NCBI GenBank assembly: GCA_021733925.1
Contig: JAIPJY010000053.1
Coordinates: 1-47,024 of the forward strand
Direction: 5' to 3'
DNA length: 47,024 bases
Origin: Prosthecobacter sp.
Lineage (GTDB): Bacteria > Verrucomicrobiota > Verrucomicrobiia > Verrucomicrobiales > Verrucomicrobiaceae
The translations under genes were made by a program, and so were the position numbers. Position 1 is the first letter of the stretch. Every line of letters starts with the position of its first letter. Positions 1 through 47,024 of the stretch are shown piece after piece. A model generated the notes under the pieces. The model worked only from the letters and a program-made list of their open reading frames with translations. It had not been told where the DNA came from and did not search any database.

Positions 1-168
1 GAGATTGAGCGAGGGGATCGGCAGGCTGCCGTTGTGGCATTGCAGGCAGTGCTGCTGCAGCACCGGCTTGACCTGGTTGCGGAAATAGCTCGCGCGTTCG
101 CTTTTGCCGCCTGGCAGCAGTGAGCAGGCAGTGACGACGAAAAGGACGGGAAGAAAGCGCAGGATCAT
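1..168 (-). CDS. PSCyt1-type (planctomycete cytochrome c) protein, N-terminal part only
   Basis: Only the first 56 codons lie in the window; the gene runs off the left edge. The translation begins with a lipoprotein-type signal (hydrophobic LRFLPVLFVVTA, then Cys) and continues to RNQVKPVLQQHCLQCHNGS, which holds a CxxCH haem c site. This is the usual opening of PSCyt1-DUF1549-DUF1553 proteins, which are expanded in Planctomycetes and Verrucomicrobia. The ATG at 168 is the only good start, directly before the signal. The product is expected to be exported. The family call rests on this short segment, so the C-terminal architecture is unknown. Confidence 0.7.
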   Translation of the reverse strand, partial: MILRFLPVLFVVTACSLLPGGKSERASYFRNQVKPVLQQHCLQCHNGSLPIPSLNL

Positions 169-269
169 GACGCGAGACTAACGACGGCACTGAAAATAGG
201 CTACACCGAGTTTGTGCAAAATTGCGCGGATGCTTGACGCCGCCATGCAGGCACAGCCACATTACCCGC

Positions 270-899
270 ATGCCCCGCAAACCCAAACCGCAGTCCAACG
301 GCCATTGCCGCATCGCTTTGACCGGAGGACCCGGCGGCGGCAAGACGACGGCGGGTGATCTGTTTCGCCGGGAGATGGGAGGCCAGGTGGTGCTGGTGCC
401 GGAGGCGGCCACGATGATGTTCAGCGGCGGCTTTCCCCGCGTGCATCTGCCGGGGGCGGCCCATGCAGCGCAAAGGGCCATCTACCATGTGCAGATCCAT
501 CTGGAGGAGGCGGTGATGGCGCAGCACCCCGAGCAGATCCTGCTGTGCGATCGTGGCACCGTGGACGGCGCGGCCTACTGGCCGAGCGGACCGGAGGGCT
601 TTTTTGAGGACATCGGCAGCACGCTGGAGCGTGAGCTCTCACGCTATGACGCGGTGATCTTCTTTGAGAGCGCAGCGGTGGGCCACATGAGCATCGAAGG
701 CGGGAACCCCATCCGCAACGAAACCCTGGAGCAGGCCGTGAAGCTCGACCGCAAGCTGCGGGAGCTGTGGTCCCAGCACCCGAAGTTCATGCTGGTGCCG
801 CACAACCCCTCCTTCTTCAAAAAGATCAGCTTCGGCCTCGGCGTGCTGGACGGCATGGTGAGCGAACTGGGCTGCAAGGAGCGGAAGAGGAAGAAGTAG
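270..899 (+). CDS. AAA-type P-loop NTPase (AAA_28-like)
   Basis: A 209-residue soluble protein. A clear Walker A motif, GGPGGGKTT, sits at residues 19-27. A Walker-B-like strand LLCDRG follows at about 91-96, with the acid directly before RG as in kinase-like P-loop proteins. The layout matches the AAA_28 (NadR/Ttd14-like) predicted ATPases, whose substrate is usually unknown. I chose the ATG at 270; a TTG 48 bases upstream is also in frame but adds nothing family-like. The last residues are a basic KERKRKK tail. The REP array starts about 20 bases after the stop. No operon partner is visible, so a specific function cannot be given. Confidence 0.75.
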   Translation: MPRKPKPQSNGHCRIALTGGPGGGKTTAGDLFRREMGGQVVLVPEAATMMFSGGFPRVHLPGAAHAAQRAIYHVQIHLEEAVMAQHPEQILLCDRGTVDGAAYWPSGPEGFFEDIGSTLERELSRYDAVIFFESAAVGHMSIEGGNPIRNETLEQAVKLDRKLRELWSQHPKFMLVPHNPSFFKKISFGLGVLDGMVSELGCKERKRKK

Positions 900-918
900 G
901 AGCGGCGGGCAGCCCGGA

Positions 919-1482
919 GCACCGCAGCACGCAGGCTGGTAGGGACGCGCTGTGTCGCGTCCGTAGATTCCTTCGTCCCAGCGTGGGCTGCGGGCTTGCA
1001 GCTATCCCCCCTTTCAAAACGCCTCTGACTAGTGCTCTCGAAAGCCCCATGGACGGCGAACCTTTTTCATCGCCTGCGATGCCACAGACCCATAACTACG
1101 GACCCGACACAGCGGGTCCCTACCTTCACCTGCGGCGCCGACGGGCTGGTAGGGACGCGCTGTGTCGCGTCCGTAGATTCCTTCGTCCCAGCGTGGGCTG
1201 CCGACTCGCAGCTATCCCCCTTTTAAGACGCCTCCGCCTTCCGCTATCGAAAGTCCCATGGACGGCGAACCTTTTTCATCGCCTGCGATGCCATAGACCC
1301 ATAATCACGGACCCGACACAGCGGGTCCCTACCCTCCCCTGCGGCGCCGACGGGCTGGTAGGGACGCGCTGTGTCGCGTCCGTAGATTCCTTCGTCCCAG
1401 CGTGGGCTGCGGACTCGCAGCTATCCCCCTTTTAAGACGCCTCCGCCTTCCGCTCTCGAAAGTCCCATGGACGGCGAACCTT
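919..1482. repeat. REP / inverted-REP array, left block
   Basis: Alternating palindromes. Forward REPs start with the tetranucleotide GTAG followed by a 7-bp stem GGACGCG / CGCGTCC (939-962, 1149-1172, 1358-1381). Inverted copies have stem GGACCCG / CGGGTCC followed by CTAC (1100-1123, 1309-1332). About 137 bases of conserved linker separate each REP from its inverted partner, giving BIME-like units. The block opens with GCACCGCAGCACGCAGGCT, which recurs at the head of the right block. The third REP has its linker but no inverted partner, because the transposase region begins there. Confidence 0.9.
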
Positions 1483-1515
1483 GGGATGCCCCCCTTTCCA
1501 AATCTTTTCCTTGTC

Positions 1516-2019
1516 ATGCCATGTTCTGTTTCACATTTTCCGCTCATGCTGGAAGACCTTGCTGGCCGAAAAACACCCGCCCAAGGGGTGCTGCCCACCC
1601 ACGATGGCGCAACCTTGCTCTGGTGTACGGTTTGTGCCGAGCAGCGTGGCGACTGGTGTGCCCAGGAAAAGGTGAAGTCGCTGCTGCAGGAACTCTGGGC
1701 TGACCCAGCGAATGCATGGCACGTCGGTGATTTTCTCCTCATGCCGGATCATCTGCATTTTTTCGCCACGCCGAAGGAAGGCCCAGGCCCCTGGGTGGAT
1801 GTGGAACGCTGGACAGCCTTCTGGAAGGATCGTTTTTCGAAACGCTGCGACAATCTGGCATGGCGCTGGCAGCGAGGACTGTTTCACCATCGCCTCCGCA
1901 GCGAACGCGACTACGTGGACAAGGGCCTCTACATGCGGCAAAATCCCGTGAGAGCCGGATTGGTGGATTCTCCTGATGCATGGCCCTGGACTGGCCGCAT
2001 TCAAACTATCCGCTGGTAA
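1516..2019 (+). CDS. REP-associated tyrosine transposase (RAYT, Y1/IS200-like)
   Basis: A 167-residue single-domain Y1 transposase. The HUH signature is MPDHLHFF, with the two histidines at residues 79 and 81. The C-terminal helix DYVDKGLYMRQNPVRAGLV carries candidate catalytic tyrosines (133 and 139) and the NPVRAGL motif typical of RAYTs. Known RAYTs nick and process REP hairpins, recognising a GTAG-type tetranucleotide at the stem foot. Such hairpins flank this gene on both sides, which strongly supports the call. Possible starts are ATG at 1486, 1516 and 1546. The upstream part of the open frame is REP linker and was left out. The N-terminal HVT-like strand is diverged (LLWCTVCAEQ). Activity is likely but not certain. 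Confidence 0.85.
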   Translation: MPCSVSHFPLMLEDLAGRKTPAQGVLPTHDGATLLWCTVCAEQRGDWCAQEKVKSLLQELWADPANAWHVGDFLLMPDHLHFFATPKEGPGPWVDVERWTAFWKDRFSKRCDNLAWRWQRGLFHHRLRSERDYVDKGLYMRQNPVRAGLVDSPDAWPWTGRIQTIRW

Positions 2020-2028
2020 AGAAACGCC

Positions 2029-2690
2029 GCACCGCAGCACGCAGGCTGGTAGGGACGCGCTGTGCCGCGTCCGTAGATTCCTTCGTCCCATCGCGATCTG
2101 CTGACTTGCAGCTATCCCCTTTCCAAACGCCTCATCCTTCCGCTCTCGAAAGTCCCATGGACGGCGAACCTTTTTCATCGCCTGCGATGCCATAGACCCG
2201 AAATCACGGACCCGACGCAGCGGGTCCCTACCTTCACCTGCGGCGCCGACGGACTGGTAGGGACGCGCTGTGTCGCGTCCGTAGATTCCTTCGTCCCAGC
2301 GCGATCTGCTGCCACAACGCTCTCCCCCTTTTCTCAACGCCTCCGACTTCTGCTCTCGAAAGCCCCAAGAACGGCGAACCTTTTTCATCGCCTGCGATGC
2401 CACAGACCCGAAATCACGGACCCGACGCAGCGGTTCCCTACCCTCCCCTGCGGTGCTGAAGCACTGGTAGGGACGCGCTGTGTCGCGTCCGTAGATTCCT
2501 TCGTCCCATCGCGATCTGCTGCCACAACGCTCTCCCCCTTTTCTCAACGCCTCCGACTTCTGCTCTCGAAAGCCCCAAGGACGGCGAACCTTTTTCATCG
2601 CCTCCGATGCCACAGACCCATAATCACGGACCCGACACAGCGGGTCCCTACCTTCCCCTGCGGCGCCGACGGGCTGGTAGGGACGCGCTC
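2029..2690. repeat. REP / inverted-REP array, right block
   Basis: Continuation of the array after the transposase. Forward GTAG-hairpins lie at 2049-2072, 2257-2280, 2467-2490, and a truncated one at 2677-2690. Inverted copies ending in CTAC lie at 2208-2231, 2418-2441 and 2628-2651. The head of the block (GCACCGCAGCACGCAGGCT) is the same as that of the left block. The last REP is cut off after GGACGCGCT, about 50 bases before cinA. Stem changes are mostly in loop or single positions (for example GTGCCG at 2063). Confidence 0.9.
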
Positions 2691-2742
2691 ACAGCGAAAG
2701 AAGCGTTGATCGCCCCGCCTTGCCGCGCGTAAAGACTGGTGC

Positions 2743-3993
2743 ATGAACGTCGAACTCGTCAACACCGGCACCGAACTCCTCCTGGGAGACACCATCAACA
2801 CGAACGCAGCCTGGATCGGCCAGCGGCTGGCGGCGCTGGGCATTCAGGTGGCGCGGCAGACGATTGTCCCGGATGGCGCGGTGATCCGCACGGCCATCGC
2901 CGAGGCGGCGCAGCGGGCGGATGTGGTGCTCGTTTCCGGCGGGCTGGGGCCGACGAATGATGACCTCACGCGTGAGTCCACCGCCGAACTGCTGAACCTC
3001 GGCATGGAGCTGAACGCCGAGGTGATGCAGCACCTGAGCGACTACTTTGCCAAACGCGGCAAGCCGGTCAGCCTGGCCACGCAGCGCCAGGCCATGGTCC
3101 CCCATGGTGCGGTGGTGATGCCCAATCTTTTTGGCACCGCTCCGGGATTGTACTTCCCGGCGGAACTCAGCGCCTCGCAGGGCTGGGATGCGCACATCTT
3201 TCTGCTGCCCGGACCGCCGCGTGAGCTGAAGCCCATGGTAGAAAGCCAGGTGGAGCCACGTCTGCGCACCTGGCTGCCGGATGGCATCTCGCGCCGCGTG
3301 CTGTATCTCAAAGTCACCGGCGTGGGCGAGTCGGACATCGTGGAGGCGGTGGAGAAAGAGCTCGAAGCCATCGAGGGTCTCGACCTCGGCTACTGCATTC
3401 GCAATGGCGATGTGGACGTGCGCCTCGCGGGCCCGCAGGTCGCCGTGGACGAAGCCGCAAGCGTGGTGCGTGCGGCCTTGGGAGACTGCATTGTCTCGGA
3501 AGATCGCCGCATCATTGAAGAAGTCATCGTGCAGCTGCTGAGCGAGCGCGGCGAATGGCTCGCCACCGCCGAGTCCTGCACGGGCGGCACCATTGCGAAC
3601 CGCATCACCGATGTCAGCGGGGCCTCGCGCGTCTTTGGCCACGGCTGGGTGACGTATGCGAATGAAGCCAAGCACCAGCACCTCGGTGTGCCTTTGGAGC
3701 TGATCGAAACCCACGGCGCCGTGAGCGAAGAAGTCGCGCGTGCGATGGCCGAAGGCGCGCTGAAAAACAGCGGAGCCGACTACGCCCTGTCCGTGACTGG
3801 CATCGCGGGGCCGACCGGTGGCACGCCGGAGAAACCCGTGGGCACCGTGTGGATCGGTCTGGCATCGAAGAACGCCGAGACCTGGGCGCAGAAGAAGTTT
3901 TCACCGGGATCGCGGGATCGCTTCAAGCTGCTGACCTCACAGGCCGCGCTGGACATGCTGCGGAGAAGGATGCTGGGGATTGGGGTGAGGTGA
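2743..3993 (+). CDS. cinA: CinA family competence/damage-inducible protein
   Basis: A 416-residue protein of normal CinA length. The N-terminal MoCF-biosynthesis-like domain (about 1-170) carries SGGLGPTNDD at 65-74. The C-terminal CinA/PncC domain (about 260-410) carries TAESCTGG near 274-281 and SVTGIAGPTGG near 350. In characterised members the C-terminal domain deamidates nicotinamide mononucleotide for pyridine-nucleotide recycling, and the N-terminal domain can be an ADP-ribose pyrophosphatase. Both domains look complete. The gene follows the REP array and stands alone, with no recA next to it. No strong ribosome binding site is seen before the ATG. Confidence 0.95.
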   Translation: MNVELVNTGTELLLGDTINTNAAWIGQRLAALGIQVARQTIVPDGAVIRTAIAEAAQRADVVLVSGGLGPTNDDLTRESTAELLNLGMELNAEVMQHLSDYFAKRGKPVSLATQRQAMVPHGAVVMPNLFGTAPGLYFPAELSASQGWDAHIFLLPGPPRELKPMVESQVEPRLRTWLPDGISRRVLYLKVTGVGESDIVEAVEKELEAIEGLDLGYCIRNGDVDVRLAGPQVAVDEAASVVRAALGDCIVSEDRRIIEEVIVQLLSERGEWLATAESCTGGTIANRITDVSGASRVFGHGWVTYANEAKHQHLGVPLELIETHGAVSEEVARAMAEGALKNSGADYALSVTGIAGPTGGTPEKPVGTVWIGLASKNAETWAQKKFSPGSRDRFKLLTSQAALDMLRRRMLGIGVR

Positions 3994-4048
3994 GGGAGCC
4001 TCTTTGCTGGGAGCGTCATTCCACACTTCTCTCAAACCCCACGGAAAA

Positions 4049-4369
4049 TCAAAAGCGCTTCAAGCCCCAACTTGGATTCCGGCGATTATGCCTGATGACC
4101 CACACACGGGCATAGTCACCCCGGATGTCGTAGAGAAAATGGTAGGGAAAGCGGTCGAAGTTGCACCGCCGCAGTCCGCAGGCATCAAAATGAAAAAAGC
4201 GCGGATTCTCCGCCACCTTCAGCAGCCCCGCCTGGAACTCGCCGAAGAACTCCTCCGCGAGCGCCGGGGAAACCTCGTCGTATTTTTCCAGAATGGCGTC
4301 CAGATCTGCCTGAACTCGTTGGTGAAATCTAACGCGCACGGAAGCGAAGCCCGGAAACGAGCTGGTCAA
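4049..4369 (-). CDS. ParE/RelE-family toxin
   Basis: A small basic protein with the RelE/ParE layout: VRVRFHQRVQADLDAI at the start, an FHFDACGLRRC strand, RFPYHFLYDI, and a closing RVWVIRHNRRNP strand. Family members inhibit gyrase or cleave mRNA; the ParE-like ending favours a gyrase-type or unclear target. The frame opens at a TTG (4369). A GTG at 4339, which begins at VRVRFHQ, is an equally likely start and would leave about 10 bases of overlap with the antitoxin stop. The gene follows its antitoxin in the usual order. There is no ATG start, consistent with translational coupling. Confidence 0.8.
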   Translation of the reverse strand: MTSSFPGFASVRVRFHQRVQADLDAILEKYDEVSPALAEEFFGEFQAGLLKVAENPRFFHFDACGLRRCNFDRFPYHFLYDIRGDYARVWVIRHNRRNPSWGLKRF

Positions 4370-4541
4370 AAGTGATCATCACTCCGTCATCGGCATCCCC
4401 TTCCCTCACACGGCTCATCACTTCCTCATCCGAAACACCGTGGTGCGGCTTTTCAAGCCCATGCAGCAGCCGGGCCGCCAGAGAAGCCCGGTCATCCTCA
4501 GAAAGCTTGGCCGCCTCCGCCGTGAGTTCTTCCAGTTTCAT
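4329..4541 (-). CDS. Addiction-module antitoxin (TIGR02574-like)
   Basis: A 70-residue acidic protein, MKLEELTAEAAKLSEDDRAS, rich in short helices. This matches the addiction-module component family that pairs with ParE-type toxins (AxLSxxERAxLxxxLL pattern: LSEDDRASLAARLLHGLE). It lies directly upstream of the toxin and overlaps it. I chose the ATG at 4541 because the family begins here; an ATG 24 bases upstream is in frame. It should neutralise the partner and may autoregulate the pair, but no operator is evident. Confidence 0.75.
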   Translation of the reverse strand: MKLEELTAEAAKLSEDDRASLAARLLHGLEKPHHGVSDEEVMSRVREGDADDGVMITFDQLVSGLRFRAR

Positions 4542-4700
4542 GGTGTGAAGGATACGCACCCGCAAGGACTCTGCCAGCAGGTTTTGCAGGAGTCAGCCAC
4601 TCCTCCCTTAGAGGGATTGTCCCGATCTCTCCACGCTCCCGCAAAGCCCAGCGCGCCCGCGCCATCCAAACCTGAGGGATCAAGATGATCCCCCCCTCCG

Positions 4701-4742
4701 CCAGATCCAGATCCAGATCCAGATCCTGCTCCTGCTCCTGCT
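4701..4742. repeat. Hexanucleotide tandem repeat
   Basis: Four perfect copies of CCAGAT (4701-4724) are followed by three perfect copies of CCTGCT (4725-4742). The block ends on the first base of the stop codon of the secreted-protein gene on the minus strand, so copy-number change would affect its 3' end or untranslated region rather than its frame. Confidence 0.95.
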
Positions 4743-5899
4743 CACCTCTCCGGCCGGTTCATGTGCCATTCGATGACCGAGAAAAAAACCGGATCATCCG
4801 GGCCGCTGAGAGACTCCAGCAGGTGGAGCTCGCACCACCCCTTCCAGCGGTCGTAGGCGAGTCCGATGTCTCGAACCACTCGATGGTAGTTCATGGCAAA
4901 ACATGGCAAGGCCAGGTCATCATCCGTGAACCAGTCATGCCTGCGGTTGTGGAAAGGTTCGAATTCCGTCATTCCATTTTCCGCTATTAACTTGATATAG
5001 CTATGCCAGCTGTGGTAACCCGGCAGATCAAACTCCTGCCCCACCTCCATCTCAGGTGCCAGAAGAGTCCGGGGCTTTCCGATGCCGGCGCGGATGGAAC
5101 GAAGGCTGTCCAGCAGGTCATCTTTGAAGAGGTCCGCCGGCAAGCCGGGGAAATAAAAAAAGCCGTACCCGCCAGAGACGAAGGACGGCTGCCGCCACAC
5201 TTTGTCCCACCCCGCCGCAGCAGGCTGCGTGAGAGTGCGCAGGGCCGCCTCATGGCGTGCAGAGTTGCCCGCCATTGAGCCCGCCTTGTCAGCACCCGGC
5301 TGCCGTTTCTCCACAGGCATGGCTGGCAGGGGGACTGCGGACACGTGCGATTCCACGCAGGTGCGGTACGGGGCACCGTCGCAGTGCCAAGTTCCTTCAT
5401 TGTCACGCAGAAGGCGCCGGGGAGGATGCCGCCAGGGCGCGTAATCATCGCTGAGCTCCAGTTCATCAGCTCCCAAAAGCTCAGTGCGCTGGCCGCCGAA
5501 TCCATGGGCGTTCACAAACTTGTCTGTGCGCACCTGCGGCCCCTCAGGTGCGAGGTCCAGGGTCACGATGGTGCAGTCAAAGTCATCCGGAATGAACAAG
5601 CTGATGCGCCGCTCACTGAACCGCATGTAACGCAACAGATGCCCCGGCCTGCAATTCTCGACGAGCAATAGCTCGCACTCATTCCCTGCCCTGCGGCTGA
5701 CCGGTTCACGGTAAAAAGGCCAGTTGATGCCGGAGGAGGTGAGATAGGAGTACTGGTAGTATTCCCCGCCGTCCTTGCCGGGCAGCACCTCCAGCACCAC
5801 CTCGGCCCCGTGGGCCACAAACACCCCGCCGAGCACCTCCGCGCGCAGAGAAACCGCCGCCGCCAGCAGACACAGTACCACCAGCCAGAGCCGTTGCAT
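4742..5899 (-). CDS. Secreted protein of unknown function
   Basis: A 385-residue protein. The N-terminus MQRLWLVVLCLLAAAVSLRA is a good Sec signal with an AxA-type cleavage site, so it should be exported. I do not recognise a family. The mature part is rich in Trp, Tyr and acidic residues (for example GGYGFFYFPGLPADLF, DDPVFFSVIEWHMN). It has no obvious enzyme signature, repeats or membrane segments. I chose the ATG at 5899 just before the signal; an ATG at 5917 is also possible. The open frame extends about 250 bases further upstream, through a REP pair, but that part is not protein-like. The MFS gene is divergent. Confidence 0.6.
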   Translation of the reverse strand: MQRLWLVVLCLLAAAVSLRAEVLGGVFVAHGAEVVLEVLPGKDGGEYYQYSYLTSSGINWPFYREPVSRRAGNECELLLVENCRPGHLLRYMRFSERRISLFIPDDFDCTIVTLDLAPEGPQVRTDKFVNAHGFGGQRTELLGADELELSDDYAPWRHPPRRLLRDNEGTWHCDGAPYRTCVESHVSAVPLPAMPVEKRQPGADKAGSMAGNSARHEAALRTLTQPAAAGWDKVWRQPSFVSGGYGFFYFPGLPADLFKDDLLDSLRSIRAGIGKPRTLLAPEMEVGQEFDLPGYHSWHSYIKLIAENGMTEFEPFHNRRHDWFTDDDLALPCFAMNYHRVVRDIGLAYDRWKGWCELHLLESLSGPDDPVFFSVIEWHMNRPER

Positions 5900-5992
5900 G
5901 GAAGAGGTGGCGGGCATGATGCTGAGCAGCAGAATAAGGAGGTGAGGCGTGAATGGCAAGAGGCACCAAAGGTACTCGCATGCCCGGCGTAG

Positions 5993-6108
5993 GTAGGGAG
6001 GGCTGTCCCCAGCCCGCCGCGTGAGGCCACCGGACATTGAGCGCCCACCGGCAGCTACGAAGCCCACCCGCCTGCGAACGACGGCGGTTGGGGGACCAAC
6101 CGCCCTAC
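5993..6108. repeat. REP/inverted-REP pair, second family
   Basis: A GTAG-headed hairpin (5993-6018; stem pairing GGAGGGCTG with CAGCCCGCC) faces an inverted copy (6083-6108; GGCGGTTGG / CCAACCGCC then CTAC). The stem differs from the 0.9-2.7 kb array but the GTAG foot is the same. A related pair occurs at 12529-12712. It lies in the divergent promoter region of the secreted-protein and MFS genes. Confidence 0.85.
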
Positions 6109-6160
6109 CCGCCGGTCTCCAGCCCGCTTGAACACCGCGCATTTCTTCCTTCATTGGCCG

Positions 6161-7417
6161 ATGCCTTCTCGCCCCACCCGCGTCCGCTACCGTGTTGTCG
6201 GCTTCATGCTGGCGCTCGGGGCCGTCACTTATCTGGATCGCGCCTGCATCGCCACGTTGTCGCCGGAGATCCGCCGCGATCTCGGGCTGAGCAAGGATGA
6301 GATGAGCTGGATCTACAGCGCCTTCGCCATCGCTTACGCGTTGTTTGAGATTCCCACGGCCTGGTGGGCGGATCGCATGGGCACGCGCCGGGTGCTCACG
6401 CGCATCGTCGCGTGGTGGTCCGCGTTCACCATCGCCACCGCTGCGGCGTGGAGTTTCAGTTCCATGCTGGTCATCCGCTTTCTGTTTGGGGCGGGCGAGG
6501 CAGGCGCGTGGCCGGGCATGGCGCGGACTTTTTCACGCTGGATCCCACGCTCCGAGCGCGGCACGGTTCAAGGCATCTTCTTTGCCGCCGCGCACATCAT
6601 GGGCGGGCTCACACCCGTGATCGCGCTGGCGGTGGCGGGCGTGTATGGGTGGCGCTGGACCTTTGTGCTCTTTGGCATCCCCGGCATCGTGTGGGCCGTG
6701 GCGTGGCATCGCTGGTTCCGCGATGATCCCGAGCAGCATCCGGCGGTGAATGCAGCGGAACTGGAAAAGATCGTCGCAGGTCGCGATCACAGCACCGGGC
6801 AGCACGAGGGCTGGGCCTACTGGCGGCAACTGCTGCGGCACCGCAACACCCTGCCGCTCTGCCTCATGTATTTTCCCAACAGCTTTGGCTTCTACTTCTG
6901 CATCACCTGGCTGCCGGATTATCTGCGTGAGCAGCACGGCTTCCATTCCATGCGCCTGGGCTTTTTCACCGGCCTGCCCCTGCTGCTGAGCCCGGTGGCG
7001 GACCTCCTCGGCGGACTGGCCACGGACGCCGCCACGCGACGCTTTGGCCTGCGCATCGGACGTGCGGGCGTCGGCGCAGCCTCCTACCTCGTCGCCGGCA
7101 GCGCCATGCTGCTGGCCACGACCACCGCGCAGCCCGAGCTCGCAGCGTGGTGCATCGCCACCGCCGTGGCGGCCAGCATGTTCACCCTCGGCGCCGCCTG
7201 GGGCACCGTCATCGACGTCGGCGGCAGCCACACCGGCGTGGTGGGCGCCGCGATGAACACCAGCGGCCAGATCGGCAGCGTGATCTGTCCCCTGATCGTC
7301 ATCTGGCTCCAGCAGCACTACGACTGGAACGCGCCCATCTACCTCATCGGCGCTCTGTTCCTGGTGGGAGCCATCGCGTGGGGATTCATCAATCCGCAGC
7401 GGAAGATATTTGAGTAG
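6161..7417 (+). CDS. MFS transporter, anion:cation symporter (ACS)-like
   Basis: A 418-residue major-facilitator protein with about 12 hydrophobic segments. TM1 carries YLDRACIATLSPEIRRDLGLS, and the loop 2-3 motif is ADRMGTRRVLT. TM4 and TM5 carry FGAGEAGAWPGMARTFSRW, the usual ACS pattern (hexuronate, glucarate or phthalate porters). Such porters import organic anions with H+ or Na+. The substrate cannot be read from sequence, although sugar acids are plausible in a polysaccharide-degrading bacterium. The ATG at 6161 is preferred over the upstream in-frame TTG (6128). It is convergent with the DUF1016 gene and has no operon partner. Confidence 0.88.
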   Translation: MPSRPTRVRYRVVGFMLALGAVTYLDRACIATLSPEIRRDLGLSKDEMSWIYSAFAIAYALFEIPTAWWADRMGTRRVLTRIVAWWSAFTIATAAAWSFSSMLVIRFLFGAGEAGAWPGMARTFSRWIPRSERGTVQGIFFAAAHIMGGLTPVIALAVAGVYGWRWTFVLFGIPGIVWAVAWHRWFRDDPEQHPAVNAAELEKIVAGRDHSTGQHEGWAYWRQLLRHRNTLPLCLMYFPNSFGFYFCITWLPDYLREQHGFHSMRLGFFTGLPLLLSPVADLLGGLATDAATRRFGLRIGRAGVGAASYLVAGSAMLLATTTAQPELAAWCIATAVAASMFTLGAAWGTVIDVGGSHTGVVGAAMNTSGQIGSVICPLIVIWLQQHYDWNAPIYLIGALFLVGAIAWGFINPQRKIFE

Positions 7418-7453
7418 GCGGGCCGTTCATCGATGCTGACGGCAAGGAAAAAC

Positions 7454-8638
7454 TCATGCGCGTTTCTCCAGTTTGAGCCGGGTTTTTTCCAACTCGGCGA
7501 CAAGGAGCTTTTCGTCCGGCAGAGTCATTTGGTACTCGCGGGCAAGCACTTGGTTGGGGAGGTTGTCCAAGGCATACCTGGCTACGGACTCATCTTTCTC
7601 CGCACACAGGATCAGGCCGACGGGCGGATTTTCGCCTGCGTGTGTCCAATGTTCGCGGGCGTAGTTCAGGTAAAGATGCATCTGGCCAGCGTCAGCATGG
7701 GTGAACCTGCCCAGCTTTAAATCGATGACAACCAGGCACCGCAGACGCCGGTGGAAAAACAGCAGGTCCACTCGATACCACTCGCTGCCGAGACGCAACC
7801 GTCGCTGACGACCGATAAAGGCGAAGTCGCCGCCTAGCTCCATCAAGAATGATTCCAGGTGGCGGATGAGAGCGTCTTCGAGATCGGACTCAGAATATTC
7901 GTCCCGAAGATTGAGAAACTCGAGAACGAAAGGGTCTCGAATCTCTTCGTCCGGGGTGACGGCGTCCTCACGTTTTGCCTTGCCTCCCCGGGTAAGCATG
8001 GAGGCTTTGTTTTTAGAGAGGAGCGCCCGCTCGTAAAACTTGGAGCCGATCTGGCGGTCGAGCTGCTTGACCGTCCATCCACCACGCAGAGCCTCGGCAT
8101 GGTAGAAAGTGAAAGCCTGGTTCGACTTGAGCCGGATGAGCCTGGTGTAATGGGACCACGAAAGTGGCAGACGAGAGGAAAGAATTTCAATCCAAGCAAG
8201 AACGGCAGGCTCTGATTTCCGCAATGGCGTTGCGGGAATCCTGCCGGATGGAGCCAGTGGCGTGGATTTCCGCACTGCCGGCTCGGAATTCCGCAACGCC
8301 ATTGCGGAAATCTCTGGCAACGGGAAACGAAGGTAGAACAGGCGGAAGCGCTCCAGGTTGTCCACGCTGAATCCGCGACCATGTTTGGCGGTGAGATCGG
8401 CCGAGAGCTGCTCCAGCAGCGCAGCCCCGTAGGCGGCGCGGGCTTTGCCTTCCTGCTCGAACTCGACCAACTGCCTCCCTGCATCCCAATAGGTGGCTGT
8501 CATGACCGCATTTGCCGCACGCGCGGTGAAGCTTCGCGCAGTCGTGATCAAAAAATCAATGCCTCCAAGCAAATGCTCGTATCCGGCCGCGCGCGAGCAG
8601 GCAGGGGCTTTGACCGGTTTGGATTTGGGCTTGGTCAT
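7454..8638 (-). CDS. DUF1016/YhcG-family PDDEXK nuclease
   Basis: A 394-residue protein with the DUF1016 N-terminal helical domain (YWDAGRQLVEFEQEGKARAAYG, then the SWSHYTRLIRLK region) and a C-terminal PDDEXK nuclease core. The core carries YRVDLLFFHRRLRCLVVIDLKLG, with Asp and D-x-K at the active site, then NPPVGLILCAEKDE. The family is associated with mobile and defence functions and is often found near restriction genes; none is visible here. Residues about 110-145 are a foreign-looking insert encoded by a palindrome, containing the near-repeats ALRNSEPAV and PLRKSEPAV. The frame is kept, so the protein is probably still made. Confidence 0.88.
   Translation of the reverse strand: MTKPKSKPVKAPACSRAAGYEHLLGGIDFLITTARSFTARAANAVMTATYWDAGRQLVEFEQEGKARAAYGAALLEQLSADLTAKHGRGFSVDNLERFRLFYLRFPLPEISAMALRNSEPAVRKSTPLAPSGRIPATPLRKSEPAVLAWIEILSSRLPLSWSHYTRLIRLKSNQAFTFYHAEALRGGWTVKQLDRQIGSKFYERALLSKNKASMLTRGGKAKREDAVTPDEEIRDPFVLEFLNLRDEYSESDLEDALIRHLESFLMELGGDFAFIGRQRRLRLGSEWYRVDLLFFHRRLRCLVVIDLKLGRFTHADAGQMHLYLNYAREHWTHAGENPPVGLILCAEKDESVARYALDNLPNQVLAREYQMTLPDEKLLVAELEKTRLKLEKRA
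8214..8312. repeat. Palindromic insert inside the DUF1016 coding frame
   Basis: Perfect 22-bp inverted arms at 8214-8235 and 8291-8312 (core TCCGCAATGGCGTTGCGG and its complement), with a 55-base centre. The insert is in frame and encodes a Pro/Arg/Ser-rich linker between the N-terminal domain and the nuclease part. Its centre holds a further near-copy of the TTCCGCA...GCCGG segment. Confidence 0.9.
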
Positions 8639-9023
8639 GCGGGGAGCCTCGTTTTAACTCTTCCAGCTCCCAAGGCAACTGATCACAGCACGATTTGCCA
8701 GGCTTTTCCAAGTCCGCCTGCGCTGCACTTTCAAAGCCCATCCCAAGGCCGCCCCATGCTGAACCACCCTGCCTACGCCCTGTGGGCCTTTGCCGCCTGA
8801 GTGATCATCCCAGTCATGGCTACCTTCAATGCGCAGCCATGAAGTTTGATGCGGGAACAAGCCACGCTGCACCAAGGCCAGCCAGGAAGGCAGGTATTGA
8901 CCCAACTGCTGGACGGTGGCGGTGCTCATGGTCGAAGTTTACTTCAGCGCTGGCAGGTGCGGCATGGGTGAAGTGATGGGGCTTGAGTACCACCGATGAA
9001 AAAGAATCTCTGACTTTCAAAAC
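8639..9023. other. Intergenic stretch without a supported intact gene
   Basis: The 385 bases between the DUF1016 start and the next palindrome hold no convincing intact reading frame. The only coding hint is a short antitoxin-like fragment on the minus strand ending at 8929, listed separately. Confidence 0.5.
8858..8929 (-). pseudogene. Possible decayed Phd-type antitoxin N-terminus
   Basis: The first 24 codons from an ATG at 8929 read MSTATVQQLGQYLPSWLALV-QRG. This resembles the N-terminus of Phd/YefM antitoxins (T-V-x-x-L-x-x-LP-x-W-L-x-x-V-x-x-G). After Gly the expected VxITxxGxPVA strand is absent and the frame becomes non-protein-like. It may be a remnant of a toxin-antitoxin locus. The similarity is short, so confidence is low. 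Confidence 0.25.
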
Positions 9024-9070
9024 GAACCACCGAAACCACCAAAACCCGGTTTTGGTGGTTTCGGTGGTTC
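9024..9070. repeat. Perfect 23-bp-arm palindrome (GGTGGTTTCGGTGGTTC family)
   Basis: Two perfect 23-bp arms, 9024-9046 and 9048-9070, separated by one base; the right arm ends GGTGGTTTCGGTGGTTC. The AT-rich segment AATATTTTTT follows 16 bases later. A related palindrome with a similar AT-rich flank lies at 10437-10489, so this is a repeat family rather than a lone terminator. It could still act as a transcription end or boundary. Confidence 0.9.
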
Positions 9071-9148
9071 ATTCTGGAGGGGAGAATATTTTTTCGTGGG
9101 TGATCATCCTGTTTCCTGCCTACTGTCAGCCGAGTAACCAACCTTGCC

Positions 9149-9739
9149 ATGCACCTCAGACTTACAATCGCAACAATCGGCGTGTTCCACGCTCTTGCAC
9201 TCTCAGCTCAAGACTCGAAGGCGCTGCCAGACAAGGTCGTGGCCCTGAAGTTCAACTACGAAGCAGCGATCCAGCGTGCGACTACGCCAATAACGCGCAC
9301 CTATCTGCAAGAGCTGCAGAAGCTCAAAATGGAATAGACCAAGGCCGGCAATCTGGAGGCAGCGCTGGCCACCGACGCCATCTTGAAAGAGTTTTCCGAC
9401 AAAACTACCCAGACATCGAAACCCGCAGCGGCGCCCAAGAGCCTTTCCAAGATGTCCTTGGACGAATTCAAGGGATGGCTGGAAACCGTGACCATTGCCG
9501 AACTGGCCGACGAGAAGAATGTCTTCGAATACGACGGCACAACAATCACGTCAGTTCAGGCTGGACGCCCGGCTCCACGCGTCCATACAGGTGTCTCAGT
9601 GCAGCTTGGGATTATCGCTGTACCTTTCAGTGTTGAGGTGGCAACCATCCGCATTGCGGACAATCTCAAGACAGCCACAGTCACTTACAATAGCCAGGAG
9701 CCAGTCCAAGCAAAGATCACCGCGAAGCCCAAGGGGTGA
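9149..9739 (+). pseudogene. Exported protein gene split by one in-frame amber codon
   Basis: An ATG at 9149 opens a signal-peptide-like start (MHLRLTIATIGVFHALALSA). The frame runs to TAG at 9335-9337, and the same frame then continues without a break to TGA at 9739. The joined product would be about 195 residues. The junction reads ELQKLKME-stop-TKAGNLEAALATDAI, a helix typical of verrucomicrobial exported proteins, so the stop lies inside a conserved helix. The downstream half (SLDEFKGWLETVTIAELADE, then beta strands) looks intact. The simplest reading is a recent nonsense mutation. Readthrough or sequencing error are alternatives. Function unknown. Confidence 0.65.
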
Positions 9740-9789
9740 TCACTGGGGGTGTCTTTTTTCAATGGTGATTATCCACCTGGTTGGCCTTT

Positions 9790-10335
9790 ATGAACACTCT
9801 TGCCAGCAAATTCCAAGCCCTCGCAGCAGGGTATCGTAAACGAGGGTTGAACAATGGGGAGGGAATGCTGCCTCCTGCGGATAAAAATGCGATCATAGAA
9901 GCTGAAAGCCTTCTTGGGTTCAGTCTTCCTGAATCCCTCCGGTCCATCTATGAGCTGTATGGCGGGCAGGAGTATATTTCGCCAGGCACCACGGGTATTC
10001 TGGGCAGCCACAGATTGCTGACTCCATTGGAACTGGCCAACTCCTGGCTGATGTACGAAGAAGCTCAGCGCTTTCCCGGAGCCGAAATTCCTCCGTCAGA
10101 TTCGGTGCCCGGAGAAAATGAATGGGACTGGTGGCACCCTGCACTGATTCCTTTTGCCAACTGGGATGCATACCACATCGTGCTGTGTCGTCGCACCCAC
10201 AGAATCTGGCAATATGAACCTTATATCGGCCTGTCGTCTCGACACTTCCGGGACATTGATGCCCTTCTTGATGCGGCCCTCGAAGCAGCAACCAACCTGG
10301 ACAAGCCAACCATTGATTTCAACGCTGCAGAATAA
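9790..10335 (+). CDS. SMI1/KNR4 (SUKH) family protein
   Basis: A 181-residue acidic protein. It shows the SMI1/KNR4 pattern: LLGFSLPESLRSIYELYGGQ near residue 40, then a WDWWHPALIPFANWDAYHIVL strand and a C-terminal RHFRDIDALLDAAL helix. In bacteria SUKH proteins are common immunity proteins of polymorphic toxins, though many act elsewhere. No toxin gene is adjacent. The ATG at 9790 is preferred to a TTG nine bases upstream. It lies in an accessory stretch next to a broken gene and a DUF3987 cassette, which fits horizontal gain. Confidence 0.8.
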   Translation: MNTLASKFQALAAGYRKRGLNNGEGMLPPADKNAIIEAESLLGFSLPESLRSIYELYGGQEYISPGTTGILGSHRLLTPLELANSWLMYEEAQRFPGAEIPPSDSVPGENEWDWWHPALIPFANWDAYHIVLCRRTHRIWQYEPYIGLSSRHFRDIDALLDAALEAATNLDKPTIDFNAAE

Positions 10336-10436
10336 GCCAAGTCCATTCAGTAAAGTTAGTGCAGCAATCGCGCGCGATTGCATGCGGCCAGCCACTCCTC
10401 TCCCTTCAAAAAAATATTTCCCCCTATCAAAAAGCA

Positions 10437-10489
10437 CCACCAAAACCACCGAAACCCCCAATACCAGGTTTTGGTGGTTTCGGTGGTTC
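10437..10489. repeat. Palindrome, second copy of the GGTGGTTTCGGTGGTTC family
   Basis: The right arm (10467-10489) equals the 9048-9070 arm. The left arm (about 10437-10458) is imperfect. An AT-rich AAAAAAATATTT segment lies just outside, as at the other copy but on the opposite side. The right edge overlaps the stop codon of the DUF3987 gene (10488-10490). Confidence 0.8.
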
Positions 10490-12473
10490 ATGAACGGGAG
10501 TGCGCGTTGTTTTTCGCCTGCGGATTGAGACGATAGGTGATGGTCGGGCGTCCGCCTTTGGTTGAACTGGCTTGTGTGGTGGCGATAAGCCAGCGGTGAT
10601 CGGCCAGTTGTTCGCATGCGGACTCCGCATCTTCGGGGCGTGTGAGGCCGCTCCAGTTTTTCTGTCGCACATCCCGTGCTTTGAATTCCCCCGGCAGTCC
10701 CGCCGTGCCATCGCACAGTTTTTTGAGCAGCGTGTGCACGGCATCGCTTTCGGCGATGGTGCCGGAGCCGAAGACGCGGAGGGCGTGGGATTCGAGGCAG
10801 TCGGCCATGGCGATGGCGCGCTCGAGGGCGGCGATGTGGACGTGGGCGAGGGAGGATTCGCTGGCGTGGATGAGCACGGCGAGGGCGGGCACGAGCTTGC
10901 GATATTTGCCGAGGTGCGCCTCGAAGGCGGCGGGCAGCCGGCCGTTGCGGAGGCGGTGCTCCAGGGCGTGGCGCCAGTCGTTGAAGAGCAGCTGCGCATC
11001 GGGTGCAAAGTGGAAGGTGGGGATGCCGTCGTAGTTCAGCGGCACGCCGGATTTTTGCAGCTTCTCCGGGGTGAGGTTTTCGAAGTAGAGGAAGACGTTG
11101 GCGGCGTCATACTCGGCGCTGCGGTCCAGCGGGCGGTCGATGTTCTCCCAGTTCGGGTTCACGTCCGGCCAGACCATGAGCGAGAAGCGCTGCAGGAATC
11201 CGTCCGCACCGGCGCTGTGGCCATTCGCGGCACGCACATGCGCGGCAATGACGCCGGGCTGGATGCTGCCGAGCAGGCTCAGAACGCAGTGCTCGATGTG
11301 CCTGCGACCACGACCGATGCGGTCAAAGGTGAAGCCCTCCTTGCCGCTCCACGCCTGCAGCAGAAAGGCGCGCAGGGACTGGTTGCCATCCTTTTCCAAA
11401 AGAGCGAGCAGACCGGCCAGCTCATCCTGGTAGAGCAGCGTGCCGGTGGGATTGTCCCGCAGCACTTCGCCCAGGGCCTCCACGCTGGCGTCATTGACGA
11501 TGAAGCGGCGCAGTGGCGTGATGTCTTCCGCTGCGGCTTCGATGAGCCTGGTATAATCAAACTCTTCGCCGTTCTTCGCGGCTTTTTTGGCCGCAGACTC
11601 CAGCGCGCTGCGTTTGATCTTCGCGGTGATCTCCGCCGTCTGGCGCTGCATTTCCATCTCGTTGTAGTTTTTAAAAGCCTCACTTTCCAACTGGTGCAGC
11701 GGGCGCATGGCGGCCTGCATGGCGGGGGATTTCATCAGCGAGGGATTGCCGATGAGCATGGCCCACAGGTGCGGAAACTCGGTGTAGGACTCATCCCTCT
11801 CCTTCGGCTGGATGCAGAAGCGCCGGCCTGCCACGCTGGAGAGCGCGGCCATGGCGGCCACGGCGGGGAACTCCGGCGGGCACTGCATGCGCTCGGCGAT
11901 GTCCGTGATCCACGGGCGAAAATCATCGGGCAGCCAGGCGGGATTGAAGGGCTTCACCGGCGGCAGCGCCCCGGCCAGCAGCAGAGGTCGCGGTGCGTCC
12001 TCGCCGGTGGAGTAGGCGATGTGCTCCAGCTTCTTCAATTGATCGCGCAAAGCCGCCGCCATCTCCTGCGGCCCGGCGTCTGCGTGCTCGGCCATCTGCC
12101 CCACCTCCGCCATGACGCGGCGTGCCTGCGCGTGGGCGATCTGCCGCGCATGCCAGAGCGCGACCTTGAGGCTGAAAATGGCGTGCTGCCCGGTGATGAT
12201 GAGAAACCTCTCATTGGCATCCGGCACGGTGTGCTGGCGGCGCAGCACGACCATCACTGTGTCCAGGCTGATGGGTTCCTGGCGGCTGTGCATGGCCAGC
12301 AGCGTCTCCCACACGCTGCGGCGGTCCGGGTCCACAAAGGCCTCGGGGCTTTCCAGGATGGCGCAGAGCGCGGGCAGCCAGTCCGCGTGATCGTCGATCA
12401 CGGTGGCGATGAGCTGCTGCTCGCTGTCTGGTGTGGAGAGCTGCGCCCCGGTGAATTCAGCAGGATGGTGCAT
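10488..12473 (-). CDS. DUF3987-family (YfjI-like) protein with DnaB-N-like start
   Basis: A 661-residue protein. Residues about 15-115 resemble the DnaB helicase N-terminal domain (SEQQLIATVIDDHADWLPAL, then FVDPDRRSVWETLLAMHS). Residues about 170-560 match DUF3987: WITDIAERMQCPPEFPAVAA, LWAMLIGNPSLMKSPAM, and YQDELAGLLALLEKDG. The C-terminus is a small winged-helix-like part (SACEQLADHRWLI, then GGRPTITYRLNP). DUF3987 proteins occur in integrated elements and phages and are thought to work with primase or helicase functions. The start follows the HTH gene stop by three bases, so the two form an operon. No integrase is in view. Confidence 0.88.
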   Translation of the reverse strand: MHHPAEFTGAQLSTPDSEQQLIATVIDDHADWLPALCAILESPEAFVDPDRRSVWETLLAMHSRQEPISLDTVMVVLRRQHTVPDANERFLIITGQHAIFSLKVALWHARQIAHAQARRVMAEVGQMAEHADAGPQEMAAALRDQLKKLEHIAYSTGEDAPRPLLLAGALPPVKPFNPAWLPDDFRPWITDIAERMQCPPEFPAVAAMAALSSVAGRRFCIQPKERDESYTEFPHLWAMLIGNPSLMKSPAMQAAMRPLHQLESEAFKNYNEMEMQRQTAEITAKIKRSALESAAKKAAKNGEEFDYTRLIEAAAEDITPLRRFIVNDASVEALGEVLRDNPTGTLLYQDELAGLLALLEKDGNQSLRAFLLQAWSGKEGFTFDRIGRGRRHIEHCVLSLLGSIQPGVIAAHVRAANGHSAGADGFLQRFSLMVWPDVNPNWENIDRPLDRSAEYDAANVFLYFENLTPEKLQKSGVPLNYDGIPTFHFAPDAQLLFNDWRHALEHRLRNGRLPAAFEAHLGKYRKLVPALAVLIHASESSLAHVHIAALERAIAMADCLESHALRVFGSGTIAESDAVHTLLKKLCDGTAGLPGEFKARDVRQKNWSGLTRPEDAESACEQLADHRWLIATTQASSTKGGRPTITYRLNPQAKNNAHSRS

Positions 12474-12476
12474 GGC

Positions 12477-12938
12477 TCAGGCTTGGGTGGGTTGGGTGGC
12501 GGTGGCGCGGGCGGGAGCCCTGCGTGAGGTAGGGCGGCTTGTCCTCAAGCCGCCGCCGGGCGTCTCCTGGTGCTCATCTCGGGGAAGCGTGCCCGCATTC
12601 GCGGCAGCGGTGTGAATGCCGTGAACCGCAGGCCGCAGATTCTCCTGGAGGTTCTGCTTTTCCCCGGTGCTCATGGGCTTCGGCGCGGCGGGCTGAGGAC
12701 AGCCCGCCCTACCCTGTGCCACTGGCGGCACGTGAAAGCGCTGCCGCAGCGTGGCCTCCACCTCCGCCAGGTCATAGCGGATGGACTTGCCGATCTTGAA
12801 ATGCCCCAGCACGCCCGTGCGCGTGAGTTCATCGATGGTGCGAACGCAGAAGCCGTAGTGAGAGGCCAGTTGTTTGCGCGTGATCTTCCCGGCCGGAAGG
12901 CTGGAAGCGGTCGTGTTTGTCGGTGATGAGTTGTTCAT
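12477..12938 (-). CDS. Helix-turn-helix (excisionase/MerR-like) DNA-binding protein
   Basis: A 153-residue protein. Residues about 18-66 form a compact HTH (ITRKQLASHYGFCVRTIDEL, then GHFKIGKSIRYDLAEVEATL) typical of Xis/helix_turn_helix_17 proteins that start integrative-element operons. After RFHVPP (about residue 70) the rest is low-complexity Pro/Ala/Arg sequence encoded by a REP/inverted-REP pair, so the original C-terminus was probably lost or extended. The stop sits three bases before the DUF3987 start. It likely regulates or recruits the DUF3987 product. The head is confidently real; the tail may be non-functional. Confidence 0.8.
   Translation of the reverse strand: MNNSSPTNTTASSLPAGKITRKQLASHYGFCVRTIDELTRTGVLGHFKIGKSIRYDLAEVEATLRQRFHVPPVAQGRAGCPQPAAPKPMSTGEKQNLQENLRPAVHGIHTAAANAGTLPRDEHQETPGGGLRTSRPTSRRAPARATATQPTQA
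12529..12712. repeat. REP/inverted-REP pair inside the HTH gene
   Basis: A GTAG hairpin at 12529-12554 (GGCGGCTTG / CAAGCCGCC) faces an inverted hairpin at 12687-12712 (stem pairing CGGGCTG with CAGCCCG, then CTAC). It is the same family as 5993-6108. It lies wholly within the open frame of the HTH gene and encodes its C-terminal tail. Confidence 0.88.
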
Positions 12939-13382
12939 GCCGACATTTCTAATTGGGTCCGTTTTTCAGGAGTCAAAGAGAAAGTTGCAGGAAAATGCAT
13001 GGAGGCGCTTTTCATCTCATCTTTAAACACTCAAAAGCAGGGTGTGGTAGGTGCTGGTGCGCAGGAGAAAGCGGATTTTTCAGCGCAGCAGGAGGAGCGT
13101 GCAGATATTTTTTTTGAAACAGGCCGGCGCGGCGCGCTTGGGTCGTTTCATGCATTTGTCAAAGTGATTGTGGCGTGAAAGCGTGGCTGCCTGCATGGCG
13201 GGAGGTGATTTTGAGCACGGAAGCAGGCTGGGGTAGGTAATGGTATGTTGTGACTTTGCTGGGAAGGCTGGGAGTGCGCGTGCTCTCCAGAGGGAGCTGA
13301 AATTGATGCTCGCGTGATGGAGTGACAGATTCATGGGCAGGATCTGCCGTCTCGATATCACACAGGTTAATCCTGTTATTGG
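12939..13382. other. Upstream region of the HTH-DUF3987 operon, no gene seen
   Basis: The 444 bases upstream of the HTH gene hold only short frames without protein character. The promoter of the HTH-DUF3987 operon must lie at its left end. I see no clear -35/-10 pair and no RNA gene. Confidence 0.5.
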
Positions 13383-13664
13383 CTCCTGGAGGGAGCAGAG
13401 AGATTAGCCGGTGGTGGAGCGAAACCGCGCAGCGGTGCAGCGGGAACCACCGGCCCATGCCATGAAAACATCCCCGTTCAGGGATGCATGCCGGAGGTAT
13501 GCGAGAAGCATTCTGACTCCCCGCGGTCTCGAGGAGCCTGCGCACGACTCTCGCATACCTCCGGCATGCGCCCTTAGATTGAAGACTTCGTTCGCGTGAT
13601 CCGGTGGTTCTCGCTCGCCAAGCCTCGCTTCACCACCGGCTAATTTCCGTGCTCCCTCCGGGAG
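13383..13664. repeat. Nested palindromic element, 282 bp
   Basis: Outer imperfect arms lie at 13383-13416 and 13631-13664 (CTCCTGGAGGGAGC with GCTCCCTCCGGGAG; TTAGCCGGTGGTG with CACCACCGGCTAA). Inner perfect 21-bp arms lie at 13486-13506 and 13549-13569 (core GCCGGAGGTATGCGAGA). A further hairpin in the left part pairs GCCGGTGGT with ACCACCGGC. The centre has no plausible coding frame. The whole looks like a compound repeat or MITE relic. Confidence 0.85.
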
Positions 13665-13833
13665 CAAATGCAAGACTCTGACTCAAGAGAACAGTCTGAT
13701 CAAACATGCAATGCCTCACCCTGTTCTGCGGGACCCGATCAGATGTTCCAGCTCGCTCGGAGTTCGGGATGCGGCGGGGCTTTCCAGAATGAGCTGCTGC
13801 GAAGCCGCGAAGCGAACCTCATGAGTACTTTCT

Positions 13834-14952
13834 CTACAGCGCCGCGCGATACATCGCCACGAAGTCTACCACGCTGGGGAGGCGGGGATTGAACTGGGCG
13901 GTCCACTGTTTGGCGGCCATTTCGGCGAGATCCTGGAGATTTTCTTCCTTCACGCCGTAGTCGGCGATGTTGCGGGGCATGCGGGCCTCCCAGAGGAGTT
14001 CGGTGACGCGGTCGGCGAGGTCGCCGTCGAAGTAGCTTTTGTAGATGGCGGCGATCTCCGGGTCCTGGGCATTGAAGCGGATCACGTGCGGCATCATCAC
14101 GCCGACGGCTTCGCCATGGACGACGTTGAACTTGGCGGTGAGCGGATTGGCGCAGGAGTGCGCGGCGCCGAGCATGCTGTTCTCGATGGCGATGCCTGCA
14201 TACGCTGCACCAAGCTGCATCATGCCGCGTGCTTCCAGGTCCTGCGGGTCACGCAGCACACGGCTGAAGCCGCTGTGGCAGAGGCGGAAGCCCTCACGCG
14301 AGTAGAGGGAGGAAAACGCATTGCGCTTGTTGGTGACGGCGGTTTCCAGCGTGTGCGTCAGCGCATCGATGCCGGTGCACACGGTCACGCGGTGCGGTTG
14401 CGACACGGTGAGTTCGGAGTCGAGGATGGCCACCTTCGCGGCGGCTTTGGGATCGCCACAGGCCATCTTCACGTGCGTCTCGGCATCGGAAATGAGAGCG
14501 AAGCTCTGGCATTCGCTGCCGGTGCCGGACGTGGTGGGGATGGCGATGAGGGGCAGCATCGGCTTCGTCGCCTTGCCCACGCCCCAGTAGTCCTGGATGC
14601 GTCCGCCGTTGGTGAGGATGAAGTTGCAGCCCTTCGCGGTGTCCATGCTGCTGCCGCCGCCGAGGCCGATGATGATGTCCGCCTTGAACTCACGCGCCAC
14701 GAACACGCAGGCGTCCACGTCTTCGGTGCTGGGATTTTCACGTACGTCACCAAACACGCGTGCCTGCAAGCCTGCCGCGATGAGAAACGAAACAGCGCGG
14801 GTCACATAGCCCGCCTTCACAATGCCGGGATCACTCACCACCAACGCCCGCGTGCCGCCGAGAGCCTGCGCGAGTTCGCCCACGCGCTCAAGGGAGCCGT
14901 TGCCGTAGATGAGCCGCGTGCGCGGCTGGTAGTCGAAGGGTGCGAGGGACAT
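13834..14952 (-). CDS. Iron-containing (group III) alcohol dehydrogenase
   Basis: A 372-residue protein of normal length for the family. The NAD-binding GGGSSMD is at 98-104. The metal ligands read D196, H200, H265 and H279 (GIDALTHTLE, GAAHSC, VVHGEAVG). The position that is a conserved histidine four residues after the third ligand in FucO is Asn269 here. These enzymes interconvert alcohols and aldehydes using NAD(H) and Fe(II). An aldehyde dehydrogenase lies upstream on the same strand, 251 bases away, so the pair may oxidise or reduce a shared aldehyde such as lactaldehyde. That substrate is a guess. Confidence 0.92.
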   Translation of the reverse strand: MSLAPFDYQPRTRLIYGNGSLERVGELAQALGGTRALVVSDPGIVKAGYVTRAVSFLIAAGLQARVFGDVRENPSTEDVDACVFVAREFKADIIIGLGGGSSMDTAKGCNFILTNGGRIQDYWGVGKATKPMLPLIAIPTTSGTGSECQSFALISDAETHVKMACGDPKAAAKVAILDSELTVSQPHRVTVCTGIDALTHTLETAVTNKRNAFSSLYSREGFRLCHSGFSRVLRDPQDLEARGMMQLGAAYAGIAIENSMLGAAHSCANPLTAKFNVVHGEAVGVMMPHVIRFNAQDPEIAAIYKSYFDGDLADRVTELLWEARMPRNIADYGVKEENLQDLAEMAAKQWTAQFNPRLPSVVDFVAMYRAAL

Positions 14953-15012
14953 GTGGTTCTTGTGAAGCTGCTGATGAATGCAAGTTCCTGAGGGTGGGAA
15001 TGAATCGGGGTA

Positions 15013-15141
15013 AATGACGAAACCAGAATGAGGAATGACGAAGTTCAGAGGGCGGCGTGTCAGCCTCCATACTGCAGGCTTGAAGATTCGTTATTTGGGC
15101 TTCGTCATTCCTTCGTCATTCGTCATTCTGGTTTCGTCATT
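15013..15141. mobile_element. Gene-less copy of the AATGACGAAACCAGAATGAG element
   Basis: The left end at 15013-15042 equals the left end of the 36675-37276 element. The right end (15100-15141) finishes CATTCTGGTTTCGTCATT, the inverted copy. The 129-bp interval has no gene. It sits between the two dehydrogenase genes. The inner part carries extra TTCGTCATT repeats, as if several ends had been duplicated. Confidence 0.85.
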
Positions 15142-15203
15142 CGGAACTGCTCCGATTCAATCAGCGTTTGCTTGCAGGCGTGACGGTCGGCGCAGTGACG
15201 AAC

Positions 15204-16634
15204 TCACGCGCAGTCAATCGAACGGCGCTTGTACAGGAACTCGAACATGTTGCCTTCGTGCGGCTGGTCCCAGCTGATCTTCATGGTGCTGATCGGCCCG
15301 ATGTTCAGGCGGTCGATGTCGCCGCACTCGAGCAGGTCGTTGATGAAGGCGGGGTCCTGCGTGATGGCGGTGACGATGAGCGAGTAGCCGATGCGGCCGA
15401 GCACTTCACCCTGCGGCACTTCGAGCACGCTGGCGTAGGGGCAAAGGAATTCGCGATTGGCGAGCGGGTGTTTATTATCCGAGCACCAGATGATGCTGGG
15501 GCGCAGGAAGGTGCCGCCGTGGAATTCCACTTTGCGCGGGCCGTCGCGGAACTTCGCGGTCATGTCTTCCGCACCGGGAGTCTGCAGATCGTGGTCGATG
15601 GCGCTGTCGATGTAGTCGGCCATCTTCACGTTTGCAAAGCCTGCGAGGCGTGCGTTTTCGTCTTCGGAGGTGGTGGGGCCCACCTTGCCAAGGCGCTCGG
15701 CCAGGGCGGTGGCGATTTCCTTGCCATACTTCGGCACGATGACCGCTGAGGCATTGATGCAGGAGCGGCCGCCGTTGTCGCTGATGGAGGCCACCATGAC
15801 GTCGAGGTAGTCCTTCCAGTTTTCGATCTTGTCTTCGCCGATGATGATCTTGCTCCAGCCCGGCCCATGCACCTGCACGGAGGAGTTGCCTTCATACATT
15901 TTCGCCATGGCCACGTCACCAAAGACGAGATTGCGACCACTGAGCTTCACGACTTCGCCGCTGCCTTCGTGGTCGGTCGGGTAGAAGCCAAAGGCCTCCG
16001 CCGGGGCACCTGCGGCGATGAAGGCCTGGATGAGACGATACGGTGTCCAGGGCTCTTCGCGGCCTGGCTTGATGACCACGGGAATTTTGAGCGCGATGGC
16101 GGGCAGCCAGAGGGAATTCACCGCTGGGGAATTGCTCGGCATGATGAGGCCGAGGGACTTCGTGGTGGGAAAATAGGAGACGGGGCAGCCGGACTGCGAA
16201 CCAAAGCCCTTGTCGATGACGCTCAAATCCAGGCCGCGTGTGAGGCCGTTGAGGATCATCTTCATGTTCGTCAGGGCAAAGTGCAGCTTGGTCATGTTGC
16301 GCTTCACCATGACGTGCGGCAGGCCGCTGGTGCGGGAGAGCGTGGCGATGTACTCCTCCGGGCTCTGCGTGTGGCCTTTGTCGCCGAGAGGCAGGGTGCC
16401 ATTGAGGAAGAGCTCGCCTGCTTTCGCGGTGATCTCGATGAGCTGCTCCACGGTGAACTTCTTCAGTGCCTCACGGGCTTCGCCGATCTTCGCCAGATCT
16501 TTGCGGACGATGCCGGCATTCACCTGGCTGATTTCGGCGCAGACCTCGCCGGTTTTGTGGTCTTTGACCTGAGCCTTGTCGAGCGACTCATAGGGGCGGC
16601 CTTTGCGGAGAGCAGGAAGATGGGGAATGGACAT
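15204..16634 (-). CDS. Aldehyde dehydrogenase family protein
   Basis: A 476-residue ALDH-superfamily enzyme. The catalytic cysteine is Cys292 in DNGGRSCINAS. The oxyanion Asn is in MPSNSP (about 168). The NAD-binding region is VVIKPGREEPWTP near 187-198. The usual catalytic Glu motif (ELGGK) is not evident; the corresponding place reads VHGPGWSKIII, as in some acylating or atypical ALDHs. It could therefore be a CoA-acylating enzyme, but this is inference. It stands upstream of the Fe-alcohol dehydrogenase on the same strand. An element inserted between them may weaken co-transcription. No microcompartment shell gene is nearby. Confidence 0.88.
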   Translation of the reverse strand: MSIPHLPALRKGRPYESLDKAQVKDHKTGEVCAEISQVNAGIVRKDLAKIGEAREALKKFTVEQLIEITAKAGELFLNGTLPLGDKGHTQSPEEYIATLSRTSGLPHVMVKRNMTKLHFALTNMKMILNGLTRGLDLSVIDKGFGSQSGCPVSYFPTTKSLGLIMPSNSPAVNSLWLPAIALKIPVVIKPGREEPWTPYRLIQAFIAAGAPAEAFGFYPTDHEGSGEVVKLSGRNLVFGDVAMAKMYEGNSSVQVHGPGWSKIIIGEDKIENWKDYLDVMVASISDNGGRSCINASAVIVPKYGKEIATALAERLGKVGPTTSEDENARLAGFANVKMADYIDSAIDHDLQTPGAEDMTAKFRDGPRKVEFHGGTFLRPSIIWCSDNKHPLANREFLCPYASVLEVPQGEVLGRIGYSLIVTAITQDPAFINDLLECGDIDRLNIGPISTMKISWDQPHEGNMFEFLYKRRSIDCA

Positions 16635-16730
16635 TGTCGGGTTGGTTTTGAGGAGGTGTGAGGATTACGAGCGCCGAGCACACCGGGCAATGGAAAAACA
16701 GGCGTGCACGGCGAACTCTTTCAGAGACCT

Positions 16731-17714
16731 TCAGCCCGCCTTCGCCTGCGGGCGCAGGGCTTCGGGAATCATCTGGATGAGGTCCTCGCTGAGATTGGAG
16801 TAGCCGGGGTAGTCCGGGTGCGGCACGCCGTGCTCGCCCACCGGGCGGTAGCGCCACTGCTTGTACATCCACAGCCAGCATTCAGGATGCTGGCGGATCT
16901 CCTGCTCAAAGCGGTCCCAGATGCGCTGCGTCATCTCACGCACGTCGTCCTCCGGCTTGGGGGAGACGGCTTCAAACAGATGCGCCTCATAGCGGCCATC
17001 GTCCAGCGGACGGCACACGCCGGTGATGAGGGGAATGCCGAGCCGCTGGGCCAGCACCACATGCAGCGTGGGCACGGAGGTCCACATGCCGTAGCACTGG
17101 ATGGCGGTGGCCGCCCTGCCCGGGGCGATGCTCAGGTCCGTGAGCAGCCCCGCGTGGCCTTTGCGCTTGAGCGCCTTGATCAGCTTGATCATCGCATTGT
17201 CCTGCGAGATGAAGGTGTGGCCAGACTGCTCCCGCAGCCTGCGGAAAAGGTGGGTGATGGCCGGGTTCTTGAAATCCTGTGCCACCACGGTGAAGGGGAA
17301 TCCGCGAAAGCCCCAGATCTGGCTGACGAGTTCAAAGTTGCCGAAATGCGGAGTCACCCACACCGCGCCTGTTTCACGCGCTTTCGCTTCGGTGGCGAGA
17401 TCCGTGATGATGTCGAAATGCTTCTGCCAGTTGTCCGCCTTGAGCTGGGGAGACCAGAACAAATCCACGAAGGTGCGTGCGAACACTTGATAAGAGCCGC
17501 AGGCGATTTTCGCCCTCTGCGCCGGTGTGTATTGACTGCCAAAAGCGCAGCGCAGATTGTCCAGCGCGGTGGCGCGTCCGCGTGCGTCCAGCCAGTAGGC
17601 CAGCGTGCCGAGCACGCGTGACAGCACCATGAGCACGTGGCGCGGCACCTGGGGCAGCAGCCAGACGGCAAGGTCCAGCAGCTTGATTTCAAGAGAATAT
17701 CGGAGCTTCTTCAC
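16731..17714 (-). CDS. LpxL/HtrB-like lipid A acyltransferase family protein
   Basis: A 327-residue member of the lysophospholipid/lipid A acyltransferase family. The catalytic HX4E motif is H123-FGNF-E128 in VWVTPHFGNFE. An N-terminal hydrophobic segment (LDLAVWLLPQVPRHVLMVL) anchors it to the inner membrane. Family members add secondary acyl chains to Kdo2-lipid IVA using acyl-ACP, so the cell should be diderm. The gene lies 96 bases after the ALDH start on the same strand, with no functional link evident. Lauroyl or myristoyl specificity cannot be told. Confidence 0.88.
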   Translation of the reverse strand: MKKLRYSLEIKLLDLAVWLLPQVPRHVLMVLSRVLGTLAYWLDARGRATALDNLRCAFGSQYTPAQRAKIACGSYQVFARTFVDLFWSPQLKADNWQKHFDIITDLATEAKARETGAVWVTPHFGNFELVSQIWGFRGFPFTVVAQDFKNPAITHLFRRLREQSGHTFISQDNAMIKLIKALKRKGHAGLLTDLSIAPGRAATAIQCYGMWTSVPTLHVVLAQRLGIPLITGVCRPLDDGRYEAHLFEAVSPKPEDDVREMTQRIWDRFEQEIRQHPECWLWMYKQWRYRPVGEHGVPHPDYPGYSNLSEDLIQMIPEALRPQAKAG

Positions 17715-17893
17715 TGATTATAAAAAGAGGGAGCCAGTCGTGTTACGACGGCGCATGGCGGCGTTCAACCTGAATAGCCGTTGTTGTGGCTGCAACCACA
17801 CGCAAGCACTCATCCATGCTGCAACATCGAAGAAATATCGAGGCTGTGTCACGTGGCGTTTGGTGTTTGCATAAATTCGCGTTACGATGGCGC

Positions 17894-18895
17894 ATGCCAG
17901 CCACCAAGCTCAACAACATTCTCAAGCGACTCCTCAAGCAGCCAACGGCTCCGTTTCATGAATATCATGTCCGTGCGGAGATCGAAGCCCTGCTCAAAGA
18001 CTGCCCGCATGTGAAGTTGAAGCGCGACAAGTTCGGCAACTTGCTGGCCACGTACAAGAACGGCAAATCCAAGAGCAAGCCCACCTGGGTGCTCGGTGCG
18101 CACATGGACCACCCGGCGTTCATCAAGCCCCCCGGCAGCACCAAGCGTGATGAATGGGATTTCCTCGGCGGAGTCGGCAAACTGGAAGTGGAAGCCGGTG
18201 TGAAGCGCGGCCTGCGCAAGGTCAAAGGCCAGCTGGCCACCTGGAATTTCCCGGTGAACATCACCAACACCCGCATCGAAGCCACCGCGTGCGATGACAT
18301 CATCGGCTGCGCCGCCATCGTGATGACCTTTTTGGATCTGGCCCGCCTGAACATCCAGACCACCGTGCATGCGGCCTTCACCCGTGCGGAAGAAGTGGGC
18401 TGGCTCGGAGCCTGGCACCTCGCGCAAAACTGGCCCTTTGGTGCTGACAGCGTTTTCCTTTCCCTCGAAACCAGCCGTCCCGTCAATGGTGCCGTCATGG
18501 GCGGCGGACCGATCCTGCGTGTCGGAGACCGTGTTTCCATTTTTGACAGCGAAGCCATGGCCGTGCTGATGACCACCGCCAAGGAGCAGGGCATCCGCGT
18601 GCAGCGCTGCCTGCTGGATGCCGGAGCCTGCGAAGCCACCGCCACCCAGGCCGCAGGCGTCCGCAGCGCGGGCATCTCCATTCCGCTGGGCAACTACCAC
18701 AACCTCAACGACGCACGCCAGATCGCGCCGGAATTCGTGATGATGGATGATTTGAAGTCGATGATCGACCTCCTCAAAGCCCTCGTCGCCACCAAGCACG
18801 ACGGCATCGGCGAACGCACGATCCGCGAGCGCGTGGAACTGCGCATGATGGAACACGCCGAGCACCTCAAGGCGGGCACGAAGCTGTTCAAGTAG
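17894..18895 (+). CDS. M42/M20-like zinc aminopeptidase
   Basis: A 333-residue metallopeptidase. The metal-site pattern is visible: GAHMDHPAF (H70, D72), ACDDIIGCAA (D134/D135), TRAEEVGWLGA (E166/E167), and PLGNYHNLND with a histidine near 278. This matches the M42/M28 fold: two-zinc aminopeptidases or deblocking enzymes acting on peptides in the cytoplasm. No signal peptide is seen. I chose the ATG at 17894; the longer open frame starting at 17786 adds 36 residues of unlikely sequence. It is divergent from the acyltransferase gene, and a tandem palindrome array follows the stop. Confidence 0.85.
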   Translation: MPATKLNNILKRLLKQPTAPFHEYHVRAEIEALLKDCPHVKLKRDKFGNLLATYKNGKSKSKPTWVLGAHMDHPAFIKPPGSTKRDEWDFLGGVGKLEVEAGVKRGLRKVKGQLATWNFPVNITNTRIEATACDDIIGCAAIVMTFLDLARLNIQTTVHAAFTRAEEVGWLGAWHLAQNWPFGADSVFLSLETSRPVNGAVMGGGPILRVGDRVSIFDSEAMAVLMTTAKEQGIRVQRCLLDAGACEATATQAAGVRSAGISIPLGNYHNLNDARQIAPEFVMMDDLKSMIDLLKALVATKHDGIGERTIRERVELRMMEHAEHLKAGTKLFK

Positions 18896-18930
18896 TTCGG
18901 AGGGGGCACGCGAGCGCGCCTTTCCCATAT

Positions 18931-19577
18931 GGACTGCGGTCGCGCAGTGAGGCACGAACGCAGCTACCGCTTTCGCAGGCAGGTCAGCGTGCGTGTGCCA
19001 CCAGACACTCGAACATGGGAGCGGGTGATTCTTCGCTGGCCGTGTCGGCTTGCGCGCACCATGAGACGTTCGAAAGCGGTAGCTTCGATGCAGGCTTGCG
19101 CCGTGCATCTGCGCGACCGCACTCCAAATTCGCCTCGCGCCACCGCACGCCTTTTGGACTGCGGTCGCGGAGTGAGGCACGAACGAAGCTACCGCTTTCG
19201 CAGGCAGGTCAGCATCCGCACGCCAGGAAATATCAGAACACGGCAGCCGGTGATTCTTCGCAGGCCGTGTCGGCTTGCGCACGCCACGAGACACTCGAAA
19301 GCGGTAGCTTCGATGCAGGCTTGCGCCGTGCATCTGCGCGACCGCACTCCAAATTCGCCTCGCGCCGCAGCAAGCTTTTTGGACTGCGGTCGCGCAGTGA
19401 GGCACGAACGAAGCTACCGCTTTCGCAGGCCCGCCAGCGTGCGTGTGCCACGAGACTCTCGAACGCGAGAGCCGGTGATTCTTCGCAGGCCGGTCAACTC
19501 GCGCACACCACGAGACGCTCGAAAGCGGTAGCTTCGATGCAGGCTTGCGCCGTGCATCTGCGCGACCGCACTCCAAA
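18931..19577. repeat. Three tandem 225-bp units, each a ~200-bp palindrome
   Basis: Units begin GGACTGCGGTCGCGCAGT-like at 18931, 19156 and 19381, an exact 225-bp period. Each ends with the inverted sequence GCGCGACCGCACTCC before a 25-28 base spacer (TTCGCCTCGCGCC...). Within a unit, GAAGCTACCGCTTTCG near the left faces CGAAAGCGGTAGCTTCG near the right. The left and right halves differ at many positions. No protein-like frame is present. Confidence 0.92.
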
Positions 19578-19646
19578 TAAGCCGCGAATGCTCACACTCC
19601 TCTTTAAGTCTTGCCTGACCAACGCCCGTGCTGGTAGTCTTTCCGC

Positions 19647-20141
19647 ATGAACGCAAACGAAGGCCCGGATGTTCCGTGTGAAGGGGCTGAAGCCGAGATG
19701 GGTGACGATCATTTGGACGGTGCCGATTGCTGTCCCGTCTGCCTGGCCGCTGTGCCGGAGGGGAGTGTCTTTTGTCCTGCCTGCCGCACCTCCGTCAACA
19801 CGGTATCCTCTCCCATTCCATTTGACCGCACTGATTTCAGGAAGGCCGCCACGGACCCTGAGAATCCCAAAATGATCATCCTGGTCACCGCATGGGTGCT
19901 TTTCGGGATGCTTTTTTTGCTCGGCTGTTTGGATCTTCTTATGAGCTTGAACGCCTCTGCTCCACAACCGGTCCGGCTCAACTTCAGTCGCGACTTTGAC
20001 TTCACGTACACGCCTTGGCCAGGCTGGCGCATCCTGCGATCACTGCTGCTTGTTCTGGGGAGTGGGTATGCCCTGCTCTACACCACGAAACGCTTTCTGA
20101 ACCGTCCGCACCAAAAGGCCGAGTCTTCATCGGACGACTGA
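19647..20141 (+). CDS. Zinc-ribbon membrane protein of unknown function
   Basis: A 164-residue protein with a zinc ribbon (CPVC at 29-32 and CPAC at 43-46) followed by two hydrophobic segments, about residues 77-98 and 128-145. It should sit in the inner membrane with the ribbon in the cytoplasm. I do not recognise a named family. Such ribbon-plus-TM proteins are common and poorly characterised. It stands alone between the palindrome array and the convergent acyltransferase operon. The ATG at 19647 starts right after the array. Confidence 0.7.
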   Translation: MNANEGPDVPCEGAEAEMGDDHLDGADCCPVCLAAVPEGSVFCPACRTSVNTVSSPIPFDRTDFRKAATDPENPKMIILVTAWVLFGMLFLLGCLDLLMSLNASAPQPVRLNFSRDFDFTYTPWPGWRILRSLLLVLGSGYALLYTTKRFLNRPHQKAESSSDD

Positions 20142-20171
20142 TCTTCTCCTTTGGACAACTCCCCTGCCCTC

Positions 20172-20726
20172 CTACCAGCACAGCACCTCTTCTTCAGGCT
20201 GCGCTGCGGCCATCACAGCGCGGGGGGCTTTGACGAAGTCGTAGATGATCGGGATGCTCATCAGGCCGGTGTTGCGGTCATCAAACCAGTCGGAGTAGAA
20301 GGGCCTGCCGAAGACGCGAAAGCCCATGGCCTGGTACAGCGGCAGCAGGCGCTTGCCGGATTTGGTGACCACGTGCGCGGCCTCCTGACGTTTGGCGTAT
20401 TGCTGCATCGCCATGGCCAGCTTCATCATCGGCATGCCAGTGAGGCTTTTCCGGGCGCAACCGCGTGACACTTCGATGATGAGTCCGTCCTGCGGAAACA
20501 CCAGATCCTGCGCGTCGGATTCGCTCTGCAGCTCCAGCTTCGGCACCTCATCGCTCCGCAGCACGCGGATCACGCCGGTGATTTCACGGGCTGCATTGAA
20601 GAGCGCGAAATGATGCGCGGCTTCGTCAAATTCATCGATGTCATGCAGCAGGCCTGACGTGTACACTTCACGACGCAGCTGCGCGATGGTGTCGCGGTGT
20701 TCGTGGAATGCAATCTCTTCAATCAT
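20172..20726 (-). CDS. LuxI/FeeM-like N-acyltransferase (GNAT fold)
   Basis: A 184-residue protein. The residue pattern follows the autoinducer-synthase and N-acyl-amino-acid-synthase group: LRREVYTSGL, DEFDEAAHHFALF, ITGVIRVLRS and LIIEVSRGCA. That is Arg, then Asp/Asp, then Arg, then Glu-x-x-Arg. Proteins of this group join an acyl chain from acyl-ACP to an amino acid or similar amine; a subgroup is linked to exosortase/PEP-CTERM loci. I chose the ATG at 20726; the longer open frame upstream overlaps the previous gene. It is the last gene of a four-gene minus-strand operon. The substrate is unknown. Confidence 0.7.
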   Translation of the reverse strand: MIEEIAFHEHRDTIAQLRREVYTSGLLHDIDEFDEAAHHFALFNAAREITGVIRVLRSDEVPKLELQSESDAQDLVFPQDGLIIEVSRGCARKSLTGMPMMKLAMAMQQYAKRQEAAHVVTKSGKRLLPLYQAMGFRVFGRPFYSDWFDDRNTGLMSIPIIYDFVKAPRAVMAAAQPEEEVLCW

Positions 20727-20803
20727 ATTGAAATATAAGCCTCCCTTCACGTTATCGCTGCATGCTAAATCGCAACTGATTGCGTCTAAATAAAGCTTGA
20801 GAT

Positions 20804-21982
20804 TCAGGCGCAATGAGACGGGTTTCCGAGGCAGTGAATGCCCCCTGTCCCGACCTCGCCCACCTCTGCCAGCCCGATCAAGCGCACCTCGGGCGGGCAC
20901 ACGAAACCCTCCGGCACCGCCCCGGGCAGCAGGATGAGGAAGCGACGCAGGCCGGCGGTCTTGAGCCGGATGTAGTGCTGCTGCAGAGTTTCCGCCGTCA
21001 GCGGCTCGTCGTGCGGAAAGACCCACAGGGCCGAATAGCCGTCCTGATCATGATGAATGAGGGAGGTCTGGCTCAGAAACTCAGCCACCGGACCCTCCAG
21101 GCGGTTCCAGTCCAGCAGCGTGACACAATTGGCGGAGATGAATCCATCATGGCTGCGGAGGCCCGTGGCCCATTTGCTTTTGTAGCGAAAGACCCCGTCA
21201 TGCAGCGAAGGCAGGCTTCCTCCCATGCGGAGTTCAGTACAGCCCAGCCGGTGGGCCTCCAGCATCGCATGCACATAAAGAGCACTCAGCACCCCCTCCC
21301 GCATCAGGTCCATCCGCCCATCCAGCACGCCGTTCACACGTTTGGAAAACAGCGTGCCTTTCACCGTGACGAGCCCGCCGGCCAGCCGCTCCCCGTTGTG
21401 TACCACCCACTGGATCATCCCCTGCTTGAACAACAGCCGCATCATCCAGCGGGGGGAGACCTGTGTCATACCGCCATGCCGTGCTGTGACATAGGGTCGG
21501 AAAAACCTCTCATAAAAAAGGTCAAAGTCCTTCGCCTCCCGGCTCCACTGGCACTCGAAATTTTTGATGCGGATGCGGCGGATGTCCGCCCGGGCATTGC
21601 GGTGCGTGCGTCCAAAAGCCTGCATGTCCTCAGGCACCTTCATCCAGCTGATGATCCACTGCGGCACCGCGAGGTACCGCGTGTCCAGAAACAGGCGGGC
21701 GGACACCCGGTCGATTTCCACGTCCACCAGATCAGCGGCGCTGCGCCACTCATTCAACAGACGCTGCAGCCGCCAGACGGGCACCCGCGTGCGGCGCACC
21801 ACGGTGGGTTCCTGCGCAAAGAAGTGATCCATGATGAAGGCGGACCGGCGGCCTGCGCTGAGCAGCACCACCTCCCGGCCTGAAGCCCGCGCAGGTCCGC
21901 GCAGAAGCACCACCGGCACGCGCCAGCGGATGAACGGCAGCACGATTCGCATGCATCCGCGCAGCCAGTTTTGCAGGATCAT
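20804..21982 (-). CDS. FemAB-like / BioF2-like GNAT acyltransferase
   Basis: A 392-residue protein with the double-GNAT look of FemAB/GNAT_6 proteins: FGRTHRNARADIRRIRIKNF near residue 125, FYERFFRPYV, then VVHNGERLAGGLVTVKGTLF and a YKSKWATGL segment near the C-terminal third. FemAB-like enzymes transfer amino acids or acyl groups; some are tied to extracellular polysaccharide or exosortase systems. The stop lies 77 bases before the LuxI/FeeM-like gene, and the start is 13 bases after the dehydrogenase stop. It should be soluble or membrane-associated. Donor and acceptor are not known. Confidence 0.7.
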   Translation of the reverse strand: MILQNWLRGCMRIVLPFIRWRVPVVLLRGPARASGREVVLLSAGRRSAFIMDHFFAQEPTVVRRTRVPVWRLQRLLNEWRSAADLVDVEIDRVSARLFLDTRYLAVPQWIISWMKVPEDMQAFGRTHRNARADIRRIRIKNFECQWSREAKDFDLFYERFFRPYVTARHGGMTQVSPRWMMRLLFKQGMIQWVVHNGERLAGGLVTVKGTLFSKRVNGVLDGRMDLMREGVLSALYVHAMLEAHRLGCTELRMGGSLPSLHDGVFRYKSKWATGLRSHDGFISANCVTLLDWNRLEGPVAEFLSQTSLIHHDQDGYSALWVFPHDEPLTAETLQQHYIRLKTAGLRRFLILLPGAVPEGFVCPPEVRLIGLAEVGEVGTGGIHCLGNPSHCA

Positions 21983-21995
21983 TTAATGGCCGCTC

Positions 21996-23039
21996 TCATA
22001 GGTACTCCAGCAGCGCTTTGATGACCTTGCGCTCTGCCACAGCCTGAAAGGCAGCGGTGATCTGCTCCACGGGAAAGCGGTGCGTGATGAAGTCGGCGGA
22101 GGTGAGCCTGCCCTCGCGAATCCACTGGCACAGGGCGGCCTGGGACTCCTTCTCATAGCGGCGCGTGGGCCACTGATGCACGAAGAGGTTGAAGTTGAAA
22201 TCCGCCTTCGCTTTGTCGATGTGCAGCACGCCATGCGTGAGCACGCCGTAGATGCAGTGCGAGCCTCCACGGCGCAGCAGCGGCAGCCCCTGCTGCACGA
22301 TGTCCGGGTGGCCGACGGCATCGATGACGGCATCAAGCTTCTTGCCGCGAATCTTCGAGAGCTCGCCGATCTCAAGATCTCCGGGCGCAAAGGCCGCATC
22401 CGCGCCAAAGGCCAGCGCCTTGGCCTGCTTGTCCGCATGGCGGTCCACGATGCCGATCCAGCCGAGGCCGAACAGGCGGCCGAGTTTCACAAAGCTGAGA
22501 CCCACCGGACCTGCGCCATAGATGAGCACATCGTCTCCGGGCTGAAGGTGGAAATCGCGAAAGGCACCCAGCACCTCGCGCCAGGTGCAGAGCAGCACCG
22601 CCTCCTCAGGTGGAATATCCGCATCCACACGGGTCTGGATCTCGAAGACCTCCACCCAGCCGTGCGCCTCATCAGCCACACCGTCGGCCACCATGGCGTC
22701 ATGGTCATTGGCCAGTGTGAACTCCCCAAAGCCGCCCCAGCCGGAGTCCACACCCTCGGCTTGAAGATCAAACACAAGGCCGCCCACGGCGCGATCTCCC
22801 ACCTGGAAGTTTTTCACCTTGTCTCCCACTTCCACCACGATGCCCACGCTCTCATGGCCGAGGGCAAAGGGGAACTTGTCCTCCATGCCGGGAAACTTGC
22901 CGCCCAGCAGTTCGGAGTCCGTACGATTGCACAGGCAGGCGCATTCCGTGCGCACCAGCGCCTGGTAGGGCCCCGGTTTCGGCTGCGGTGTATCGAGGAT
23001 GGCGAGTTCTCCGGGGGCGATGGCGATGACGGACTTCAT
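21996..23039 (-). CDS. Medium-chain dehydrogenase/reductase, zinc-type
   Basis: A 347-residue MDR protein. The catalytic zinc region reads ACLCNRTDSELL (Cys37) and ALGHESVG (His62, Glu63). The Rossmann motif is IYGAGPVGLSF (175-180), followed by a substrate region with VIDAVGHPDIVQQGLPLL. The four-Cys structural zinc lobe is missing, as in several sorbitol- or threonine-dehydrogenase-like subfamilies. It would use NAD(P) to oxidise a secondary alcohol or polyol. The gene lies between the PaaK-like gene and the FemAB-like gene with short gaps, so it probably acts on the same product. Substrate unknown. Confidence 0.85.
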   Translation of the reverse strand: MKSVIAIAPGELAILDTPQPKPGPYQALVRTECACLCNRTDSELLGGKFPGMEDKFPFALGHESVGIVVEVGDKVKNFQVGDRAVGGLVFDLQAEGVDSGWGGFGEFTLANDHDAMVADGVADEAHGWVEVFEIQTRVDADIPPEEAVLLCTWREVLGAFRDFHLQPGDDVLIYGAGPVGLSFVKLGRLFGLGWIGIVDRHADKQAKALAFGADAAFAPGDLEIGELSKIRGKKLDAVIDAVGHPDIVQQGLPLLRRGGSHCIYGVLTHGVLHIDKAKADFNFNLFVHQWPTRRYEKESQAALCQWIREGRLTSADFITHRFPVEQITAAFQAVAERKVIKALLEYL

Positions 23040-23115
23040 GGGGCCGGGAAAGTGAAAAGGGATGAAGCAGTGAAAAGGGAAAAGGGCCGGACTTCAGCAT
23101 TCCCTTTTCACTTCT

Positions 23116-24519
23116 TCACGCCGTCTCATCTGGCAGCGACACGTTTTGCTCCACCTTGCCGGTGCGCGGGTCTGGGGGGAGCTGCGGGACGATGCGTGCG
23201 GTGGCCTGCACGCCGCTGCAGCCGCCGGCATCCAGGCGGCGGCGCATCATGGCCGTGAGCTCCTGCTGCAGCTGAGCGGGATCGGCGCCTGACTGCGGAA
23301 CAAACTGACATTCCAACGCCGACTGACCGGTCTGGCGGAACTGATAGGCCGCGACGTCCTGCCGCCCCTCCATTTCGAAGATGAAATTGGCCCCGATGAA
23401 GACGCGGCGCTCCGGTGTTTTAAACACGTAGCTCATGGAACTGCGTCCCATGACCTGCTCGACCGCCTTGAGCGGCCAGTGGGGATGCACCGGACCGAGC
23501 TTTAACCGGTCATTGATGCGGTAGCGCAACAGCGGCAGGGCCTTGTTGATCAGCGGTGTGACCAGCGCGTGATCTGACAGCACGCCATCCGGCACCGGCT
23601 GATCCGCTGCGTCCACCGCTTCCAGCACGATGAGGTCATCATGGCTGTGCAGATGGTCCATCCCGCGCCATTGCCGGGCAATCCCGAGGGATTCGCCGCA
23701 GCCGTACATGTTGAACGGCTCGATGCCGAAGGCGCGCCGGCAGAGCTCACGAATGCCGGGGGTGAGCGCATCGCCGCCCGCCCAGATGTAGCCCCCGTCC
23801 TGCGGGAGGCGGATCTTCAATTCGCCATTGAGCTGGGCCTGCGCCAGACGACCCACCAATGAGGAGTAGCCGATGAACACGTCTGGCTGGATGCGCTGCA
23901 CCTCCGCCAGGATCTCATCCCATGGTGCGGTGACTTTGATGCCGTGGTACTGGCAAAACAGCGCGCCTATCCAGGGCCGTGTGGCATAGAGCGCGGCGGA
24001 GATCGACCGCCCCGTGGCACCCACAAAAGCGATGGCGCGGAGACGCCGGCGAAACAGCGGCATGCGCGGATTCCCTGCGGAGTGCGGGGAGGCGGAATTG
24101 CGCAGATTCTGGCAGGCATGCCCCCAGTCCACCGCCGCGATGTCATGCGGGATCGCCAGGGCGGCGGCGGTCGTCCCGGAGGTCATGCTCACCATCCAGC
24201 GGCCATGGTACAGCCTGCCCCAGTTGTTCGGTTCTTTGAGAAAGGCCTCCAATGCTTCGCGGCGCAGGCGCTTGTCCGGGACAATCTCATCCCAGTTCGC
24301 CACCAGCAGCTCCTTCGTCAGCGGCGGGATGTCCGTGATCTGGCAGCGCTCCACATCGATGCCCGCGAGGTGTCGCCGGTAAAAAGGGCTGACCTCCAGC
24401 GCATAGCGCGCCATGGCCCGCCAGCGGCGCTCCTGCAGCTGCAGCAGATCCGCACGGCTCATGAAGTGGGCTTTCTTCACAGCCCTGGACGCGCGCAGGA
24501 GGTTTAGCAGTCGACTCAT
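23116..24519 (-). CDS. Phenylacetate-CoA ligase-like (PaaK/CapK) adenylate-forming protein
   Basis: A 467-residue member of the PaaK/CapK branch of adenylate-forming enzymes. Typical segments are TDIPPLTKELLVANWDE, MTSGTTAAALAIP (phosphate loop), PFNMYGCGESLG and LRYRINDRLKLG. These enzymes activate a carboxylate with ATP and load CoA or another carrier; CapK members lie in surface-polysaccharide loci. I chose the ATG at 24519, which begins MSRLLNLLRASRAVKKAH. It is the first gene of the operon. The MITE lies just upstream of it, so its promoter may sit near the element. The substrate cannot be read. Confidence 0.8.
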   Translation of the reverse strand: MSRLLNLLRASRAVKKAHFMSRADLLQLQERRWRAMARYALEVSPFYRRHLAGIDVERCQITDIPPLTKELLVANWDEIVPDKRLRREALEAFLKEPNNWGRLYHGRWMVSMTSGTTAAALAIPHDIAAVDWGHACQNLRNSASPHSAGNPRMPLFRRRLRAIAFVGATGRSISAALYATRPWIGALFCQYHGIKVTAPWDEILAEVQRIQPDVFIGYSSLVGRLAQAQLNGELKIRLPQDGGYIWAGGDALTPGIRELCRRAFGIEPFNMYGCGESLGIARQWRGMDHLHSHDDLIVLEAVDAADQPVPDGVLSDHALVTPLINKALPLLRYRINDRLKLGPVHPHWPLKAVEQVMGRSSMSYVFKTPERRVFIGANFIFEMEGRQDVAAYQFRQTGQSALECQFVPQSGADPAQLQQELTAMMRRRLDAGGCSGVQATARIVPQLPPDPRTGKVEQNVSLPDETA

Positions 24520-24615
24520 GGGGCCTCTCCTGTCATGGAGACGCGTGTGAGTCAAGGTTTGCCGACGTCGAGGAATCCTCCCCGTCCGCGATTTCTGCGG
24601 TGGTGTTTTTTCAGC

Positions 24616-24993
24616 CTAGAGCATTTTAAAAATTAGTGTGCCCTATAAATCCAGGGCAGCTAAAGCGGTTCTCCCTCTCCCCGCCCCTGACACCCAACAA
24701 CGAAGAATTCTTTTCTTCGGGGAACCGCAGCGAAGCGGAGATAGACTGCCGCAGGCAGCCCGAAGGGCGAACGCAGTGAGTCAAAGGGACGGGGTGAGGG
24801 GACGACGCCCCCCTTCGCTTGCATGGGATGGCCCCTCACCCTTACCTTTGACTTCGTCTATCTCCGCTTCGCTACGGTTCCCCAAAGCACGTCCTGTCAC
24901 GTTGCCATATTATCGGTGGGGAGAGGGGATTCGCTTTATGTCCGCACGATACTATGAGGCAGACAGGCCATAGAAAATTTTAAAATGCTCTAG
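24616..24993. mobile_element. MITE-like element with CTAGAGCATTTTAAA termini
   Basis: Terminal inverted repeats at 24616-24634 (CTAGAGCATTTTAAAAATT) and 24974-24993 (its near-complement). Read as ends GAGCATTTTAAA inside TA dinucleotides, the element fits a Tc1/mariner-IS630 type MITE. The 378-bp interior carries further inverted pieces (GGTTCTCCCTCTCCCC with GGGGAGAGGG, and GGGGAACCG with CGGTTCCCC). It has no transposase gene. The right end supplies the stop codon of the sulfatase (TAG at 24992-24990 on the minus strand). Confidence 0.85.
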
Positions 24994-26369
24994 CGACCGG
25001 CAGGCGCTGCGTGTGCAGGCCCACTCGTATCCGTCTTCATGTCGGACTGCCATTGCTGGAAGGAGGAAACGAGCCGTGTGACATCTGCGGGTCTGCTGCT
25101 GGCAAGATTGTTCGTTTCACCCAGGTCGGTGTCGAGGTCATAGAGCTCCCAGGACTGGCTGGGTTTGGGGCGGACGATTTTGAGGTTCCCCTCGCGCAAA
25201 CCGGCTGCACCGCCGTAGCTGAAGGCGAGCCTGGCGTGCGGTGTTTTCCCGGTGCCAGTGAGCGCGGGCAGAGGATCGCGGCCATCGAGCACACGGTCTT
25301 TCGGCAGCGCGAGCCCTGCCGCCGAGAGACAGAGCGGCAGCACATCGAGATGGCTGAGCATTTCCGTTGAGATGGTGCCGGGCTTGATCTTGCCGGGCCA
25401 ACGGAAGAGGGCCGGAATGCGCACGCCGCCTTCGTAGCACGTGGTGCCGCCATCGCGCAGCGGCCTGTTGGACTGCACTTCGAGTCCGCGCCCTTTGAGC
25501 ATGAAGGCACCGTTGTCGGAAAGGCAGATGACCAGCGTGCGCTCGCGCAGGCCGAGATCGTCCACGGTGGCGAGCACGCGCCCGATCGCATCATCCAGCG
25601 CGGTGAGCACGGCACGGAAGCGGCGCTTTTCATCCTTCTCGTCCGGCGGCCAGCCATAGCGCTCCAGGTACTGCGGAGGCACCTGCCACTCAGGCGTTTC
25701 GCCCGGCAGGGTGTTCGCCGTGCTCACGAAGTGGACGGCATTGAAGGGCAGGTAAACAAACCAGGGCCGCTCGCGCTGCCGCCGGATGAAGTCGCTGGCG
25801 GCAGCGGCGAAGAGATCCGTGCTGTAGCCTTCGACCTTGTGCGGCTTGGTGCCCTGAAACATGTCGTACTCTCCGTGATAGAGGTGCATGAAGTAGCCGA
25901 TGTTGCCCGAGCGAAACCCGAGGAACTCATCGAAGCCCCGCTCCGTGGGCCGGCTGCCGGGCGCGAAGCCGATGTTCCATTTGCCAAAGCAAGCCGTCGC
26001 ATAGCCTGCCTCCTTGAGATACTGCGGGATCAGGCGCTCGCGCTGCGGCAGCCCGATGCCGGAGTGGTTCTCGGCAGGCCCAAGCTGATGCGTGAGGCCG
26101 TTGCGCAAAGGATAACGGCCCGTCAGCAAGGCTCCCCGTGACGGTGTGCAGCTTGAGGTGACGACGTAGAAACCGGTGCACCTGGCACCGTCATGCGCCA
26201 GCTGGTCGATGTGAGGTGTTTTGACGTCGGCATTCCCATAGCACCCCAGATCCCCGTAACCGACATTGTCCAGATACAGGAGCAGGATGTTCGGCGGCCC
26301 GACGGCCGGTGACGGCATGGGTGCGGCGAAGAGGAGCGCAGAAAGCGCCAGTGACAGCCGGAAGGTCAT
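24990..26369 (-). CDS. Secreted sulfatase, formylglycine type
   Basis: A 459-residue sulfatase of the arylsulfatase fold with a Sec signal (MTFRLSLALSALLFAAPMPS). The formylglycine motif CTPSRGALLTGR puts the catalytic Cys at 74, so a maturing enzyme is required. The first metal segment reads LYLDNVGYGDLGCYG, with Asn at 35 where most family members have a second Asp. The LSDNGAF metal site is present. It would remove sulfate from polysaccharide or glycan esters outside the cytoplasm. I chose the ATG at 26369; the frame is open far upstream but without protein character. The stop codon lies in the MITE end. The sterol-desaturase gene is divergent. Confidence 0.93.
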   Translation of the reverse strand: MTFRLSLALSALLFAAPMPSPAVGPPNILLLYLDNVGYGDLGCYGNADVKTPHIDQLAHDGARCTGFYVVTSSCTPSRGALLTGRYPLRNGLTHQLGPAENHSGIGLPQRERLIPQYLKEAGYATACFGKWNIGFAPGSRPTERGFDEFLGFRSGNIGYFMHLYHGEYDMFQGTKPHKVEGYSTDLFAAAASDFIRRQRERPWFVYLPFNAVHFVSTANTLPGETPEWQVPPQYLERYGWPPDEKDEKRRFRAVLTALDDAIGRVLATVDDLGLRERTLVICLSDNGAFMLKGRGLEVQSNRPLRDGGTTCYEGGVRIPALFRWPGKIKPGTISTEMLSHLDVLPLCLSAAGLALPKDRVLDGRDPLPALTGTGKTPHARLAFSYGGAAGLREGNLKIVRPKPSQSWELYDLDTDLGETNNLASSRPADVTRLVSSFQQWQSDMKTDTSGPAHAAPAGR

Positions 26370-26513
26370 GCGCCGGAGGCTACCTGGAAACCGCCGGAGG
26401 GCAAAGCCTTGCCGCATGCCAGGTCTCAATCCTGCCTCCTTCCCGCCCCGCAATCCCCGCGCATCATCTCCCCACATCCGCACTGGAAATCTGCCCGATT
26501 CTTGCTTTGTAAA

Positions 26514-27422
26514 ATGCCGCCCATGTTTCGCACGATTTTCGAATACCTCCTCTGGCCCCTGATCATCACCGCCGCCATCATCCCCACCGGGATCGGCATC
26601 TCGCACGGCTATGGTCCACTGGCCTTCAACATCACTTACTTCAGTCTCGCAGCGTTGCTGTATGTGCTGGAAAAGAAGTTTCCGCATGAAGAGAGCTGGC
26701 TGCATTCGGACGGGCAGGAGCTGCCGGACTTCGCGCACACGGCCTTCACCAAATCGTTTGTGCAACTGCTTGTCGTTTCCGCCACCGTGATTGGTCTGGC
26801 TGACGTGGTGGGCGGTGATCAGGGCACAGGGTACTGGCCGAACCACTGGCCCATGTTTGGGCAGGTGCTGCTCGGCCTCGTCATCGCGGAGTTCGGGCTG
26901 TACTGGGCGCACCGCATCGCGCACGAGTGGGGGCCGCTGTGGTGGTTCCACGCGGTGCATCACAGCTCCAAAAAGCTGTGGTTCTTCAACACCGGGCGCT
27001 TCCACATCATCGATACCCTCAAGAGCGCCATCTTCTCCGCCCCGCTGCTGGCGCTGGCCGGTGCGCCCCAGAGCGTGGTGCTGTGGTTCGGCGCCATCAC
27101 CGCCTACATCGGCTTCATGACGCATGCCAACATCCGCATGCGCTTCGGCTGGCTCAACTACATCTTCAACACCCCTGCCCTGCACCGCTGGCATCACTCC
27201 ATGGACCTGCGCGAAGGCAACAAAAACTACGGCGAAAACCTCATGCTGTGGGATCTCATTTTCGGCACGTATTACGACGACACCACGCGCCGCCCGCCGG
27301 TGAAGATCGGCATCAAGACCGCCATGCCCCGGACCTTCTGGGGCCAGGTGGTGGAACCCTTCCGCTGGCACAAGTTTCAGAACTCCGCCAAAGAAGGCAC
27401 CCACAAGCACGAGCTGCTGTAA
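26514..27422 (+). CDS. Sterol desaturase / fatty acid hydroxylase family membrane protein
   Basis: A 302-residue membrane protein with several hydrophobic segments. Its histidine clusters are HRIAH, HAVHHSSKK and HRWHHSM, which bind the di-iron centre in the family. Such enzymes hydroxylate or desaturate membrane lipids, sterols or carotenoids using O2. The substrate here is unknown; hopanoid or lipid are options. ATGs at 26514 and 26523 are both possible starts. It is divergent from the sulfatase and followed by tRNA-Arg. Confidence 0.9.
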   Translation: MPPMFRTIFEYLLWPLIITAAIIPTGIGISHGYGPLAFNITYFSLAALLYVLEKKFPHEESWLHSDGQELPDFAHTAFTKSFVQLLVVSATVIGLADVVGGDQGTGYWPNHWPMFGQVLLGLVIAEFGLYWAHRIAHEWGPLWWFHAVHHSSKKLWFFNTGRFHIIDTLKSAIFSAPLLALAGAPQSVVLWFGAITAYIGFMTHANIRMRFGWLNYIFNTPALHRWHHSMDLREGNKNYGENLMLWDLIFGTYYDDTTRRPPVKIGIKTAMPRTFWGQVVEPFRWHKFQNSAKEGTHKHELL

Positions 27423-27495
27423 AAAGGGCGGCACATCGCCCCGAAAACGACTTGCCGCCATCCGGTGAGCATGCGAAGCATCGCCCCCGAACAAC

Positions 27496-27570
27496 GCGCC
27501 CGTAGTTCAACGGATAGAATGGTGGTCTCCGAAGCCGCATATCCAGGTTCGATTCCTGGCGGGCGCACCA
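27496..27570 (+). tRNA. tRNA-Arg (anticodon CCG)
   Basis: A 75-base cloverleaf with the CCA end encoded. Acceptor GCGCCCG pairs perfectly with CGGGCGC. The D arm is GTTCAACGGATAGAAT. The anticodon loop CTCCGAA gives anticodon CCG (reads CGG). The T arm is CCAGG TTCGATT CCTGG. It stands alone between the sterol-desaturase and SRAP genes. Confidence 0.97.
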
Positions 27571-27601
27571 CTTTGGAGAATCGCTGGTATTTCCTACTCC
27601 C

Positions 27602-28402
27602 ATGTGTGGTCGTCTGAACCAGTTTGCGAGCCTTCCCGCGCTTTCTCTCGCGGGGAAGCAGCTGCGCATCGAACGACGCCCCAAGAAAAAGGACGAGGAC
27701 AGGAAGGCCGAGGCGCAGGTGATTCATAACATCTGCCCCACGGACTACGCGGACGTCTTGACGATGCAGGCTGATGAGACTGGCATCGAGCGCATGCGCT
27801 TTGGCCTTGTGCCCGCCTGGGCCAAAGGCAGCAAGAAGGAGGTCGCGAAGAAGTTTGGACTCACCTTCAATGCGCGGTGTGAGAGCATCTTTGAGCTGGC
27901 CTCTTATCGCGGCCCCATCCTGCGCCAGCGCTGCCTCATCCCCGTGCGCGGCTGGCATGAGTGGCCGGATCGCAACCTCCCCTACTTCATCCACCGCACG
28001 GACGATGCGCCTGTCCTGCTGGCAGGCATCTGGGATGTCTGGGAAAGCCACAGCCCGGAGGATGTCGAGAGCGGCGCCGTCATCACCTCCATGAGCGTCG
28101 TCACCACGCCGCCGGGGCATTACATGGCGAAGTTTCACGATCGCAGCCCTCTCATTCTGGAAGGCGAAACCGCTCTCGCGTGGATGCAGCCGGGCATGCA
28201 GGCGGATGACCTCCGCGCCCTTTTCAAGCCCTACGAAAGCGAGCAGCTGGAGGCCTACCGCGTCTCCACCGCCGCCAATCAAGCACGCAACAAAAGCGAG
28301 GAAGCCCTGCTCCCAATAGCGCCGCCCGTGCCGCAGGCCGGAGATGAACCGGTCAAGGTGGAAGAGGATCCCGGGCCGCAATTGGTGCTCTTCGAGCCTT
28401 GA
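27602..28402 (+). CDS. SRAP family protein (YedK/HMCES-like)
   Basis: A 266-residue SOS-response-associated peptidase-family protein. It starts MCGRL, so Cys2 becomes the catalytic N-terminal cysteine after Met removal. Other family marks are FGLVPAWAK, TFNARCESIF, RCLIPVRGWHEW and MAKFHDRSP. The equivalents of the active-site Asn, Glu and His are in view. These proteins crosslink to abasic sites in single-stranded DNA and shield them. The C-terminal 30 residues (PVPQAGDEPVKVEE) are a low-complexity tail. It starts 31 bases after the tRNA. No LexA-type box is seen. Confidence 0.93.
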   Translation: MCGRLNQFASLPALSLAGKQLRIERRPKKKDEDRKAEAQVIHNICPTDYADVLTMQADETGIERMRFGLVPAWAKGSKKEVAKKFGLTFNARCESIFELASYRGPILRQRCLIPVRGWHEWPDRNLPYFIHRTDDAPVLLAGIWDVWESHSPEDVESGAVITSMSVVTTPPGHYMAKFHDRSPLILEGETALAWMQPGMQADDLRALFKPYESEQLEAYRVSTAANQARNKSEEALLPIAPPVPQAGDEPVKVEEDPGPQLVLFEP

Positions 28403-28485
28403 GCATGGCCGTTGAGGATTTCGTCTTCCCCCAGAATGACCTAAAACTCCTGTCCAATTTACGAAGCTCTTACAAGCGCATATCC

Positions 28486-28491
28486 TATAAT
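28486..28491 (+). promoter_or_regulatory. Possible -10 box upstream of the FecR-domain gene
   Basis: A perfect TATAAT occurs in the unusually AT-rich 170-base gap before the FecR-TpsA-TpsB locus. No well-spaced -35 box accompanies it, so this is only a candidate. Confidence 0.3.
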
Positions 28492-28572
28492 GGATGTTAT
28501 AGTAAATCTTGAGAATGACGCAAAATAGCGACGCATCATTGATTTTAGGGCATCAAATTTTTTGACGACTTT

Positions 28573-29544
28573 ATGAAGCGCTACACATTTAGACCTATGA
28601 AACTAATCGTCGCCATGGCGTGTGTTGCTCTTTTAGGGCAGGGCATGGCGGCTGAATCCACCGGCACAGTTTCGGTGGCAGTGGGCAAGGTGACGCTCAT
28701 TCCGATGGGAAGCAATGCGGAGACTCCACTGAAGGTGGGCGATGCGGTGCCGGTGGGCTCCACGGTTAAGACCGGGCCAGCTTCACGCACGGTGATCAAA
28801 ACCACCAAGCAGTCTGCCATTCGAATCGCGGAAAATTCACAGGCGGTGTTTATGGAACTCGTGGACTCTGACACGGCTCCGAAGGTGCTGGTGGATCTGA
28901 AGTCGGGAAGCCTCGGTGCACTCATTCAGCCGCAGGCGCAATCGACCATGGACTTCAAAGTGAAGACCCCCAGCGGCATTGCTGCGGCACGCGGCACCAT
29001 GTTTGCGGTGGCCGTGGAGGATGGCAAGGGCTTCGTCAAAGTGGAGCATGGCAAGGTGGACGTGACGCCTGTCAATGTACAGAAGCAGGTGCCGCAGAGC
29101 GGCAAAGTGACGATCGTGACCGGCAAGGTGACGGAGACTCCGCCAGGACAAGCGGAGCATGCACTCAAGGAAGGCGACATCGTGACCATCGGCAGCACAC
29201 TCAAAACCGGTGCGGATTCCAACGCCACGGTGACGATGACAACCACTTCCGCCATTCGCCTTGGCCCGAATACCGAGGCGGTCGTGGCTGAGATTGTCGA
29301 GTCCAAGGACGAACCCAAGGTGCTGCTGGATCTGAAGAACGGCACCATCGGTGCGCTGGTGAAGCCTGAGACCTCCGGCAAAATGGATTTCAAGATCAAG
29401 ACGCCCAGTGGCGTCGCTGTGGCGAAGGGAGCCTTTTACTCCGTCTCTGTCGAGAACGGCAAAGGCTACGTGCAGACGAAGGACGGCGAAGTCGTCATCG
29501 TTCCGCTGGCAGCCGCCGCCACCACTCCCAAGCCACAGGAATAA
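28573..29544 (+). CDS. Exported protein with two tandem FecR domains
   Basis: A 323-residue exported protein. A signal peptide covers MKLIVAMACVALLGQGMAA (beginning at the second ATG, 28597, also a good start). Two similar FecR-type modules of about 135 residues follow: VGDAVPVGSTVKTGPASRTV ... FKVKTPSGIAAARGTMFAV, and EGDIVTIGSTLKTGADSNAT ... FKIKTPSGVAVAKGAFYSV. FecR modules are periplasmic sensing or binding domains; outside TonB systems they often accompany large surface proteins or CHASE2 proteins. The stop is only six bases before tpsA, so the two are co-transcribed. The exact role, sensor or wall anchor, is inference. Confidence 0.85.
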   Translation: MKRYTFRPMKLIVAMACVALLGQGMAAESTGTVSVAVGKVTLIPMGSNAETPLKVGDAVPVGSTVKTGPASRTVIKTTKQSAIRIAENSQAVFMELVDSDTAPKVLVDLKSGSLGALIQPQAQSTMDFKVKTPSGIAAARGTMFAVAVEDGKGFVKVEHGKVDVTPVNVQKQVPQSGKVTIVTGKVTETPPGQAEHALKEGDIVTIGSTLKTGADSNATVTMTTTSAIRLGPNTEAVVAEIVESKDEPKVLLDLKNGTIGALVKPETSGKMDFKIKTPSGVAVAKGAFYSVSVENGKGYVQTKDGEVVIVPLAAAATTPKPQE

Positions 29545-29550
29545 CACTGA

Positions 29551-32500
29551 ATGGCTCTGGGATGTCCATCTTTGAGGACTGTCCGCGCCCTCGTTTGGGG
29601 TGCTGCGTTATGGATTTTCTTGCTCGGATCAGTGATTCAAATTTCAGCCAATCCGACCGGCGGTGTGGTGGTGCTGGGAGATGCGCAAATCCAAAGCACC
29701 TTCCCGGGACTGACAACGATCCACCAGCAGACGGACCGTGCGGTCATTGACTGGAGCACTTTTAACATTGCCAGCGGCGAGCACACGAACTTCATCGTGC
29801 CGGATGCAAATTCGGCCACGCTGAACCGCGTGCTCGATGGCGGCCCTTCGCTCTTGAACGGCACGCTCACCTCCAATGGCCAGGTGTTTCTTATCAATGC
29901 CAGCGGCATCATCTTTGGCCAGGGCTCCATGGTGGATGTGGCGGGACTCACGGCCTCCACGCTGGATCTGAGCAACCGCATGTTCATGGCCGGTGGCGAG
30001 ATGGTGTATCAGGGAAGCACGACTGCGGGAGTCACCAATGCAGGCTCCATCCGTGCCTCCAGCGGCGATGTGTTTCTCATCGGCTTTCAGGTCAACAACT
30101 CCGGCGCCATCCGTGCACCGAACGGCACCGTGGGACTGGCCGCAGGCACGGATGTGCTCATCATGCCCGCAGGGGATGAGCGCGTGATCGTGCGCAATGC
30201 CGCAGGCCCGATGCGCGGCACGGGCGTGACCAACAGCGGCCTCATCGAGGCGAACGTCGCGGAGTTGAATGCCCACGGCGGCAACGTGTATGCACTGGCC
30301 ATTCGCAATACTGGGCGCATCGCCGCCACCTCCGCCACGAGGCAGGGCGGCCGCATCATTCTCAGTGCCAATGGCGGCCGCATTGAAAGCACCGGCAAGC
30401 TGGTGGCGCGTGGTCCCTCGGGCAATGGTGGGCAGATCAACATCAACGCGGGCAGCAAAGGCAGCGTCGCTCTGGGGGGACGAGTGGATGCCAATGGCAG
30501 CACAGGTCGCGGCGGCAGCATCGCAGTGACCGGCGGAGAGGTCACGGTGCGGCGCGCGATTGTCGTTTCAGCCGATGGCGAAACCGCAGGCGGATTGATC
30601 GAAATCAATGCCAGGCCAAAGGACAGCACGGACACCGCCGCAGCGACAACGGTCACCATCATTGACGGCACCATCCGCGCCGACGCTGCCAGTGGCACCG
30701 GCGGCGTCATTCGGCTGGGCGGGACCTCGCTCACACTTGGCGGGGAGGCCCTCATCAGCGCCAGCGGAGCCACAGGCGGCGGCAGTATTTTTGCGGGTGG
30801 CGGTGCTCAGGGCCTGGACGCCAGCATAGCAAATGCCACGCAGGTGGAGATCCAGCAGGGCGCGATCCTTGCGGCCAATGCCATCACCAGCGGCAGCGGT
30901 GGGACCGTGGTGGCCTTTGCCAGCGACCAGCTCACCTTCTATGGCAGCCTGCAGGCACGCGGTGGTCAGACGATCGGCGATGGCGGACAGGCGGAGCTTT
31001 CCGGCAAGCGGGCGCTGATCCTCGAATCATTGACAGGCAGCATCGACCTCAGCTCGCCCCAAGGAAACGCGGGCACTCTGCTGCTGGATCCCAATGACAT
31101 CCTCATCACGGGCAGCGTGGCAGGAAATACCATCACCAATCCCGCGCAGGCGAACACCCTCAAAGCCTCCGACATTTCCGCCTGGCTCGACACCAACTGC
31201 GGCAACCTCATCATCCAGACCGACAGCAATGCCACCGGCGGCGCAGGCAACATCACCCTCGCGGGTCTCATCCAGTGGAGTTCCGCCACCACTCTCACCA
31301 TCAATGCCGACCGTGATTTCATCATGTCCACGCAAAGCGGCGTCGCGGGCGTGATCCACGCAGCAGGCAGCGGCGCGGTGGTCATCAACGCCGGGCGCAG
31401 CGTGCAGATCCTGGCCGGCTCGCAAATTCTCACACACTCAGGCAACGTCACGATCCATGGGAATCAAGGTGCCGCTTCCATTGCGGGTGACTTCCAGGCC
31501 ATCTACATCGGCGGTCAGATCCTTTCAGAGAGCGGCAACATCACGCTCGTGGGCAGGACCGGCGCCACCAGCAGCGTGCTGACTGGAGCGATCCTGCTGG
31601 ACAATGGCAGCGCGGTGAGCGCGGGCACCTTTGGCGTCGTCACGCTGCAAACAACGGGCGGCAGCGTGCTGGGCCATGGCTCCGTCACATCGTGGGGCCT
31701 CAAGCTCGCGGGTGCTGACGCCTTCTACTTCACCAACGTGGGCAATGCCGTCCAGACCCTGACGACCATCGGCACCATCGGCTCCATTCAGATTGTGAAC
31801 ACGCTGGGGCTCACCATTGGCACCATCGGTGCGGACAGCGGGCTCAGAGCTTTTGGTGACATCAGCATCACCACCACCAACTCGGACCACATCCGCGTCA
31901 ATAATGACCTCTCCTCCAAGGGCGGCGCGATCATCCTGAACGCTTACGGCATCGAGGTGAATGGCAGCCACGTTTCCAACACCGGCACCGGTGTCATCTA
32001 CATGACGGTCAATCGCGAGATCAACGTGAACTCCGGTGCCACGATCTCCGTGGTGGATGGCCGCATGGAACTGAATGCGAATCAGTACACTCAAGCCACC
32101 GCTGGCAGCTTCACGGGCATCGTCCTGGACAACGCCACGCTGACCACCTCCGGCATGGGTGCCATCGCGCTGAATGGGCGCAGTGGTGACACGGGAGACG
32201 GCAACATCGGCATCCTCATGCAGCATGGGTCCACCATTCACTCCACCTCCACCTTGCCAACAGCGGGCGGCATCACGCTTCTTGGTGTGGCGGGCTCTCT
32301 CAATGGCAGCGGCAACCGTGGCGTGTCACTGCAGGATGCCGGCACGGCCATCACCAGCGCCGTTGCCGTCATTGACATCACCGGCAGCGGCACTCCCACG
32401 GGCGTGCAGAATACGGGTGTGGACCTTGGCGCAAACACAACCATCACCAACAGCAGCGCGATCATCATCAACACCGACACCGTCAGCATCGCGGGTGCGG

Positions 32501-34854
32501 CAACGATTGGGGGCACCGGCCTGCTGGCCATCCGCTCAGTCTCCGCAGGCACCACCATCGGGCTGGGAGACGGCGCAGCAGGCACCCTGCTGATCAATGC
32601 CGCCGGCATCGGCGCCCTCTCATCCAGCCTGAGCCACATCACCATCGGTGCTGCCACTTCGGGAGCTGTCGAGATCCGCGCCTCGACATGGCGCGCACCT
32701 TTGACCATCCTGACCTTGGGTGAAATCACCGTCAGCGAGCAGATCATCGACCTCGGCGGAGCCGTGACTTTGAATGGGTCCAACACCCTTCTCTTTGCAG
32801 GCATCGCCACCGCAGGCGGAGAGATCTTCATCAGCAGCCCCATCAGCCTCTCTGCCGATGCCACTCTCGACACCACCCGAGGCGGCTCAGTGCCAAATGG
32901 CGCCTCCATCACCGTGAGCGGTGCCATCAGCAACGCCAGCAGCACCGGCCGTGATCTGACGCTGAATGCCGGTCTCGCAGGCGATGTCACTTTGCAGAGC
33001 ACTGTCGGGCAGACGGCAGCGCTGCATGCCGTGAATCTCACCGGCGGCAGGCTGGTGGGTGCGCCGCAGATCTCTGCGCAAGGCTTCTCCGCCTCCTTCA
33101 ATGGTGTGATCGATCTCTCCCATGTCAGTGCCGCAACGGTGTCAGTCACTGGACGCGCTGGGGATGACACGATCCTCCTCTCGCAGGCACCCGCGAGTCT
33201 CACCGTCAATGGGGCTGCAGGCAATGACACGGTCAGCTTTGCTGCGGCCACCGGTCCGGTCAGCATCAACGCCGCCAGTTTCACCAACATTGAAAACGTC
33301 ATCGGCTCCGCGAGTCATGCAGACACCTTGGTCGGTGCCGCAGGTGGCAATGTGTTTCAGATCACTGCCAACAACGCAGGCGCTCTGGGAACACTGCATT
33401 TCAGCTCCATTGAAAATCTCACGGGCAGCAGCACGGGAGCCAATCAGTTTTCCTTTTCCAATCAGGCCACCATCGACGGCATGGTGAACGGCGCTGGCAA
33501 TCCCCTCGCGGTGCTCATCGTCAATGACACCAACCTCCAAGCCGGACAAGGCTACACCATCGGTGCCTCTCTGATCTCTGTCGACACTCGCAACTATGCC
33601 TTCACCGGCGTGAACACCGTCGGTCTCAATCTCGGCGCCGGGAATGACAACACGGCCACCAGCTTCTTCACCTTCACGCAAAATCTGAGCGGCGGCGGCG
33701 GCGACAATCAGCTCTTCGTGGATGGCTCCAAGGTGGTGACCACACCGCTCACCAAGGCGGGCTTCGGCTCCATCACCACCATTGGCTTTTCCACCAGCAC
33801 CGTCATCTTGCCGGTGACCAATGTCTTCCTGCAAAACTTCAACCCAGGAGGCGGATCTACCACCTCCCCGTCGTCCACACAGACCAACAATTTCAATTCG
33901 ACCTCCGTTTCAGGCGCTGCTGGCGGCATTGGCGCACAGGGAATTGCTGGTGCAATGGCGGGCGGCGCGGGCATTGCCGGCTCGGCCTCCACCTCCGCGT
34001 TTCTCGGCCAGGCTTTCGGTACTGGCAGCGGTTCCATGGGCGGTGGTGGTCCGGCAAGTCTGGGCCTGCAGTCGCAGATGAATTCCAGCACCTCCGCGAC
34101 CGCTGAACGCGAGCTGAACATGAGCCTGGGTGGCGATGGCACAATCCGCCTGCAAAACGGTGGCGGACTTTTCGCCATCGCTCCGGACGCAGGCGCTCCC
34201 AGCGTGGCCTCCATGGCGCAGTTGAACGCAGGCATGAGCCTGCTGGCTCAGAGCGAACTTGCCATCGGTGCGATCGGCAATGGAGAAGTCCCACTCACCG
34301 TTCAGGCGGGCGCGCAGTCCATCACGTTGGGCGATCCCCTGCCCTCGCTCAATGTTCAGCAGTTCCTCAATCTAGGATCCAACCCGGAAGCCTTCAGCAT
34401 TCTGATCCGAGCGCTCGGCGGGGATGGCACCGCACGGCTCGAGTTCGGCTCTGGCAGCATCACCGTAGAGGTGAATGGCAGGCCTGTGCCCGCCACGATC
34501 GAAACCGCCCTGCTCTCCAGCATTTCACCGGGCGCCTTTGGCGAACTCTCGTTCGCCCTTGGTGGCCGCGGCGACTACATCGTGACCTATTCCAACGGCC
34601 TGGCCGTCATGGATGCCACCGGCACAGCGGCTCCCCCGGCAGTGCAGACCCATCTCCACTCGCTGCTCGCGTCCCCTGGAGCGCAGGGGCTTTCGCTGGC
34701 GCTGGGAGATGACGGCACAGCGTTGGTCGTGCCGTGGGACGGCATTGTAAACACCGCTCTCAATGGCATCCCGCCGGGCACCTTTGTCATCTTCAAACTG
34801 GGCAACGCCACCACCCCGCAAAGCCAGGAGGAACTCGATCATGCCCTACGCTGA
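29551..34854 (+). CDS. TpsA-type exoprotein, filamentous haemagglutinin family
   Basis: A 1767-residue secreted protein. A signal-like N-terminus (about 1-33) is followed by a haemagglutinin-activity/TPS domain at about 35-150: FPGLTTIHQQTDRAVIDW, NSATLNRVLDGGPS, and VFLINASGIIFGQG (the NPNGI-type motif, altered). A long beta-helix part with many Gly/Asn/Thr repeats follows to about 1440, then a Gly/Ala-rich stretch (GIGAQGIAGAMAGGAGIAG). The C-terminus holds five 48-residue repeats (1526 onward). It should be exported by the TpsB encoded next and act on the surface, probably in adhesion or biofilm. AGGA before the ATG is a fair ribosome site. Confidence 0.92.
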   Translation: MALGCPSLRTVRALVWGAALWIFLLGSVIQISANPTGGVVVLGDAQIQSTFPGLTTIHQQTDRAVIDWSTFNIASGEHTNFIVPDANSATLNRVLDGGPSLLNGTLTSNGQVFLINASGIIFGQGSMVDVAGLTASTLDLSNRMFMAGGEMVYQGSTTAGVTNAGSIRASSGDVFLIGFQVNNSGAIRAPNGTVGLAAGTDVLIMPAGDERVIVRNAAGPMRGTGVTNSGLIEANVAELNAHGGNVYALAIRNTGRIAATSATRQGGRIILSANGGRIESTGKLVARGPSGNGGQININAGSKGSVALGGRVDANGSTGRGGSIAVTGGEVTVRRAIVVSADGETAGGLIEINARPKDSTDTAAATTVTIIDGTIRADAASGTGGVIRLGGTSLTLGGEALISASGATGGGSIFAGGGAQGLDASIANATQVEIQQGAILAANAITSGSGGTVVAFASDQLTFYGSLQARGGQTIGDGGQAELSGKRALILESLTGSIDLSSPQGNAGTLLLDPNDILITGSVAGNTITNPAQANTLKASDISAWLDTNCGNLIIQTDSNATGGAGNITLAGLIQWSSATTLTINADRDFIMSTQSGVAGVIHAAGSGAVVINAGRSVQILAGSQILTHSGNVTIHGNQGAASIAGDFQAIYIGGQILSESGNITLVGRTGATSSVLTGAILLDNGSAVSAGTFGVVTLQTTGGSVLGHGSVTSWGLKLAGADAFYFTNVGNAVQTLTTIGTIGSIQIVNTLGLTIGTIGADSGLRAFGDISITTTNSDHIRVNNDLSSKGGAIILNAYGIEVNGSHVSNTGTGVIYMTVNREINVNSGATISVVDGRMELNANQYTQATAGSFTGIVLDNATLTTSGMGAIALNGRSGDTGDGNIGILMQHGSTIHSTSTLPTAGGITLLGVAGSLNGSGNRGVSLQDAGTAITSAVAVIDITGSGTPTGVQNTGVDLGANTTITNSSAIIINTDTVSIAGAATIGGTGLLAIRSVSAGTTIGLGDGAAGTLLINAAGIGALSSSLSHITIGAATSGAVEIRASTWRAPLTILTLGEITVSEQIIDLGGAVTLNGSNTLLFAGIATAGGEIFISSPISLSADATLDTTRGGSVPNGASITVSGAISNASSTGRDLTLNAGLAGDVTLQSTVGQTAALHAVNLTGGRLVGAPQISAQGFSASFNGVIDLSHVSAATVSVTGRAGDDTILLSQAPASLTVNGAAGNDTVSFAAATGPVSINAASFTNIENVIGSASHADTLVGAAGGNVFQITANNAGALGTLHFSSIENLTGSSTGANQFSFSNQATIDGMVNGAGNPLAVLIVNDTNLQAGQGYTIGASLISVDTRNYAFTGVNTVGLNLGAGNDNTATSFFTFTQNLSGGGGDNQLFVDGSKVVTTPLTKAGFGSITTIGFSTSTVILPVTNVFLQNFNPGGGSTTSPSSTQTNNFNSTSVSGAAGGIGAQGIAGAMAGGAGIAGSASTSAFLGQAFGTGSGSMGGGGPASLGLQSQMNSSTSATAERELNMSLGGDGTIRLQNGGGLFAIAPDAGAPSVASMAQLNAGMSLLAQSELAIGAIGNGEVPLTVQAGAQSITLGDPLPSLNVQQFLNLGSNPEAFSILIRALGGDGTARLEFGSGSITVEVNGRPVPATIETALLSSISPGAFGELSFALGGRGDYIVTYSNGLAVMDATGTAAPPAVQTHLHSLLASPGAQGLSLALGDDGTALVVPWDGIVNTALNGIPPGTFVIFKLGNATTPQSQEELDHALR
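34126..34851 (+). repeat. Five 48-residue repeats at the TpsA C-terminus
   Basis: The motif LGGDGT-x-x-L or close variants begins at 34126, 34270, 34414, 34558 and 34702: a strict 144-base (48-codon) spacing. Forms are LGGDGTIRL, AIGNGEVPL, LGGDGTARL, LGGRGDYIV and LGDDGTALV. Repeats 3 and 4 end SPGAFGELSFA and SPGAQGLSLA. The protein-level repeat is clear, while the DNA is diverged, so it is old. Confidence 0.88.
34826..34831 (+). promoter_or_regulatory. Shine-Dalgarno of tpsB
   Basis: AGGAGG lies nine bases before the ATG at 34841, inside the last codons of tpsA. This decides the tpsB start, since the open frame reaches further upstream. It implies translational coupling of the exoprotein and its transporter. 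Confidence 0.8.
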
Positions 34855-36637
34855 CCGCACAGCCACTCAAGTTATGCCATCGCTCTCACTCACGCAGTTC
34901 ATGCTGCTTGTCATGGCCGTCTACGCGCTGCCATTCAGCCTGCGTGCGCAGGAATTTCCCACGGCGACGGGTCCCGGCACGCTGGTGGACCGGCTGCAGA
35001 TTCCCCGCGCACAGAAAGCGCCGGATGATGCTGCCTCACCCCAAAAACCTGAAATCGACAAATCCGAAGGCGACCCCAAACCGCTCGGCGTGAATCTGAA
35101 GGGGCTGCATCTGATCTCCAAGCCGTCCAAGTCCATGCACAAGGACATGAGCCATGTTCTCGTGGTGGACCCCGCCCTGCATCTGCCTGCAGGACTTGCC
35201 GACTCCTTGCAGCAGGAGTTCATGGGGCAGCCGCTCAGCATGGCCGTGCTCAACCGCATGGTGAAGAGAATCAACAAAGCCTATCAGACCACGGATTTTC
35301 CGCTCGTGGATGCCTACCTGCCGCAGCAGGACATCACCCGTGGTCATGTCCAGATCATCGTGCGTGAAGGCGTGCTGGGTGAAGTGAAAGTGGAGGGAGC
35401 CAAACGCTCCAACCCCGGCTACATGGCGCGTCAGGTGCGCTTGCAGCCCGGAGAGCGCATCGACACGCGGAAAATCTCCAGCGATGTCGCCTGGCTCAAT
35501 GAGAACCCCATCCGCAACGTCAACGTCATCTATGAGCGTGGCAAAAAGGACGGCACGAGCGATGTCGTCCTGAAAACGACGGAGAACAATCCCGTCAAAG
35601 CCTACGTCGGCTATGCCAATTCCGGCCTGCGCTCCACAGGGCTGAATCAAATCTCCGGCGGCATCACCATGATGCAGTTGTTTGGCACCGAGCAGTCGCT
35701 GAGCTACAACTTCACCGGCAATCAGGAGCTTAACCGGCTCAAGGCGCATGCCCTGGCCTGGGACATCCCCTTCCCGTGGCGCCATCGCCTGCAGTTTCTC
35801 GGCGTGTATGTGGACTCAGCCACCCAGTCCGGACAGGCAGGCGGTTTGCTTGGCGTCAATGGCCGGAACCGTCAGCTCTCCGCCGCCTACTCCATCCCGC
35901 TGGCCAGCGCCTGGAGCAAAGTGCAGCACAAGGCCACCCTCGCGCTCGACTACAAGAGCACCACCTCCGACATCCTGTTTGGCGGCCAGACCTTTTCGCA
36001 AAATACCGCTGAAGTGTTCCAGTTTCGCGCCGGGTACAATCTGCTCGTCACGGACCCGCTGGGTTACACGCGCTTTGGCATTTCCGCCATCCACAGCCCG
36101 GGCAATGTGCTTGGTCACAACAACTACGCCGCCTTTGACAGCCTGCGTGCAGCCTCGCAGGCGAAGTACTGGTACGCCAAGGCCGAGCTGGACCGCCTCA
36201 TCCGCCTGCCCATGGGCTTCTCCGCCCTGCTGCACACGGCGGGCCAGTACTCCAACACCCGCCTGCTGCCCACCGAGCAGATGCTCGCAGGCGGCTACCA
36301 GACCGTACGTGGCTTCAATGAAAGCTCAGCGCGTGGAGATCGTGGCATCATCACCAACATGGAGCTGAACCTGCCCATGATTCATTTCACCACCTGGGGC
36401 GGCAAGAAGGTGGACAACCTGAACTCCTTTGTCTTTTACGATTTCGCCTATCTGGAAAGCGTTGGCACCTATGCCTCGGAGCCCAATCTCAATCTGCAAA
36501 GCTCGGGCGTGGGTCTGCGCTACAGCCTCGGCAGCAATCTCGATCTGCGCCTCGCCTACGGCTGGAATCTGCGCAGCACCGGACTGGTCAGCGCGCCTTC
36601 AGGCCGCTTGCACTTCGGCATGAACATGAAGTATTAG
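34841..36637 (+). CDS. TpsB-type two-partner secretion transporter (ShlB/FhaC/HecB family)
   Basis: A 598-residue outer-membrane protein. A signal segment (SLTQFMLLVMAVYALPFSLRA) leads to a variable linker, POTRA-like modules (HVLVVDPALHLPAGLADSLQ, GHVQIIVREGVLGEVKVEG) and a C-terminal beta-barrel. The barrel carries the conserved loop motif VRGFNESSARGD and ends RLHFGMNMKY, an outer-membrane C-terminal Tyr. TpsB proteins recognise the TPS domain of the partner in the periplasm and translocate it. The gene overlaps tpsA by 14 bases. An inserted element follows the stop. Confidence 0.93.
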   Translation: MPYADRTATQVMPSLSLTQFMLLVMAVYALPFSLRAQEFPTATGPGTLVDRLQIPRAQKAPDDAASPQKPEIDKSEGDPKPLGVNLKGLHLISKPSKSMHKDMSHVLVVDPALHLPAGLADSLQQEFMGQPLSMAVLNRMVKRINKAYQTTDFPLVDAYLPQQDITRGHVQIIVREGVLGEVKVEGAKRSNPGYMARQVRLQPGERIDTRKISSDVAWLNENPIRNVNVIYERGKKDGTSDVVLKTTENNPVKAYVGYANSGLRSTGLNQISGGITMMQLFGTEQSLSYNFTGNQELNRLKAHALAWDIPFPWRHRLQFLGVYVDSATQSGQAGGLLGVNGRNRQLSAAYSIPLASAWSKVQHKATLALDYKSTTSDILFGGQTFSQNTAEVFQFRAGYNLLVTDPLGYTRFGISAIHSPGNVLGHNNYAAFDSLRAASQAKYWYAKAELDRLIRLPMGFSALLHTAGQYSNTRLLPTEQMLAGGYQTVRGFNESSARGDRGIITNMELNLPMIHFTTWGGKKVDNLNSFVFYDFAYLESVGTYASEPNLNLQSSGVGLRYSLGSNLDLRLAYGWNLRSTGLVSAPSGRLHFGMNMKY

Positions 36638-36674
36638 ATTTTGAGGAGACGCTGATCGAAGTGGCGCATGTGAG

Positions 36675-37276
36675 AATGACGAAACCAGAATGAGGAATGA
36701 CGAATGAATGACGAAGAACCAATGGTGGACGACGAGGGTTTTTGGCAGACATTTTTGGAGGTGGCATCCAGTGTGGTTCGAGAAGAGGCTGATGCATCGA
36801 AGCCTGTTTTTGATTTGGAAGAGCGCACGGCCCGATTCGGAGAGGCGGTGATTCGTTTTCTAAAGCCTGTGCAACGCGATGCCTTGACCAATCGTTTGAT
36901 TGATCAATTGGTTGGAGCTTCAACGAGCGTTGGTGCGAATTACTGCGAAGCAGACGACGCAGTGTCGAAGAAAGACTTCAAGCACCGCATTGGCACCTGC
37001 CGGAAGGAATCTCGTGAGTCCAAGCATTTCCTCCGAATGATCGCCACAGCAGTTCCTGAAAAACGTCTCGCAGCCCGCGAGCTGTGGAGAGAAGCCCATG
37101 AACTCAATCTCATTTTCTCAACCATCTTCAAAAACACCCGTACCTGACGAAAATGGCGAAATCAGAATGAAGGAACAATCTCGAACGACAAAATTCACCG
37201 CACTGTGAGTTGGAATTCCCCTTCAAGCTTCGTCATTGGACATTCATTCGTCATTCCTCATTCTGGTTTCGTCATT
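36675..37276. mobile_element. 602-bp element with perfect 30-bp inverted ends carrying a four-helix-bundle gene
   Basis: Arm 36675-36704 (starting AATGACGAAACCAGAATGAG) is the exact reverse complement of arm 37247-37276. The only gene inside is a TIGR02436-type four-helix-bundle protein whose ATG begins on the last base of the left arm. More partial TTCGTCATT units extend inward from the right arm. The element lies between tpsB and the CHASE2 cyclase, ending 16 bases before the cyclase ATG. A gene-less copy with closely matching ends occurs at 15013-15141. No transposase or reverse transcriptase is inside. Confidence 0.88.
36704..37147 (+). CDS. Four-helix-bundle protein, 23S rRNA-IVS (S23/TIGR02436) family
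   Basis: A 147-residue protein with the family signatures VFDLEERTARFGEAVIRFL, NRLIDQLVGASTSVGANYCE, ADDAVSKKDFKHRIGTCRKE and LWREAHELNLIFSTIF. The family is named from proteins encoded in intervening sequences of 23S rRNA genes; a relative (bAvd) is an accessory of diversity-generating retroelements. Its biochemical role is not settled; nucleic-acid binding is likely. The start ATG begins on the last base of the element's left arm and reads on through TGAATGACGAAG; ATG 36722 (MVDDEGFW) is an alternative. It is flanked on both sides by the inverted repeat and is unrelated to the surrounding secretion locus. Confidence 0.9.
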   Translation: MNDEEPMVDDEGFWQTFLEVASSVVREEADASKPVFDLEERTARFGEAVIRFLKPVQRDALTNRLIDQLVGASTSVGANYCEADDAVSKKDFKHRIGTCRKESRESKHFLRMIATAVPEKRLAARELWREAHELNLIFSTIFKNTRT

Positions 37277-37292
37277 CCTTCCCGCCCCCCTC

Positions 37293-39461
37293 ATGAGAAA
37301 AACGAAACTCCGCAGCCTGCGCTTTGAATTCCTCCTGCTGCCGCTTGCGCTGCTGCTGGCGCTGGGTTTCAGCGCGACGCGCCTCGGAGAGGAACTGGAG
37401 AACCTCACGCTGGACTGGCGCTTTCAAGCGCGTGCAGCGGCTGATCCACCGGCAAATGCCAAGGTGCTCGTGGTGGGCATTGATGAAGACGCCCTGGCCA
37501 AACTCGGACGCTGGCCCTGGTCCCGTGAGGTGCATGCACAGCTCGTGACACTGCTCGCTACACGCCCGCCCGCAGCAGCGGCATTTGATCTTCTCTTCAC
37601 CGAACCCAGCGCCGACCCGGCGCAGGATCAACTGTTTGGCGATGCACTGGTGCAATCCACGACCTACATCACCGCAGCAGCGGCAGAGACCCTGGAGAAC
37701 AGCCAGAAATTCGAAGCCGAGTATGCAGGCAACACCAAGGCCATCGCAAATATCAAGGGCGACATCAACCGCCTCATAGGCAACGACACCGTGCTGCTCC
37801 CCGTGCCTATCATCGCGGAGAGTTCGCATGCCGGATTGGTCAATTCCCCGCCGGGTGAGGATGGCGTGCGCCGTCAGATCCCGCTGGTGGTGCGCTGCGG
37901 CACACGCGTCTTTCCCAGCCTCGTGCTGCAGGCCTTGCTTAGCCGTGAAGAAGTGGAAACCGATGCCGTTGAGGTGGTGCTGGGAGATTCCATTCGCATC
38001 CAAGGCACCCACCAGCAGTGGCAGATCCCCATCGATGATCGCGGCCAGATGACGATCAACTACCGTCATCCCAACACCTTCAAAGTGTTTCCTTACGCAG
38101 GACTGATGGCCAGTCTGCTGGAGTTTAAAGACAAAGAGTGGCCGAAGGATCGCCCGCCTGTCGCAGGCCAGATCCTCTTCATTGGCCAGACCGCCGCAGG
38201 TCTCGCAGATCTCGGCCCAACCCCGCACGGCCCGCAGACACCGCTGGTCCTGACGCATGCGAATGCGCTCAGCAACATCCTCAGCGGTGATTACATCAAG
38301 CAGCCCGACTTCCTGCAGTTGATCGGTGTCTGGGCGCTGATGGCGCTGCTCACCATCATTCCCGTGCGCTTCGGCCCCATCTGGCTGGCCGCGCTGGTTC
38401 CCACGCTGTTCGTCGGGGTTTATGTTTTCAGCGCTTTTTACCTCTTTGGGGTCCAGAGTTTGCACATGCCCATTGCCTGGCCGGTCTTTGGCTTTGTGCT
38501 CGTTGAAGGCGGTTCCATTCTGCACCGGCTGATCATCGAATTGCGCGCCAAGAGTCGCATCACAGGCATGTTTGGCACCTACCTCGCGCCTCAGGTGGTC
38601 AAGCAGATGATCTCCTCTGGAGACGAGCCCAAGCTAGGAGGACAGCAGGCGGAGATTACCGCCTTTTTCAGCGACATCGCCGGCTTCTCCTCCTTCTCCG
38701 AAAAGCTGACCCCCGAACGGCTGGTCACGCTGATGAACGACTACCTCAGCGAGATGACTGACATCCTGCAGGACAACGGAGGCACGCTCGACAAGTTCAT
38801 CGGCGACGCCATCGTCGGCATGTTCGGCGCCCCTCTTCCTTATGCCGGTCATGCGCACAGCGCCTGCCGCGCCGCCTTGCTCATGCAGAAGCGTCAGATC
38901 GAACTGCGTGAGAAGTGGCGGCAGGAAGGTGATTGGCCCGACATCGTGTTTGAAATGAAAACGCGCATCGGCCTCAACTCCGGCCTGGCCATCATCGGCA
39001 ACATGGGCTCCCGCCGCCGCTTCAACTACACCATGATGGGAGACACCGTGAACCTCGCCGCCCGCAGCGAGAGCGGCGCCAAGAGCTATGGCGTGTACAC
39101 CATGATCACCGGAGAGACCAAGGCGCTCGCGGAGAAGCATCAGGACGACATCACCTATCGCTTCCTGGACAGCATCGTCGTCAAAGGCCGCAGCAAGCCA
39201 GCGGAGGTGTATGAGCTCGTCGGATTCACCCATGAGATTTCCGCCGAAACCCAGGAATGCCTCGCCTTCTTTCAGAAAGGCATCGCTGCCTACCTCTCGC
39301 AGGACTGGGACACCGCCAAAGCCCTGTTTGGACGCTCAGCTAAACGCGAGATTCATCAGGATGCCAACCCATCACTGGTCATGGCCGAACGCTGCGATGA
39401 CATGAAGATCCATCCTCCTCCAGCGGATTGGGACGGCGTGTATGTGATGAAGACGAAGTGA
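37293..39461 (+). CDS. CHASE2-domain class III adenylate cyclase
   Basis: A 722-residue membrane protein. TM1 (about 11-30) is followed by an extracytoplasmic CHASE2 domain (LDWRFQARAAADPP, VLVVGIDEDALAKLGRWPW). Three further membrane segments lie at about 345-420, then a class III cyclase domain at about 455-650. Metal Asp residues are in FFSDIAGF (about 460) and FIGDAIVG (about 500). Lys in LDKFIGD and Asp in MGDTVNLAAR (about 582) fit adenine rather than guanine. It should make cAMP in response to an envelope signal. ATG 37293 is just past the inserted element; the true operon link to tpsB predates the insertion. It ends with a TPR-like helical tail. Confidence 0.92.
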   Translation: MRKTKLRSLRFEFLLLPLALLLALGFSATRLGEELENLTLDWRFQARAAADPPANAKVLVVGIDEDALAKLGRWPWSREVHAQLVTLLATRPPAAAAFDLLFTEPSADPAQDQLFGDALVQSTTYITAAAAETLENSQKFEAEYAGNTKAIANIKGDINRLIGNDTVLLPVPIIAESSHAGLVNSPPGEDGVRRQIPLVVRCGTRVFPSLVLQALLSREEVETDAVEVVLGDSIRIQGTHQQWQIPIDDRGQMTINYRHPNTFKVFPYAGLMASLLEFKDKEWPKDRPPVAGQILFIGQTAAGLADLGPTPHGPQTPLVLTHANALSNILSGDYIKQPDFLQLIGVWALMALLTIIPVRFGPIWLAALVPTLFVGVYVFSAFYLFGVQSLHMPIAWPVFGFVLVEGGSILHRLIIELRAKSRITGMFGTYLAPQVVKQMISSGDEPKLGGQQAEITAFFSDIAGFSSFSEKLTPERLVTLMNDYLSEMTDILQDNGGTLDKFIGDAIVGMFGAPLPYAGHAHSACRAALLMQKRQIELREKWRQEGDWPDIVFEMKTRIGLNSGLAIIGNMGSRRRFNYTMMGDTVNLAARSESGAKSYGVYTMITGETKALAEKHQDDITYRFLDSIVVKGRSKPAEVYELVGFTHEISAETQECLAFFQKGIAAYLSQDWDTAKALFGRSAKREIHQDANPSLVMAERCDDMKIHPPPADWDGVYVMKTK

Positions 39462-39480
39462 GTAACAGGTGGCACAGCCC

Positions 39481-39999
39481 TCAGAAACTCCTCCCGCCAA
39501 ACCCCGTCCCATAGCCGGAGTACCCCGACTGTGGCGTGGCCTGCATGAGCGCCGAGTTCTGCCGATAGGACGAGCTCTGGCTGTTCATCATGGCCGATTG
39601 ATTGAGATCGTCCGCAGCCGCCTGCCGCTGGGCGAGCTGGGCTTCGGCCAGCCGTTCCTCCTGCCCGCGCAGCACATTCACCAAAATCACCCGCTCCTTC
39701 TCATTAATCTTTCCCATGGTGGCCGCCTTGTTGATCTCCATCAGGCGCGGATGTTCCGCCGCATACTGGTTCAGGAAGCTGTCGATCTTTTGTGGGCTCC
39801 ATTTGCCCTCCAGAGGCCTGCCCACGGACTTCTCCGTGACCAGCGCCGCCTCGCCTCCTGCGTGAATGTAGCCAACCTCCACCGCCCTCCTCGCAAACGC
39901 TCTCGCCTCGGCCACGCTGCCCACGTGGTACTCCTCGGTGCTGGTGGTCTGGCAGGACGAAAGCAGCGCAACGGTCAGAAAAAGCAGGAAGGATTTCAT
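39481..39999 (-). CDS. Lipoprotein of unknown function
   Basis: A 172-residue protein with a lipoprotein signal MKSFLLFLTVALLSSCQTTS (lipobox LSSC). The middle is helical and charged (ARAFARRAVEVGYIHAGG, GKWSPQKIDSFLNQYAAEHP). A coiled-coil-like Gln/Ala-rich part is followed by a Ser/Gln/Tyr/Gly-rich C-terminus ending YGTGFGGRSF. I do not recognise a family. I chose ATG 39999, which directly precedes the signal. It is convergent with the cyclase gene. Confidence 0.65.
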   Translation of the reverse strand: MKSFLLFLTVALLSSCQTTSTEEYHVGSVAEARAFARRAVEVGYIHAGGEAALVTEKSVGRPLEGKWSPQKIDSFLNQYAAEHPRLMEINKAATMGKINEKERVILVNVLRGQEERLAEAQLAQRQAAADDLNQSAMMNSQSSSYRQNSALMQATPQSGYSGYGTGFGGRSF

Positions 40000-40063
40000 G
40001 CTTCGAATGTGGAGAAAGTTTTCCGCGCCACAAGCCAAAGTAGTTGCCAGTTGGAGCTCTGAA

Positions 40064-40146
40064 AAAGTACTCGCGAGCTTTAGCTCGCTCTGGAAAGGTC
40101 ATTTGCCTCCCAGATCCCAGAGCGAGCTAAAGCTCGCGAGTACTTT
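40064..40146. repeat. Palindromic repeat pair, GAGCTTTAGCTC family
   Basis: Perfect 30-bp arms, 40064-40093 and 40117-40146, with 23 bases between. Each arm starts or ends AAAGTACTC and contains its own small hairpin GCGAGC-TTTA-GCTCGC. It lies 16 bases before the PVC dehydrogenase gene. Related copies are at 43291-43588 (interrupted) and 45096-45189. Confidence 0.92.
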
Positions 40147-40161
40147 CCATTTTCCCCAACC

Positions 40162-43100
40162 ATGACGTCCCGCCATCTGATACTTGTCGCACTGCTCGCT
40201 TCAGCCTCATACGCTGTCGCCGCCAGTCCCGTCTTCGAAAGCCCGAAGCTCACCACCGCCAAGAACTCGCCGCGTCTCGTCAAGGTGGACGCCGCCCTGA
40301 AAGGTGCGAAGGAACTCTTTCTCGTCGTCTCGGATGAAGACGACATCAGTTGTGACTGGGCGGACTGGCTGGAGCCGAAGCTCGTCATGGCCGACGGCTC
40401 CACCAAGGACCTGACCAAATTGCCATGGAAAGCCGCCAGCCAGGGCACCGGCGGCACACGTGTGGGAAAATCGGCCATGGGTGATGGACTTCTCGTGAAC
40501 GGTCAGAAGTACGCCAGCGGCATCGGCACACATGCGCGCTCCATCATCGCCTACGATCTGCCAAAGGATGTGGTGCGCTTCACCGCGCAGGCGGCCATTG
40601 ACGACGGCGGCATGGAGCGCGGCGGCAAGGCCAGCAATGCCTCCGTTAAATTTCAGGTCTATACCGAAACTCCTCCCAATGCCCCCAAGCCCCCGCCTCC
40701 CATCGTGGATGACGGCAAGACCACCGTGCCTGCGGACATGTTCACCGTGCCGGAAGGCCTGGAAGTCACCGTGTGGGCCACCTCGCCCGCGTTGTTCAAT
40801 CCCACCAACATCGACTTCGATGCCCAGGGCCGCCTGTGGGTGGCGGAAGGTGTGAACTACCGCAGCAAAGGCAGCCGCAGACCGGAGGGTGATCGCATCG
40901 TCGTGCTCGAAGATACCACGGGCTCAGGCCGTGCGGACAAGAGCAGCGTTTTCGTGCAGGAATCCGCCCTCGCTGCGCCACTCGGTGTCGCGGTGCTCGG
41001 CAACAAGATCGTTGTCTCCCAACCGCCTGAGCTGCTGGTGTACACCGATGTGAATGGCGACGGCAAATTTGATTCCGCCGTGGACAAGCGCGATGTGCTG
41101 CTCACCGGCTTTGGCGGTCGTCAGCATGACCACAGCCTCCACAGTGTCACCGCCGGGCCGGACGGCCAGTGGTACTGGAATCAGGGCAACACGGGCGCGA
41201 AGTTCACCGACCACTCCGGCAAGACCTTCCGCATGGGCAGCCCCTACATGATGCAGGACATCGCCGGGCAGAAGAGCGACGACGGCCATGTGTGGATCGG
41301 CGGATTCGCCGCGCGCATGAACCCGGATGGCAGCAACGTCACCATCATCGGCCACAACTACCGCAACAGCTACGAGCAGACCATCACCTCCTTTGGCGAT
41401 GTGTTCCAAAGCGACAACGACGACCCGCCCGCCTGCCGCGTTTCCCCTGTGATGGAAGGCGGCAATGCCGGCTTTGCCTCCGCAGACGGCCTGCGCTCCT
41501 GGGGAGCGGACAAGCGCCCGGGTCAGGACACCCCCACTGCCGAGTGGCGGCAGGAAGATCCGGGCACCATGCCCGCTGGCGATGTCTATGGCGGCGGCTC
41601 CCCCACCGGCGTGGGCTTCTATGAAAACGGCGCGCTCGACAAGAAGTGGAACGGCCTGCTCCTCGCCTGTGAAGCGGGCAAGAACGTCGTCTTCGGCTAT
41701 CTGCCGAAGCTTGATGGCGCAGGCTGGAAAATGGAGCGCTTTGATTTCCTCACCTCCAACAAGGAGAAGGAATTCGCCGGTTCCGACTTCCTCGGCGGCA
41801 AGCCCACGGGCGAACTCAAAACACGCTTCCGCCCCAGCGATGTCACCGTCGGCCCCGATGGCGCGATCTACGTCGCCGACTGGTTCGACGCCCGCGTAGG
41901 TGGTCACGGCACGCTGGATGATCGCTACACTGGCACGATCTACCGCATCGCGCCGAAGGGCTTTGTTTCCAAGGTGCCAGCCCTCAAGCTCGACACCACC
42001 GAGGGCCAGATCGCCGCGCTGAAAAGCCCCGCGCCAAACGTGCGCTACAGCGGCTTCACCGCACTCAAAGCCCAAGGCGCGAAAGCCGTGCCTGCCGTCG
42101 CCGCCTTGCTCAAGGACGACAACGCCTACATCGCCGCACGCGCCGCATGGCTGCTCGCGCAGATGGGTGAGGAAGGCGTGGCGCAGGTGAAGCCCTGGCT
42201 CGATTCCAAATCCGAAGAACAGCGCCTCGTGGCCTATCGTGCCCTGCGTCGTGCCAATCAGGGTGTCATGCGCATGGCTGCCACAATGGTGAGCGATCCT
42301 TCCGCCGCAGTGCGCCGTGAAGTCGCACTGACTCTGCGCGATCGACCTGCCTCGCAAAGCAAACCACTGCTCATCAAACTCGCCGAGCAGTTTGACGGCA
42401 AAGACCGCGCCTACCTCGAAGCTTTCGGCCTCGGCTGTGAAGGCAAGGAAGACGAAATCTATGCAGCCGTCTCCCATGCACTGGGTGGCAAGGCCGAGAG
42501 CTGGAGCGATGCCTTTGCGTGGATCGCCTGGCGTCTGCACCCACCCGCAGCGGTGGAAGCCTTCAAGACCCGCGCGCTCGACACCAAGCTCACCGAAGAG
42601 CAGCGCAAGCTCATGCTCACCGGACTCGCCTTTGTGAAAAGCCGCGAAGCTGCTGGCGCGATGATCGAACTCGCCAACACCAAGGACTTCCCGATGAAGG
42701 ACCTCGCCAAGTGGTGGCTGCTCAATCGCAAAGGCAACGACTGGAAGGACTACGATGTGGAAGGCGGCATGAAGGCCTTGGGTCTGTATGATCCCGCCAA
42801 GGTGAAGCTCGTCGCCGTCGAGATGCCGCCTGAAATGAAGGATGCACTCAAGCTGCCCACCGGCGCAGAGATCGCCCAACTGCCCGGCGATGCCAAACGC
42901 GGCCAGGCCGCCATCGCCGTCTGCTTCACCTGCCACAAGGTCGGCCAGATGGGCGTCGAGTTCGGCCCCGACCTCAGCACCTTTGGCAAGCAGCAGCCCA
43001 GCGAAGTCATCGCCCAGGCCATCGCCCATCCTTCCGCCGACATCTCCCATGGCTTCGAAGGCAGCGAGATCAAAACCAAGGACGGCCTCACCATCAGCGG

Positions 43101-43284
43101 CATGATTCTCTCCAGCGGCGATCCCGTCATGATCAAATGCATGGGAGGCCTCGTGCAGACCGTGCCGAAAGAGCGCATCGCCAGCATCCAGAAGATGACC
43201 CGCTCCCTCATGTATCAGCCCCAGCAGCTCGGCCTCACCCCGCAGGCCATCAGCGACATCGTGGCGTATTTGAAGAGCCTTTGA
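40162..43284 (+). CDS. NPCBM-PVC-type haem-binding dehydrogenase (TIGR02604/TIGR02603)
   Basis: A 1040-residue exported protein (signal MTSRHLILVALLASASYAVA). In order: an NPCBM/NEW2-like carbohydrate-binding module (about 25-165; KYASGIGTHARSIIAYDLP), the PVC-type beta-propeller dehydrogenase domain (about 185-610; PTNIDFDAQGRLWVAEGVNY, GPDGAIYVADWFDARVGGHG), HEAT-like repeats (about 620-790), and a C-terminal cytochrome c part with AVCFTCHKVGQ (haem site near 921). The family is typical of Planctomycetes and Verrucomicrobia. The role is thought to be periplasmic sugar oxidation coupled to haem, though substrates are unproven. It stands alone between two copies of the same palindrome family. 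Confidence 0.92.
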   Translation: MTSRHLILVALLASASYAVAASPVFESPKLTTAKNSPRLVKVDAALKGAKELFLVVSDEDDISCDWADWLEPKLVMADGSTKDLTKLPWKAASQGTGGTRVGKSAMGDGLLVNGQKYASGIGTHARSIIAYDLPKDVVRFTAQAAIDDGGMERGGKASNASVKFQVYTETPPNAPKPPPPIVDDGKTTVPADMFTVPEGLEVTVWATSPALFNPTNIDFDAQGRLWVAEGVNYRSKGSRRPEGDRIVVLEDTTGSGRADKSSVFVQESALAAPLGVAVLGNKIVVSQPPELLVYTDVNGDGKFDSAVDKRDVLLTGFGGRQHDHSLHSVTAGPDGQWYWNQGNTGAKFTDHSGKTFRMGSPYMMQDIAGQKSDDGHVWIGGFAARMNPDGSNVTIIGHNYRNSYEQTITSFGDVFQSDNDDPPACRVSPVMEGGNAGFASADGLRSWGADKRPGQDTPTAEWRQEDPGTMPAGDVYGGGSPTGVGFYENGALDKKWNGLLLACEAGKNVVFGYLPKLDGAGWKMERFDFLTSNKEKEFAGSDFLGGKPTGELKTRFRPSDVTVGPDGAIYVADWFDARVGGHGTLDDRYTGTIYRIAPKGFVSKVPALKLDTTEGQIAALKSPAPNVRYSGFTALKAQGAKAVPAVAALLKDDNAYIAARAAWLLAQMGEEGVAQVKPWLDSKSEEQRLVAYRALRRANQGVMRMAATMVSDPSAAVRREVALTLRDRPASQSKPLLIKLAEQFDGKDRAYLEAFGLGCEGKEDEIYAAVSHALGGKAESWSDAFAWIAWRLHPPAAVEAFKTRALDTKLTEEQRKLMLTGLAFVKSREAAGAMIELANTKDFPMKDLAKWWLLNRKGNDWKDYDVEGGMKALGLYDPAKVKLVAVEMPPEMKDALKLPTGAEIAQLPGDAKRGQAAIAVCFTCHKVGQMGVEFGPDLSTFGKQQPSEVIAQAIAHPSADISHGFEGSEIKTKDGLTISGMILSSGDPVMIKCMGGLVQTVPKERIASIQKMTRSLMYQPQQLGLTPQAISDIVAYLKSL

Positions 43285-43290
43285 GATAAG

Positions 43291-43588
43291 CACTCCTGAG
43301 CTTTAGTTCACTCTGGGGAGCTTATGATCGGGCTCGAGCATAGAAAGCGCTGGGAAAATGACGAATGAGTAAATCCGAATGACGAAAGAATAACGATGCC
43401 CCAATGACGAAGCCTGCAGTTCGTGGGAGCCTGAAACGGCTGGGATATGGTCGTTAGAAATTCGCCATGCGTTCGCTCCGACCTTCGGTTTTCGGCATTA
43501 GTAATTATTTAGTCGTTCGGATTTACTCATTCGTCATTGCAGCGAATGCCGCCCCCTCCCAGAACGAGCTAAAGCTCGCAAGTACTTT
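43291..43588. repeat. GAGCTTTAGCTC-family pair interrupted by an AATGACGAATGAG element
   Basis: The outer arms, about 43291-43316 (CTCCTGAGCTTTAGTTCACT, degenerate) and 43561-43588 (AGAACGAGCTAAAGCTCGCA...), are split by an inner element at 43357-43538. The inner ends read AATGACGAATGAGTAAATCC and its inverse. The inner element resembles the four-helix element ends only in AATGACGAA, so it is a related but distinct repeat. No gene is inside. Confidence 0.85.
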
Positions 43589-43612
43589 GCCTCACCGCCA
43601 GTATGTTTCTGC

Positions 43613-45088
43613 ATGCTCCGCACTCTCCTGCCCTTCCTCGTTATATGCACCGGCATCGCCTCCGCTGAAGTCACGTCCATCGGTTCCCGCCGTGAGCTGT
43701 TTGTGGACAAGCTGCTCATCGACCAGATGAAAGGTGCCTCGCTGCGGCTGCATCACCCCGAAGAGGCGGGCATCGCGGTGAAATTTGACCAGCCATGGGA
43801 GGGCCGATTCAGCGCCTACATCACCGTCATACACAATGACGAGGCGAACAAATTCCAAATGTACTACCGGGGCAATGCGGGATTCAAAGACGGCACCAGC
43901 GGCGAAGTGACCTGCTACGCCGAATCTCCCGACGGCATCCGCTGGGTGAAGCCCAAGCTCGGCCTGCACGAGATCAATGGCAGCAAGGACAACAACGTCA
44001 TGCTGGCCAATCTGGCCCCCTACACGCACAACTTCGCCCCGTTCATCGACCGCCGTCCCGGTGTGCCGAAAGAGCAGCGCTACAAGGCCCTCGCGGGTCT
44101 CGGCGGCAAGTACGGCGGTCTCAGCGCCTTCGTTTCGGCGGACGGTCTGCACTGGCAGAAAATGCAGGAGGCGGCGGTCATCACCAAAGGCGCGTTTGAT
44201 TCACAAAACGTGTCGTTCTGGTCCGATGCGGAGCAGTGCTACGTGGCCTACTTCCGCGTTTTCACCGAAGGCGTGATCGATGAGAAGAACTGGAAACCTA
44301 AAGGCGTGCGCTGGGTCAGCCGCGCCACGAGCAAAGATTTTGTCACTTGGACCGATGCCGTGCAGATGACCTGCGATCAGCCGCTGGTGGACCACATCTA
44401 CATCAGTCAGACGAATCCGTATTTCAATGCACCGCACCTTTACATCTCCACCGCCGCACGCTTCATGCCCGGCAAAGCCGTGCTCGATGAGCAGGCGAAG
44501 AAATACATCGCCGAAGACACCAAGGCCTACCCTGCCCTGATTCAGGATTGCTCCGAGGCCGTGCTGATGACCAGTCGCGCCGGCACCACCGCCTACAACC
44601 GCAGCTTCATGGAGGGCTTCGTGCGTCCCGGCCTGCACTTCCGCAACTGGACCAGCCGCAGCAACTACCCCGCCTGCGGTGTGGTGCAGACCGGCAAGTC
44701 GGAGATGTCCCTCTACGTGGAGCGCCACTACGGGCAAAGCACGGCGCTGCTGCAGCGCCTCACCCTGCGCATCGACGGCTTCGCTTCTCTGCACGCAGAC
44801 TACTCAGGCGGTGAGATGACCACCAAGCCCTTCACCTTCACCGGAAAGGCGCTGCACTTGAATCTCTCCACCGGTGCCGCCGGCTCCGTGGCCGTGGAAA
44901 TCCAGGATGCCGAGGGCAAGCCCCTGCCCGGTTTCACTTTGGACGACTGCAAGGCGATCTCTTACGACGACATCGACCGCGTCATCTCATGGAAGTCCGG
45001 CAGTGATGTCTCCGCACTGGCCGGAAAGAACGTGCGGCTGCGCTGGGTGCTCAAGGATGCCGACGTGTTTTCCTTCCGCTTCGAATGA
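43613..45088 (+). CDS. Secreted GH32-like beta-propeller protein
   Basis: A 491-residue protein with a signal peptide (MLRTLLPFLVICTGIASA). The body shows beta-propeller strands of glycosyl-hydrolase-like type: FSAYITVIHNDEANKFQMYY, CYAESPDGIRWVKPKLGLHE, NVSFWSDAEQCYVAYFRVF and WVSRATSKDFVTWTDAVQM. A beta-sandwich-like C-terminal part follows (HLNLSTGAAGSVAVEIQDAE). It looks like the GH32/GH43/GH68-like exported proteins common in Verrucomicrobia, but I do not see a certain catalytic triad. It may bind or cut glycans. The ATG at 43613 starts 24 bases after a palindrome arm. Confidence 0.72.
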   Translation: MLRTLLPFLVICTGIASAEVTSIGSRRELFVDKLLIDQMKGASLRLHHPEEAGIAVKFDQPWEGRFSAYITVIHNDEANKFQMYYRGNAGFKDGTSGEVTCYAESPDGIRWVKPKLGLHEINGSKDNNVMLANLAPYTHNFAPFIDRRPGVPKEQRYKALAGLGGKYGGLSAFVSADGLHWQKMQEAAVITKGAFDSQNVSFWSDAEQCYVAYFRVFTEGVIDEKNWKPKGVRWVSRATSKDFVTWTDAVQMTCDQPLVDHIYISQTNPYFNAPHLYISTAARFMPGKAVLDEQAKKYIAEDTKAYPALIQDCSEAVLMTSRAGTTAYNRSFMEGFVRPGLHFRNWTSRSNYPACGVVQTGKSEMSLYVERHYGQSTALLQRLTLRIDGFASLHADYSGGEMTTKPFTFTGKALHLNLSTGAAGSVAVEIQDAEGKPLPGFTLDDCKAISYDDIDRVISWKSGSDVSALAGKNVRLRWVLKDADVFSFRFE

Positions 45089-45095
45089 TTTGAAA

Positions 45096-45189
45096 AAAGT
45101 ACTCGTGAGCTTTAGCTCACTCTGGAAAACTCCGAAGCCCCCCGCGCGTCCCTCGGAATCCAGAACGAGCTAAAGCTCGGGAGTACTTT
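45096..45189. repeat. Palindromic repeat pair, third GAGCTTTAGCTC copy
   Basis: Arms 45096-45125 and 45160-45189 (AAAGTACTCGTGAGC... and ...GAGTACTTT) differ at only a few positions from a perfect inverted repeat. The interval is 34 bases. It lies in the gap after the GH32-like gene. Confidence 0.9.
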
Positions 45190-45276
45190 GCTCCGCTTTG
45201 AATGAATCACTGGCGTTGCGCAGGAAACAAGGAACCATCAGACACATGGACACGTATCCCCCGTGTCACCTGATTC

Positions 45277-45900
45277 ATGGATATCTCGTCAAAAACATTC
45301 TCGGCCAAGGGCTTCGTGCTTCCGCACAGCCTGCCCGTGATTTTGCTGGACGACTGCTATCACTTTCCCGGCTGCCATCTGCCTCTGTTCATCTTTGAAG
45401 ATCGCTACCGCCGCATGCTGGATCACGCACTGGAGACTGATCGCATGTTCTGCGTCGGCGTATCCGACGGCGGGAATGATGTGCTGCCTGTGACCACCGC
45501 TGGATTGATCCGCGCTTCGGTCAAAAATCCCGATGGCACCTCGCAGGTCATGCTCTACGGCGTCTGCCGCGTGCGCATCACCGGTTGGGATCAGGTGAAG
45601 CCCTTTCGCATTGCCCGCGTGGAGCCCGTGCTCACCCAGCACGCGCCCACCAAAACCCTGCGCCTGCTGAAATCACGCGCCCTGGATCTCCTGCCACCAC
45701 CCACCGATGACAGCTGCGACAGCATGTGCCAGATGCGGCACGAACTGGAACAGATGGACGAAGCCGAAGCCGTCTGCGACATCATCGCCTTCCACTTCGT
45801 GCGCAAAAAAGCCGCCCTGCGCGCCCTCCTCGAAGAATGCTGCCCCCTGCGCCGCTACGAAAAGCTCATCAGCGAACTGCAAAAGGCGCAGGACTGTTAG
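45277..45900 (+). CDS. LON-protease substrate-binding-domain protein
   Basis: A 207-residue protein without a protease domain. The LON substrate-binding fold is visible: LPVILLDDCYHFPGCHLPLFIFEDRYRRML, then DVLPVTTAGLIRASVKN and QVMLYGVCRVRITGW. A helical C-terminal half follows. Stand-alone members of this family are common and have no settled role; they may be adaptors. The start at ATG 45277 is supported by the FEDRYRRM motif spacing. It is preceded by the palindrome pair and is not in an operon. Confidence 0.85.
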   Translation: MDISSKTFSAKGFVLPHSLPVILLDDCYHFPGCHLPLFIFEDRYRRMLDHALETDRMFCVGVSDGGNDVLPVTTAGLIRASVKNPDGTSQVMLYGVCRVRITGWDQVKPFRIARVEPVLTQHAPTKTLRLLKSRALDLLPPPTDDSCDSMCQMRHELEQMDEAEAVCDIIAFHFVRKKAALRALLEECCPLRRYEKLISELQKAQDC

Positions 45901-46103
45901 CTGCCGGTAAGAAGGTGATTGAAGCACATCTCGTAGCGCCGCATGCCGCTGCGCCGTGATGCATTGAGCCCGAAAGAAAATTAATGGCCGCTCAAAGAGC
46001 ACCTCACACTCATCAAGGCGCCAAGTATTCATTTGCAACGCAAAGCATGTCCCAGCCATAGGCTGGCAGACTGTATCACGTCCAAGCCATTCGCTGCGCC
46101 ACC

Positions 46104-46502
46104 TTATTTTCGAGCCACCAACTCAACCGCAGTGGCACCAACCTCCTCCACTCCGTTTCTCAAGGTCAGACGTGCACCATTCTCGAACTGCAGCAGCAAC
46201 TGACAATCGTGCATGCTGATTTCCGTGATCGAACTCCCGACGACCCCAAGAACATTTCCAAGGTCGATGTAGGCTTCCCCATCTAGCAGATCATCATACG
46301 GGTCAGGAGCTGGCCCGTCTTGCCAAAACAGCAGTCCAGCATCCAGAAAGAACCGATACCACGCCCCCGAAAGCTGCATGTAAAAAACGCCAAAGATTTG
46401 ACTGTTCTCATGGGACACTGCCTTGAATGCCGAACAAACCTGCCCGGCAAGTTCTGGGATGCAGGTGGTTTCATGCTGCCTATGAATTGCAGATGGGTTC
46501 AT
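46104..46502 (-). CDS. Small protein of unknown function
   Basis: About 132 residues from ATG 46502; an ATG at 46538 is also possible. It contains SGAWYRFFLDAGLLFWQDG, then a run of beta strands (ISMHDCQLLLQFENGARLTL). No signal peptide is clear and I do not recognise a family. It is divergent from the next gene with a 56-base gap, suggesting a shared control region. Confidence 0.5.
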   Translation of the reverse strand: MNPSAIHRQHETTCIPELAGQVCSAFKAVSHENSQIFGVFYMQLSGAWYRFFLDAGLLFWQDGPAPDPYDDLLDGEAYIDLGNVLGVVGSSITEISMHDCQLLLQFENGARLTLRNGVEEVGATAVELVARK

Positions 46503-46558
46503 TTTCTTGGAGAAGCTTGCCCTGGAATGGACCCACACATAGCATCAGTTTGCATCCA

Positions 46559-46801
46559 ATGACATTAGAAGCGGAATTCAATCAAATCGCGGATGCTTTC
46601 GTGACTGCGCAGGATCTCCGGGGTTTCAAATACGAGCGGGTCTCAGAGCATGCCTCGCGCCCCCCTTCAAAGAATCACCCTCCAGCAAAATGGGATGTGG
46701 TGTATCATGTCACCGCTCCAGACGGAAAGCTGCTCGAGGGTCTGGTCATCGTGGTGGTTGATCCGGTCAGCAAGACCGCTGAATTTCTTGATTCCCCTTG
46801 A
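46559..46801 (+). CDS. Small protein of unknown function
   Basis: An 80-residue protein, MTLEAEFNQIADAFVTAQDL..., ending VVDPVSKTAEFLDSP. No family is recognised. A longer in-frame start upstream would overlap the divergent gene and is unlikely. It is followed at 46887 by the group II intron end on the other strand. Confidence 0.5.
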   Translation: MTLEAEFNQIADAFVTAQDLRGFKYERVSEHASRPPSKNHPPAKWDVVYHVTAPDGKLLEGLVIVVVDPVSKTAEFLDSP

Positions 46802-46886
46802 AGCGCTTGAAGCGAAGGCAACGGTCTTGTTTTGTTTGCCGAGACGACGTTGCTCTTGAGGCATGCTGGCTGCAGTTCTTTGCTGG

Positions 46887-47024
46887 ATCGGGTCGCCCTG
46901 ACGGGATTGCACCCGTCAGGGCTCCCACACCACCGGACGTGCGGTTTTCCGCATCCGGCGGTTGGACACGTTGCAGGTATTAATCTGCGAGGTCTGATGG
47001 CGGTTTGCACCATCAGCAGCTCTT
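46887..47024 (-). mobile_element. Group II intron, 3' end (domains V and VI); rest beyond the window
   Basis: On the minus strand a domain V-like hairpin occupies 46961-46930 (CCGCCGGATGCGG, loop AAAA, CCGCACGTCCGGTGG). This matches the classic 32-34 nt domain V with the 2-3 nt bulge; the catalytic triad position reads CGC. Domain VI follows: GGG-A-GCCCTGACGGG, loop TGCAAT, CCCGTCAGGGC-GA-CCC. Its bulged A lies seven bases from the intron end GAT. The 3' splice site is therefore at 46887. Upstream, a CTGATGG...CCATCAG hairpin may be domain IV. The reverse transcriptase gene, if any, lies past the right edge. Confidence 0.75.

Follow-up and report, generated by a model that had tools for sequence, protein, structure and literature searches.

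A 604-bp element at positions 36674-37277 (plus strand) of the window, the whole 47,024-nt stretch of Prosthecobacter sp. DNA analysed, consists of an S23-family gene enclosed by inverted arms and, with a probability of roughly 0.6, is one of a widespread set of minimal mobile elements that have S23 as their partner, resemble both rRNA intervening sequences (IVS) and REPINs, and carry arms of mostly 7-nt repeats. The S23 four-helix protein is best known from insertions in bacterial ribosomal RNA, and we know of no nuclease function for it. The inverted heptamer arrays around most S23 copies examined point to a type of small mobile DNA that has been overlooked. Comparison of sequences revealed the architecture, its link to S23, occupied and empty sites, relatives with related ends at a different locus and S23-less copies whose ends are specific to a family.

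The left arm of the window element (36674-36722, plus strand) is composed of degenerate 7-nt repeats (AATGACG/AAACCAG/AATGAGG/AATGACG), and the right arm (37229-37277, minus strand) is its inverted copy. The two match perfectly over 37 bp (36674-36710 and 37241-37277) and, when extended, at 90% over 49 nt, so that the exact reverse-complement 30-bp ends (36675-36704 and 37247-37276) given in the preliminary description are real but understated; their heptamer make-up went unnoticed there. In 20 second-order Markov versions of the window the longest inverted match was at most 16 bp, against 37 bp in the real sequence; these versions and the control ORFs described below rule out a chance palindrome. 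The S23 gene (36704-37147, plus strand, 147 aa) is the sole ORF with a profile match between the ends, and a profile search confirmed the neighbours proposed earlier, namely an ShlB/FhaC-type (tpsB-like) gene and a CHASE2-cyclase gene. The S23 ATG does start at the final base of the 30-bp left end, as described earlier; this overlap looks incidental, because in the window-type relatives L233-L235 the nearest same-direction end is located about 150-190 nt upstream of the S23 coding match.

The assignment of the enclosed gene to the TIGR02436 type holds, with a score of 50.4 bits at an NCBIfam cut-off of 24; the match to the Pfam family 23S_rRNA_IVP was slightly below its cut-off (33.0 versus 33.8). 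An AlphaFold model (eight sequences) predicts a four-helix bundle with a mean pLDDT of 83.6 and a poorly predicted N-terminal stretch, and this model matches the S23 structures 2rld and 2gsc (Xanthomonas campestris). Judging from dN/dS, which was 0.23 for the window gene and its orthologue in genome G001 and 0.02-0.23 in 12 of 14 orthologous pairs (those with estimable dS), S23 orthologues are under purifying selection. The net charge of S23 proteins is near zero (median +1, n = 135), with a value of -3 for that of the window.

In the host genome (G000; 7.3 Mb in 127 contigs, 93% complete), nine TIGR02436 matches were found, seven of them between inverted flanks scoring at least 15, each with its own sequence; the two loci without clear arms were L008 (score 14) and L005 (11). 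The profile was present in 52 of the 56 relatives' genomes searched. Among these relatives, 118 loci (nine from the host) were read, best-scoring first, with weak S23 matches under-sampled, and 114 had flanks long enough for the arm test. The set was completed by 20 of 21 loci on plasmids of Cyanobacteriota, Bacteroidota, Pseudomonadota and Gemmatimonadota; L214 was excluded as a near-copy of L213, L200 and L201 (99% identical) were both retained, and the gene bounds of L215 and L216 were drawn by hand around the match. Applying one test throughout, matched inverted flanks (score of at least 15) were obtained for 118 of 134 S23 loci versus 9 of 385 control ORFs, the former comprising 99 of the 114 best-scoring chromosomal loci of the relatives and 19 of the 20 plasmid loci, with L203 being the plasmid locus that lacked them. 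Since the relatives belong to one order and orthologous loci are numerous among them, independent sites were counted as well; on this basis, inverted arms were present at 35 of 42 S23 sites and were not clear at 7. Flanks belonging to the same locus scored a median of 20, versus 9 when flanks were swapped between loci (115 loci), and they were inverted in 118 cases versus direct in 21 (n = 134). The S23 genes L005, L197 and L198, which have common flanks and represent one site, show no clear arms and are possibly fixed, domesticated copies. Phage records yielded one weak S23 match.

The arms themselves are repetitive in 215 of 273 cases, compared with 128 of 1424 control stretches. Their best period was 7 (121 arms), 14 (30) or 21 (8), the remainder having mainly periods of 8/16 or 10/20; periods of 7, 14 or 21 thus account for 159 of the 215 repetitive S23 arms versus 23 of the 128 repetitive control stretches. 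By eye, arm units of about 10 nt (GTTTGCGGTG-like) instead of 7 were seen at L028, L036, L138, L141, L152, L154, L157 and L178. A total of 61 distinct 7-mers was found in S23 arms. Examples of arm units are GTAATTC in Dolichospermum, AGGGAAC in Nostoc C052, GGGAGTA in Nostoc edaphicum at a site between two ribonucleotide reductase subunit genes, and AAAAGCT in Pseudanabaena between cas6 and cas4. Heptamer repeats of cyanobacteria are known as STRRs. The cyanobacterial plasmid S23 genes L199, L200, L201, L211 and L219 sit between defence genes (csx2/cas1, drmD/pglX or MmeI, cas10/cmr3, cas6/cas4), a setting that may reflect mere insertion into operons.

A scan of 798 kb of the host genome with strict settings recovered a single place with closely spaced inverted heptamer pairs, the S23 locus L001, and otherwise solo runs; a looser inverted-repeat scan gave nine pairs in these 798 kb and eight in the window, of several kinds. 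Another palindromic repeat family (AAAGTACTC...GAGCTTTAGCTC) occurs at 40064-40146 and 45096-45189 of the window and at 9611-9693 of L312, and an inverted pair with TTAGCCGGTGGTG at 13378-13669 of the window resembles the ends beside the host Y1 transposase gene L274.

Of the 48 genus genomes, 11 gave a match to the start of the CHASE2 gene. An S23 gene lies upstream of it in two of these (G000 and G001) and is absent from the orthologous site in the other nine; in G029 the tpsB-like and CHASE2 genes are 7 nt apart, and in G058 and G022 longer, unrelated stretches occupy the site. In the G001 copy, the left end begins right at the stop codon of tpsB, and an insertion breaks the right end. At the compared sites no target-site duplication was visible, the empty ones being too diverged. 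In three further genomes (G068, G061 and G014), a window-type S23 with related ends resides at another locus, the proteins being 79-82% identical over the match in one comparison and 75-77% in another; the element borders there are less tidy than in the window, because end copies also lie inside the element. Such extra end copies were seen inside the elements of L233-L235, in both orientations in L233 and L235. In a comparison of S23 pairs, in which a flank match required a blastn E-value of 1e-5 and diverged flanks can be missed, both flanks were common in 24 of 24 pairs with at least 90% protein identity, from which we conclude that movement of S23 is rare, and neither flank was common in 17 of 133 pairs at 75-90% identity. 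The proposal of the preliminary description that the S23 family may form a small element outside rRNA is strengthened by these data: orthologous loci include empty sites, relatives are found elsewhere, and the inverted arrays are tied to the S23 family instead of occurring as ordinary intergenic palindromes.

The window also contains S23-less members. The previously noted gene-less element at 15013-15141 is real, its ends differing from the 30-nt end of the S23 element at 0 and 1 positions and its interior being unrelated to S23. It is also present in G001 (L333), and among 11 relatives' loci read for this site (45 genomes matched), eight with the same gene pair show no element and two differ in a neighbour. 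The copies of G000 and G001 are 67.6% identical in the interior and 100% and 93.5% identical in the arms; together with the unshared interiors described next, this indicates that ends are kept and spacers drift. When ten S23-less interiors were compared mutually and with two S23-bearing ones, at most 23 nt were common, and no convincing similarity to S23 was seen. The suggestion that the gene-less copy is a deletion derivative was therefore abandoned: arms are common and interiors are not, so the S23-less copies are not simply deleted versions of the S23 element. A third element in the window (43357-43538), also gene-less, has the ends of the host S23 element L006 (C57:68241-68725); it splits another palindrome, and the loci L039-L041 without the element hold that short palindrome unbroken.

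Across the host genome, window-type ends form at least 7 inverted pairs, one with S23 and at least 6 without, and L006-type ends form at least 20, one with S23 and at least 19 without; unpaired matches number at least 18 and at least 19, respectively. The arms of L007 gave 10 matches outside their own element, none as inverted pairs. End-copy counts are lower bounds in many genomes. In five genomes with the cognate S23 there are at least 24, 30, 28, 5 and 27 copies of the window end, compared with a median of at least 4 in the other 43, and for each of the two families (window and L006) end copies are commoner where the cognate S23 was detected (p = 0.0027), the cognate groups having been set by hand from the list of window-type S23 matches, with ten L006-type genomes assigned from the same list. 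Many copies of the window end also occur in genomes without a window-type S23 match (at least 31 in G028, 27 in G031 and 26 each in G066 and G067), and G061 has a window-type S23, yet 5 end copies among the matches listed.

Arms differ between S23 elements and stay matched inside each element. The left arms of homologous elements gave median scores of 82.5, 24, 13 and 8 at protein identities of 90% and above, 75-90%, 60-75% and 45-60%, the two lowest bins being sampled, whereas an element's own two arms scored 20.5-24.5 in those same bins. By this comparison, the two arms of an S23 element evolve in concert. The 5' arm has G>C in 108 of 118 arm pairs and C>G in 7; a palindrome would be just as good the other way round, and one arm polarity is therefore favoured.

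A bias is also evident in the orientation of the gene. Among the 42 independent sites, 33 have S23 in sense with two co-directional neighbours, 2 have it opposed to them and 7 have it between opposite-strand genes; the corresponding values for 20 Y1 transposase loci treated alike are 6, 6 and 8 (Fisher p = 0.002 versus S23), with the neighbour strand taken from the longest open frame and Y1 loci counted singly and not per independent site. Plasmid S23 loci with annotated neighbours on both sides (L214 left out) comprised 13 in sense and 4 opposed. This sense orientation fits read-through expression or an RNA stage alike. An RNA stage, which the preliminary description considered possible, is part of the first alternative, in which the arms would hold an RNA stem that is excised in the manner of an IVS, reverse transcribed in trans and inserted, with S23 acting like Avd in diversity-generating retroelements (DGRs). 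The sense bias relative to Y1 genes and the sense placement of S23 inside 23S rRNA agree with it, the predicted fold of the element RNA joins its two ends in a pairing (z = -7.2, 20 shuffles), and the window S23 model has a fold similar to that of bAvd (4dwl), although the Foldseek match is weak (TMt 0.63-0.72, E about 0.5-0.8). RVT_1 was matched twice in the host, only on contigs C109 and C50, and no match was detected on the contig of the window (C99), whereas a DGR has its reverse transcriptase, with template and variable repeats, beside Avd. RVT_1 was, moreover, unmatched in 24 of the 52 S23-bearing genomes, including G039 (one contig, seven S23 matches), and S23 and RVT_1 numbers were uncorrelated across genomes (rho = 0.07); a reverse transcriptase as a requirement for the presence of S23 is thus rejected. 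The number of end copies likewise did not differ significantly with reverse transcriptase, and arm mismatches showed no G-U bias in the sense strand (117 versus 134 in 100 elements, 29 versus 31 in 19 elements), and selection for a sense-RNA stem is accordingly rejected as the principal constraint on them. Taken together, we regard such a retro-element as unlikely.

A second alternative, with a genomic Y1 (RAYT/IS200-like) transposase as the mover of the palindromes and S23 as a passenger, appears improbable. Y1 matches are present in 53 of 56 genomes, their number tracks that of S23 (rho = 0.45; 0.29 when partial on size), and end copies are weakly associated with Y1 (p = 0.011 for L006 ends and 0.056 for the other family). 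Against this, 17 of 20 Y1 loci have their own inverted flanks (score of at least 18), which are GC-rich and on visual inspection did not resemble heptamer arms (inverted flanks were missing at L275 and L276 and weak at L282), the Y1 genes have no orientation bias, G037 has S23 without a Y1 match, and a passenger role would leave unexplained why arms occur at S23 and not at control ORFs. With most of the Y1 genes read carrying their own, different flanks, RAYT is rejected as the cognate mobiliser of S23 elements, and the search for a shared reverse transcriptase or transposase envisaged earlier, which covered RVT_1 and Y1, ended without a proven candidate, as the former is often absent and the Y1 genes do not look cognate. 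In G039, long 7-nt arrays were seen near the Y1 transposase genes L287 and L288 (lag-7 scores 130 and 76). Similarly doubtful is an immobile S23 serving as host regulator or chaperone, with the arrays as binding sites that slippage and gene conversion have multiplied: the orthologous sites kept in all 24 of the closest pairs and the low dN/dS in 12 pairs would suit it, but it is contradicted by occupied and empty orthologous sites, by relatives with related ends at another locus and by the many sites at which pairs with the same ends lack S23.

The preferred reading, a minimal mobile element with S23 as its partner, finds parallels in known systems. The 23S rRNA IVS of Coxiella contains an S23 ORF and has a 28-bp stem processed by RNase III, according to the excerpted text of PMC4990558. 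Like the window element, 23S rRNA IVS have an S23-family ORF between stem-capable inverted terminal repeats; they sit in the 23S gene, whereas the window element resides in ordinary intergenic DNA, and S23 elements, unlike rRNA IVS, comprise several families per genome plus S23-less copies. For locus L009, no Rfam match was obtained at the gathering score, and a location inside a 23S rRNA gene was not found. On a plasmid of Azospirillum lipoferum, an S23 gene does interrupt a 23S rRNA gene, which a single Rfam LSU match traces over 292-3339 of L215. This single rRNA example has an open S23 frame in sense and arms of GAGGACG/GATGACA, and its insertion site is what we take to be helix 45. As its arms are of the same kind as those elsewhere, rRNA IVS look like a special case, that is, the same element type placed in rRNA.

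The REPIN/RAYT system, as outlined in excerpts of PMC3116915, comprises a gene flanked by its own repeats, dispersed gene-less inverted doublets and several families per genome. S23 elements are similarly dispersed as S23-less inverted doublets, at least 6 and at least 19 for two families. The REPIN partner is a Y1 transposase; here it is S23, with heptamer arms and a sense orientation unlike that of local Y1 genes. Bacterial heptamer repeats have been described before, as TAACTGA (PMC4679880) and as GGGAATC/GGGGATT (PMC4692102), and the excerpts report 7-nt arrays that are mostly intergenic, as are S23 arms. For Xanthomonas (Xcc), the excerpts of the latter paper report 70 close inverted GGGAATC pairs and repeats generally without association with mobile elements. 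The excerpted texts of both contain no mention of S23 or four helix and no link to S23, and titles and abstract starts in the open-access literature yielded no report joining S23 genes to heptamer arrays.

As for the mechanism, S23 would recognise its own arms, which may work either through pairing in a single-stranded hairpin or as a couple of binding arrays, and a host or trans-acting enzyme would supply cutting and copying. By analogy to RAYTs, which are thought to keep REPINs dispersing, S23 may be the partner that keeps its family dispersing. Its expression could be by read-through, which would account for the sense orientation. A broader proposition is offered tentatively and given somewhat less than an even chance: S23 proteins would be the recognition partners of phylum-crossing mobile elements without a known transposase, heptamer repeats would partly be the ends or relics of these elements, and rRNA IVS would be members that landed in 23S.

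We are aware of no agreed explanation for what the S23 family does or for how rRNA IVS and bacterial heptamer repeats arose. The present finding joins these three questions and makes each of them testable; if true, a REPIN-like system with a partner other than a known transposase would join those already described.
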